Part shown: positions 1 through 47,728 of the stretch, piece by piece
How positions within the stretch are numbered: position 1 is the first letter of the stretch
Layout of the letters: the number at the start of each line of letters is the position of its first letter
Assembly: GCA_035574275.1 (NCBI GenBank)
Contig: DATLYY010000041.1
Coordinates: forward strand, 1-47,728
From: Verrucomicrobiia bacterium
GTDB lineage: Bacteria > Zixibacteria > MSB-5A5 > DSPP01
Length of the DNA stretch: 47,728 nt
Reading direction: 5' to 3'
Translations under genes and position numbers: made by a program
The notes under the pieces: model-generated
What the model was told of the DNA's origin: nothing
Seen by the model: the letters and a program-made list of their open reading frames with translations, nothing else
Databases searched by the model: none

Positions 1-364
1 AAAGAAACAAAAAAAGGAAAGGCGTAGGGGCAGCCCCAACGGCCTGCCCCTCCCTCTCCTGCAATGACCTGACTTTCCCTGTTCCCCCTCTCCGTATCGG
101 AGAGGGGGTCAGGGGGTGAGGTGTTTTAAAAATCCCCCCAAATTCACAACTTTTTTCCTCCCGTTTTTGCCAATCTCCAATCTCTAATCTCCAGTCTCCG
201 CCTTATTTCCGCTCCGTTTTTGCCCCGCCGTAATTCCCGTCAAAAAGTGCGCTAAATCCCCGAATTTCCGATACATATAAGGGGGGTTTTGCTGTCCCTT
301 TTTAGGCATCCATCAGAACCCCCGGCCTGATATATTGGGTTATAAATTTATGGAGATGGGAAAA
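1..364. repeat. Gene-free leader with palindromic repeats
   Basis: No credible gene is seen here. Positions 24-50 hold an imperfect palindrome of the GTAGGGGC...GCCCC type that recurs elsewhere in the window (about 21203, 26342, 26932). Positions 84-108 form a perfect 11-bp stem (CCCCCTCTCCG / CGGAGAGGGGG) with a TAT loop. A run of AATCTCC-like units lies at about 171-198. A promoter for the downstream fatty-acid operon should lie here, but I see no convincing -35/-10 pair. Confidence 0.6.
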
Positions 365-1369
365 ATGGAACTCTTGCTCGGTAAACAGGAAATCCGGCTC
401 GCCCTCCTCTTGGGCGGCGGCGGCGCAAGGGGCTTGGCGCATATCGGCGTATTGCGCGCTTTGGAAAATGCCGGCGTGCCGATAGCCGCCATAGCGGGGA
501 CATCGATAGGCGCCATCGTCGCCGCCGAGTTTTCCCGCAAGCAAAGCTCCGTTTGGTGCCAGAAGCTCTTCGAGCGGTTTGCCCGCTCCGATTCCTTCAA
601 GGCCTTGGGGCTGGACAAGGTGAACAAGGATATGCAGCGCGGCCAGGGGTTCTGGAACACCATTCTCTCCGGCATTCGCGAAAACGTTTTGATCGCCATG
701 GCTCTCCGCCGCGCCAGCATCGTTCCGCGCGAAAAAATCGACGCCGTGCTGACCGAATTTGTGGCGGATGGCCAGCTTTCCGAATTGCCGATACCCGTGC
801 GCATCGCCGCCTCGGACTTGAAATCCTGCCGCACGGTCTGCTTCCGCTCCGGCTCAATTTTGGGAGCGGCAAGGGCGTCAACTTCGCTGGCCGGATACTT
901 TCCGCCGATTCAGGAAAACGGGCATTTGCTGGTGGATGGGGAAGCCACCAGCATCATCCCGATTGACTGCCTCTCCGGTCTGGGAATCACCCACACCTTG
1001 GCAATTGACGTTTCAGGTTCGGTTTGGCCGGACTGGCAGATTACCACCGCCCTGCAGGCCTTGCTTCGCCAGCAGGAGCTGGAGCGGGCCTATTTTAGAA
1101 GTTATCTGCACCGGCTTTGCGACTTGGTGGTGCATCCGGAACTCCCCGGCGGCTTCTGGACCGACTTCGACCGGGTGGAAGAATTCGTGGAAGCCGGTTA
1201 TAATGCGATGATGGCCGCCCTCCCCAAACTGAAAAACTTCCGCCCCCGCCAGCCCTTGCCCCATCTCGAAAACCCCCACCCGCCCCCCCTGTATCTCGAA
1301 TTTCCGTTTTTAAAGGCCGGGGCGCTTCGGGAAGTTTCTCCCGGCAAGAAAGGGGAAAAGGCGGCATGA
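365..1369 (+). CDS. Patatin-like phospholipase (RssA/YchK type)
   Basis: A serine lipid acyl hydrolase of the patatin family, expected to release fatty acids from lipids. The 334-residue product has the oxyanion Gly-rich motif GGGGARG at residues 17-23, the nucleophile elbow GTSIG with Ser47, and the catalytic-dyad motif DGE with Asp191. There is no signal peptide, so it is likely cytoplasmic or membrane-associated. In-frame starts exist at 335 (TTG), 350 and 356, but GGAG at 352-355 is well placed only for the ATG at 365. It is first in the operon, and its stop overlaps the acyl-CoA synthetase start by 4 nt (ATGA). That context suggests it feeds free fatty acids to the beta-oxidation enzymes. 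Family assignment is firm; the substrate is inferred. Confidence 0.9.
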   Translation: MELLLGKQEIRLALLLGGGGARGLAHIGVLRALENAGVPIAAIAGTSIGAIVAAEFSRKQSSVWCQKLFERFARSDSFKALGLDKVNKDMQRGQGFWNTILSGIRENVLIAMALRRASIVPREKIDAVLTEFVADGQLSELPIPVRIAASDLKSCRTVCFRSGSILGAARASTSLAGYFPPIQENGHLLVDGEATSIIPIDCLSGLGITHTLAIDVSGSVWPDWQITTALQALLRQQELERAYFRSYLHRLCDLVVHPELPGGFWTDFDRVEEFVEAGYNAMMAALPKLKNFRPRQPLPHLENPHPPPLYLEFPFLKAGALREVSPGKKGEKAA

Positions 1370-3204
1370 GCGAAAGACCGAAAAGTCTCCCCGCCCTTTT
1401 TTCCCAAACATTCACCCGCTTTTACCATCCCCGCCAGCTGGCGCGGAAATACCTGGGGCGCTGGGAGGCGGTAAGCACCACCGAACTGGCCGGGCAGGTT
1501 CGGCGTACCGCCTACGGCTTGGCCGACTGGGGAATTTACAAGGGGGAAAAGGTGGCCCTGCTTTCCGGAAGCCGCCCGGAATGGCTCATCGCCGATTTGG
1601 CGGTTCAATCCCTGGGCGCCGCCACCGTGCCGGTCTATCCGACGCAGACGCCGGAAATCGCCCGCTACATCGTGGAACACTGCCAGGCCCGGGCGATATT
1701 TGTCGAAAATTCCGAGCTCTGGCGAAAATTCGGCCCCGCCCTGGCCGATTTGAAAACCCTCGAGGTGGTGATTTTCTTCTCCAACGTGGTCCGCGAGCCG
1801 AAGGTCTTGGCCCTGCCGTCGCTGATGGAAATGGGGGATGAACTGGCGGAACGGCATCCCACTTTGTTTGCCGAAAGGCGGGATGCACTCTCCCCGGAGG
1901 ATCTGGCCACCATCGTGTACACCAGTGGAACCACCGGCAATCCCAAGGGGGTGGAACTGACCCACGCCAATCTGCTCTCCAACCTCTTTGCCGTGGGGAA
2001 AAGGATGCCCCTCGATCCCGGTGAGGATATTGCCTTGAGCTATCTTCCCCTTTCCCACGCCTTCGAGCGGCTGGTGATTTATTACTACCTGGCCAGCGGC
2101 ATCCGCATCTCCTTCGCCGGCGGCATTGAAACTTTGATGGCCGATTTGCGCGAAGTGCGGCCGACGATTATGACCACCGTGCCGCGCCTTTTGGAAAGAG
2201 TGTACGCCGCGACGGTGACCAAGGGGAATTCCGCCCCGTTTTTAAAGCGCTTTCTGTTCCAGCAGGCGATGTCGGTCGCCGGCAAATGGAAACCGGAAAT
2301 GGAACAAAGCCGCCTCTCCCGGATGCGCCTCGGCCTGGCCCGCAGTCTGGTTTTCCGCAAATGGCACGAGGCGTTTGGCGGCCGCTTGCGCTATCTGTTC
2401 ACCGGCGGCGCCGCCTTGGATGCCGAGCTGGCCCGGCTCTTTATGGGGGCCGGCATCCGGGTCTTTCAGGGGTACGGGTTGACCGAGGCCTCCCCGGCGG
2501 TTTCCACCAATTGCCCCGGGCTGAACAAAATCGGCACGGTCGGCAAACCGCTGGAAGGAATCGAAGTGAAAATCTCCGCCGACGGGGAGCTTTTGATTCG
2601 CGGCGAAAACGTGATGCAGGGGTATCACAAGGAGCCCGCCGCCACCGCGGAGATAAAATCCCCGGACGGCTGGCTTTCCACCGGCGATCTGGCCACGCTG
2701 GATGAAGAAGGGTATTTAATCATCAAGGGGCGCAAAAAGGAAAGCTTCAAAACCAACACCGGCGACTACGTCAACCCGTCCAAAATCGAGCAGGCCCTGA
2801 AGCAAAGCCCCTTTATCGAGGAGGCGGTGGTGGTTGGGGAATCCCGGTCTGCCCCGGCCGCCTTGTTGGTGCCGGACAAGAATTTTCTCAAGCAGTATCT
2901 CGAATTCAAGGGAAACGGCCAGACGGATCTGGAACAATTCATCCAGTCGCCGGAATTCAAGGCCCGTTTGATTCGCAGCATCCAGAAAATCAACCAGGGT
3001 TTTGCCCGCTGGGAAAAAGTGCGCTATTTTGCCCTCGTGCCGGAGCCGTTCTCCATTGAGGGGGGGCAGTTGACGCCGACCTTGAAGGTCCGCCGCAGCG
3101 TGGTGGAAGCCCGCTATAAAAATCTAATCGAGGCCGCCTACCGCGAAAAACCGCTGGAAATTGAGGCGGACGTGGCCGCCCCGGGCGAAAAAGTGACCCC
3201 ATGA
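1366..3204 (+). CDS. Long-chain fatty acid--CoA ligase
   Basis: An AMP-forming acyl-CoA synthetase that activates fatty acids with ATP and CoA before beta-oxidation. The protein has 612 residues, typical of the FadD15-like long-chain branch. The P-loop-like AMP-binding motif YTSGTTGNPKG lies near residue 185. The adenylate-binding motif GYGLTEASP lies near 370, followed by STGD near 440 and the hinge KGRKKE. The start overlaps the lipase stop (ATGA), and its own stop overlaps the next start in the same way, so it is translationally coupled on both sides. Chain-length preference cannot be read from the sequence. Confidence 0.93.
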   Translation: MSERPKSLPALFSQTFTRFYHPRQLARKYLGRWEAVSTTELAGQVRRTAYGLADWGIYKGEKVALLSGSRPEWLIADLAVQSLGAATVPVYPTQTPEIARYIVEHCQARAIFVENSELWRKFGPALADLKTLEVVIFFSNVVREPKVLALPSLMEMGDELAERHPTLFAERRDALSPEDLATIVYTSGTTGNPKGVELTHANLLSNLFAVGKRMPLDPGEDIALSYLPLSHAFERLVIYYYLASGIRISFAGGIETLMADLREVRPTIMTTVPRLLERVYAATVTKGNSAPFLKRFLFQQAMSVAGKWKPEMEQSRLSRMRLGLARSLVFRKWHEAFGGRLRYLFTGGAALDAELARLFMGAGIRVFQGYGLTEASPAVSTNCPGLNKIGTVGKPLEGIEVKISADGELLIRGENVMQGYHKEPAATAEIKSPDGWLSTGDLATLDEEGYLIIKGRKKESFKTNTGDYVNPSKIEQALKQSPFIEEAVVVGESRSAPAALLVPDKNFLKQYLEFKGNGQTDLEQFIQSPEFKARLIRSIQKINQGFARWEKVRYFALVPEPFSIEGGQLTPTLKVRRSVVEARYKNLIEAAYREKPLEIEADVAAPGEKVTP

Positions 3205-5456
3205 AATCCTTCCGCCTGGCCGCGGTATTGGGGGCGGGGGTGATGGGTTCGCAACTGGCCGCCCTTTTGGCCGGGAGCGGCGTAAAAGTCGAGTTGCTTG
3301 ACATCCCCGGCCCTGACCCCAAGGAGCCGGAAGGAATCGCCCAACAGGCGCTAAAAAAACTTAAAGCCCAAAAACCCTCCCCTTACTTTCATCCTTCCCA
3401 TCTGGACAACATCCGCCCCGGCAGTTTGGAGCATCATCTCGAGCGCTTGAAAGATGTTGAATGGGTGTTGGAGGCGGCGCCGGAAAATCTGAAAATCAAG
3501 CAGGAGCTTTACGCCAATGTTGCTCCGCTTCTGCCGGACGACTGCATCTTTTCTTCCAATACCAGCAGCTTGTCGGCATTTACACTTGGGAACGCACTGC
3601 CGGAGAAGTTCCGCAAACGTTTTTTCATCACCCATTTCTTCAACCCCCCGCGCTATCTGCGGCTTCTGGAACTGTTGCCTCATCCCCAAGCAGACATCAA
3701 GGCGAATTCGGCCTTCCTTTGGTTTTTGGACCGGCATTTGGGAAAAAGCATCGTGCCGGTTAAGGACACCCCGGCTTTCATCGCCAACCGGGTCGGCATT
3801 TTCGCCCTGTTGGATGCCCTGGCGCTGGCGGCCGAATTCAAATTCTCCCCGGCGCAGATTGATTTTCTCACCGGCCCGTTGATTGGCCGCCAGAAAAGCG
3901 CCACCTGTCGCACGGCCGATTTGGTCGGGCTGGATACGGTGATGGCGGTGGTCAAAATTGTGCGGGAAGGGGCGCCGGACGACCCGCGCCCCGACCGCTT
4001 CACCCCGCCGCCGATTTTGCAATCGCTCGTCGCCGCCGGAAAATTGGGGGAAAAGTCGGGCGGCGGCTTTTACCGCAAAGAGGGGGATGAAATTCAGGAA
4101 GCGGATGAAAACCTGAACTACACGAAACGGAGAAAAATGGAGTCGCCGCTTCTGGCCCAGGCCGGCGCCGAGGAGGATTTGGTAAAGCGGGTGCGTATGT
4201 TTTTTGCCGCGACGGACGACCTCGCCGGCGCTTTTGTTTCCCGTCACCTAATTTCTGTTGCCAGCTACGCTGCCGCCCTTTCCGGCAAAATCTGCGACCG
4301 GCCGGGGCGGATTGATGATGCCTTGCGCTGGGGTTTCGGCTGGCAAATGGGGCCTTTGGAGCTGGTCAAGGCAGTCGATTGCGACTTACTCGCGAAGGCC
4401 GCCGCCAAGTTTTCCATTCAAGCTCCGGCTCTGCCGGAAAAAATCGAATCCGGCGAACCCGGCCCGCTTTTGCTTCCCGCCAAGCCGGAACAAGTCGTGG
4501 CCGAGAATAAGGAAGCGACACTTTTGAATGCTGGCAACGGCATTGCCGTTCTGGTTTTTCATTCCAAGCTGAACGTCATCGGCGCGGGAATTCTGGGCCT
4601 CGCCCATAAAGCGTTGGAGATTGTTAAAAACGACTTCGACGCGTTGGTGCTTGCCAACGACCCGCAGGCGGAGGCCTTTTCGGCCGGCGCCAATCTGGGC
4701 TGGCTTTTGATGACCGCAAGCGAGGGGGATTTTGATGAAATTGCCCTGATGATTAAAAAGTTTCAAGCGGTGACGGAAGGAATGGCCAAAGCCCCTTTCC
4801 CGGTTGTGGCCGCTCCTTTTGGCATCACGTTGGGGGGGGGTTGTGAAATCTGTCTGGCCGCAACGAGGCGGGTAGCCCACCGCGAACTCTATATCGGCCT
4901 GGTGGAAACCGGCGTCGGCCTGCTTCCGGCTGGCGGCGGAACAACAAGAATGGCGGAAAAAATTGCTCTACGGGCCAAGGGGGGCATGCTTCTGCCTCAT
5001 CTGAAAACCGTCTTTGAAAACGTCGGCCTTGCCAAGGTCAGCATGAGCGCCGATGAAGCGTTTGCGATGGGGTATCTCCAGCCGGAGGATTTGGTGGTTC
5101 CCAACCGCGGCCGCCTGACCGCAGCGGCGCTTTCCCAGGCCCGCCTTTTGGCCGATGCCGGAACCACCTCCAAACCGCCGGACAAGCTTCGCGTGGCCGG
5201 CAAAAATGGCTTGGCCGCCGTCGAGACCTTTTTGTATCTGATGCGTGAAAGTAAAATGATTACCGAGCACGATGCCACGGTCGGCCGCTCGCTGGCCAAG
5301 GTCCTCTGCGGCGGCGAACTTCCCGGCGAGCCGGAGGTGCCGCGGGAATATCTCTTGCGGCTCGAAGCGGAGGAGTTTCTGCGCCTGGTCGGAATGCGCA
5401 AAACGCAGGAGCGGATGGCGCACTTGCTTAAAACCGGAAAACCGTTGAGAAACTGA
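3201..5456 (+). CDS. fadN: 3-hydroxyacyl-CoA dehydrogenase / enoyl-CoA hydratase fusion (FadN type)
   Basis: A bifunctional beta-oxidation enzyme of 751 residues that hydrates enoyl-CoA and oxidises 3-hydroxyacyl-CoA with NAD. The Rossmann dehydrogenase domain comes first (GAGVMGSQ near residue 12, ITHFFNPP near 138). A C-terminal 6-phosphogluconate-dehydrogenase-like half follows, and a crotonase domain comes last (LGGGCEICLAA near 545, VETGVGLLPAGGG near 570). This order matches Bacillus FadN and is the reverse of Escherichia coli FadB, where the hydratase is N-terminal. ATGA overlap with the ligase gene and TGATG overlap with the thiolase gene place it mid-operon. The crotonase glutamate motif VETG is present. 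Activity of both halves is inferred. Confidence 0.9.
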   Translation: MKSFRLAAVLGAGVMGSQLAALLAGSGVKVELLDIPGPDPKEPEGIAQQALKKLKAQKPSPYFHPSHLDNIRPGSLEHHLERLKDVEWVLEAAPENLKIKQELYANVAPLLPDDCIFSSNTSSLSAFTLGNALPEKFRKRFFITHFFNPPRYLRLLELLPHPQADIKANSAFLWFLDRHLGKSIVPVKDTPAFIANRVGIFALLDALALAAEFKFSPAQIDFLTGPLIGRQKSATCRTADLVGLDTVMAVVKIVREGAPDDPRPDRFTPPPILQSLVAAGKLGEKSGGGFYRKEGDEIQEADENLNYTKRRKMESPLLAQAGAEEDLVKRVRMFFAATDDLAGAFVSRHLISVASYAAALSGKICDRPGRIDDALRWGFGWQMGPLELVKAVDCDLLAKAAAKFSIQAPALPEKIESGEPGPLLLPAKPEQVVAENKEATLLNAGNGIAVLVFHSKLNVIGAGILGLAHKALEIVKNDFDALVLANDPQAEAFSAGANLGWLLMTASEGDFDEIALMIKKFQAVTEGMAKAPFPVVAAPFGITLGGGCEICLAATRRVAHRELYIGLVETGVGLLPAGGGTTRMAEKIALRAKGGMLLPHLKTVFENVGLAKVSMSADEAFAMGYLQPEDLVVPNRGRLTAAALSQARLLADAGTTSKPPDKLRVAGKNGLAAVETFLYLMRESKMITEHDATVGRSLAKVLCGGELPGEPEVPREYLLRLEAEEFLRLVGMRKTQERMAHLLKTGKPLRN

Positions 5457-6637
5457 TGAAGGAAGCCGTAGTCGTAGCCGCCAAACGAACGCCCGTCGGC
5501 AAGGGTTTCACCGGTTCGCTGGCCCAAGTCCATCCCGTCCAGCTCGGCGCCGTTCCCGTCAGGGCGGTCATACACAAGTTAAAGGGATTGGACCCCGGAT
5601 TAATCGACGAGATCATCGTGGGATGCGCGATGCCGGAAGGGGAACAGGGGCTGAACGTCGCCCGGCTGGTCGGCTTGGCCGCCGGACTGCCGGACAGCGT
5701 TCCGGCGATGACCGTCAACCGCTTTTGCGCCTCCGGACTGGAAGTCATCAGCTTGGCCGCAAATCGAATCCGACTGGGCGAGGCGAATCTAATCCTCGCC
5801 GCCGGGATGGAATCGATGAGCGCCGTGCCGATGGGGGGAAACAAAATTGCGCCAGAATTGGATTTGGTGCGCGCCCGGCCGGAATCCTACATTTCGATGG
5901 GCCTGACGGCTGAAAACCTGGCCGAAAAATACAAAATCAGCCGCGAGGAGCAGGATAGATTTGCCTTGGAAAGCCACCGCAAAGCCATCGCCGCAATTGA
6001 CAGCGGCGTGTTTGCCGGCCAGATAGCGCCGGTGGAAATACCCCGTCAGTCCCTGAACGAGCGAAACAAGGTTGAAACTTCCATGGCAACCTTCACAACC
6101 GACGAAGGCCCCCGCCGGGACACCAGCATGGAGGCGCTGGGCAAGCTTCAACCATCCTTCAAGAAGGAGGGCACGGTGACCGCCGGCAATTCCAGCCAGA
6201 TTTCGGACGCCGCCGCCGCGGTGATTGTCGCCGAAGCGGAATTTGCCAAAAAGCAGGGCTGGAAGCCGCTGGCGCGCTTCGTCGGCTACGCCACCGCCGG
6301 TGTGGCGCCGGAAATTATGGGAATCGGGCCGGTGGAGGCCGTGCCCAAACTGCTCAAGCGAACCGGTCTTTCCCTTTCCGACCTCGACGTAATCCTTTTG
6401 AACGAGGCCTTTGCCGCCCAGAGTTTGGCAGTCATTCGCGAGCTTGGTTTGGACGCGAATAAAGTGAATCCTAACGGCGGCGCCATTGCCCTCGGGCATC
6501 CTTTGGGGGCCACCGGGACGAAGCTGACCGTTGAGTTGATGTATGAGTTGGAACGGTCGAAGAAGAAATATGGGATGTTGACGATGTGCGTGGGAGGCGG
6601 AATGGGTGCGGCCGGAATTTTTGAAAGGATTGCCTGA
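5456..6637 (+). CDS. fadA: Acetyl-CoA acyltransferase (thiolase, FadA type)
   Basis: The thiolase that cleaves 3-ketoacyl-CoA with CoA, the last step of each beta-oxidation cycle. At 393 residues it is standard length. The active-site Cys91 lies in NRFCASG, the same position as in E. coli FadA. NEAFAAQ, the GHPLGATG loop with its His, and the C-terminal catalytic Cys in MCVGGGMG are all present. Its start overlaps the stop of the preceding multifunctional gene by 1 nt. The pairing with a FadN-like protein mirrors the fadNAE arrangement of Bacillus. It most likely works with that protein as a thiolytic complex. Confidence 0.94.
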
Positions 6638-6638
6638 A

Positions 6639-8414
6639 ATGTCAAACGAAAAGACGATGCTTGCTCCCGGTGGCGGTTTTTTAATCGGCCCGGCCAGCCC
6701 GGACTGCCTGATGACCCCGGAGCGCTTTTCCGACGAAGTCAAAACGATTGCCGAAACCGCCCGCGACTTTATGCTTAAGAAAGTGGTTCCCAAATCGGAG
6801 GCACTCGAGAAGAAAGAAGAGGGCTTGATGGTGGCGCTTTTCAAGGAGTGCGGCTCACTCGGGCTTTTGGGCATCGAAGTGCCGGAAGAATACGGCGGAT
6901 TGGGAATGGGAAAAGTCGCCTCCGCAGCGGCTTCCGAAGAAATCGGCCGCCAGGCCTCCTTTGCCGTCACCTTCGGCGGGCATACCGGCATCGGCAGTCT
7001 GCCCATCGTTTATTTTGGAACATCCAAGCAGCGGGAAAAGTATCTTCCCAAACTCGCCACCGGCGAGTTGATGGCCGCTTATGCTTTGACCGAGGCGGGC
7101 AGCGGCTCGGACGCCCTTGCGGCGCGGACAAGAGCCGATTTAACGCCGGATGGAAAGTTCTACAAGCTTTCCGGCGGCAAGGTCTGGATTTCCAACGCCG
7201 GATGGGCTGATTTGTTTGTCATCTTTGCGCAAGTAGAGGGGAGCAAATTCACCGGCTTTATCATCGAGCGGAACACCCCCGGTTTTTCCATTGGCGCCGA
7301 GGAACGGAAGATGGGGCTGCACGGCTCATCCACCTGCGCCCTTTCCTTTTCGGATGCGACACTTCCGGCCGAAAACGTATTGGGGGAAATCGGGCAGGGG
7401 CATAAAATCGCCTTCAACGTCTTGAATGTCGGCCGCTTCAAGCTGGGGGCCGCCACGGTGGGGGCTTTGAAATATGTGTTGCAAATCGCCGCCGCCTACG
7501 CCGCCGGCCGCAAGCAGTTCGGCAAAACGATTGACAGTTTTCCCTTGGTGCAGGCGATGCTGGCCCGGATGGCGGTGCGCGCCGCGGTGGCGGAAAGCAT
7601 CGTCTATCGCACCGCCGGGCTGATTGACGCCGCCGCCAAGGAGCGGGCAACCGGCAAGGACAAAATTGCGGCCGAGCTTTCCGCCGTGGAGGAATATGCC
7701 GTGGAATCCTCTATTCTGAAGGTCGCCTGTTCGGAGATGCTGGATCAAAGCGCGGATGACTGTGTGCAGATTCACGGGGGCTACGGCTATTCCGCCGAGT
7801 ACCCGGCCGAGCGTTTTTATCGCGACAGCCGCATCAACCGGATTTTTGAAGGGACCAACGAAATCAACCGGATGCTGGTTACGGGGATGCTGTTGAAGCG
7901 GGCGATGAGCGGCCGGGTGCCGCTTTTGGCCGCGGCCCAGAAGGCCCAGCAGGCGCTTTTGGATTTGCCGTCCGGCGACGAAGCTCAAGGCCGGTTGGGA
8001 ACTGAACTTGCTTTAGCCGAAGGCATTAAAAAAGCCGCTTTGCTTTTAGCCGGAGCCGCCGCCCAGAAATTTGGGGCGAAATTGGATGAACAACAGCAAA
8101 TTCTGGCGGGCATTGCCGATTTGATAATCGCCGCCTACAGTTGTGAAAGTTTGACACTGCGCGCCTTGGCCGCAGGCGACGGGCCGGCCGGCATGTTTCT
8201 CTCAACAGCCGCCCGGTATCACGCCTCCGGCCTGCCGGAAAACCTGCTTTCCATCGGCCGTTCGGTTGCCGCCGCCACGGCGGAAGGGGACAACGCCATG
8301 CTTTTGGCCTCCGGCCTCAAACGTTTTCTGCGCTATCCGCTTTTCGACCGCTTCGCCCTCGAACGGGAACTGGCGGAGATGGTGAAAACTAAGGGCGGTT
8401 ATCCGGTCTCTTAA
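6639..8414 (+). CDS. fadE: Acyl-CoA dehydrogenase (FadE of the fadNAE type)
   Basis: A flavin-dependent acyl-CoA dehydrogenase catalysing the first oxidation of beta-oxidation. The product is 591 residues from the ATG at 6639, which has GAAAGGA at 6623-6629 and directly follows the thiolase stop. An upstream in-frame ATG at 6606 lies inside the thiolase gene and is less likely. FAD/substrate motifs [12 protein letters not shown] and [11 protein letters not shown] are present, and the catalytic Glu is probably Glu404 in [10 protein letters not shown]. The extra 180 or so C-terminal residues beyond the usual 380-residue core are typical of this subfamily. It completes the operon. Electron-transfer flavoprotein genes are not in the window. 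Confidence 0.93.
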
Positions 8415-8415
8415 G

Positions 8416-9291
8416 TTATTTGTAAATCAATAGAAACACCGAACCGGCCCACAAAATAATTCCCAAAACCAGCGGTAAATCGGAGAAAATCGTTTTGGTC
8501 GGGTCGCCTCCTTCGGTTTTCTGGTGAACCAAATAAAGATAACGAAAAATCCCGAAGAGCACAAAGGGGACGGTGAGGTAGAGATGGGTGGAGCCAAGCT
8601 TTTCCTTCACTTCCGGCGATAACGTATAGAAGGTGTAGGCCACCACGGTGGAGGCGGTCACCACGCCGATAAGCTGGTCCAATAAATAGGGGGAATAATG
8701 TTCCAAGCTGGCCCGGTGGCTTTTGGCTTCCCCCTCAAGCAGAACCATCTCCGCCCGGCGCTTGGAAAACCCAAGAAATAAGGAAAGCAGCAGGGTGCAG
8801 ATGATCAGCCAGTCGGAAATCGGCGCGCCGATGAGCCAGCCCCCGGCGACGGCCCGCAACACAAAGCCGGTGGCCAGAAGCATGGCATCCAGAATCACGA
8901 ACCGCTTGAAGAAAAACGAATAGGCGAAATTCACGGCGACATAAAGCCCGACGCCCAGCAGAAACTTCTCCTCGAGCGCATACGCCCAGGCCAGGGAAGC
9001 GGCCAACCCCAAAAAAGCAACCGCAAACGCGGCCGGGCGGGGAAGCTGGCCGGAGGCCACCGGCCGCTTGGATTTCAGGGGATGTTTGATGTCGGAAGAA
9101 TAATCGATGGCGTCGTTCAAAATGTAAAGCGAGGAGGAGGCCAGACAGAAAACCAAAAACCCCCAGAAGTTTTTTATCAGCAAATCAAAATCGAAAAGAT
9201 GCTTGGAAAAAATCAAAGCCGCAAACAAAAGGAAGTTCTTCGGCCACTGGTAGGGGCGGGCCGATTTCCAGAGGGCGGCAATGAATTTCAT
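8416..9291 (-). CDS. Decaprenyl-phosphate phosphoribosyltransferase (UbiA family)
   Basis: A UbiA-superfamily membrane transferase expected to move 5-phosphoribose from PRPP onto a polyprenyl phosphate, the first step toward lipid-linked arabinose or ribose donors. The 291 residues are strongly hydrophobic with about eight or nine membrane segments. Near the N-terminus is RPYQWPKN, typical of the Rv3806c-like branch. The Mg-binding region has the NDxxDxxxD pattern followed by HPLKSKRP, which separates this group from quinone prenyltransferases. It lies 30 nt downstream of a nucleotidyltransferase gene on the same strand, probably in one operon for surface glycan building. Its stop nearly touches that of the convergent acyl-CoA dehydrogenase gene. 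No later arabinose-pathway genes are visible. Confidence 0.85.
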   Translation of the reverse strand: MKFIAALWKSARPYQWPKNFLLFAALIFSKHLFDFDLLIKNFWGFLVFCLASSSLYILNDAIDYSSDIKHPLKSKRPVASGQLPRPAAFAVAFLGLAASLAWAYALEEKFLLGVGLYVAVNFAYSFFFKRFVILDAMLLATGFVLRAVAGGWLIGAPISDWLIICTLLLSLFLGFSKRRAEMVLLEGEAKSHRASLEHYSPYLLDQLIGVVTASTVVAYTFYTLSPEVKEKLGSTHLYLTVPFVLFGIFRYLYLVHQKTEGGDPTKTIFSDLPLVLGIILWAGSVFLLIYK

Positions 9292-9321
9292 TTGGGAATC
9301 AACGCCAAAAAAGCTGAACGC

Positions 9322-10041
9322 TCATTTCGGCAGAAAGCGGGCGGGATGGGCCGTGAAAACCTGGGCGGCTCGGGCGTAATCTTCCGCCCGTCCGATATCC
9401 AGCCAGAAACCGGTGAACGGGAAGCTGGCCACTTTCTTTTTGGCCTTCAAAAGGGTCAAAACCAGCTGGGGAAAATCGAAACGCCGGTTTTTGGGAACGA
9501 AGCGCAAAACCTCCGGCGAGAACAGGTAAATCCCCATCGAAACCTGATAAGGGAGCGACGGTTTTTCGATGTAATTGGAGATGGCATGGTTGTGGTTGGT
9601 CACCACCACGCCGAAATCGACCCGCACCTCCCGGTGGTGGGTCGCCACCGTCGCCACAGCGCCGTTTTTTTGGTGAAAACCCCAGAGCCTGCGGTAATCC
9701 AAATCGGTCAAAACGTCCCCGTTCATCACCAGAAACGGCTCGGTCAAATCGGCCAGCATGGCCAGAGGCCCGGCCGTTCCCAAGGCCTTGGTTTCCACCA
9801 GATAATCGATGTAAAGCCCGTACTGCCGGCCGTCGCCAAAAAAGGTGCGGATAAGGTGCGAGAGATGTCCGGTGGCGATGGTCACCCGCCGGGTGCCGGC
9901 CTTTTTCAATTGGCGCAAAACGATTTCCAAAATCGGCATGTCCCCCACGGGCATCAGGGGTTTGGGGATGACCGCCGTATAGGGGGCCAGCCGCGTCCCC
10001 TTTCCTCCCGCCAGAATGACGGCCCGCTCCGGAAAGTTCAT
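9322..10041 (-). CDS. Sugar-phosphate nucleotidyltransferase
   Basis: A nucleotidyltransferase of the RmlA/GlmU-N/ManC fold that makes an NDP-sugar from a sugar 1-phosphate. The 239-residue product starts with the signature LAGGKGTRL near residue 10, followed by IPKPLMPVGD. The metal-binding aspartate motif is NGDVLTDLD near residue 104. The start is the ATG at 10041, which overlaps the stop of the upstream dehydratase gene (ATGA). An in-frame extension to 10134 would lie wholly inside that gene. No C-terminal acyltransferase or CBS domain is present. Given its LegB-like neighbour it could supply that enzyme's GDP- or UDP-linked substrate, but nucleotide and sugar specificity cannot be read here. 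Confidence 0.87.
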   Translation of the reverse strand: MNFPERAVILAGGKGTRLAPYTAVIPKPLMPVGDMPILEIVLRQLKKAGTRRVTIATGHLSHLIRTFFGDGRQYGLYIDYLVETKALGTAGPLAMLADLTEPFLVMNGDVLTDLDYRRLWGFHQKNGAVATVATHHREVRVDFGVVVTNHNHAISNYIEKPSLPYQVSMGIYLFSPEVLRFVPKNRRFDFPQLVLTLLKAKKKVASFPFTGFWLDIGRAEDYARAAQVFTAHPARFLPK

Positions 10042-11024
10042 ACTACATACTCTTTCGGAAAGAGGGAGCGGTTTCTTTTGTACCAGTCGATGGTTTTCAA
10101 AAGCCCCGTTCTGAAATCCAATTTCGGTTTCCAATCCAAAACCTCCTGTGCCAGCCGAGTGTCGGCCAGAAGCCGGTCCACCTCCGATTCAACCGGCCGC
10201 ACCCGTTGTTTTTCCTTCTGCACGACCAGTTTTTTTCTAAGCAAAGAGCCAATCTGCTCCACCAGCTCGCCGACCGAAATTTCAGTCCCCATTCCGACGT
10301 TTACGACCTTCCCCAAAACCCCTTTGGCATGGGCGATGCGGACGAACCCTTCCACCGTATTGGCCACGTACGACAAATCCCGGGTGGGATAAAGCGAGCC
10401 GAGCCGGATTTTTTTCCCCGCCAACGCCTGGCTGATGATGGTCGGGATGATGGCCCGAACCGACTGCCGCGGCCCAAAGGTGTTGAAGGGGCGCAGAACC
10501 GTGACCGGCAGCCCGAAGGAGCGGTAGTAGCTCAAAGCGAGCTGGTCGGCTCCGATTTTGGAGGCGGCATAGGGGGACTGGCCGACTAAAGGATGCCCCT
10601 CGTCGATGGGAACATATTGCGCCGTGCCGTACACTTCGGAAGTGGAGGTGTGCACCACCCGCTCCGTTTTGTACTCCAAAGCGGCGTTCAATACGTTGGC
10701 CGTGCCGACCACGTTGGTATCCACGAATTCCCTGGGATTGATGTAGGAGTACGGGATGGCAATCAAGGCCCCCAAATGGAAAACGATTTCTTGCTCACGT
10801 ACGGCTTTGCGCACGGCCTCCGGGTCGCGCAAATCCCCCAGAAAGATTCGCAAACGGGCCAGGTTTCCGTTGGAAAATGTGTCGATCCATCCTTTATGCC
10901 CCAGCGCGTTGTAGCGCAGAAAAACGGAAACCGCCGCCCCCTCCTCCAAAAGCCGTTCGGTCAAATGACTGCCGATGAATCCCCCCGCCCCGGTCACCAG
11001 AACTTTTGCGCCTTTCAAACTCAT
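10038..11024 (-). CDS. NAD-dependent 4,6-dehydratase/epimerase, LegB-like
   Basis: An extended short-chain dehydrogenase acting on nucleotide sugars. The 328 residues show the NAD motif GAGGFIGSHL near residue 11, the catalytic TSTSEVYG and YAASK (Tyr/Lys) motifs, and LRPFNTFGPRQS. The stretch around ALIAIPYSYINPREFVDTN closely recalls LegB-type 4,6-dehydratases acting on GlcNAc nucleotides. GDP-mannose dehydratase or UDP-glucose epimerase activity remains possible. It leads a probable three-gene operon with the nucleotidyltransferase and the UbiA-type transferase. No Shine-Dalgarno is visible; a TACTTT box ends 10 nt before the ATG. Confidence 0.85.
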   Translation of the reverse strand: MSLKGAKVLVTGAGGFIGSHLTERLLEEGAAVSVFLRYNALGHKGWIDTFSNGNLARLRIFLGDLRDPEAVRKAVREQEIVFHLGALIAIPYSYINPREFVDTNVVGTANVLNAALEYKTERVVHTSTSEVYGTAQYVPIDEGHPLVGQSPYAASKIGADQLALSYYRSFGLPVTVLRPFNTFGPRQSVRAIIPTIISQALAGKKIRLGSLYPTRDLSYVANTVEGFVRIAHAKGVLGKVVNVGMGTEISVGELVEQIGSLLRKKLVVQKEKQRVRPVESEVDRLLADTRLAQEVLDWKPKLDFRTGLLKTIDWYKRNRSLFPKEYVV

Positions 11025-11034
11025 CGAGTCAGGA

Positions 11035-11062
11035 AAAGTAGGGGAAATCCGGAAAAGAGCAA
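11035..11062 (-). promoter_or_regulatory. Promoter for the nucleotide-sugar operon
   Basis: On the minus strand, TTGCTC (11062-11057), a 16-nt spacer and TACTTT (11040-11035) precede the dehydratase ATG at 11024. The expected transcription start leaves a leader of only a few nucleotides and no ribosome-binding site is seen. The match is moderate. Confidence 0.45.
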
Positions 11063-11069
11063 GCGGTTG

Positions 11070-12542
11070 CTACCCGTCCGCCCCTTCGGGGGCCAGCATG
11101 GTCTCCACTTGAGGAAGATTCTTCTGCTCGGTCAAAAGATAGAGCAGGTCCCCCTCCTCCAAAACGGTCCGGCCGGATGGGGCGTTCATTTTTCCGTTGC
11201 GGGAAAGCAAAACCACCAAAGTACCCTCCGGAAAGCCGGCATCCACGATGCTGCGCCCGGCAATTTTGGAACCGTACGGAACCAAAAGCTCCAGCACGGA
11301 AAGCTCCTGGTCACCGGCGGTTGCCAGCTCCAGCGCGGTGGCCGCCGGATGCGGGACCGTGCGGGAAAGCCCCAAAAGCCGCGCGGCCAACCCCACCGTG
11401 GAGCCCTGCAAAAGGGCGGAAGTCAAAACCACGAAGAAAATCAAATTAAAAATCGCCGATGCACCGGAAAGCCCGGCCAAAAGCGGGTAAGTGGCCAAAA
11501 CAATCGGCACAGCCCCCCTCAACCCGACCCAGGAGACGAAAAGTTTTTCCCGCCAGCCCATGTTTGCCAGCAGGAGGGAAAGAAAAACCGCCGCCGGGCG
11601 GGCAATAATCAAAAGAAAGGCCGCCAGCAAGAACCCTTTCGGAGTTACCGGCAAAAGCTGCGAGGGGAAAACCAAAAGCCCCAAGGTGACAAACATCCCG
11701 ATTTGCGAAAGCCAGGCCAGCCCGTCATGAAAGCGCAAAAGTGTTTTCTTGACCGCCATCGGCTGGGAGGCCACGACCAGCCCGGCGGCATACACCGAAA
11801 GAAACCCGCTGCCGCCAAAAAGTTGGGTGGCCGAATAGCAAAAGAAAACGGCCGCCAGCGAAAGCACCGGATAAAGCCCTTCGTGGTCGAGCGAAAGCCG
11901 GTTCACGGCCCAAACCAAAACCCGCCCCACAAAGTAGCCGATGACGGCCCCCACCGCCATCTGCTGGATGAAAAGAAGCGTGAAATCCCAGAGGGTGAAT
12001 TCCGGATGGAGGGCCCGCACCACCAAACCGATGACCAGAAAAACCGCCATCGGGTCGTTGGAGCCGGATTCCAATTCCAGAAGCGGCTTCAGTTCCCCTT
12101 TCAACCCCAGCTTTTTGGAACGCAAAACGGAGAAAACCGCCGCTGCATCGGTCGAGGAAATAATGGCCCCCAGAAGCAGGGCCTCGAGCGTGGAAAAACC
12201 CAGAACCGTGCGGGCAAAAAAACCGACCGCAAAGGCGGTCACCAGAACACCCAAACTGGAAAGGGAGAGCGCCTTTTTGAAAGAGGGTTTGACTTCGCTC
12301 CAGCGGGTATCCAGCCCGCCGGAAAACAAAATCAAGGCCAGCGCCAAATTGCCGACGGCCCGCGCCAGCCGGTAATCCTCAAAGGGGATCCCGCCCGGTC
12401 CTTCCGACCCGGCGAGGATGCCAACCAAAAGAAAAAGCACGAGGTAGGGAACACCAAGGTTGGAGGAAAGCTTGGTGGCCAAAACGCCCGCTCCCAAAAG
12501 CAAGGCGGCGGCCAAAAGCAAATATTCGAGCGGCAAATACAT
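11070..12542 (-). CDS. nhaP2: Potassium/proton antiporter (CPA1 type, NhaP2/CvrA-like)
   Basis: An inner-membrane monovalent cation/proton antiporter of 490 residues. About twelve or thirteen hydrophobic segments fill residues 1-385, including the conserved acidic motifs SSTDAAAVFS and ESGSNDPMAVF of the CPA1 exchange site. The C-terminal 90 residues form a cytosolic RCK-C (TrkA-C) domain (VPYGSKIAGRSIVDAGFPEG), which is characteristic of NhaP2/CvrA and suggests gating by a ligand. The start is taken at ATG 12542; an in-frame TTG at 12566 lies in AT-rich DNA without a ribosome-binding site. It follows recA on the same strand but is separated from it by a strong terminator. Confidence 0.9.
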   Translation of the reverse strand: MYLPLEYLLLAAALLLGAGVLATKLSSNLGVPYLVLFLLVGILAGSEGPGGIPFEDYRLARAVGNLALALILFSGGLDTRWSEVKPSFKKALSLSSLGVLVTAFAVGFFARTVLGFSTLEALLLGAIISSTDAAAVFSVLRSKKLGLKGELKPLLELESGSNDPMAVFLVIGLVVRALHPEFTLWDFTLLFIQQMAVGAVIGYFVGRVLVWAVNRLSLDHEGLYPVLSLAAVFFCYSATQLFGGSGFLSVYAAGLVVASQPMAVKKTLLRFHDGLAWLSQIGMFVTLGLLVFPSQLLPVTPKGFLLAAFLLIIARPAAVFLSLLLANMGWREKLFVSWVGLRGAVPIVLATYPLLAGLSGASAIFNLIFFVVLTSALLQGSTVGLAARLLGLSRTVPHPAATALELATAGDQELSVLELLVPYGSKIAGRSIVDAGFPEGTLVVLLSRNGKMNAPSGRTVLEEGDLLYLLTEQKNLPQVETMLAPEGADG

Positions 12543-12591
12543 ACTTGCAAAAAAGCCAATTTGCAATTCAAAGTAAATGATTTATTGGCGG

Positions 12592-12622
12592 AAAAAACAA
12601 AAAGCAGGCCGAAGGCCTGCTT
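12592..12622 (-). terminator. Rho-independent terminator of recA
   Basis: A 9-bp perfect stem (AAGCAGGCC / GGCCTGCTT) closes on a short loop that reads C-UUCG-G in the RNA. On the minus strand it is followed by TTTTTGTTTTTT. It lies 21 nt past the recA stop and ends the pgsA-cinA-thpR-recA transcript. Confidence 0.93.
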
Positions 12623-12642
12623 TTGTTGGTCGATACCGAAAA

Positions 12643-13749
<1,107 letters not shown>

Positions 13750-13779
13750 TACTCCTCCTTTATGAATGCCCTCAAGTGC

Positions 13780-14337
13780 TTACTTCGCCAACTCAAAACG
13801 CTCCAGCGGCGTATAAACCGAACCCCCCGGCGCCAGCTCGCTTTGGTACAAAACCACTTCCGATACGATAATACCCTGGGCCTCAAAAGTGCAAGTACGT
13901 ATTTTGGCCAAAAGCCGCTCCGAAAGATGGGAATCCTTGACCCGCCCCACGGTCAAATGGGCCGAAAACGCCCGCTCATCAGACGGAAAACCAAGCGGGA
14001 CGGTCGCCTCTTCCACTCTTTGAGCCAGTTCAGAAAGTTCTGCCTTGCCCTCCGACACGCCAATCCAGACAACGCGCGCCCGGTTGAGGTTGGGAAAAGC
14101 CCCGGCGCCGGAAAGGGAAACGGTGAATGCCTTTGAACCATTCAAACCTGCCGCCAGGTTTTTCTTCAACCCCTCCAATTTTTCCAGCGGGGTTTCACCC
14201 AAAAATTTGAGTGTGAGATGCAAATTCTCTTTTTTGACCCAGCCGACTTTATCCCGCTCCCGCCGCCAGTCGTCGATCAATTTTCCCAGCGAGCTTTTGA
14301 CTTCAGCCGGAAAGGGGACGGCCACGAAAAGGCGCAT
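13780..14337 (-). CDS. thpR: RNA 2',3'-cyclic phosphodiesterase (2'-5' RNA ligase family)
   Basis: A 2H phosphoesterase of 185 residues. Both catalytic HxTx motifs are visible: HLTLKFLGE near residue 40 and HLTVGRVK near residue 120. The family hydrolyses 2',3'-cyclic phosphate RNA ends and can reversibly make 2'-5' linkages in tRNA halves. The start codon overlaps the cinA stop by 1 nt (TAATG), so it is translationally coupled. thpR between cinA and recA is a recurrent arrangement in several bacterial phyla. A biological role with RecA is unproven. Confidence 0.93.
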   Translation of the reverse strand: MRLFVAVPFPAEVKSSLGKLIDDWRRERDKVGWVKKENLHLTLKFLGETPLEKLEGLKKNLAAGLNGSKAFTVSLSGAGAFPNLNRARVVWIGVSEGKAELSELAQRVEEATVPLGFPSDERAFSAHLTVGRVKDSHLSERLLAKIRTCTFEAQGIIVSEVVLYQSELAPGGSVYTPLERFELAK

Positions 14338-15584
14338 TATTTCAGTTTTCCAAGCAAATACAGGCGAATCATGTTCAACGCCGCCTGGGAGGCACGTATT
14401 CTATTTATTTCCCGGTCGCCGGAAAAAATGAACTTTTGCACCCAATAACTCTTGCGGTCGGCCAAACCAATATAGGTGAGCCCCACCGGCTTTGCCGCCG
14501 AGCCGCCCCCCGGCCCGGCGATGCCGGTGACGCCGATGCCGATGTCTACTTTTGCCATTTTTCGCACCCCTTTGGCCATCCGCTCCGCCACTTCAGCGCT
14601 TACTGCACCAACGGTTTTGAAAAGTTTCCGCGGTACACCCAAAAGCTCGTGTTTTGCCTCGTTGGCATAAGTGACCATTCCCCGCTCAAAATAGTCCGAG
14701 CTGCCGGGAACGTCGGTAATTCGTTTGGCGACCAGCCCCCCCGTGCAGGATTCCGCCGCCGCCAGCTTCTTCTTCCCCTTCAAAAGGAGCTGACCGACTA
14801 TTTCCTCCATGGAGGTTTCCCCTTCGGCATACAGAAAATCCTCCAAGAGCGGCCGGATTTTGGCCAGCTTTTCGTTCAAAATTTTTTCCGATTCCTCCCT
14901 CTCCCGACCGAAAACTTCGAGGCGCAAATCGACCCCATAGTACGAAGGCAAAAAAGCGAAATGCAGCCCCTCCCCTTCCGGAATGACCCGCTGGATTTTT
15001 TCGTAGAGGGCCGATTCAGCGATGCCGGTGGTGCGCAGCCGGCGGCGGACCACGGCGGCGGAAACGCTCATCGTTTCCCGCAGGTAGAGAATCACTTCCT
15101 CCTCGAAGATACCCTTCATCTCTTTGGGCACACCGGGGAGTGCAATCAGCCGCTTGTCCCCTTCCTCGATTAAAATCCCCGGGGCCGTACCGTAATTGTT
15201 GGCAAACCATTTTGCCCCGGAGGGCAGAAGGGCCTGGTTCTGGTTTACAAGGGGCATCTTTTCCCCGCGGCGGCGGAAGCGCTCCTCCACTTTTTTCAAA
15301 ATCTCTTCATGCAGGACGAGCGGCTTTCCCAAAACACGCGCTAAGGCCTTTTTGGTAACATCATCGTTGGTCGGCCCGAGCCCGCCGGTGCAGATGATGA
15401 AGTCAACCCGCCGCCGGGCCTCCTCTATCGCCTCGGCGATCGGTTCGACAGCATCCGGCACCGTCGCTCGGCGGGAAACGAGCACCCCGAACTCGGACAA
15501 CCGTTCGGCCAGATAAGCCGAATTGGTGTCCAAGGTTGCGCCGGAGAGCAACTCGTTGCCGATGGTTATGATTTCCGCTTTCAT
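14337..15584 (-). CDS. cinA: CinA-like competence/damage-inducible protein
   Basis: A two-domain CinA protein of 415 residues. The N-terminal MoaB/MogA-like domain (about 1-170, with GGLGPTNDDVT) has a predicted ADP-ribose pyrophosphatase role. The C-terminal domain (about 255-410, AAESCTGGLVAKRITDVPGS) is the PncC type that deamidates nicotinamide mononucleotide to nicotinate mononucleotide in pyridine nucleotide salvage. Its start follows the pgsA stop with no gap (TAAATG). Co-transcription with recA is classical in competent Firmicutes. Here the order pgsA-cinA-thpR-recA suggests shared control, but no competence genes are nearby. Confidence 0.95.
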   Translation of the reverse strand: MKAEIITIGNELLSGATLDTNSAYLAERLSEFGVLVSRRATVPDAVEPIAEAIEEARRRVDFIICTGGLGPTNDDVTKKALARVLGKPLVLHEEILKKVEERFRRRGEKMPLVNQNQALLPSGAKWFANNYGTAPGILIEEGDKRLIALPGVPKEMKGIFEEEVILYLRETMSVSAAVVRRRLRTTGIAESALYEKIQRVIPEGEGLHFAFLPSYYGVDLRLEVFGREREESEKILNEKLAKIRPLLEDFLYAEGETSMEEIVGQLLLKGKKKLAAAESCTGGLVAKRITDVPGSSDYFERGMVTYANEAKHELLGVPRKLFKTVGAVSAEVAERMAKGVRKMAKVDIGIGVTGIAGPGGGSAAKPVGLTYIGLADRKSYWVQKFIFSGDREINRIRASQAALNMIRLYLLGKLK

Positions 15585-16172
15585 TTATTTCAACACGCCC
15601 CGTAGAAGTGGCGCGTTTTTGACCAGATAGTCCACTCCGGTGGCGACGGATAGAAGCATGGCGGCAAAGACCAGCCCGTTGAAACTCTTGAACGTCCACT
15701 CCGAGGAAAAAATGGCCCAGTTGTGGCCGTTCGGCACCAACCAGATCTTCAACGTGGTGAATAGCAGAATCAAAGCGATCGTCGTCATTTCCAGAACGGT
15801 TTTGATCTGCGCCCAAAAGGAAGGGGTGATTACGATTCCCTTGTAAGCGGCCAAAAGCCGCAGCCCGGTGACCATAAACTCGCGAAAAATAATGACTACA
15901 ACCATCCAGGCCTTGACATAGCCCAAAGCCACGAAAGAAATGAGGGCCGAGGTGACTAAGACCTTGTCCGCCAAGGGGTCCATGAATTTGCCGAACCCCG
16001 TGACCACCCCCGTCTTGCGGGCCAGATAGCCGTCGTATAAATCGGTCAGGGCCGCAGCCAGAAAAACGGCTAAAGCGGCCGTTTTGGCCCAGGCGGAATC
16101 GACCAAAAAAAAACCGACAAAAATGAAGGCCAAGATAATGCGGGCCAACGTCAATTGATTGGGAAGGTTCAT
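15585..16172 (-). CDS. pgsA: CDP-diacylglycerol--glycerol-3-phosphate 3-phosphatidyltransferase
   Basis: A CDP-alcohol phosphatidyltransferase of 195 residues that makes phosphatidylglycerol phosphate, the committed step to phosphatidylglycerol and cardiolipin, in the inner membrane. The CDP-OH-P motif with its essential aspartates runs from Asp44 (DLYDGYLAR, then GKFMDPLADK). Four to five membrane segments are evident. The N-terminus MNLPNQLTLARI is typical of PgsA, so the start is secure, yet no Shine-Dalgarno is present and a promoter lies immediately upstream. First gene of the recA operon. Confidence 0.95.
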   Translation of the reverse strand: MNLPNQLTLARIILAFIFVGFFLVDSAWAKTAALAVFLAAALTDLYDGYLARKTGVVTGFGKFMDPLADKVLVTSALISFVALGYVKAWMVVVIIFREFMVTGLRLLAAYKGIVITPSFWAQIKTVLEMTTIALILLFTTLKIWLVPNGHNWAIFSSEWTFKSFNGLVFAAMLLSVATGVDYLVKNAPLLRGVLK

Positions 16173-16183
16173 ACTTCTGGAGC

Positions 16184-16212
16184 AAAGTATGGATTTTGCC
16201 GGGGGGTGTCAA
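16184..16212 (-). promoter_or_regulatory. Promoter of pgsA-cinA-thpR-recA
   Basis: On the minus strand, TTGACA (16212-16207), a 17-nt spacer and TACTTT (16189-16184) form a near-consensus sigma-70 promoter. The -10 box ends 11 nt before the pgsA ATG, implying a leader of about 4-5 nt. No LexA-type palindrome is evident here. Confidence 0.8.
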
Positions 16213-16248
16213 CGCGGGGCGGCCGCAGGCGCCCGGGGCTCTCGGGGC

Positions 16249-16277
16249 TGGTCAAATTTCGGTCCTTATTGTATAAA
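16249..16277 (+). promoter_or_regulatory. Promoter of the FG-GAP-type protein gene
   Basis: TGGTCA (16249-16254), a 17-nt spacer and TATAAA (16272-16277) lie about 85 nt upstream of the GTG at 16362. This is divergent from the pgsA promoter in the same intergenic region. Confidence 0.6.
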
Positions 16278-16361
16278 TTAGGGGGTTGATTTTATGGAAA
16301 TCCATGATAAATTTTAACAGGGGCGAAAAACGGCGATTATCAAAGAAACCGGAGGTTGCGG

Positions 16362-17546
16362 GTGAGCTTTTTTGATAAGAAAACGAGAATTTATGGACCG
16401 GTCGTTCTTTCAGGCAAAAATGGCTTCGGTCTTTCCGGTTTGTTTTTACTTTTTTTTTCCGTTGCCCTCTTTCACAATGAAGTGCAAAGCCAAATCTCCC
16501 CGCGGCAAACGCCGACACAAGCCGAACGAGCAAAAGCCGCGGCCAAGCCGTTGGTGGTAGACAAACAGCTTTTTTTTCAAAGGGCTGCCTTGGGAACAAT
16601 CACCGCGATTCACCTGGCAAAAACGCCCGCGGATTCCCAAACCGCTTTTTGGATTGCAGCGGAACGAGGGGCCGTATCGGTTACCGACTCCGGCAAACCC
16701 CTGCTTTCCGTCCGCTTTGAGCGGATGGGAGGAAAGGTCTCGCCCGTGGATTTGGAAGGGGACGGGAACTTCGAATTTCTAAGCCGGGGTGGGGGGCAGG
16801 AGGAAGCTTGCCTGTACAACCGCGAGGGTGGGCGGCTCTGGAAATACGGATTGGGAACGGATCCGGCCGTCCGGGAGGCGGCTTGCGGGGATCTGGACGG
16901 AGATGGCTGGTCGGAATGCGTACTGGCGATGAAAGGGAACGGGGGGCTGCGCCTGCTGGATAGAAACGGCCGCTTGCGCTGGACAGAACCGGAACAAAAC
17001 GTATGGAATATTGAAATTTTGGATTGGGATGGAAATGGGAAAAATGAGATTGTGTATTCCAACTTCGCCGGACAATTGAGGATTCGGGACGGCGACGGCA
17101 AAATCCGGACGGAGTTGCCCGGGAACAATTACATAACCCTGTTCAGCCTGTGCCGCTGGCCGGACGCTGACAGCGGATGGTTTATCTTGAGCAACAACAA
17201 GTTTTCAGGAATCCAGCTTTATGATTTCAAAGGAAAGCACGTTGATTCCGTTCCTGCTCCGGTCAAAGGATATGAGGTTCTCGGCACACCCGTGCGTTTC
17301 GAGGCGGACGGATTGTACTATTTCGCCCTTCTGGTTTGCAATTCCACCCCGCGCCGCGACAGCCATCTTTTTATCTACAACCCGGAAAAGGAAATTATTT
17401 ACCAGGAGAAATTTTTTCCTCCGCTGGCGGCTTTGCGGGCGGTGCGGGATGAGGGAACGGGCGAAGAATTCCTCTTGGTGGGGGAAGGGGAAGGGCGGGT
17501 CTGGAAGTACCGGCTGGTGCCAGCGGGAACAAGGGACTCTCACTAA
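16362..17546 (+). CDS. Exported FG-GAP/VCBS-type beta-propeller protein, function unknown
   Basis: A 394-residue protein starting with GTG at 16362; GGAGG at 16351-16355 is 6 nt upstream and decides the start over the TTG at 16356. Residues 1-43 look like a signal peptide (KKTR, then a hydrophobic LSGLFLLFFSVALF stretch). The mature part contains repeats with calcium-binding-loop patterns: DLEGDGNFE, DLDGDGWSE, DWDGNGKNE and RDGDGKIR. These are the hallmark of FG-GAP/integrin-like propellers. It should act in the periplasm or outside the cell. No enzymatic motif is seen. The next gene follows after 80 nt and a functional link is not evident. Confidence 0.8.
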   Translation: MSFFDKKTRIYGPVVLSGKNGFGLSGLFLLFFSVALFHNEVQSQISPRQTPTQAERAKAAAKPLVVDKQLFFQRAALGTITAIHLAKTPADSQTAFWIAAERGAVSVTDSGKPLLSVRFERMGGKVSPVDLEGDGNFEFLSRGGGQEEACLYNREGGRLWKYGLGTDPAVREAACGDLDGDGWSECVLAMKGNGGLRLLDRNGRLRWTEPEQNVWNIEILDWDGNGKNEIVYSNFAGQLRIRDGDGKIRTELPGNNYITLFSLCRWPDADSGWFILSNNKFSGIQLYDFKGKHVDSVPAPVKGYEVLGTPVRFEADGLYYFALLVCNSTPRRDSHLFIYNPEKEIIYQEKFFPPLAALRAVRDEGTGEEFLLVGEGEGRVWKYRLVPAGTRDSH

Positions 17547-17626
17547 TCTCAAACCGCCGCCGGGCAAACAGTTTGCTTTGTCCATCCCCCTTTTTTATCT
17601 TGCACCACCTGACAGTTTTATAGAGA

Positions 17627-19471
17627 ATGAAAAATTTACGACCCGAAGATATTAAAATCATCGTCGCCACGGATTGCGGCTCCACCACCACCAAAGCGAT
17701 TCTCATCGAAAAGGAAGCGGATGGAAGCTACCGGCTGAAGGTGCGCGGAGAGGCCCCCACCACGGTGGAGGCCCCTTTTGAGGACGTGACGATGGGGGTT
17801 TTGAACGCCATTGCCGAGGTAGAGGAGCTTTCCGGTCGTAAAATACTGGACGAGAACGGAAAGATTATCTCCCCCGCAAAAGGGAACGTGGGAACCGATA
17901 TCTACATTTCCACCTCCTCGGCCGGCGGCGGGCTGCAGATGATGGTGGCGGGAGTGGTTCGCTCAATGACCGCCGAGTCGGCCGAGCGGGCGGCTTTGGG
18001 GGCCGGGGCCATCGTGATGGACGTGATTTCTTCCAACGACCGGCGGCTTCCCCACCAGCAGATTGAACGTATCCGCCACCTGCGCCCGGACATGATTCTG
18101 CTTTCCGGCGGGGTGGACGGCGGCACCACCACCCACGTGGTGGAGCTGGCGGAACTTATCTCGGCGGCCGACCCCCGCCCGCGGCTGGGAACGGGTTACA
18201 AGCTGCCGGTGATTTATGCCGGCAATACCGACGCGCGGCCTCCGATCAAAGAAGCCTTGGCCCAGAAGACCGATTTGGTAATTGTGGACAATCTCCGCCC
18301 CGTTCTGGAGCGGGAAAACCTGCTTCCCGCCCGGGAAAAAATTCACGACTTGTTTATGGAGCACGTGATGGCCCAGGCTCCCGGCTACCGCAAGTTGATG
18401 GAATGGACGGACGCCCCGATTATGCCCACCCCTGGCGCGGTTGGCTTGATTATGAAAAAAATCGCCGATTTGGAAAAAATCGAAGTGGTCGGCGTGGACA
18501 TCGGCGGCGCCACGACCGACATTTTCTCCGTCTTTCAAGGGGTTTTCAACCGCACGGTCTCTGCCAATCTGGGAATGAGCTATTCGATTTCAAACGTTTT
18601 TGCCGAGGCCAAGCTGGAAAACGTGATGCGCTGGGTGCCCTTCCCGATGGAGGAGCGGGATCTGCGCAACCGGGTGAAAAACAAAATGATCCGCCCCACC
18701 ACCATCCCGCAGGAAATGGAGGAACTGATTTTCGAACAGGCGATCGCCAAGGAGGCCTTGCGGCTGGCCTTCATCCAGCACAAATCGTTCGCCACCACGC
18801 TGAAAGGGGTGCAGCAGCAACGCACGATTGCCGAGGCGTTCGAGCAGACCGCCTCCGGGCAGACCATCGTCAATATGATGGACTTAGATATGCTGATCGG
18901 CTCCGGGGGGGTGCTTTCCCACGCCCCGCGGCGCAATCAGGCGGCGATGATGCTGATTGACGCCTTTATGCCGGAGGGAATCACTCGCCTCGCCGTCGAT
19001 TCGATTTTTATGATGCCCCAGCTGGGCGTTTTGACCGAGGTGCACCCCCAGGCGGCGCTGGAGGTTTTCAACAAGGATTGTTTGATTCATCTGGGTACGG
19101 CAATTGTGCCGGTCGGACTGGAAAAAGAGGGAAAAAAGATTCTGGACTACAGCTTCACGATGCCTGACGGCAAAATTGAGTCCGGTGAACTGAAATTTGG
19201 CGAAATGAAGCTAATCCCGCTGGGCCTGGGTCCGGACGAACTTCCGCTGAAGGCCAAAGCAAGTTTGAGCCCGACGCGCCATTTCGATGTCGGCGCCGGG
19301 CCGGGGAAAAAATGGGAAGGGGAAATCTCCGGCGGGGTGACCGGGATTGTTTTGGACGGCCGCGGGCGTCCCTTCAATTTGCCGGTTGACCCCAAAGTCC
19401 GCGTCCCGAAGCTGAAGGAATGGATGCTCGCTTTGGGCTGTTATCCCAAGGAGATTTTGGAAAGAAAGTAA
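17627..19471 (+). CDS. GlmL/MutL-type ATPase (glutamate mutase accessory family)
   Basis: A 614-residue member of the GlmL/MutL family, ASKHA-fold ATPases encoded beside the B12-dependent glutamate mutase subunits GlmE/GlmS and thought to be reactivating chaperones. The phosphate-binding motif DCGSTTTKAIL starts at Asp16. GGVDGGTTTHVVE lies near residue 164, and a second VDIGGATTDIFS motif lies near residue 290. No glmE or glmS is in the window, so the partner may be elsewhere or the role may differ in this lineage. A TTTTAT/TATAGA stretch lies just before the ATG. Family assignment is confident; function in this organism is not known. Confidence 0.88.
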   Translation: MKNLRPEDIKIIVATDCGSTTTKAILIEKEADGSYRLKVRGEAPTTVEAPFEDVTMGVLNAIAEVEELSGRKILDENGKIISPAKGNVGTDIYISTSSAGGGLQMMVAGVVRSMTAESAERAALGAGAIVMDVISSNDRRLPHQQIERIRHLRPDMILLSGGVDGGTTTHVVELAELISAADPRPRLGTGYKLPVIYAGNTDARPPIKEALAQKTDLVIVDNLRPVLERENLLPAREKIHDLFMEHVMAQAPGYRKLMEWTDAPIMPTPGAVGLIMKKIADLEKIEVVGVDIGGATTDIFSVFQGVFNRTVSANLGMSYSISNVFAEAKLENVMRWVPFPMEERDLRNRVKNKMIRPTTIPQEMEELIFEQAIAKEALRLAFIQHKSFATTLKGVQQQRTIAEAFEQTASGQTIVNMMDLDMLIGSGGVLSHAPRRNQAAMMLIDAFMPEGITRLAVDSIFMMPQLGVLTEVHPQAALEVFNKDCLIHLGTAIVPVGLEKEGKKILDYSFTMPDGKIESGELKFGEMKLIPLGLGPDELPLKAKASLSPTRHFDVGAGPGKKWEGEISGGVTGIVLDGRGRPFNLPVDPKVRVPKLKEWMLALGCYPKEILERK

Positions 19472-19485
19472 CCCAATTCTACGCG

Positions 19486-19517
19486 TGAACGGGCTCAGGG
19501 GATGCGCCCTTTTTGTT
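19486..19517 (+). terminator. Weak possible terminator after the GlmL-like gene
   Basis: GGGC and GCCC arms around a roughly 11-nt loop are followed by TTTTTGTTT, 20-45 nt after the stop. The stem is short, so termination is uncertain. It overlaps the leader of the amidase gene. Confidence 0.3.
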
Positions 19518-19540
19518 TCAAATCCAAAAAGGAGGGAACC

Positions 19541-21199
19541 ATGCAAAAATTGAGGATGAGTGTTGCCGCGGCCGCTGCTTTTCTTCTTGTTTTTCAGCTT
19601 GCAAATGCGAAAGTCGACACAACCCGCATTACCCGCAGCCGGGTGGCGGCCGCCCAGCAGTTGCTTGGTCTCAACTTTACCCGCGCCGAGCAGGACAGCA
19701 TGCTCTCGGTCTTGAAAGAGTATTTGACCGACTATGATTCGCTGCGCAAGTTTACAATCCCAAACGGCCTGGCACCCGTTTTGGTCTTTGACCCCATTCC
19801 GACCGGTTTTGAATTCAAGCCGCGCTCAAAGCAAAACCGTTTAAGTCCAATCGGGCGGGTGAAAAGGCCGGAACGGATGGAGGATTTGGCCTTTTATTCC
19901 ATCCGCGAACTGGGGGAACTCCTCCGCACCCGGCGGGTAACTTCCACGGAGCTGACCAAGTTTTTCCTGGAGCGGTTGAAGAAGTACAACCCGATGCTCT
20001 TGTGCGTGGTCAATCTGACGGAGGAACGGGCCCTGCAGGAGGCGGCCAAGGCCGATGAGGAAATCGCCGCCGGGCGCTACCGCGGCCCGCTGCACGGTAT
20101 TCCCTACGGCGCCAAGGACATTCTGGCCGCCAAAGGATACCCCACCACTTGGGGCTCGCGCATTTTCAAAGACCAAATGATTGATGAGGATGCAACGGTG
20201 GTGAAAAAACTGGCGGATGCCGGCGCGGTGCTTGCTGCCAAACTGACCGTGGGCGAGTTCGCTTGGGGGGATGTTTGGTACGGCGGAATCACCCGCAATC
20301 CCTGGGACACGGCCCAGGGTTCCAGCGGCTCTTCGGCCGGCTCCGCTTCCGCCGTAGCATCCGGCTGTCTGCCGTTTGCCATCGGCACGGAGACCTGGGG
20401 TTCCATCGTTTCCCCCTCCAGCCGCTGCGGCGCCACCGGCCTGCGCCCGACTTTTGGACGGGTCTCCCGCGCCGGGGCGATGGCCTTAAGCTGGTCGATG
20501 GACAAAATCGGCCCAATTTGCCGGGCAGTGGAAGATTGCGCCATCGTTTTCGATGCCATTCTCGGCCCGGATGGAGTGGATCGGGCGGTTCGCGATTATC
20601 CCTTCAACTATTCGGCCAACATAAATTTAAAAAAGCTTCGCATCGGCTATTTGAAAAAGGATATGGATAAAGATACCGCCCACGCCGAATTCAACAACGC
20701 CGTTTTGGAGACGTTCCGGCAAATGGGGGTCACCCTGCACGAAATCGAACTCCCCAATCTGGGCATTTTCCCGATGTCGTTTATCCTTACGGCCGAGGCG
20801 GCGGCCGCTTTTGATGAAATCACCCGCTCCAATCAGGACGACCAAATGGTGCGCCAGATTAAGGATGCCTGGCCAAACTATTTCCGCGCCTCCCGTTTCA
20901 TCCCGGCGGTGGAGTACATACAGGCCAACCGCCTGCGCCGACTGGTTATCGAGGAAATGGAAAAGTTGATGGACTCCATAGACGTGTATATCGCGCCGCC
21001 CTTCGAGGGAGACAATTTGCTTTTGACCAACCTGACCGGCCATCCCTGTGTGGTTTTGCCAAACGGGTTTGACAAGGAGGGCCATCCCACCAGCATCACG
21101 TTTATGGGGCGCTTATACGACGAGGCAACCGTTTTGGCCGTGGCGAAAGCATATCAGGACGCTACTGATTTTCATAGAAAGCATCCAACGGGATTTTGA
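19541..21199 (+). CDS. Secreted amidase (amidase signature family, GatA-like)
   Basis: An amidase-signature hydrolase of 552 residues acting on amide bonds. The ATG at 19541 follows GGAGGG; the in-frame ATG at 19502 is upstream of that site and rejected. A signal peptide (KLRMSVAAAAAFLLVFQLANA) predicts export, unlike true GatA, which is cytoplasmic. The Ser-cisSer-Lys triad is recognisable: Lys in PYGAKDILA, the GSSGSSAGSASAVASG loop, and the nucleophile in ETWGSIVSPSSRCG. The last motif differs from the usual DTGGSIRxPA form. About 100 residues precede the amidase core. The substrate is unknown. A role in tRNA amidation is unlikely given export and the absence of gatB/gatC. Confidence 0.87.
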   Translation: MQKLRMSVAAAAAFLLVFQLANAKVDTTRITRSRVAAAQQLLGLNFTRAEQDSMLSVLKEYLTDYDSLRKFTIPNGLAPVLVFDPIPTGFEFKPRSKQNRLSPIGRVKRPERMEDLAFYSIRELGELLRTRRVTSTELTKFFLERLKKYNPMLLCVVNLTEERALQEAAKADEEIAAGRYRGPLHGIPYGAKDILAAKGYPTTWGSRIFKDQMIDEDATVVKKLADAGAVLAAKLTVGEFAWGDVWYGGITRNPWDTAQGSSGSSAGSASAVASGCLPFAIGTETWGSIVSPSSRCGATGLRPTFGRVSRAGAMALSWSMDKIGPICRAVEDCAIVFDAILGPDGVDRAVRDYPFNYSANINLKKLRIGYLKKDMDKDTAHAEFNNAVLETFRQMGVTLHEIELPNLGIFPMSFILTAEAAAAFDEITRSNQDDQMVRQIKDAWPNYFRASRFIPAVEYIQANRLRRLVIEEMEKLMDSIDVYIAPPFEGDNLLLTNLTGHPCVVLPNGFDKEGHPTSITFMGRLYDEATVLAVAKAYQDATDFHRKHPTGF

Positions 21200-21202
21200 T
21201 TT

Positions 21203-21233
21203 GTAGGGGCACGATATATTGCGCCCCCGCCTA
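21203..21233. repeat. Palindromic repeat of the GTAGGGGC family
   Basis: GTAGGGGCACGATATATTGC followed by GCCCCCGCCTA is a diverged member of the palindromic repeat family that also occurs at 24, 26342, 26932, 26387 and 26978. It lies just past the amidase stop. Confidence 0.7.
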
Positions 21234-21238
21234 ACGGA

Positions 21239-21267
21239 TTGCTTTTCCCTCTCCATTCCGCTATGTT
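21239..21267 (+). promoter_or_regulatory. Possible promoter of rarA
   Basis: TTGCTT, a 17-nt spacer and TATGTT lie 18 nt before the rarA ATG, and AGGA stands in the short leader. The hexamer match is moderate. Confidence 0.45.
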
Positions 21268-21285
21268 TTCTCCATAGGATTCGCT

Positions 21286-22641
21286 ATGACCGACCTTTTT
21301 GAAAAGCCAAAGGAAAAGTATATGGCGTCCGAGCATGCCCCGCTGGCGGACCGGATGCGCCCGCAAACGCTTTCCGAATTCGTCGGCCAAAAGCAACTTT
21401 TATCCCCCGGCCAGCCGCTTTATGAGGCGATTGTAAACGACAAAATGAGCTCTGCCATCTTTTGGGGCCCGCCGGGGAGCGGCAAAACCACGCTCGCCTA
21501 TCTCATTGCCGCCGCCAGCAAAGCGGAATTTTTGCGTTTTTCCGCCGTCACCGCCGGCATTAAGGAAATCAAGGATGTGATTGCCGACGTGGAAAAGCGG
21601 CAGGTGATGTACGGGCAGAAAACGATTTTATTCATCGACGAAATCCACCGCTTCAACAAGGCCCAGCAGGATGCCTTTCTCCCCTTTGTGGAAAAGGGGG
21701 TAATCATTTTGCTTGGCGCCACGACTGAAAATCCGAGTTTCGAGGTCAACTCGGCGCTCCTTTCCCGTTGCCGGGTTTTTGTCTTGAAGGAATTGACCAA
21801 CGACGAGGTAAAAACGATTGCCCGGCGGGCGCTGACCGACAAGGAGCGGGGACTGGGAAAACACAATCTGAAAATTACCGATGAGGCCCTCGAACGGATT
21901 GCCATCTTTTCCGACGGGGATGCCCGCATCGCCCTTTCGCTTTTGGAATTCTGTCTGAACATCGTCGGCAAAAACGGCGAAATCACACCGGAAGTCATCG
22001 AGAAAGCGTCGCAGAAAAAGGCGTTGCGCTACGACAAGGCCGGAGAAGAGCATTACAATATCATCTCCGCCTTGCACAAATCGGTGCGGGATTCCGACCC
22101 GGACGGGGCGCTTTATTGGCTGGCGCGGATGCTGGCTTCCGGCGAGGACCCGCTCTATGTCGCCCGGCGGATGGTGCGGATGGCCTCCGAGGATATCGGT
22201 AACGCCGACCCGCAGGCGCTTTCCGTAATGCTGGCGGCCAAGGATGCTTATCACTTTTTAGGCACGCCGGAAGGGGAACTCGCTCTGGCTCAGGCCTGCA
22301 TTTATCTGGCAACGGCCCCCAAGTCCAACGCCGTTTACGCCGCTTTTGGCAAGGTTGGCGAGGATGTGGAAAAAACCAAGGCCGAGCCGGTGCCGTTGCA
22401 TATCCGCAACGCCCCGACCGGTTTGATGAAGGCCCTGGGGTACGGCGCGGGGTATAAATATGCGCATGATTATGAAGAGCATTTTGTGGCGCAGGACCAT
22501 CTGCCCGATTCGCTGAAAGGGAGAAAGTATTACCATCCCTCGGAGCTCGGCTTTGAGAAGGAAATCAAGAATCGGATCGAGCGCTGGGAAGAGCTGAAGC
22601 AAAAAGCCATGGAAGACGGTAAAAAAAGGAAGAAAACATAG
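21286..22641 (+). CDS. rarA: Replication-associated recombination protein A
   Basis: A RarA/MgsA/WRNIP1 AAA+ ATPase of 451 residues that acts at stalled replication forks. Residues 17-40 (APLADRMRPQTLSEFVGQ) are typical of the family N-terminus. Walker A GPPGSGKTTL is at 61-70 and the Walker B/sensor region FIDEIHRFNKAQQD near 116. Sensor 1 is GATTENPSFEVN, and the arginine finger lies in LLSRCRVF. The C-terminal clamp-loader-like and MgsA_C domains follow. AGGA lies in the short leader. It is followed by a tiny zinc-ribbon gene 31 nt away. Confidence 0.96.
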   Translation: MTDLFEKPKEKYMASEHAPLADRMRPQTLSEFVGQKQLLSPGQPLYEAIVNDKMSSAIFWGPPGSGKTTLAYLIAAASKAEFLRFSAVTAGIKEIKDVIADVEKRQVMYGQKTILFIDEIHRFNKAQQDAFLPFVEKGVIILLGATTENPSFEVNSALLSRCRVFVLKELTNDEVKTIARRALTDKERGLGKHNLKITDEALERIAIFSDGDARIALSLLEFCLNIVGKNGEITPEVIEKASQKKALRYDKAGEEHYNIISALHKSVRDSDPDGALYWLARMLASGEDPLYVARRMVRMASEDIGNADPQALSVMLAAKDAYHFLGTPEGELALAQACIYLATAPKSNAVYAAFGKVGEDVEKTKAEPVPLHIRNAPTGLMKALGYGAGYKYAHDYEEHFVAQDHLPDSLKGRKYYHPSELGFEKEIKNRIERWEELKQKAMEDGKKRKKT

Positions 22642-22672
22642 GCGGAGGGTTTCAAACCCGCCGTACGATAAA

Positions 22673-22846
22673 ATGACCGATTACATCTCCCCTTCCGAAG
22701 AGCTGGCCGAGTGGGCCGGGGAATTATTGTGGAAATGCACCCGCTGCGGTTATCAGTGGCACCGCGACGAACTGGCGGCGCTACCCGAAAAATGCCCCTC
22801 CTGCGGCGCCCCCAAGACCGAATTCGTCCGCGTGGCGGAAGATTAG
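22673..22846 (+). CDS. Rubredoxin-like zinc-ribbon small protein
   Basis: A 57-residue reading frame directly after rarA. It encodes two CxxC knuckles, KCTRCGYQW and KCPSCGAPK, separated by 15-16 residues, the spacing of a rubredoxin-like or zinc-ribbon fold. Codon use resembles the neighbouring core genes. The start at 22673 lacks a clear ribosome-binding site, and an imperfect hairpin (GGGTTT/AAACCC) lies at 22646-22660. The protein could bind one zinc or iron ion. Its function is unknown, and it may be translated with rarA. The two intact knuckles make chance unlikely. Confidence 0.75.
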   Translation: MTDYISPSEELAEWAGELLWKCTRCGYQWHRDELAALPEKCPSCGAPKTEFVRVAED

Positions 22847-22852
22847 ATAAAA

Positions 22853-23353
22853 TTACAGAATTTTAGAGAATTTTTCCCTTAACCACCCACTAATTTGTTC
22901 CTTATGCATCGGCTCAGACTGCTCATAATGAAACTTTGGAAATAATTGCGGGATTGCATACTGCCCATAATATTTTGCCAATCGCCTTGAAGAAACAAGA
23001 TTGTTGTTTAAAAATACATCGCCCAAAATATGCAATAAGAAAATGTGCTGGTAGTTTATTTTTTCAATATTCCCAAGGATATATGGGAGGTATTTTATCA
23101 CATTGTGGTCGGCTGACCCGGCTTTATCAACTTCAATGAATATGGAAAAAATTGCGTCCTCTTTTCCAATTACCTTAACCGCCCTATCGGAATCGAAAAG
23201 CTGATTATTTTTGAGACCCAGGCAAGGAAGAGAATATTCATCATATAATAATTTTCCGAGTGGTTTAATTACCCCCTTGTTTTGAAGCTCTTCTAAAACG
23301 AGATCCACTTCCTTAATTCCCCAGTTCTGTTTCTTTTCAGATTTTCCACCCAT
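22853..23353 (-). CDS. Hypothetical protein, AT-rich accessory gene
   Basis: A 166-residue protein I do not recognise. AAGGAGG stands 4 nt before the ATG at 23353, with another ATG at 23356. Base composition is clearly more AT-rich than the flanking genes, suggesting transfer. The middle contains FSIFIEVDKAG followed by DHNVIKYLPYI. The ExDK arrangement is loosely like a PD-(D/E)XK nuclease core, but I cannot show the full motif. It ends 6 nt from the convergent zinc-ribbon gene. Confidence 0.6.
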   Translation of the reverse strand: MGGKSEKKQNWGIKEVDLVLEELQNKGVIKPLGKLLYDEYSLPCLGLKNNQLFDSDRAVKVIGKEDAIFSIFIEVDKAGSADHNVIKYLPYILGNIEKINYQHIFLLHILGDVFLNNNLVSSRRLAKYYGQYAIPQLFPKFHYEQSEPMHKEQISGWLREKFSKIL

Positions 23354-23390
23354 CATTCCTCCTTCGAGCTCTTTTCAAGGTACACTGGAA

Positions 23391-23876
23391 TCACTCTTTT
23401 TGTAAAACCACCTTCAAAAACGGCTCTTTTTCCCCCTCTGCGTCGAGGATGAAACTTTCAATGAAAAGATGGTCGGCGGAAAGAAAATTCCAGATTTCCT
23501 GCGTCTGGCCGGCGGGCTTGCCGGAGGGGTCTTTCTGCAGAAACTCCAATTTTCCTTCGGACAATTTCCCCTGCCCATGCACGTTGGTTTGGGTGTACAC
23601 CAAGGACCAGATTTCCTTTTCCAATCTTAACTGAACCGGCGTATCCAGAACGGTGCCGGATTCGAAATAGGAAACCATACTGCCGGAAATTTGTACGGGC
23701 GAGGCATCCGCCGCCCCTGCGTCCTTTGCGGCAAACGTCAGCTCCACCCGGTAATTCTGAACCCCCGCCGGGGTGTAGATTTTTCCCGGGCCAGCCCAGC
23801 GGCCAAGCAGGCGGGCTAAAATGTCTGTAGCGGAAAAAGTTTTTTCGGCTTTAACCCGGCGCGAAAAAAGCCCCAT
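23391..23876 (-). CDS. Hypothetical protein, possible calycin-like fold
   Basis: A 161-residue protein of unknown function. The start is ATG 23876, with AGAGGGA just upstream, directly after the stop of the DUF1801-type gene. A longer frame to 24188 merely runs antiphase through that gene. Alternating beta-type segments (NYRVELTFAAK, SMVSYFESGTVL, QLRLEKEIWSLVYTQ, HLFIESFIL) suggest a beta-barrel similar to calycin or lipocalin-like stress proteins. No signal peptide or catalytic motif is seen. It is probably co-transcribed with the gene before it. Confidence 0.65.
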   Translation of the reverse strand: MGLFSRRVKAEKTFSATDILARLLGRWAGPGKIYTPAGVQNYRVELTFAAKDAGAADASPVQISGSMVSYFESGTVLDTPVQLRLEKEIWSLVYTQTNVHGQGKLSEGKLEFLQKDPSGKPAGQTQEIWNFLSADHLFIESFILDAEGEKEPFLKVVLQKE

Positions 23877-23881
23877 TCCCT

Positions 23882-24226
23882 CTAAACGTCGCGAACCCAG
23901 GCCTTTTTGGCCATATCGGTTACGTAGCTGTCCACCTGCTCCAGCTTGGAGATTTGAAAGTGGCGGCTGTGCTTGCCGGATCCCAGGAGCCGCTTCTTCG
24001 GGTCGGTCATTTTGCTGCCGGTATGAAAACCCAAATTGACCCCTTCCTTGTAGGGCCAGATGTAGGCAAATAGCTCCTTGCGCCGGTAGTCGAAGGAAAG
24101 CCGGCCGACCGTTTCGACGATCCCCTTGTCGATTTTGGCCATCTCCTCCCGCAGGCGCTGGATAATTTCGGTTACTTCCCTGCTCCACCCCACCAACAAC
24201 GTTTTCGGATCCCCAACAGTTTGCAT
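23882..24226 (-). CDS. DUF1801 (YdhG-like) domain protein
   Basis: A 114-residue protein resembling the DUF1801/YdhG domain, sometimes described as frataxin-like iron chaperones. AAAGGAG stands 5 nt before the ATG at 24226, ruling out the upstream ATG at 24256. Features are a leading helix (EIIQRLREEMAKID), the strand FAYIWPYKEGVNLGFHTG, and the KKRLLGSGKHSRHF loop found in members of this family. It is probably cytoplasmic. Biochemical function is not established. Confidence 0.72.
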   Translation of the reverse strand: MQTVGDPKTLLVGWSREVTEIIQRLREEMAKIDKGIVETVGRLSFDYRRKELFAYIWPYKEGVNLGFHTGSKMTDPKKRLLGSGKHSRHFQISKLEQVDSYVTDMAKKAWVRDV

Positions 24227-24294
24227 GGGTACTCCTTTCACTTCAATATACCACATCGGCGGGCTGAAAGGGGAATTTCTGCCCCCAAGCGGAT

Positions 24295-25731
24295 TCAGCC
24301 GCTGATGGTCTCCGGCGTCTTCTTGAACTGTCGGGCGACCCCGGTGCGCACGGCGGCATCCCGGACGGCCTCCGCCACGGCGTCCGCCACTTTCGGATGG
24401 AAAATGGAGGGGATTATGTCCTCCTCGTCTAGCGCCTGCTCCGGAATAAGGGAGGCAATGGCGTCCGCGGCGGCCAGTTTCATCGCCTCGTTGATTTCCC
24501 GCGCCTTGCAGGCCAAGGCCCCCTTGAAGATACCGGGGAAGCAGAGGGCGTTGTTAATCTGGTTGGGATAGTCCGAACGGCCGGTGGCCATAATCCGCAC
24601 AAAAGGCCCGGCTTCCTCCGGCTGGATTTCCGGCACGGGGTTGGCGAGCGCAAAAACGATGGCATCTTTGGCCATTTTTTGGACCGCCTCCAGCGGGATT
24701 ACCCCCGGGCCCGAAACACCCAAAAGAAAATCGGCCCCGGAAGCGACATCCAGAATCGAACCCTTGAGGTTTTCCGGGTTGGTGGTTTTGGCAATCTCCT
24801 CCTTGGCGGAATCCATATGCTCCTTGCGGCCACGATAGAGCGCCCCCACCCGGTCGCAAAGCACCACGTTTTTCAACCCTTTGGCTTGCAAAATCCTAAC
24901 GCAGGCCACCCCGGCCGCGCCGGCACCGACCACCACCGTTTTCAAATTCTCCAGCTTTTTTCCCACCAATTTGAGCGCATTCTGCAATGCCGCCAGAACC
25001 ACCACCGCCGTGCCGTGCTGGTCGTCGTGGAAAACGGGTATATCCAGTTCCTGCTTGAGCCGCGATTCGATATCGAAGCAACGGGGGGCGGAGATATCCT
25101 CCAAGTTGATACCGCCGAAGGCGGGGGAAATCGCCTTCACGATTTTCACAATCAAATCCGAATCCTTGGTGGCCAGACAAATGGGAAAAGCGTTCACGTC
25201 GGCGAAGCGCTTGAAAAGCTGGGCCTTTCCTTCCATCACCGGCAGGGCCGCTTCCGGGCCGATGTCCCCCAGTCCCAGAACCGCCGTGCCGTCGGTGACG
25301 ATGGCCACGCAGTTGCCTTTTATCGTGTAGTGCCAGACCAATTCCGGCGTTTTGGCAATCGCTTCCGAAACACGCCCGACGCCGGGGGTGTAGGCGATGG
25401 ACAAATCGCTCCGCTTGGAAATCGGGATTTTGCTGGTGATATCGATTTTCCCCTTGAGGTGCGCCAGAAAGGTCTGGTCGCTGGCGGCAATCAGCCAGGC
25501 GCCGGGGACGGCGGCAATGGCCGCCAGAATCTCTTTTTGGTGGGCGGCGTCCCGCGCTTCTATGCCGATATCCCGGATGGTGGTGTGGTTGGTGGTTTCG
25601 ACGGTGTCCACGGCGCCGATGACCCCGCCTACTTTCGCGACCGCCGAAAGTAGCGAGGCCAGCCGCCCGGCTTTGTGTTCCAGCTCCACCCGCACGGTGA
25701 GCCCGAAGCTGGGGGAAGAGGTGAGTTCCAT
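24295..25731 (-). CDS. Malic enzyme with N-terminal ACT domain
   Basis: An oxaloacetate-decarboxylating malate dehydrogenase of 478 residues converting malate to pyruvate and CO2 with NAD(P). Residues 1-80 form an ACT-type regulatory domain (LTVRVELEHKAGRLASLLSA), implying control by a small ligand such as an amino acid. The catalytic malic domain follows (AYTPGVGRVSEAI, GLGDIGPEAALPVMEGKA, VFHDDQHGTA). The Rossmann motif GAGAAGVAC is near residue 270. AAAAGGAG precedes the ATG. It stands alone on its strand. Cofactor preference cannot be decided. Confidence 0.94.
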   Translation of the reverse strand: MELTSSPSFGLTVRVELEHKAGRLASLLSAVAKVGGVIGAVDTVETTNHTTIRDIGIEARDAAHQKEILAAIAAVPGAWLIAASDQTFLAHLKGKIDITSKIPISKRSDLSIAYTPGVGRVSEAIAKTPELVWHYTIKGNCVAIVTDGTAVLGLGDIGPEAALPVMEGKAQLFKRFADVNAFPICLATKDSDLIVKIVKAISPAFGGINLEDISAPRCFDIESRLKQELDIPVFHDDQHGTAVVVLAALQNALKLVGKKLENLKTVVVGAGAAGVACVRILQAKGLKNVVLCDRVGALYRGRKEHMDSAKEEIAKTTNPENLKGSILDVASGADFLLGVSGPGVIPLEAVQKMAKDAIVFALANPVPEIQPEEAGPFVRIMATGRSDYPNQINNALCFPGIFKGALACKAREINEAMKLAAADAIASLIPEQALDEEDIIPSIFHPKVADAVAEAVRDAAVRTGVARQFKKTPETISG

Positions 25732-25840
25732 ATTAGCTCCTTTTCATAACCCAAAAACCTCACAGTGGAGGACTTCAGTCCACCACTCAAACGGAATAAA
25801 AAGAGATTGGGAGATTAAATCCAGCCCTTATTTGGCCAAC

Positions 25841-25871
25841 AAAAAAGCCCTGCTTTGGCAGGGCTTTTTTT
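25841..25871 (-). terminator. Rho-independent terminator of the ferritin-like gene
   Basis: A 7-bp GC-rich stem (GCCCTGC / GCAGGGC) with a TTTG loop is flanked by AAAAAA on the left and TTTTTTT on the right, so it can act in both directions. It lies 17 nt after the ferritin-like stop and would insulate the malic enzyme gene. Confidence 0.92.
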
Positions 25872-25887
25872 CAAGAGAATTCCGAGG

Positions 25888-26301
25888 CTATCCCAACAGC
25901 CGCTCAATCTCCTCGGCGTGGCCGGTTTCGTCGGCGATAAGCTCTTCCAGCTTCACCTTCAAACCGACTTCCCCAAGCTCGTCCGCTTCCTTGACGCGCT
26001 CTTTATAGTTTTTAATGGCATCCAGCTCCATTTTCAGCTCCCGCTGGAGCGCTTTCTTCGCATCGTAAATCGGGGTGGGATAGGCCGGTTTGACCTCCGG
26101 CTTGCCCCCCAAAGCCACGATCTTATCCGCCAAAAGCTTGGCGTGTCCCAGCTCGTCGGTTACTTCCGCTTCAAAAACCTCGCGCGCCTCGTGCCCGCCA
26201 AAACCGGTCATTATCGAGGCCTCCAGCATATAGCGCATCACCGCTTCCAGTTCCCGGTTCATATCGGCGTTCAGTCCGGCAATCAGTTTTTTCTTGTCCA
26301 T
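25888..26301 (-). CDS. Ferritin-like/bacterioferritin-type diiron protein
   Basis: A 137-residue four-helix protein of the ferritin/bacterioferritin group that could bind a diiron centre for iron storage or peroxide reduction. Likely ligands occur in two helices: the first Glu in NRELEAVMRY and the Glu of VTDELGHAKLLADK, then RELKMELDAIKNY and IADETGHAEEIERLL. These give the two E-x-x-H patterns (ELGH, ETGH). GGAGG stands 6 nt before ATG 26301; the ATG at 26307 abuts the site and is less likely. A terminator lies downstream and a composite palindromic repeat upstream. Confidence 0.83.
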   Translation of the reverse strand: MDKKKLIAGLNADMNRELEAVMRYMLEASIMTGFGGHEAREVFEAEVTDELGHAKLLADKIVALGGKPEVKPAYPTPIYDAKKALQRELKMELDAIKNYKERVKEADELGEVGLKVKLEELIADETGHAEEIERLLG

Positions 26302-26341
26302 TTTCATCCTCCTTTAACGGGCGGCGTCACCCACCCTGATT

Positions 26342-26409
26342 GTAAGGGCGGGGCATGCCTCGCCCCTACGGGAATATAGAATAGGAAGGGCGTATGGCAA
26401 TATGCCTAT
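26342..26409. repeat. Composite palindromic repeat, copy 1
   Basis: Two palindromes in series: GTAAGGGCGGGG-CATG-type (26342-26369) and AGGGCGTATGGCAATATGCCT (26387-26407). The same pair in the same order lies at 26932-27004 on the other side of the cupin gene. The stop codon of the cupin gene (26406-26408) lies inside the second palindrome. Confidence 0.9.
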
Positions 26410-26915
26410 CGCGCGGTATTCCGCGGGTCGTCTTCCGGGTGGACGTAGGTGACGGAGGCGGGGCCGGAGACGTGTTGATAGAACATCGCGTCCGTTTTGG
26501 CCACCGCCCAATGGGCTTTTCCGGCCGGGATGAAGCCATAGGCACCGGATGTCAAAACCGTCCCCTTTTCCTGGTCAATTTTATCTCCGAATCCCACCAC
26601 CACCGTGCCGGAAAGGAGCAGCACCGATTCGTCCTGCTCGTGAAAATGGGGCTTGAAAGCATATCCCCGCGGCACTTTGACGAACTGGGCATACGGCTCC
26701 GAGGCCGGAATGCCGTGAACCAAGGCGACTCTGGCCCCTTTCCGCACCCCCGCCGGCGGATTCAACCAGTTCAGCTCGTATGAATTCACCAGCAACGGCC
26801 GGGAGGGTGTCTCCACCTTTGGTATGGACGGCTCTTCTTGGGCAAAAAGAAGAAGGCCGGAACAAATTAAAATCGCAATGACGAGCGAAAACCAGATTAA
26901 GATTTTCTTTGGCAA
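26406..26915 (-). CDS. Membrane-anchored or secreted cupin-domain protein
   Basis: A 169-residue cupin with an N-terminal signal or membrane segment (PKKILIWFSLVIAILICSGLLLF). The start is the TTG at 26915, which has AAGGAGG 5 nt upstream; an in-frame ATG at 26969 lies in the upstream palindromic repeat. Cupin motif 1 is PHFHEQDESVLLLSG and motif 2 GFIPAGKAHWAV, giving a plausible metal site of three His and one Glu. Export suggests a periplasmic role, and no substrate is evident. The gene is bracketed by copies of one composite palindromic repeat, and its last codons and stop fall in one of them. Confidence 0.82.
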   Translation of the reverse strand: MPKKILIWFSLVIAILICSGLLLFAQEEPSIPKVETPSRPLLVNSYELNWLNPPAGVRKGARVALVHGIPASEPYAQFVKVPRGYAFKPHFHEQDESVLLLSGTVVVGFGDKIDQEKGTVLTSGAYGFIPAGKAHWAVAKTDAMFYQHVSGPASVTYVHPEDDPRNTAR

Positions 26916-26931
26916 ATTTCCTCCTTTTTTT

Positions 26932-27004
26932 GTAGGGGCGAGGCATGCCTCGCCCTTACGGATATACATTTTACCGTGGGGACGTATTGCAATACGCCCC
27001 TACA
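26932..27004. repeat. Composite palindromic repeat, copy 2
   Basis: GTAGGGGCGAGGCATGCCTC with its GCCC-TTAC end (26932-26959), then GGGGACGTATTGCAATACGC with its CCCTACA end (26978-27004). It is the direct repeat of the copy at 26342-26409. The stop codon of the downstream GNAT gene (27000-27002) lies inside the second palindrome. Confidence 0.92.
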
Positions 27005-27572
27005 GATTCTTCCTAACCAAAGGCCGGGAATAGGACTGCCGTTGGACGATTTTGAAACCGGCCTCTTCGAAGATTCTCAAAGGCCCCGTCCAGGACCAGG
27101 CCGCCGGCAGTTTCTTTCCCGTTTTGGTCAAGGGGACCGGATACCCTTCCAAAATCTTGGCTTTATGCTTTTTGGCCGCCTTTAAGGAGGCCGCCAAAAG
27201 CCCCCGGGCAATCCCTTTATTGCGAAAACCGGATTGAATGAAAAAACAGGGAAGCGACCAAACCTCGGCAAAATCTTCAACGGCATACGCCTTGGCCGTT
27301 TCGAGCCGTGGAAAATCGGTGCGCGGGCCAAAGGTGGCCCAACCAACCGGTTGACCGTTGGCGTAGGCCAAGATGCCACGCGCCTGACCTTTTTTCACCA
27401 AGCCCTGAAACATCTTTTTGGCTTTTGCGCCGCGCGTTTCCTGCCACAGCTTTCCCCCTTTGTGCAAGCGCCACCAGATGCACCAGCAACCGGCACAGCC
27501 ACCGTTCGGGCCGAAAAGTTTCTCTACATCCTTCCAGAGCGTAGGTTTGAGCTCTTTGTACTCGATTTTCAT
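27000..27572 (-). CDS. GNAT family N-acetyltransferase
   Basis: A 190-residue acetyl-CoA-dependent acyltransferase. The acetyl-CoA-binding motif A is GFRNKGIARGLL near residue 115, preceded by the strand VWSLPCFFIQ. The N-terminal part has a cysteine/tryptophan-rich GGCAGCWCIWW segment, seen in one uncharacterised GNAT subgroup. The substrate is unknown. No Shine-Dalgarno precedes the ATG at 27572. The last codons and stop come from a palindromic repeat, so the C-terminus may have been altered by repeat insertion. Confidence 0.85.
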   Translation of the reverse strand: MKIEYKELKPTLWKDVEKLFGPNGGCAGCWCIWWRLHKGGKLWQETRGAKAKKMFQGLVKKGQARGILAYANGQPVGWATFGPRTDFPRLETAKAYAVEDFAEVWSLPCFFIQSGFRNKGIARGLLAASLKAAKKHKAKILEGYPVPLTKTGKKLPAAWSWTGPLRIFEEAGFKIVQRQSYSRPLVRKNL

Positions 27573-27655
27573 AGAGCCGCAAAGAAATTAAGCAAACTGT
27601 TTTGGGTTGTCCATCGGACTTGACGTCACGTCGTCTGCTTTGTTTTTTTCGTCCC

Positions 27656-28000
27656 ATGGCCAAGAAAACCGGAGTGGTTCTAGCGCTCTATCAGGTCGCG
27701 AGCGAAAATGAAAAGGCGTTTTTGAAGCTTTTGCCCAAAAAGAGGCGCTATTTTTTGAAGGCGGGCTACGCCACCCGCCGTGCCCCGATTTTACTCCGCA
27801 GCCGCCATAATCCGGAGATTTTCATCGAGATTTTCGAATGGAAGAGTCAAGATGCTGTGGCCAAAGCGCATCAAGACCCGAAGGTACGGGCCATTTGGGA
27901 TGAAATGGACAAACTCTGCAAGAAAATCGGGCAGGGGCTGAACGAAGTTCCGGAATTCGCCACTCCATTCCCCCATTTTGATTCGGTGGATATCTACTGA
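27656..28000 (+). CDS. Small protein, possible dimeric alpha-beta barrel (ABM-like)
   Basis: A 114-residue protein of unknown function. Strand-helix alternation (VVLALYQVASENEKAFLKLLPKK, FIEIFEWKSQDAVAKAHQDPKVRAIWDEMDK) resembles small ferredoxin-like dimeric barrel proteins of the antibiotic-biosynthesis-monooxygenase type. The ATG at 27656 is chosen over the upstream 27602. There is no ribosome-binding site. TTGACG (27620-27625), a 17-nt spacer and a T-rich box precede it, which could give a leaderless mRNA. It is divergent from the GNAT gene. Confidence 0.6.
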   Translation: MAKKTGVVLALYQVASENEKAFLKLLPKKRRYFLKAGYATRRAPILLRSRHNPEIFIEIFEWKSQDAVAKAHQDPKVRAIWDEMDKLCKKIGQGLNEVPEFATPFPHFDSVDIY

Positions 28001-28007
28001 TTCTGTT

Positions 28008-28095
28008 CCCGGAGCGGGGGCTCCGGGCCACCCAATTAAATTACCAGCGTAACCTCTTAAATTATCAGGGTGGCCCACCAGCCCCTGCTGGTGGG
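28008..28095. repeat. Nested palindromes between convergent genes
   Basis: A hairpin CCCGGAGC/GCTCCGGG (28008-28027) and a hairpin CCCACCAGC/GCTGGTGGG (28074-28095) are linked by inverted GGGCCACCC (28025-28033) and GGGTGGCCC (28068-28076). They may help end transcription of secA and its convergent neighbour, but there is no T-tract. Confidence 0.75.
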
Positions 28096-28101
28096 TTAAT
28101 C

Positions 28102-31104
<3,003 letters not shown>

Positions 31105-31214
31105 TATCATCGGTTTTTATACGCTCCAAGGTTTAAGTAACGATTTCTTAAGGGGAAAAACAAGGGGAGAGGGGAAAAGGTTCCTTTGGGCTTTTCTGAC
31201 TTACTCACTCATGC

Positions 31215-31670
31215 TCAAGAGGGCCGGGTAGGTGAGACTTCAGTTGAAGAGCTTCGTCGTGCGTGTAGTAATTGAATTCTTAAATCTGAAGGAATCTCTT
31301 TATCGTTAACCAAACGAATATCAACATTTTTCGGCAACCGGCCTTTGTTGTGCTCCTTCTTACAAAGATCAAACATGTCTTGTTCGGTAAATACTAAAAC
31401 CGGACTCTGGGCACCCGATAGGAGTAGAAAAAGCGCGTCAGCACGAATTTTTTGCAGTTTACCAGAACCACCCTTTCCAGAAACAGTTTTTGCATGGCTG
31501 GTTGATATGGTTACCAGCACATTTCCATCCTCGCTTACCGCATCGAATTCAAATTTACCTCCTGACAATAATTGCCGTTGTTTCTTGTAAAACTTTTGCC
31601 CGAATTGTTTAGGTAGCCAATTTTCTCGTAACCATTTCTCCACTTCGAGTTGTACCTCTGTATTTGCCAT
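31215..31670 (-). CDS. Hypothetical protein, possible PD-(D/E)XK-like
   Basis: A 151-residue protein not recognised by name. The region GGKFEFDAVSEDGNVLVTIST, followed by an alpha segment (KLQKIRADALFLLL) and a strand (PVLVFTEQDMFDLC), resembles the ExD-x(n)-strand layout of restriction-endonuclease-like folds, but the catalytic lysine is not clear. Composition is more AT-rich than secA. It lies 35 nt after an HNH-like gene on the same strand, and the two probably form an accessory pair. No ribosome-binding site is obvious. Confidence 0.6.
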   Translation of the reverse strand: MANTEVQLEVEKWLRENWLPKQFGQKFYKKQRQLLSGGKFEFDAVSEDGNVLVTISTSHAKTVSGKGGSGKLQKIRADALFLLLSGAQSPVLVFTEQDMFDLCKKEHNKGRLPKNVDIRLVNDKEIPSDLRIQLLHARRSSSTEVSPTRPS

Positions 31671-31705
31671 AATCTTGCTATTTTTAACAGTGCTTTAGTA
31701 CTGCT

Positions 31706-32647
31706 TTACCAAGTTTCCTTCAGTTTGAGATGAATTGTGGCTCTGCCAGCGGGTTCGTCCCAACTTAGCACTACACTTTTCTCATATTTGGGCCCTACGA
31801 TGTGCAATTCTCCTGGCCGATAAGACACCTGTCTCCCAAACAGATCTTGAGACCCCAATGGCCTCATGCTAAAAATTAATTCGAATCCGCAAATCCAAAA
31901 TATAATACCTGTGATTTGATCCCCTTGACCAAATGGTCGGAGAGTTACGCCCATTCGACCACTAAATTCAGTACCCTTTGAACAGCAAACGTATAAACCC
32001 TGTCCTAATTCGAAACCTCTTAATCCGAACAAAACTTCAACCCACTTGTTGGGAATCTCCAACTTTACAGATGGGTCAAGTTTTAGGCTGTTTGACGCAA
32101 TAAGTCCGCACAGAAACTTCAGCGACCAACGCTCTATATCGTGTCCATTAAATAGGCAAATAGTATCTTGAGTATTTCCGGCTAGGTTATCAAAGGCTCT
32201 AAAAAATTTTCCTGCTTTTGAGTCTAGTATCGAAAGAGATGCGTTGTGTCTTTCGCAAAGAATGCGCGCAGTAAGGGCTGTAGGTGGGAGCGATTGCAAA
32301 TCCTCGTTTTTTTGCCACCGCAAGCCACCCACCCTAAGCCCACCGCGTTCCTTTTGATTCAAGATATTCAGGATATTTTCGGAAAGATAGTGCTCGTTCG
32401 AAAGTTTTCCTCCGCAATCATTAAGGAGCGTTGCATAACATCCTTCTCGCGAATAACCAGTTTTTGAATCTGGAGGAATAGTCGAAGCAGCCTTGGTCGC
32501 AATACCGCCGGGTGTTAGACAGCAAGAATTGGTTGGCAAACCACTTTCACATGGGCAAGGGGCTTTAAGAGGAAGGTCAAAGGAAACTACATTGTCCCGC
32601 TCGGTTCGAAAGGGTCGTTGGTTGATTTGCTCTGGCTCGTGTAGCAT
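31706..32647 (-). CDS. HNH-like zinc-binding protein with a SEC-C-like segment
   Basis: A 313-residue accessory protein. Near residue 32, PCPCESGLPTNSCC resembles the metal-binding SEC-C motif. Next comes a CYATLLNDCGGKLSNEHYLS segment and, further on, ILCERHN. The pattern C-x7-C, EH, CxxHN matches HNH-type zinc nucleases. The C-terminal 120 residues are strand-rich and unassigned. It is AT-rich compared with neighbours, suggesting transfer. Nuclease activity is an inference from the motif only. A TATTATATT stretch and AAGAAG lie before the ATG. Confidence 0.65.
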   Translation of the reverse strand: MLHEPEQINQRPFRTERDNVVSFDLPLKAPCPCESGLPTNSCCLTPGGIATKAASTIPPDSKTGYSREGCYATLLNDCGGKLSNEHYLSENILNILNQKERGGLRVGGLRWQKNEDLQSLPPTALTARILCERHNASLSILDSKAGKFFRAFDNLAGNTQDTICLFNGHDIERWSLKFLCGLIASNSLKLDPSVKLEIPNKWVEVLFGLRGFELGQGLYVCCSKGTEFSGRMGVTLRPFGQGDQITGIIFWICGFELIFSMRPLGSQDLFGRQVSYRPGELHIVGPKYEKSVVLSWDEPAGRATIHLKLKETW

Positions 32648-32688
32648 TGCTTCTTAATATAATAGTTATTTTTCTCCCTTCTACAAAC

Positions 32689-32704
32689 TCGAAAACACCC
32701 GATA
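32689..32704. repeat. 16-bp direct repeat, copy 1
   Basis: TCGAAAACACCCGATA, identical to 33424-33439. Read on the minus strand it encodes the tail YRVFSSL followed by a stop. No full gene is attached. Confidence 0.85.
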
Positions 32705-32730
32705 AGGAAAGGAACCAAAAGATTCCAAAG

Positions 32731-32769
32731 AAAAAGCCCGGGCGGGATTAATTTCGAACCCGCTCGGGC
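32731..32769 (-). terminator. Rho-independent terminator of the membrane protein gene
   Basis: An 11-bp stem GCCCGGGCGGG / CCCGCTCGGGC with one G-U-type mismatch and a 12-nt loop. On the minus strand it is followed by TTTTTCTTT. It lies 28 nt after the stop at 32798. Confidence 0.9.
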
Positions 32770-32797
32770 CCGTTAGGATGAATAGTGCGCGTAGGTT

Positions 32798-33322
32798 TTA
32801 CTTGGTCAGCTTCGCCAATTCCTCTGCGGTAATCCGACGAAACGAAAAACGGTAACCGGCATATACGGCCAGCCCGTAAAACAGAAGGTCCATCGGCTGG
32901 AAAGTCACTTTCATCAGACTGGTCACGACCTCCGGATTCAAGCTGGAAAGCACCTGCGAAAAGGGAACTTGCTGCTGCTGGGAGATCATAATGCAGGTGG
33001 CCAGTAAATTTCCGGCCGCACATCCCAGAACCGAAATTGCGGCGCCGGCAATTCCAAAGGATTTGTCGATTCCTTTTCCGAACGTCCGCACGGCCATCCC
33101 CACTAAAAAGCCAACCCCGATGGCCATCCAGCCGATTTGATATTTGGTCAGCGCGGTGATAACTCCCCAAACGCCGGCCCCCACGATGGCGGCGGCAAGG
33201 CCGGCCAAGGTGCCGGACAACAAGCTTTGATTCTCTTTTATCTCCTGTATAAACCGCTGCAGGCGCAACGGGTCGATTTCAGGCGCTGTATTTGGTGTTT
33301 TTGTTTCGGTCTCTGTGCTCAT
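32798..33322 (-). CDS. Hypothetical integral membrane protein
   Basis: A 174-residue protein with a soluble N-terminus (residues 1-35, acidic) and four predicted membrane segments: LSGTLAGLAAAIVGAGVWGVI, IGWMAIGVGFLVGMAV, FGIAGAAISVLGCAAGNLLA and MDLLFYGLAVYAGYRF. A GGGGGGGAACA stretch precedes the ATG. Proteins with the QIGWMAIGVGFLVGMAVR signature occur in many bacteria without assigned function. It is monocistronic with its own terminator and is bracketed by the two copies of a 16-bp repeat. Confidence 0.75.
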   Translation of the reverse strand: MSTETETKTPNTAPEIDPLRLQRFIQEIKENQSLLSGTLAGLAAAIVGAGVWGVITALTKYQIGWMAIGVGFLVGMAVRTFGKGIDKSFGIAGAAISVLGCAAGNLLATCIMISQQQQVPFSQVLSSLNPEVVTSLMKVTFQPMDLLFYGLAVYAGYRFSFRRITAEELAKLTK

Positions 33323-33423
33323 TGTTCCCCCCCTTGTTAAAAGGTCACTTTCACAAATTATATCGACAAATACAGCCGCTTTTTGAGCTTTAAACTCGAC
33401 CGGGCAGGGCTTATTTTAGAGAT

Positions 33424-33439
33424 TCGAAAACACCCGATA
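33424..33439. repeat. 16-bp direct repeat, copy 2
   Basis: TCGAAAACACCCGATA, identical to 32689-32704. On the minus strand it encodes YRVFSNL followed by a stop, at the end of a 19-codon GTG-started frame. The two copies flank the membrane protein gene. Confidence 0.85.
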
Positions 33440-33494
33440 CACCACTTGATTATGCGGCGGGGTGGCGATGCGCACTTAAATCACAAAAACAAAC

Positions 33495-33567
33495 TGGAGC
33501 CGAGGGGAGTCGAACCCCTGACCTGTACGTTGCGAACGTACCGCTCTCCCAGCTGAGCTACGGCCCC
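33495..33567 (-). tRNA. tRNA-Ala (anticodon CGC)
   Basis: All arms fold: acceptor GGGGCCG/CGGCTCC with one G-U pair, D arm GCTC/GAGC, anticodon stem GTACG/CGTAC with loop TTCGCAA, variable AGGTC, and T arm AGGGG-TTCGACT-CCCCT. The anticodon CGC reads GCG (alanine). It is 73 nt including the discriminator A. The CCA end is not encoded. A T-rich run follows. Confidence 0.97.
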
Positions 33568-33579
33568 AAAGATGTGAGA

Positions 33580-33607
33580 AATATACGCGCCCCAGTGCCG
33601 TAGTCAA
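33580..33607 (-). promoter_or_regulatory. Promoter of tRNA-Ala
   Basis: On the minus strand, TTGACT (33607-33602), a 16-nt spacer rich in GC and TATATT (33585-33580). The box ends 12 nt before the mature tRNA 5' end. It is back to back with the M20 peptidase promoter. Confidence 0.75.
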
Positions 33608-33620
33608 TCACACTCGATAG

Positions 33621-33649
33621 TTGACGCTGAATCGCCGAACGACTATTCT
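33621..33649 (+). promoter_or_regulatory. Promoter of the M20 peptidase gene (leaderless)
   Basis: TTGACG (33621-33626), a 17-nt spacer and TATTCT (33644-33649) end 6 nt before the ATG at 33656. The expected transcription start coincides with the A of the start codon. No ribosome-binding site is present. Confidence 0.75.
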
Positions 33650-33655
33650 TGCGTT

Positions 33656-35050
33656 ATGCTTCGGAGATTGGTTTTTCTTTTCATGGCAACATTTGCCTTT
33701 CAACCGGCGTTTTCCCAAACCCCGTACCCCGCGGACAGCACGTTGGCTTTGCCGGAAGTCGAGGCGCTGGTCAACCCAAGAGTAGATGTGGCCGAAGCGA
33801 CCCAGGTTGCCCCGCTCGAAACCAGTGAAAAAGAGTTTGTGAAGTTTTTGGACGGCAAAAAAGATGAAATGGTCGCCCTTTTAAAAGAAATCGTCGAAAT
33901 CAATTCCGGCAGCCGGAATGCAGCGGGCATCGACGCGGTCGGCAAAATTCTTTCTGAACGACTAATCAAGCTCGGATTCAAAGAGGAACTCATCCCGGCC
34001 AAAGCGGAAACGCTGGATGTCGCCGGGGAAAGGAAAATTGAAACTTCCGGTCCTTGGCGGATTTTGCGCAAAGCCGGAAAAGGGAAAAAAGCGCTTTTGA
34101 TGGGGCATTTAGACACCGTTTTCGAGCCGGAAAGCGGCTTTCTCAAACTTGTCCGTTTTGCCGAAACTCCGGAAGATTCAGCCGTCGGCCCCGGCGTGGC
34201 CGATATGAAGGGCGGTCTGGTCGTAATCGTTTTCGCCCTCGAAGCGCTGAACCAGACCGGGCTTTTGAAGAATAAAGATGTCACCGTTTTTTTCAACGGC
34301 GACGAGGAGACCGGCTCCAAATTCTCGCAGGGTAAAATGTTTGCCGAAGCCAAACGGGCCGATTTTTGCCTGAACTTTGAAGAAGGGCGGGATGTGCCGT
34401 ACGGCGGCATAGTCGTCGCTCGTAAAGGCACTGCTGGTGCGACGATTACCTGTCATGGCCGCGCCGCCCACGCTGGAAATCAGCATTACTTGGGAATCAA
34501 CGCCGCCCTCGAGCTTTCGCAAAAGCTTTTGGAACTATCCAAGCTTTCCGATTACAAGCGTGGCATCACGGCCAGTCCCGGCGTCATTGACTTGGGCCCT
34601 TTCGCCAAATCCAATCGCGTGCCCGATTTTGCCCGAGCCGAAGTCGATTTCCGCTATCTGAACCCAGCCGACACAAGCTACCTGCGCGCCAAAGTGGAGG
34701 AAATCTGCCGCCAAGTTTATCTGCGCAACCCTTGGACGGGAGAGGAGGCCAAAACCGAAGTGGAATTTGAACTCGGCTTTCCGCCGATGCGGCCGGACAC
34801 TGCCCGCTACCGCTGGGCGGGCGAGGTCCTGGCCTTGGCGCGGCTTTTGAACGTCCCTGCCGGGGTCAAAGGTTCCGCCGGCGGGTCGGATGCCTCCGTG
34901 GCGGCGTTGGCCGGATGCCCGACTCTGGATGCTCTGGGCCCCATCGGCGGCGCCAGCCATACTACAGATGAGTGGGTGCATTTGAATACGCTGCTAGATC
35001 GCGCCAAACTGACAACGTTGATTTTATCCCGAATCTGGAAGAAAAAGTAA
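33656..35050 (+). CDS. Secreted M20 family metallopeptidase (glutamate carboxypeptidase-like)
   Basis: A zinc exopeptidase of 464 residues with a signal peptide (LRRLVFLFMATFAFQPAFSQ). Metal-binding motifs are GHLDTVFE (His and Asp), PGVADMKGG (bridging Asp), NGDEETGS (catalytic and metal Glu) and, near the C-terminus, GGASHTTDEWV (His). The dimerisation lid domain lies between about 240 and 360. The fold and motifs match the CPG2/M20A glutamate carboxypeptidase group, cutting a C-terminal residue from small peptides or folates in the periplasm. It sits alone behind a leaderless-type promoter, divergent from tRNA-Ala. Confidence 0.92.
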   Translation: MLRRLVFLFMATFAFQPAFSQTPYPADSTLALPEVEALVNPRVDVAEATQVAPLETSEKEFVKFLDGKKDEMVALLKEIVEINSGSRNAAGIDAVGKILSERLIKLGFKEELIPAKAETLDVAGERKIETSGPWRILRKAGKGKKALLMGHLDTVFEPESGFLKLVRFAETPEDSAVGPGVADMKGGLVVIVFALEALNQTGLLKNKDVTVFFNGDEETGSKFSQGKMFAEAKRADFCLNFEEGRDVPYGGIVVARKGTAGATITCHGRAAHAGNQHYLGINAALELSQKLLELSKLSDYKRGITASPGVIDLGPFAKSNRVPDFARAEVDFRYLNPADTSYLRAKVEEICRQVYLRNPWTGEEAKTEVEFELGFPPMRPDTARYRWAGEVLALARLLNVPAGVKGSAGGSDASVAALAGCPTLDALGPIGGASHTTDEWVHLNTLLDRAKLTTLILSRIWKKK

Positions 35051-35058
35051 CCCCCTGA

Positions 35059-35102
35059 GCTGTCATTCCGAGCGGAGCGAGGAATTTGGGCGGGGATGGG
35101 TG
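35059..35102. repeat. Dispersed GTCATTCCGAGCGGAGCGAGG repeat, copy 1
   Basis: A dispersed sequence of the GTCATTC(C/T)GAGCG(G/A)AGCG type followed by AGGAATTTGGGCG. A second diverged copy lies at 46240-46277. On the minus strand it supplies the last nine codons and the stop of the gene ending at 35063. Confidence 0.85.
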
Positions 35103-35476
35103 GTTTTTTTCCGACGAAACCAGCCCCAGAACCTGCTTTGTTTTCTCACGGCTTTTTCCTTTGCCAGCGCCTCGCCGTCGAACCGCTCAATCCGCACCAA
35201 AAGTTCCTCCACGTTGCGCCGATCTTCCATAAGGATGCGAATCTCGTCGTACTCGGCGACGTTGAAAACGGCCTTCACCATCGGCTCAAAGAAAACCATC
35301 GTCTGGCTGCCGATGTAGGAAAGCGGCTTGACCGTTTCCAAAAACATTATCGCCGGCACGGTCATCCGGTACTCCACCACCTTTTTTGCCAGCTTGTTCA
35401 AAAGCTCCGATTGCTTTTCGGTAAGTTTCGGCTTATCCCCTTCCGGATGCAGGGCAAAGGCGTCTTTAAACGACAT
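35063..35476 (-). CDS. Hypothetical protein with a repeat-derived C-terminus
   Basis: A 137-residue unknown soluble protein. The N-terminal half includes KLTEKQSELLNKLAKKVVEY and IMFLETVKPLSYIGSQTMVFFEPM, which may pack as helices on a membrane. A basic stretch WFRRKK follows. The last residues RPNSSLRSE and the stop come from a dispersed repeat, so the original C-terminus may have been lost. The start overlaps the preceding gene by 11 nt, with AAAAAGGA upstream. Probably the last gene of a larE operon. Confidence 0.65.
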   Translation of the reverse strand: MSFKDAFALHPEGDKPKLTEKQSELLNKLAKKVVEYRMTVPAIMFLETVKPLSYIGSQTMVFFEPMVKAVFNVAEYDEIRILMEDRRNVEELLVRIERFDGEALAKEKAVRKQSRFWGWFRRKKTTHPRPNSSLRSE

Positions 35477-35879
35477 TCGCTTCCTTTTTGGTAATCGCGT
35501 TCAATACAAACCGATCCACTTCTTCCTTGTTCCCATCATAGCGCACAAAAACACCGCGATAATGCTCCAGAAAGTTTTTGCGCGCAAAGGGAGAAAGAAA
35601 AATGCCGTTTTTCTCCGGCTCCGCCCGGACGAAGCTGTCCCATTTTTTGACCTGTTTGGTACCCAGAAATTCGACGGTAAGCCCTTCATCATTCAGGGTG
35701 TACTTAGTGGGAAAAAAGAACACGCCGAGCGAAGCGGTCAAAATCAACGCCGCCAAGAAAGCAAAGATAACGGATTGCGAATACCACAAAACAAAAAACC
35801 CGAAGGCCAAAATGACCGTGACCGCAAGTGCCGTTTTGGCTTTGTCTTTGGCCGCCGGATGGTAATACCAGGAAAGCAT
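35466..35879 (-). CDS. Hypothetical membrane protein with a PH-like C-terminal part
   Basis: A 137-residue protein. Residues 17-55 give two adjacent hydrophobic segments (TALAVTVILAFGFFVLWY, IFAFLAALILTASLGVFFF). These are followed by strands and a final helix (YTLNDEGLTVEFLGTKQVKKWDSFV, then GIFLSPFARK). This layout resembles bacterial PH-domain proteins with a two-helix anchor. Function unknown. It is 6 nt after the small gene upstream and overlaps the next gene by 11 nt. Confidence 0.65.
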   Translation of the reverse strand: MLSWYYHPAAKDKAKTALAVTVILAFGFFVLWYSQSVIFAFLAALILTASLGVFFFPTKYTLNDEGLTVEFLGTKQVKKWDSFVRAEPEKNGIFLSPFARKNFLEHYRGVFVRYDGNKEEVDRFVLNAITKKEANVV

Positions 35880-35885
35880 AAAAAA

Positions 35886-36098
35886 TTACGGCTTCGGTTC
35901 GGTGCGGTAGCGTTCTTCGCGAACCTCTTTCAAGGCCTTCAAGAAATCGTCGGGGGAGATGATTTTCTTCTCGATTAGGACCTTGATCAGCGCCTCCTGG
36001 GACATATGCATGGAGAGGGCCAGCTCCTCATAACTGATTTGCCGCACTTGGTCGCCGGTGACCAGCTTGATGGCCGGCCTTTTTGGTTCATCCGCCAT
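35886..36098 (-). CDS. Small hypothetical protein
   Basis: A 70-residue charged protein. The middle, ISYEELALSMHMSQEALIKVLIEKK, looks like a helix-turn-helix or small three-helix module, followed by ISPDDFLKALKEVREE. I do not recognise it. The ATG at 36098 overlaps the larE coding end by 11 nt, so it is coupled to larE. Codon use fits the neighbours. Confidence 0.6.
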   Translation of the reverse strand: MADEPKRPAIKLVTGDQVRQISYEELALSMHMSQEALIKVLIEKKIISPDDFLKALKEVREERYRTEPKP

Positions 36099-36924
36099 TT
36101 GAGGCCCCCTTTTTCAAAACCTCGTTCAAGCTGCCGGTGCGGTAGCCAACCAAGTCAAGCGTGACGTAAAGAAACCCAAGTTCGCGAAGCTCGTTCTGGA
36201 TTTGCGCGCGTAACTCAAAATCGGAAAACCGGCTCCACTCTTCCGGCTCCACTTCGATGCGGGCGATTTTTTCATGATGCCGCACCCGCACCTGCCGGAA
36301 GCCGAGTTGGTGCAACACCTGTTCGGCCCGCGCCACCTGTGAAAGCTTTTCCACGGTAACCTCCTGTCCGTACGGAATTCTCGAAGACAAACAGGCCATC
36401 TGCGGTTTGTTCCAGAAACCCAAGTTGTGCGCCCGGGCAATCTCCCGTATTTCCGGCTTGGTCAGCCCGGCCTCCAAAAGCGGGCTTTTAATCCGCCATT
36501 TTTCTCCCGCTTTCCGTCCGGGGCGAAAATCCCCGACGTCGGAAGCGTTGAAACCGTCCAGAATGTGCGGAATGGAGTGCTCCTCTGCCAATTCGGACAA
36601 CTTGGAATACAGCTCATCTTTGCAGAAAAAACAGCGGGAGGGTTGATTGACCCGATACCCCTCGATTTCCAGTTCCTGGGTTTCGATAAGCCAGTGATTG
36701 TTGCCGAAGCCGAAACTTTGTGCCAGTTCCTTCGCTTCTTTCAGTTCTTCCGGGGCCAAGCTGGCGGAAACCGCCGTTACAGCAAAAACGTTCTCCTTGG
36801 GCAAAACCTGGGAAGCTGCCCACAGCACAAAAGAGGAATCGACGCCGCCCGAAAAGGACACCAGTACTTTTTCATAGCCGCGGAGGTTATTTTTCAGCGT
36901 TTCAAACTTGTTTGACGCATCCAT
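36088..36924 (-). CDS. larE: ATP-dependent sulfur transferase LarE-like
   Basis: A PP-loop ATPase of 278 residues in the LarE family, which adds sulfur to pyridinium 3,5-biscarboxylic acid mononucleotide to make the nickel-pincer cofactor. The PP-loop is SGGVDSS (25-31). RCFFCKDELY gives a CxxC and MACLSSRIPYG a third cysteine. Three cysteines suggest the variant that may carry an iron-sulfur cluster rather than give up its own sulfur; this is inference. The ATG at 36924 is preferred over 36954 because it gives the usual N-terminus; TATTAT lies 10 nt upstream and no ribosome-binding site exists. larB and larC are not in the window. Confidence 0.87.
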   Translation of the reverse strand: MDASNKFETLKNNLRGYEKVLVSFSGGVDSSFVLWAASQVLPKENVFAVTAVSASLAPEELKEAKELAQSFGFGNNHWLIETQELEIEGYRVNQPSRCFFCKDELYSKLSELAEEHSIPHILDGFNASDVGDFRPGRKAGEKWRIKSPLLEAGLTKPEIREIARAHNLGFWNKPQMACLSSRIPYGQEVTVEKLSQVARAEQVLHQLGFRQVRVRHHEKIARIEVEPEEWSRFSDFELRAQIQNELRELGFLYVTLDLVGYRTGSLNEVLKKGASNGG

Positions 36925-36990
36925 CAAGAAAAAGATAATAAATCCCCATGGCAAAAGACAGCGTTATCGGCCGTTTTCTCCCTTATTCAA

Positions 36991-37021
36991 TTGACTTCCC
37001 CTTCAGCTTTCTCGATATTTT
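36991..37021 (+). promoter_or_regulatory. Promoter of truA (leaderless)
   Basis: TTGACT (36991-36996) and an AT-rich -10 region GATATTTT (37014-37021; GATATT at 17-nt spacing or TATTTT at 19) end 6 nt before the GTG at 37028. No ribosome-binding site is present. Confidence 0.6.
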
Positions 37022-37027
37022 AACCGT

Positions 37028-37753
37028 GTGCCCAGGTATAGAATGCTAATCGAATACGATGGAACGGCTTTCGCCGGCTGGCAGTTGCAGCCAAGGGAGC
37101 GCACCGTTCAGGGGGAATTGGAGAAGGCCTTGCAGACGATTTTACAGGAAGAAATCCGGGTCACCGGCGCCGGGCGGACGGATGCCGGTGCGCACGCCAA
37201 GGGCCAAGTGGCGCATTTCGATGCCGCCCAGTCGCCAAACGGCATCAACTGGACCAAAGCCATAAACTCGGTTTTGCCGGAAGATGTCGTCGTGCGGGAG
37301 GTGGCAGAAGTAAAGTCCGACTTCAATGCCCGTTTTGCCGCCAAAAACCGCAGCTATCAGTATCGCATTCATCTCGGCCCGACGGCCTTGGAGCGCGCTC
37401 ACTGCTGGACGGTTTTTTACGATCTAAATTTTTCTTTATTGGAGCAGTGTGCCGCTTCTCTGCCGGGTCAACACGATTTTTCCGCTTTCTGTTCTGAAGA
37501 GGAACGGGACAAGCGGGAGGCCATAGTTTTCGAAGCCGCATGGAAAAAAGAAGGGGATTTTCTTTGCTTTGACATCACGGCCAGCCGTTTTTTGCGCGGC
37601 ATGGTGCGGATGTTGGTCGGCACGATGGTGGAGGTCGGCCGCGGATTTATGAGTTTGGAGCAATTTCAGAGATTGCTGCAAAACTCGTATGGAAAAAAGG
37701 GCGGGCCTTTGGCCCCGGCCGCCGGGCTTTTTTTAATGCGCGTGGAGTATTAA
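37028..37753 (+). CDS. truA: tRNA pseudouridine(38-40) synthase TruA
   Basis: A pseudouridine synthase of 241 residues modifying positions 38-40 of the tRNA anticodon arm. The N-terminus [17 protein letters not shown] is standard. The catalytic Asp52 lies in [15 protein letters not shown]. The C-terminal conserved elements [16 protein letters not shown] and [13 protein letters not shown] are present. The GTG start fits the family N-terminus, but no Shine-Dalgarno exists. It heads a run with the aldolase and phospholipid genes. Confidence 0.96.
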
Positions 37754-37772
37754 TTTTGATAAAGGAGAGCAA

Positions 37773-38423
37773 ATGAAGCTTTTTCTGGATACCGCCAACG
37801 TTGACGAAATCAGGGCCATAAACGACATCGGCGTTCTGGATGGCGTCACCACCAACCCGTCGCTGGTGGCCAAGGAGCGAGCCGATTTCCGTGGAATTTT
37901 GAAGGAGATTTGCGGGATGGTCAAAGGTCCGGTTTCCGCCGAGGTGGTGGCCACCGATTACGAGGGAATGATTAAAGAAGGCACGGAACTGGCCAAGGTG
38001 GCCGACAACATCGTAGTCAAAGTGCCGCTTTTGAAAGAAGGGGTCAAGGCGGTCGGCAGGTTTACCTCGCTGGGAATCAAAACCAACGTCACTTTGATTT
38101 TCTCCCCTTTGCAGGCGCTCTTGGCCGCCAAAAATGGCGCCTCCTACGTTTCCCCCTTCGTCGGCCGGCTGGATGACGTTTCCCACGAAGGGTTGCAGTT
38201 GGTGGAGGAAATCATCACTATTTTCGACCAGTATGAGTACAAAACGGAGGTCTTGGTCGCTTCCGTCCGCCATCCCCTGCATTTGGTGGATGCGGCCATG
38301 CTGGGGGCGGACGTGGCCACGATGCCCTTCAAGGTTTTCGACCAGATTTTCCGCCATCCTTTGACCGACGTCGGCCTGAAAACCTTTTTGGCCGACTGGG
38401 AGAAGGGGAAGAAGCAGATTTGA
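37773..38423 (+). CDS. fsa: Transaldolase-like protein (fructose-6-phosphate aldolase type)
   Basis: A short class I aldolase of 216 residues, the length of Fsa/TalC-type enzymes rather than full transaldolase. [13 protein letters not shown] is the characteristic N-terminus. The Schiff-base Lys83 lies in [19 protein letters not shown] is the conserved phosphate/active-site loop. AAAGGAG stands 6 nt before the ATG. It either cleaves fructose 6-phosphate or transfers dihydroxyacetone between sugar phosphates; motifs do not decide which. Confidence 0.92.
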
Positions 38424-38424
38424 A

Positions 38425-39114
38425 ATGGCCAAGGATGGCTGGCCCTTTGTTTTGCCTTTTGCAACCCTGGCGATTTTATCCTTCGCCGCCGCCTTCAAAA
38501 CGGGCCGTCCCTGGCTCTGGTTTTTAAGCTTTCTTTTACTTTTTTTGACGCTCTTTTTTGCCTATTTTTTCCGCGACCCGGAAAGAAAAATACCATCCGA
38601 TGATAACCTGATTCTTTCTCCGGCGGATGGCAGGATTGTCGCCGTTGAACCCGCCAACGAGCCGCTTTTTTTGAAAAGTCAGGCCCAAAAAATTTCGATT
38701 TTCCTTTCCCCTTTGGATGTGCACATCAACCGCATCCCAGTATCAGGCAAGGTGGACTATTTCTCCTATTTGCCCGGCAAGTTTTTAGCGGCCTACAAAG
38801 ACAAGGCCTCAACGGATAACGAGCAGACCGTAATTGGCATTTCGTCATCTAATGGCAAAATCTTGTTTAAACAGATAGCCGGTATTTTGGCCCGCCGGAT
38901 TGTCTGCCGTTTGAAATTGGGGCAGGAGGTCAAAGCCGGGGAAAAATTCGGAATGATTCGCTTCGGCTCGCGGGTGGATATTTTCCTGCCAGAGGGACTG
39001 GAGTTGAAAGTGCAAAAGGGCGATAAAGTAACGGGAGGGGAAACGATAATGGCCGTTGCTAAAACTTTAACCTCAAAGCCCGAAGTTCAAACGCCAATGG
39101 GAGCCAAAAAGTAA
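38425..39114 (+). CDS. psd: Phosphatidylserine decarboxylase family protein
   Basis: A pyruvoyl-dependent decarboxylase of 229 residues turning phosphatidylserine into phosphatidylethanolamine at the inner membrane. It belongs to the short type common outside the enterics. An N-terminal membrane hairpin (residues 8-48) comes first. DVHINRIPVSG is the conserved HxN segment. Self-cleavage should occur at Gly181-Ser182 in RFGSRVDIFLP to create the pyruvoyl group. It starts 1 nt after the aldolase stop and overlaps pssA, so the two lipid genes are coupled. Confidence 0.93.
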   Translation: MAKDGWPFVLPFATLAILSFAAAFKTGRPWLWFLSFLLLFLTLFFAYFFRDPERKIPSDDNLILSPADGRIVAVEPANEPLFLKSQAQKISIFLSPLDVHINRIPVSGKVDYFSYLPGKFLAAYKDKASTDNEQTVIGISSSNGKILFKQIAGILARRIVCRLKLGQEVKAGEKFGMIRFGSRVDIFLPEGLELKVQKGDKVTGGETIMAVAKTLTSKPEVQTPMGAKK

Positions 39115-39896
39115 TGCCCAACATCCGCCCTATTTTTCCCGGCGCTTTTACGATGGGGAATCTGCTTTTTGGGTTCCTCGCCGTTTTGTCCGCCTTCGAC
39201 GGCGAGGCCTTGCAGGCCGCCTGGTTCGTGCTGGTGGCCGCTTTTTTGGACGGGCTGGATGGCACCGTGGCCCGCATTTCCAAGGCCACCTCCAAAATTG
39301 GCATTGAACTCGATTCCCTGGCCGATTTGATGTCCTTCGGCCTGGCCCCCGCTTTGATTTTCTATTCCTTCAAGCTTTTTGAGTTCGGCAAATGGGGGTT
39401 CGTCATCGGCTTTATCTATGTGATGTGCGGCGCGTTCCGCTTGGCCCGCTTTAACGTGCAGGTGAAATCGGAGGAAAAGCGGTACTTCACCGGCCTGCCG
39501 ATACCGATGGCCGGCTCCACTCTGGCCGCCTACACCATTTTCTGCTACCAGATTTGGGGGGAACTGCGCTCCAGCGAGATAGTGATCACGATGATGGTGG
39601 TCTTTTCCGCCCTGATGGTTTCCACCGTGGAATACGAGGGGAAACCCCGCGGCTTCCGCACCTTGGCCGACCGGGTCAAGTGGCTTTCGATCTTCGTCGG
39701 CTCGGTTTTGGTCATCATCGAGCCGCGTTTGACCATTTTCCCCATCTGCGCCGGTTACATTCTCTTCGGCATCGGGCGGGAAATTTACCGTCTTTTCAAA
39801 TCCGGCCAGGTGGCCCGTATCGCCCAGAAGGAAATCACCTTCCGCTCCCGAATAAAAGATGAGTGGAAGCCGCCGGATATGAAGTTTAAAGAGTAA
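39114..39896 (+). CDS. pssA: CDP-diacylglycerol--serine O-phosphatidyltransferase
   Basis: A membrane CDP-alcohol phosphatidyltransferase of 260 residues making phosphatidylserine from CDP-diacylglycerol and serine. The motif DGLDGTVAR, then GIELDSLADLMSFG, provides the metal-binding aspartates. Six to eight membrane segments are seen. The start overlaps the psd stop (TAATG). Together psd-pssA supply phosphatidylethanolamine. It converges with an accessory radical SAM gene 19 nt away, and no terminator is visible between them. Confidence 0.95.
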   Translation: MPNIRPIFPGAFTMGNLLFGFLAVLSAFDGEALQAAWFVLVAAFLDGLDGTVARISKATSKIGIELDSLADLMSFGLAPALIFYSFKLFEFGKWGFVIGFIYVMCGAFRLARFNVQVKSEEKRYFTGLPIPMAGSTLAAYTIFCYQIWGELRSSEIVITMMVVFSALMVSTVEYEGKPRGFRTLADRVKWLSIFVGSVLVIIEPRLTIFPICAGYILFGIGREIYRLFKSGQVARIAQKEITFRSRIKDEWKPPDMKFKE

Positions 39897-39915
39897 AGAA
39901 GAGAACTTTAATTTC

Positions 39916-40950
39916 TTAGGTCTTTACTGTATAAATCTGCTTCCAAGCTCTATTTCCATTCCAACGGTCGGAAATAATCTCGTCTTTTTTGCCCAATAAG
40001 CAGTGACACCCCTCAAATTTAAGGCCAATTGCTTTCCAAATAGACGTATCCTCTTTGCAAAGGGCTACACTAATTTTTCTTTTGTCCAATCGGTCAACCG
40101 CAAATTTGAACATTTCGACTTGTGTTTCAAAGGGTAGTCGATATTTGAATCCGCTTGGATCCTTTTCAGAAAGCTTATCAAATATCGAGGCGTCCCGCCC
40201 ATTACGAGCGGTGTGTGCCTGTAGGGTGTTAGAAGCCCGTAAAGCTCCAATTGTTACCATTTCCGGCCCAATCGAGTTTATTTGGTCAAGGGCCCAAGCA
40301 TAACCCAATTTCCAATCATCGTAAGGCACCATCGGGTCCAACCGAAAGCGCACCGGCCAGCCCAGTTGTTTCATCTCCCATGCTGCCTGAAAACGTTTGG
40401 AGGGCGGTGGCGTACCGATTTCCCACTTTCTTCCCATTTCTTCCGAATTTACCGACCACGAAAACACGACCCTATCCGTAGGCGGTAGCTTTTTGGCAAA
40501 TTGGGTCATTACCGATTTGGTGAGAAAAATCAGCCGGTGACGTTTTTGTTGAGCAAAAAGAGGGATGAGCATTTCGGTTATAGATTGACCGGCATATTTC
40601 TTGTAAACTCCATCAAAAACCAAACCGTCCTGTAATTCACCAATCAAAAGCATCCTCGGAGTGGGCCATTCCAGCCACTTTTCCACTTCTTCAATCATCT
40701 GTTTCCAATTTGAAAAGATTGTCCCCATCAAATTGTAGTGACCGAAAACAAACGATGGAACCGCCTGCAAGAAGCAGTAGGAACACCGATACACGCACCC
40801 CGCCGCCACCACCAATTCCCAGAATTTGAAGCAAACAATTCCAGAATCTTCGTCTGGTCCTGTAAATTGTTTTATAAAAGAACCTCGGTGGACAGCGGGC
40901 ATTTGGTGATAACCACTGCCATTTGTTGAACGAATTTCTTGAGTCTTCAT
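39916..40950 (-). CDS. Radical SAM protein, partner of the TcmP-type gene
   Basis: A 344-residue radical SAM protein. The cluster motif is Cys52-x3-Cys56-x2-Cys59 in GCVYRCSYCFLQ, recalling spore photoproduct lyase (SplB). Other SplB-like signs are IFLTKS and FSWSVNSEE; a further Cys pair GCHC lies near the C-terminus. It could act on DNA or RNA, but no substrate is shown. The ATG at 40950 overlaps the TcmP-type stop (ATGA), so the pair is translationally coupled. Composition is more AT-rich than the flanking genes, indicating an acquired cassette. Confidence 0.8.
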   Translation of the reverse strand: MKTQEIRSTNGSGYHQMPAVHRGSFIKQFTGPDEDSGIVCFKFWELVVAAGCVYRCSYCFLQAVPSFVFGHYNLMGTIFSNWKQMIEEVEKWLEWPTPRMLLIGELQDGLVFDGVYKKYAGQSITEMLIPLFAQQKRHRLIFLTKSVMTQFAKKLPPTDRVVFSWSVNSEEMGRKWEIGTPPPSKRFQAAWEMKQLGWPVRFRLDPMVPYDDWKLGYAWALDQINSIGPEMVTIGALRASNTLQAHTARNGRDASIFDKLSEKDPSGFKYRLPFETQVEMFKFAVDRLDKRKISVALCKEDTSIWKAIGLKFEGCHCLLGKKDEIISDRWNGNRAWKQIYTVKT

Positions 40951-42059
40951 ACGTGTGGAAGAATATATACTAAATCATTCTTTTGAAGACCATCCTTTTT
41001 AGAAAATACCCTTTCTATTTTTACTAATGGTGGTGACTCTCTTTCGAGTTTCTTTAAAACTGCCCTATAGTGCTTTTCAATAAACGGTATTTCCCACGTT
41101 TCTTCGCGGATTTCGTCAAAGGTCATTTTCTTATCAGAAAAGTTCTTCAACAGGTAGTCACGCAACTCATACTCGGTTGGTGAACTTGAAAACAAAATTC
41201 CCTGAGCCGAGCCGCCATAGTCAAAAAGCCCTTCTTCATCGCCAAGCCGCCACATTACTTCCTTCATGAGTAGGGCAGCTTTTACATGATTCGAGGCGTG
41301 TATTAAATAATATTTAGTTCTGTTCCCCCTAATTTTGTCCTCTACATCAAAACGTATTCTAAAATGAAGTTTAAACCTTGCTTGTAGCTTACCCTTAAAA
41401 TATTCTAACATGCCAATTTCACGTTGAATTCCTCTATACCTTATAAATTCCTGCTTTTGCCATTCTTCGTCCCCAAACATTTTATTAAGCCGATCCTTCA
41501 CTTTAGGATTATTAATATCCATATTGATTCTAAAAAACATAAAATTAATGAGTGCTTCCGTGTATTTTTGACTTAGGATTTGGTTAAGAATTGGAATTGT
41601 TAGAGGATGACCATAAGGATCAACCATAAAAAAAGTAGGAGCCAAATTTTTAAATACATTCAATAAATTAGGAATTAGGTCGGTACTATCACCAGGTTGA
41701 ATATCTACAGTAAGATTTTTGGGATAAGGGTGCAGAGTCTTTAAAGCCTTTTGCAATAAAGTGAATTGCTTCGCATTATTTTCCACCAAGCCGACAGTCA
41801 TTTCCTTGCCTGGATATTTTCTTAAGAATTCTTTGGCTGTTTGAACCACAATAAGAGGAGAACCCTGTTCTTTTTTCCCCTTGTATTCATAAAAACCAGG
41901 ACCAGCGTAGCAATCGATATAATTAATACCATGCCAGAACGGCTGTGAGCCAAGAATTGTCTCCCAAACTGGCAGATATTTCTGCAAAATTGTGAGTTTA
42001 ATCTTGGAGACCTGTTTTAGATGCTCAAGACTTTCCATCTCCTCATTCTTTGCAGTCAC
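40947..42059 (-). CDS. tcmP: Three-Cys-motif partner protein (TcmP type)
   Basis: A 370-residue protein resembling the family named three-Cys-motif partner protein TcmP, found beside proteins with a CxxxCxxC motif and of unknown function. Residues 46-55 NYIDCYAGPG and the following EQGSPLIV look like a Rossmann methyltransferase-type nucleotide loop. FMVDPYGHPLTIP further on resembles motif IV. The start is GTG 42059 with AGGAGGGG just upstream; the in-frame ATG at 42161 lies inside the repressor gene. It lies 28 nt after the repressor and overlaps its radical SAM partner. Composition is AT-rich. Confidence 0.82.
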   Translation of the reverse strand: MTAKNEEMESLEHLKQVSKIKLTILQKYLPVWETILGSQPFWHGINYIDCYAGPGFYEYKGKKEQGSPLIVVQTAKEFLRKYPGKEMTVGLVENNAKQFTLLQKALKTLHPYPKNLTVDIQPGDSTDLIPNLLNVFKNLAPTFFMVDPYGHPLTIPILNQILSQKYTEALINFMFFRINMDINNPKVKDRLNKMFGDEEWQKQEFIRYRGIQREIGMLEYFKGKLQARFKLHFRIRFDVEDKIRGNRTKYYLIHASNHVKAALLMKEVMWRLGDEEGLFDYGGSAQGILFSSSPTEYELRDYLLKNFSDKKMTFDEIREETWEIPFIEKHYRAVLKKLERESPPLVKIERVFSKKDGLQKNDLVYILPHV

Positions 42060-42087
42060 TTGCCCCTCCTGAGTCAAAGTCGTTGCC

Positions 42088-42765
42088 TCAAAACTTCCTC
42101 CACTGCCACACCACTTTGCCCAAGATGACGCCGTCTTTTTTCGGCACCAAAAGCGGGCCATTGGCGTCTTCCCAGTCCGGGTTGACGGCCTTTAGGTGGA
42201 AGTGGTTTGGCTTGTTTTTTAGCTGTTTAACCGTCACCTCCGCCTCTCCCAGCCGGCAGGCGACAAAGGCCCCTTCCAAAAGGGCCGGGTCTTTCTGTGA
42301 AAAATCGACCGCCACCACGTCGCCGGAGGAAAAAACCGGCGCCATCGATTCCCCCACCACCTTGATGCAGTAGCAGTTCTCCTCGTTGGGCAACTGGTCT
42401 TTCGGCACCACCAAGAATGCTTCTATATCCAGCTCGTTTATTTCCCGCCCGGAACCGAGCGAGGCGGCATCCGCAAAAAGCGGCAGCGTGGCCAAAAACT
42501 TGGGCTGGAAGCCGTGCGCCCCGCGCTCCGGCGGCACAATGTTCAAAACCACCGGCGGCCGCACGGCCGACTCGTCCGTAAAGAAGCGGGAGGGCTCCAC
42601 CCCGATCCCTTTGGCGATTTTCGAAATTGTATCCGCCCGTGGGTCGGTTTGCCCTTCCTCGATTTTTTTCAAGGCCGTGTACTGCAGACCGGTCCGCCGG
42701 GCCAGTTGATACAAAGTCAGCCCCTTGGCCGTCCGCAGCGCTTTTATTCGTTCACCTATCTCCAT
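42088..42765 (-). CDS. XRE-S24 repressor with intact self-cleavage dyad
   Basis: A 225-residue LexA/CI-like repressor. Residues 1-60 form an XRE helix-turn-helix (LTLYQLARRTGLQYTALKKI). Residues 105-220 form an S24 domain with nucleophile Ser140 (VVGESMAP) and Lys180 (VTVKQL), so RecA-stimulated self-cleavage is plausible. The usual Ala-Gly scissile pair is not evident; SLGSG near residue 103 is the likely linker. ATG 42765 has GAGGTG upstream, better than the in-frame ATG at 42801. A strong promoter precedes it and the divergent SOS-like operon starts 183 nt away. It probably controls both sides and itself. Confidence 0.9.
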   Translation of the reverse strand: MEIGERIKALRTAKGLTLYQLARRTGLQYTALKKIEEGQTDPRADTISKIAKGIGVEPSRFFTDESAVRPPVVLNIVPPERGAHGFQPKFLATLPLFADAASLGSGREINELDIEAFLVVPKDQLPNEENCYCIKVVGESMAPVFSSGDVVAVDFSQKDPALLEGAFVACRLGEAEVTVKQLKNKPNHFHLKAVNPDWEDANGPLLVPKKDGVILGKVVWQWRKF

Positions 42766-42786
42766 TCTTTTCACCTCACTTTCATC

Positions 42787-42793
42787 TGTACTA
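42787..42793. promoter_or_regulatory. Candidate operator site 1
   Basis: TGTACTA, directly after the expected transcription start of the repressor gene. It is identical to 42862-42868, and the surrounding bases are similar (T-TGTACTA-(A/C)). Candidate recognition element for the XRE-S24 repressor. Confidence 0.4.
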
Positions 42794-42804
42794 ACTTCCA
42801 CATT

Positions 42805-42833
42805 ATTATATAATACTAAAAAGCAATAGTCAA
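42805..42833 (-). promoter_or_regulatory. Promoter of the repressor-tcmP-rSAM operon
   Basis: On the minus strand, TTGACT (42833-42828), exactly 17 nt, and the perfect -10 TATAAT (42810-42805). It lies about 40 nt before the repressor ATG at 42765. Confidence 0.85.
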
Positions 42834-42853
42834 GAAAAAAGATAAAAAAATAC

Positions 42854-42880
42854 TTGACTTTTGTACTACAACTTTATACT
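42854..42880 (+). promoter_or_regulatory. Promoter region of the rSAM-umuDC operon
   Basis: TTGACT (42854-42859) is followed by TATACT (42875-42880, 15-nt spacing) and TATAGT (42882-42887). The repeated CTTTATA-CTTTATA makes the exact -10 ambiguous. The TGTACTA motif lies between the -35 and -10 boxes. Confidence 0.65.
42862..42868. promoter_or_regulatory. Candidate operator site 2
   Basis: TGTACTA inside the spacer of the rightward promoter, a direct repeat of 42787-42793 at 75-bp distance. Binding here would block the operon encoding UmuC. Confidence 0.4.
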
Positions 42881-42947
42881 TTATAGTAAAATAGTATTAT
42901 ATGATAAATGAGTTTATTATTGAACAGATTGCAGAACAACAGATTAT

Positions 42948-44252
42948 ATGAGAAGATTAGGCCTTCTGGATAAGCTGAATATCCTTGGTGATACAATAAC
43001 CCCATCGGATACCGAGGGTCGCCCAAGACGGACAATCCCCATCCGCCAAGCAAATCAGGAAGTTCAAAGCGACCTTTCCGGAGCAATCCCGCCAACAACG
43101 GCTAAAAAAGTTGCCCTGCCGGGAATTATGCAATTGGCGGGGGTTCACGGGAGAACCTTCAATTTGATGCGGGTTATGCAGACCAACGCCTGCAGCTTGA
43201 AATGCCGCTACTGCGCCACCCGCTGCGGCCGCAAACTGCGCCGCACCATCTTCCAGCCGGAGGAGCTGGCCTCCGTTTTCTACGCCGCTCACAAAAAGGG
43301 GTACACGGACGGCCTTTTTTTGACCTCCGGCATCCCCGGATCACCGGTTTCGATGATGGATAAGCTTTTGGCCACGCTCGAAATCTTGCGCAAGCGCTAC
43401 AAATTCGGCGGCTACATTCATTTAAAAATCCTCCCCGGCGCCGAGCCGGAGCAAATTGTTCAGGCCGCCCGGCTCGCTTCACGCATCTCCCTGAACTGTG
43501 AAGCGCCGTCGGACGTCACCCTTTCCGAGATCGCCCCCGAAAAATCCCTTTCCAAAGTGATTTTGCCCTCCATCCAGAAAGCGGGGGAACTCTGGAAGGC
43601 CGGAAAACAGGAAGGGAAAAAGCTGGTGCCGATGGGGGTTACCACCCAGTTTATGGTCGGCCCGGGGCAGGAAAAAGACCGGGAAATCCTCTCGCTCGTT
43701 TCGCAGCTGGAAGGGAACGGATTCTTGCACCACGCCCATTTCTCCTCCTTTGCCCCGATGTCCGACACGCCGTTTGAGAATTTGGCCCCCACGCCGTTTA
43801 CCCGCGGCTATCGGCTTTATCAGGCCGAGCACTTGTTGCGCATCTACAAACTTTCGGTCAGCGATATTCCCCTCGAAAAGGACGGCAATCTTTCACTCGA
43901 ATTCGATCCCAAGCTCCACCGGGCGCTTCTGCATCCAGAACTCTTCCCGGTCGAAATAAAAACCGCTTCCTTTGAACAGCTTTTGACCGTTCCCGGCATC
44001 GGCCCTATCTCTGCTGGGCGTATTTTGACCGCCCGCCGGGAAGGGACGGTTTTTGAGCCGAAAGACTTGGCCCGGCTGGGAGTGCGCATCCGCCTGGCCA
44101 AAGAATTCGTCACCATCAATGGAGTGTACTTCGGCCAAACTCGGGAGGAAAGGCGGGAAGAGTATTTTCGGCAGCGCAAACCGGCCCGGCAGCTTTCACT
44201 TATTTCCCGCTATCCCATCGCCGGGGCCGTTTCTCCGGGGGCCTTTCGCTGA
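42948..44252 (+). CDS. Radical SAM protein with helix-hairpin-helix domain, DNA repair-linked
   Basis: A 434-residue protein with the radical SAM motif Cys82-x3-Cys86-x2-Cys89 (ACSLKCRYCATRC, with an extra Cys93). A helix-hairpin-helix DNA-binding element lies at about 339-370 (FEQLLTVPGIGPISAGRIL). The layout, including the N-terminal DKLNILGD segment, resembles the putative DNA modification/repair radical SAM family usually linked to a uracil-DNA glycosylase-like partner. That partner is absent here; UmuD- and UmuC-like genes follow instead, the first after 1 nt. No strong ribosome-binding site precedes the ATG. The reaction is unknown. Confidence 0.85.
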   Translation: MRRLGLLDKLNILGDTITPSDTEGRPRRTIPIRQANQEVQSDLSGAIPPTTAKKVALPGIMQLAGVHGRTFNLMRVMQTNACSLKCRYCATRCGRKLRRTIFQPEELASVFYAAHKKGYTDGLFLTSGIPGSPVSMMDKLLATLEILRKRYKFGGYIHLKILPGAEPEQIVQAARLASRISLNCEAPSDVTLSEIAPEKSLSKVILPSIQKAGELWKAGKQEGKKLVPMGVTTQFMVGPGQEKDREILSLVSQLEGNGFLHHAHFSSFAPMSDTPFENLAPTPFTRGYRLYQAEHLLRIYKLSVSDIPLEKDGNLSLEFDPKLHRALLHPELFPVEIKTASFEQLLTVPGIGPISAGRILTARREGTVFEPKDLARLGVRIRLAKEFVTINGVYFGQTREERREEYFRQRKPARQLSLISRYPIAGAVSPGAFR

Positions 44253-44253
44253 A

Positions 44254-44670
44254 ATGACACCCTACGTCCCGATGTTCAACCAGCCCCCCATCCGGGTTGC
44301 GGACGCTTCCGAAGAGGCCCCGGCCGCCGTCGGTTTTCCCTCCCCGGCTGAGCCGTTCGCCGAAAAGGTTTTGAACTTAAATGCCCGTTTGATAAAGCAC
44401 CCCGCCGCCACCTTTTTTCTTTCGGCCAAAGGGGATGCCTTGTTGGAGGCCGGTATCCGCCACGGCGATTTGCTGATTGTCGACCGCTCGCTGGAGTCCG
44501 CCCCCGGCCGGGTGGTCATCGCCGTAGTGGATGGCGAATTCACCGTCCAGTACTTCGAGCGGTTGAAAAAAAATCCCGCTCCCAAAAATCAGCCCAACGG
44601 CTCAAAAAGCCGTTCGGATAATCCCTTTGAAATCTGGGGAGTCGTCACCTATGTCATCCATCCTTTGTGA
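44254..44670 (+). CDS. umuD: UmuD-like protein lacking catalytic Ser and Lys
   Basis: A 138-residue homologue of UmuD, the polymerase V accessory subunit. Alignment by eye with E. coli UmuD is direct: AAVGFPSPA matches QCGFPSPA around the cleavage site, and the ends DGEFTV and WGVVTYVIHPL match DGEFTV and FGVVIHVV. However, the nucleophile position is Ala62 (AKGDALL instead of ASGDSMI), and the lysine position is Gln99 (EFTVQYF instead of EFTVKKL). The 37-residue spacing is exactly that of Ser60/Lys97. It should be unable to cleave itself. It starts 1 nt after the radical SAM stop and overlaps umuC by 20 nt. Confidence 0.9.
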   Translation: MTPYVPMFNQPPIRVADASEEAPAAVGFPSPAEPFAEKVLNLNARLIKHPAATFFLSAKGDALLEAGIRHGDLLIVDRSLESAPGRVVIAVVDGEFTVQYFERLKKNPAPKNQPNGSKSRSDNPFEIWGVVTYVIHPL

Positions 44671-45997
44671 ACCGGAAAGCCCGGCGGCTTGCGAGACACC
44701 GGCGGGTTTGGAGAGGCCGGAGAGAAAGGATACGCTCTTCGCGTTGGTGGACTGCAACAATTTTTACGTCTCCTGCGAGCGGGTTTTCAATCCCCGGCTC
44801 GAAGACCGGCCGGTGGTGGTGCTTTCCAACAACGACGGCTGCATCATCTCCCGCTCCAACGAAGCCAAAGCGCTCGGCATTAAAATGGCCGTGCCGTTTT
44901 TCGAGGTGCGGGAGTTGATTGAAAAAGCCGGGGTGGAGGTCTATTCCGCCAACTTCACCCTCTACGGCGATCTCTCCCGCCGGGTCATCAATACGCTGGC
45001 CCGCTTCACCCCCGAATACGAGGTCTATTCCATCGACGAGGTTTTTTTGAACCTCTCCGGCTTTGAGCGCTCCGGGTTTTCGGACTACGCCCGGCAAATC
45101 GTCGCCACGGTCAAAAAATGGACCGGCATTCCGATATCGATTGGCATCGCCCCCACCAAGACCCTGGCCAAACTGGCCAACAAGCTGGCCAAAAAAAGCC
45201 CCGAATGGGGCGGCGTTCTGGACTGGACCGCCGTTTCCGACCCGGAAGAAAAGCTGGCCCGCTTTGAAATCGGCGATCTTTGGGGGATTGGCAGACAAAG
45301 CGAAAAACGATTGCAGAAAGCGGGAATTTTCAGCGCGCTGGAACTCCGCAACGCCAACGACAAATGGATTTTGAAGGAGATGGGTGTCGTCGGCCGGCGT
45401 ATCCTCTTCGAGCTGCGCGGCATCTCCTGTTTGCCCTTGGAAATGGTGCGCTCCGCCCGAAAAAGCGTGCTTTGCTCCCGCTCCTTCGGCCGGGCGGTGG
45501 AACGTTTGGATGAACTGAAGCAGGCCTTGGCGGAGTTTGTTTCCCAAGCGGCCGAAACTTTGCGCGAGGACCGGCTTTCAGCAAAATATCTGACAATTTT
45601 TTCCATTACCCGCCCCCATAGCGAACAGGCCCGCACCCATTCCTGCACGGTCGAGCTTCCGGTGGCCACCGACTCGACGCCGGAACTGATTCGCGCCGCC
45701 TTGCAGGAAGCCAAAAAAATCTTTTTCCCTGGCGGCCGCTTCAAAAAAGCGGGGGTGGCCTTTTCCGGGTTGGTGCCGACGGACGAGGTGCAGGCCGACA
45801 TTTTTGACGGCCAAAACCGCGCCCGCGCCCAAAAGTTGATGCAAGCGTTGGACGAAGTAAACGGCCGGCTCGGTTCCGGCGCCCTGCGCTACGCCGCTTC
45901 CGGCATCCAGCAGCCCTGGCGGATGAAATCAAGCCATCGTTCCAAACGCTGCACAACCCGCTGGGAGGAGCTTTTGGAAGCGAGAACTATTGCTTGA
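44651..45997 (+). CDS. umuC: Y-family DNA polymerase V catalytic subunit UmuC
   Basis: A translesion DNA polymerase of 448 residues. Metal-binding residues occur in FALVDCNNFYVSCERVF and YSIDEVFLNLSGF. NNDGCIISRSNEAKALGI is the family finger segment, and GIAPTKTLAKLANKLAKK the palm/thumb boundary. The C-terminal UmuC-specific domain continues to about residue 425. The start at ATG 44651 overlaps the umuD-like gene; GGGGAG lies about 9 nt upstream. The order rSAM-umuD-umuC with a divergent S24 repressor indicates damage-inducible mutagenic repair. Confidence 0.96.
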   Translation: MSSILCEPESPAACETPAGLERPERKDTLFALVDCNNFYVSCERVFNPRLEDRPVVVLSNNDGCIISRSNEAKALGIKMAVPFFEVRELIEKAGVEVYSANFTLYGDLSRRVINTLARFTPEYEVYSIDEVFLNLSGFERSGFSDYARQIVATVKKWTGIPISIGIAPTKTLAKLANKLAKKSPEWGGVLDWTAVSDPEEKLARFEIGDLWGIGRQSEKRLQKAGIFSALELRNANDKWILKEMGVVGRRILFELRGISCLPLEMVRSARKSVLCSRSFGRAVERLDELKQALAEFVSQAAETLREDRLSAKYLTIFSITRPHSEQARTHSCTVELPVATDSTPELIRAALQEAKKIFFPGGRFKKAGVAFSGLVPTDEVQADIFDGQNRARAQKLMQALDEVNGRLGSGALRYAASGIQQPWRMKSSHRSKRCTTRWEELLEARTIA

Positions 45998-46021
45998 AAA
46001 AAATCGAAAGGAGAAACAAAA

Positions 46022-46078
46022 ATGAAAAAAATAAGCTGGTTGTTGGCACTTTTTTTGCTCTTGCCTTATTCAATTTAG
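46022..46078 (+). pseudogene. Signal-peptide remnant of a lost exported protein gene
   Basis: A frame of only 18 codons encodes MKKISWLLALFLLLPYSI and then a stop. It has a perfect ribosome-binding site (AAAGGAG, 8 nt before the ATG) just after umuC. The sequence is a typical signal peptide without a mature protein, so it is likely the 5' stub of a truncated gene. A tiny membrane peptide is the alternative. Confidence 0.6.
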
Positions 46079-46113
46079 AGAAAAAAGTTAAGAACCCGAA
46101 ATCGTTTTGCCGA

Positions 46114-46218
46114 TATAATCACTATACCGAGCTGCGAAGCTCTGTTCGATGAGCAGCTCACCTCCAAGGTGGGTTGTAAGGAGGGGCCCGTCCTCAACGG
46201 GCCTCTTTTTTTATTTTT
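46114..46218 (+). ncRNA. Candidate small RNA or orphan leader with terminator
   Basis: TATAAT (46114-46119) is followed by about 90 nt that can fold (GAGCT-GCGA-AGCTC at about 46129-46142; CACCTCC and GGTGGG; CCTCC and GGAGG). It ends in a strong terminator. No reading frame with a ribosome-binding site lies inside and the -35 match is weak. It does not match a riboswitch class I can name. Confidence 0.35.
46181..46218 (+). terminator. Rho-independent terminator downstream of umuC
   Basis: GGCCCGT / ACGGGCC stem with a CCTCA loop (46184-46203), followed by TCTTTTTTTATTTTTTTT. It would end the umuC operon transcript and any small RNA started at about 46125. Confidence 0.9.
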
Positions 46219-46239
46219 TTTCGGATGACTTTACCTCAT

Positions 46240-46277
46240 TGTCATTCTGAGCGAAGCGAAGAATCTGGGCGTGGTGC
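46240..46277. repeat. Dispersed GTCATTCTGAGCGAAGCGAA repeat, copy 2
   Basis: A diverged copy of the repeat at 35059-35102, lying between the umuC terminator and the lipoprotein promoter. Confidence 0.85.
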
Positions 46278-46329
46278 GATAAAAAAACCCCTCAACGCTT
46301 TTTCCTTTTTACCGATATAAGTATATAGA

Positions 46330-47100
46330 ATGCGAGGACATGGGCGCGGCATAGCGGGCTTGGCCATTATTACGTTATTGGCTGCGGGCTGCAACTCCCC
46401 CGGCGGAGGGGGCACCGGCCCGGGCACTAACCGGCTTTTCGAAATCCACGGCATCTTCGTGCGGGACGCCAACTTGACTTCGACCAAGGACAAGGCCTAT
46501 TTCGAACTGACCCGCAACGACACCCTTTTCCACTTGGCGGCACTTACGGTCGATACTTTTAAGGTGGACACGACCACGTTTAATACATATTACCGCCAGT
46601 CGCCCCCCGATTATCTGCGTCCGGGACAGAGTCACACCGTAAATTTGGTTTATGCGCCAGACAATCTGAATTTCACGACCTCGCTTTTAATGCCGGATAC
46701 TTTTTCAATTGCCCTGTCGGGGATTAATCCCGACCATACTAATCCCGGAGGGCAGCCGGTTCAGGTGAATTGGACCGGCTCCGCCAATGCCGCCGGATAT
46801 TTAGTAGTTTGCAACCATGACAGCGCTCTTATTGACACAAGCTTTTTTGTGACTACAGGAACGACTAGCACTAGTATTCCGGCCGATGCTTTTCGAACCG
46901 GCGGAAATCTGGTTCTCGGGCTGTACAATATTTTCCTCGTTGCTTATCGGGACGGGTTGTTCCCGTATCCCGGTATGCCTTTTAACCTTCCCTCCAATTA
47001 CACTCCCTCTGATACGGCCTATTCCTCGACGGTTTCGGGTGTTGTCGCCGCAGCTTTTATCTGCAGGCTGGATACCGTCAGGGTAACAAGCGCACCGTAG
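46330..47100 (+). CDS. Hypothetical lipoprotein
   Basis: A 256-residue protein with a lipoprotein signal peptide ending in the lipobox LLAAGC (Cys near residue 21), followed by a Gly/Pro-rich linker (NSPGGGGTGPGTN). The mature part is rich in Thr, Ser and Asn with beta-strand patterns, suggesting an immunoglobulin-like surface domain. No enzymatic motif is seen. TATAAG at 46316-46321 ends 8 nt before the ATG and no ribosome-binding site exists, so the mRNA may be leaderless. Confidence 0.8.
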   Translation: MRGHGRGIAGLAIITLLAAGCNSPGGGGTGPGTNRLFEIHGIFVRDANLTSTKDKAYFELTRNDTLFHLAALTVDTFKVDTTTFNTYYRQSPPDYLRPGQSHTVNLVYAPDNLNFTTSLLMPDTFSIALSGINPDHTNPGGQPVQVNWTGSANAAGYLVVCNHDSALIDTSFFVTTGTTSTSIPADAFRTGGNLVLGLYNIFLVAYRDGLFPYPGMPFNLPSNYTPSDTAYSSTVSGVVAAAFICRLDTVRVTSAP

Positions 47101-47131
47101 TAGCTTTTTCTCTTAATATTCTCATCAAGTC

Positions 47132-47159
47132 TTGACTTACCCTTGCCGAGACGTTAAAT
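47132..47159 (+). promoter_or_regulatory. Promoter of the IS-truncated gene
   Basis: TTGACT (47132-47137), a 16-nt spacer and TTAAAT (47154-47159) give a leader of about 85 nt. AAAGGTTT (47206-47213) can pair with AAACCTTT (47231-47238) to form a hairpin ending 1 nt before the GGAGG ribosome-binding site. Confidence 0.6.
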
Positions 47160-47251
47160 TTACCTTGGTTTAAGCGATTACCTTCGAAGGGGGGCTAAAT
47201 TTGTGAAAGGTTTTTTGTAGTCAAAACTTCAAACCTTTTGGAGGAGGGTTT

Positions 47252-47620
47252 ATGTCCATTTCCTTTCGCTTTTTAGATCGGTCAAATCTGGCGTTGGCTG
47301 TTCTCCTTGCCGTTTTTTTTCCAATTTCTGTGGTATTGGGCCACTATTTTCCTAAGAACCAAAGAGATTCGTACAAGGAGAAGGAAAAAAATGTGAACTT
47401 CATTTGGTCAATTCCACCATTGAACAAAGACTTTTTATCTCGTCCATCGAGCGCCCCAATTTCCTTTCAGATTTCGACGTCAAAAGAATCAAGAGAAATC
47501 CGCTTAGAAAATCTGCAGGCTATAGTTTCTCCAAACATTCAAATTCATCCAAATTCCTCAATCCCTCAAAGTGAGATGAGTATAACGACTGTACTGCTCC
47601 CCTTTAGTCAAGCGGCCTGA
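47252..47620 (+). pseudogene. Hypothetical exported or anchored protein truncated by an IS element
   Basis: A 122-codon frame with an excellent ribosome-binding site (GGAGGAGG at 47240). It has an N-terminal hydrophobic segment (LALAVLLAVFFPISVVLGHYF) and a soluble, Ser/Ile-rich remainder. No family is recognised. The last codons run into an IS3-type end near 47590, so the stop at 47618-47620 is supplied by the element and the native C-terminus is lost. Confidence 0.65.
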
Positions 47621-47728
47621 TATGGAGTCATCGGGCTGAGGTTATAGGTTTTCTCGAACCTGTTCGGCGGCTGGTAGCCCAGGGCCGAGTGCAGGTAGGT
47701 TTCGTTGTACGTTTCGATCCAGCCGTTC
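47590..47728 (-). mobile_element. IS3-family insertion sequence, partial
   Basis: The element probably begins at about 47590 with TGTACTGCTCCCC, which resembles the TGTACTG-type terminal inverted repeat of IS3-family elements. It continues past the window edge. Its transposase end lies on the minus strand. The opposite end and target duplication are outside the window. Confidence 0.8.
47608..47728 (-). CDS. IS3-family transposase (OrfB/integrase), C-terminal fragment
   Basis: The minus strand reads NGWIETYNETYLHSALGYQP and on to a stop at 47608-47610, running off the window edge. WI-x-YN-x(4)-LHSALGY-x-PP is the classic C-terminus of the IS3-family DDE integrase core. Only about 39 residues are visible, so the subgroup cannot be named. 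Confidence 0.88.
   Translation of the reverse strand, partial: NGWIETYNETYLHSALGYQPPNRFEKTYNLSPMTPYQAA

Follow-up and report, generated by a model that had tools for sequence, protein, structure and literature searches.

Organization of the locus

The window, that is the whole stretch of 47,728 nucleotides under analysis, contains a radical SAM-HhH gene followed by umuD and umuC, the genes of the mutagenic polymerase Pol V, and a divergent gene for a phage-type repressor (Table 1). The position of the radical SAM gene one nucleotide from umuD, at the head of a Pol V operon, which the earlier note had pointed out, is borne out by the reading frames (42948-44252, umuD ATG at 44254): the TGA stop codon (44250-44252) is followed by a single base and then by the umuD start. 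The umuC ATG at 44651 in turn precedes the end of umuD at 44670, so that these two genes overlap by 20 bases.

Table 1. Features of the radical SAM-umuDC locus (positions in the window)
Feature	Position	Strand	Remarks
Divergent HTH_3 + S24 phage-type repressor	42088..42801	-	Ser/Lys dyad intact (GESM, TVKQL)
Promoter block TACTTGACTTTTGTACTAC	42851..42869	+	includes -35-like TTGACT; conserved in sister species
Block AAATAGTATTATATGA, candidate operator	42889..42904	+	conserved in sister species
Radical SAM-HhH gene, 434 aa	42948..44252	+	divergent TIGR03916 relative, partner-less branch; AlphaFold2 pLDDT 84
CxxxCxxC motif (C82/C86/C89) and non-conserved fourth Cys (C93)	43191..43226	+	
HhH motif, residues 337-360, VPGIGP	43956..44027	+	30.7 bits
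umuD, 138 aa	44254..44670	+	NF007621 115.4 bits, above cut-off; S24 dyad and cleavage site lost
UmuD Ala62 replacing catalytic Ser60 (GDSM to GDAL)	44437..44439	+	aligned to 1umu, 8gmt
UmuD Gln99 replacing catalytic Lys97 (TVKKL to TVQYF)	44548..44550	+	aligned to 1umu, 8gmt
umuC, 448 aa	44651..45997	+	domains IMS, IMS_C, DUF4113

Both the order repressor-radical SAM-umuD-umuC and the one-nucleotide gap recur in a second, congeneric and likewise uncultured species (loci L004 and L017, the latter labelled Candidatus Zixiibacteriota; window genome G000, sister species G001), whose radical SAM protein is 89% identical to that of the window. Purifying selection acts on each of the four genes, with dN/dS values between the two species of 0.08 (radical SAM), 0.09 (repressor), 0.22 (umuD) and 0.21 (umuC), and as dS ranges from 0.49 to 0.87 the arrangement has been maintained across real divergence rather than by chance. 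The radical SAM gene heading this Pol V operon is a real feature, a new variant of known parts that is conserved in one genus. Beyond the repressor, and before a phosphatidyltransferase-like gene, the window carries genes for a TcmP (three-Cys-motif partner) protein, which resembles the PADLOC candidate PDC-M30A, and an SPL-like radical SAM protein (39916-42161); both are missing from that site in the sister species.

The radical SAM-HhH protein

The protein belongs to the radical SAM superfamily by its CxxxCxxC motif and barrel (Pfam radical SAM domain, 34.6 bits) and to the HhH DNA-binding proteins by an HhH motif (residues 337-360, 30.7 bits), as had been anticipated, with a PGxG hairpin that is present in 79/79 homologues examined. 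By sequence, its C-terminal part matches the HhH domains of ComEA-type proteins and of polymerase X. HhH elements typically bind DNA in a structure-specific manner. An AlphaFold2 model built from 36 aligned sequences (mean pLDDT 84, pTM 0.80) is confident for the barrel and the HhH and unreliable for residues 19-53 and 410-434. In the PDB its fold is matched best by HydE, HydG and biotin synthase, with a TM of about 0.4 when scaled to the query length; these matches confirm the modelled radical SAM barrel and are uninformative on the substrate. A role in defence was discarded, as the protein has no match in PADLOC or PHROGs.

The breadth of these fold matches, which span small-molecule and RNA-directed radical SAM enzymes, would agree with an enzyme that modifies bases of DNA or RNA to some other end and is merely co-induced by damage, as would the CcrM-like DNA methyltransferase gene adjoining one relative. 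We consider such a role unlikely, given that the HhH is typical of structure-specific DNA binding and that a domain search of the protein found no RNA-modification domain.

The fourth cysteine that the earlier note had placed right after the CxxxCxxC motif does exist (C93). The position is, however, occupied by cysteine in only 8/77 homologues with a readable motif; these fall on scattered branches, and the three nearest relatives are not among them. C93 is therefore not a feature, let alone a hallmark, of the family, and an essential role as cluster ligand is unlikely.

Family placement

The only strong family match of the protein is TIGR03916 (rSAM_link_UDG, COG4277). The E value of 1.6e-82 substantiates the proposed relationship to the UDG-linked radical SAM family, though the score of 277.8 bits lies below the curated cut-off of 343.5 bits. 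Four UDG-linked proteins score 547-691 bits against the same profile, and six further proteins, five partner-less ones and that of the sister species, score 285-314 bits. In a tree of 68 proteins a branch with 100/100 support sets the window protein apart from the UDG-linked members. One side of this branch holds 18 UDG/DUF4130-linked rows and three others, among them L059, whose partner cannot be assessed because the locus reaches the contig end; the other side holds the two umuDC-linked rows together with 45 that are partner-less. We speak of a split and not of a sister relation, as the position of the root is not established. The partner-less side comprises many proteins of Chloroflexota, Myxococcota and Gemmatimonadota that have no UDG/DUF4130 partner, and within it the window protein clusters with Gemmatirosa kalamazoonensis and two genomes of another phylum (support 100/99).

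The earlier note had supposed that a UDG-linked member exchanged its usual glycosylase-like partner for UmuDC. The significant TIGR03916 match speaks for such a swap. Against it stand the score below the family cut-off, the location on the far side of the split from the UDG-linked rows, nearest relatives that are themselves partner-less, and an AU test, run without the long-branch row L078, that rejects a grouping of the window pair with the UDG-linked rows (p=0.00025). We reject the swap as highly improbable; of what had been claimed, the family relation, the HhH, the operon position and the presence of the fourth cysteine stand, while the change of partner falls.

A UDG-like/DUF4130 partner is neither adjacent nor fused to the protein, umuDC being adjacent instead. 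The search for such a gene elsewhere in the genome returned no TIGR03915 (DUF4130) match and a single UDG, of family 4 (221 bits against a cut-off of 125.3), located at another site between coaBC-like and dnaB-like genes. TIGR03915 is likewise missing from five genomes and one plasmid record carrying partner-less members. The Thermotoga maritima control genome matches TIGR03916 and not TIGR03915, which may mean that this cultured strain has a partner-less member, or may reflect a weak match to the HhH only. A large partner-less subfamily is now separated from the UDG-linked one, and a common function is therefore not required of both.

Distribution and gene neighbourhoods

The radical SAM protein occurs in 2/132 genomes of the phylum, those of the window and of the sister species, a pattern suggestive of acquisition by horizontal transfer. 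Among the matches listed for Chloroflexota, 78 long ones were counted, in 69/400 genomes; neighbours were checked at 30 retrieved Chloroflexota loci and at 30 in Myxococcota, where UDG-linked and partner-less kinds are both present. Other umuDC-linked members were found neither in the 132 genomes of the phylum nor at these 60 loci, nor in three IMG/VR scans and about 20 loci read in context from plasmids, phages, genome_contigs and IMG/VR, a subset of the matches (plasmid matches alone total 158). At the loci examined no umuDC genes lay within about 1.5-5 kb of another partner-less member. Among the loci examined, the umuDC link is thus confined to this genus. We found no report of this radical SAM subfamily in an umuDC operon in a literature survey of incomplete coverage, and none of the reaction or biochemistry of any radical SAM-HhH family member in the literature searched.

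The partner-less branch has no conserved neighbour at the loci read, where two adjacent metallophosphoesterases and four PAS proteins were seen, and the enzyme therefore works elsewhere without Pol V. The metallophosphoesterase genes directly follow the radical SAM gene in two Chloroflexota (L019:6071-6760 and L022:6287-6925), the second locus also having an SbcC-like gene upstream. In one Chloroflexota genome a UDG-superfamily gene scoring below the family-4 cut-off is divergent from the radical SAM gene (L031:2715-3305), and at L020:6038-7126 a CcrM-like DNA methyltransferase gene lies 12 bases after it. On a putative viral contig (L088:1859-5984), a divergent partner-less radical SAM-HhH gene that scores 287.9 bits against TIGR03916 is accompanied by two unknown genes and by a gene for a canonical LexA, which may be a further link to the SOS response.

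This distribution bears on the main rival to a coupling of lesion chemistry and Pol V, namely that a standalone radical SAM gene was acquired horizontally, came to lie ahead of umuDC and shares its promoter as a passenger that acts independently of bypass. Its restriction to one genus of the phylum, its nearest relatives in other phyla without umuDC and the standalone homologues of Chloroflexota and Myxococcota all agree with this view. A mere passenger would not, however, readily account for a one-nucleotide spacing and a gene order that survive strong synonymous divergence (dS 0.87), nor for the lowest dN/dS of the four genes. We regard it as a serious but rather unlikely explanation.

UmuD without its catalytic dyad

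The window UmuD is a member of its family (NF007621, 115.4 against 110 bits). Aligned to the UmuD'/UmuD structures 1umu and 8gmt it lacks the Ser60/Lys97 dyad and the Cys-Gly site of an autoproteolytic UmuD, the latter being replaced by Val-Gly (V26-G27). With the dyad residues absent, autocleavage appears very unlikely. Both residues are also gone from the UmuD of the sister species. Among the other UmuDs of the phylum a majority keep the dyad, but at L109, L114, L117, L118 and L119 the protein, which has umuC beside it in each case, is missing one catalytic residue or both. Judged from this alignment, in which the E. coli sequences match the PDB ones over the aligned part, loss of the dyad is recurrent, in about four lineages of the phylum. 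That Pol V is still active here we infer solely from selection on umuC. A natural UmuD devoid of both catalytic residues, with similar losses elsewhere in the phylum, makes Pol V function without UmuD cleavage testable.

Repressor and promoter

A TIGR00498 (LexA) search of the window assembly, which is 99.9% complete, pointed to two places only, the window UmuD and the repressor of this locus, which scores 44.4 against 110.95 bits; both are far below the cut-off. A canonical LexA therefore seems absent from the assembly, and these two are the only LexA-type S24 proteins of the genome. The repressor, whose closest PHROG is the phrog_4 repressor, retains the S24 Ser and Lys but has Ala-Ser-Leu-Gly at the position where LexA has Ala-Gly; as the canonical site is missing, its damage-induced cleavage is uncertain on sequence grounds.

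The promoter blocks TACTTGACTTTTGTACTAC and AAATAGTATTATATGA differ by one base in total between the two species, and AAATAGTATTATATGA has no second copy in the genome at up to 2 mismatches. A long palindrome common to the intergenic regions of both species was not found. The blocks would fit a local switch rather than a global regulon, with AAATAGTATTATATGA as a candidate operator only.

A possible lesion-processing and bypass cassette

Taken together, we favour as the best reading, at somewhat less than an even chance, that the locus is a self-contained, repressor-controlled cassette for lesion processing and bypass; that lesion chemistry is coupled to Pol V is likewise the best reading, held just as tentatively, and is plausible on gene context. 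In such a cassette the S24 phage-type repressor would control the divergent three-gene operon, from which Pol V and a radical SAM enzyme acting on DNA would be co-translated. The C-terminal HhH would take the enzyme to damaged or gapped DNA, where it may reverse or alter a base lesion by means of a 5'-deoxyadenosyl radical; the lesion would then either be repaired or become passable for the Pol V that the same mRNA encodes. Because the window UmuD probably cannot self-cleave, we propose that transcription, and not RecA-triggered cleavage, would determine Pol V output. Control by the adjacent repressor, damage induction, a DNA substrate and cooperation with Pol V are all four what we infer.

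The cassette is favoured by the tight operon, retained in two species despite differing flanking genes (TcmP, SPL-like), by the constraint on the radical SAM gene (dN/dS 0.08), by an HhH conserved across the family and a confident model of barrel and HhH, by the radical SAM enzymes that match its fold best, by the location of both LexA-type S24 proteins of the genome at this locus, and by two conserved promoter blocks, one of them unique in the genome. A related pair, COG4277-COG1573, is moreover predicted to be SOS-regulated in Bacteroidetes (PMC8565304). The lack of umuDC beside the other partner-less members examined, the lack of any one neighbour common to them and a repressor without the canonical Ala-Gly site argue against it. 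The fixed operon makes polymerase-stalling lesions candidate substrates of the radical SAM enzyme. A bolder version, a new type of bypass module in which the enzyme edits the lesion for a Pol V with permanently uncleavable UmuD, local repressor and lesion chemistry replacing RecA-driven cleavage control, seems to us doubtful.

Comparison with known systems

The UDG-linked TIGR03916 proteins, whose partners are TIGR03915/DUF4130 and UdgX, resemble the window protein in their radical SAM core and C-terminal HhH, their length (32-36% identity, approximately) and their SOS/repair gene contexts; SOS regulation of the COG4277-COG1573 pair in Verrucomicrobia and Alphaproteobacteria is cited from earlier reports (PMC8565304). 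The window protein differs in scoring below the cut-off, in lacking both a UDG or DUF4130 partner and the N-terminal SCxSSG-type motif that most of the UDG-linked members have, in its side of the tree and in its link to umuDC. The partner-less proteins of Chloroflexota, Myxococcota and Gemmatirosa kalamazoonensis are closer: they lie on its side of the tree, have its domains and are about 35-47% identical to it. An LHHxHFS motif and a C-terminal SPGxFR are common to it and the nearest three. The neighbours of these partner-less proteins are heterogeneous, and umuDC is near none of them at the loci examined. An association of DUF4130 with uracil DNA glycosylases and with SplB-like radical SAM proteins is on record (PMC3765255). 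SplB, the spore photoproduct lyase, is also a DNA-repair radical SAM protein of SOS contexts, but it is absent from the family matches of the window protein and from its 50 listed PDB fold matches.

With other umuDC operons the locus shares the overlapping umuD-umuC order and the DUF4113 of UmuC, whereas the leading radical SAM gene and the loss of the UmuD dyad set the window apart. Finally, like the S24 phage-type repressors of SOS genes (those of Bacteroidetes, PMC8565304, and HdiR), the window repressor is an HTH + S24 regulator beside pol V genes in a genome with no canonical LexA detected; different from these, it lacks Ala-Gly at the usual site, and its candidate operator occurs at this locus only.
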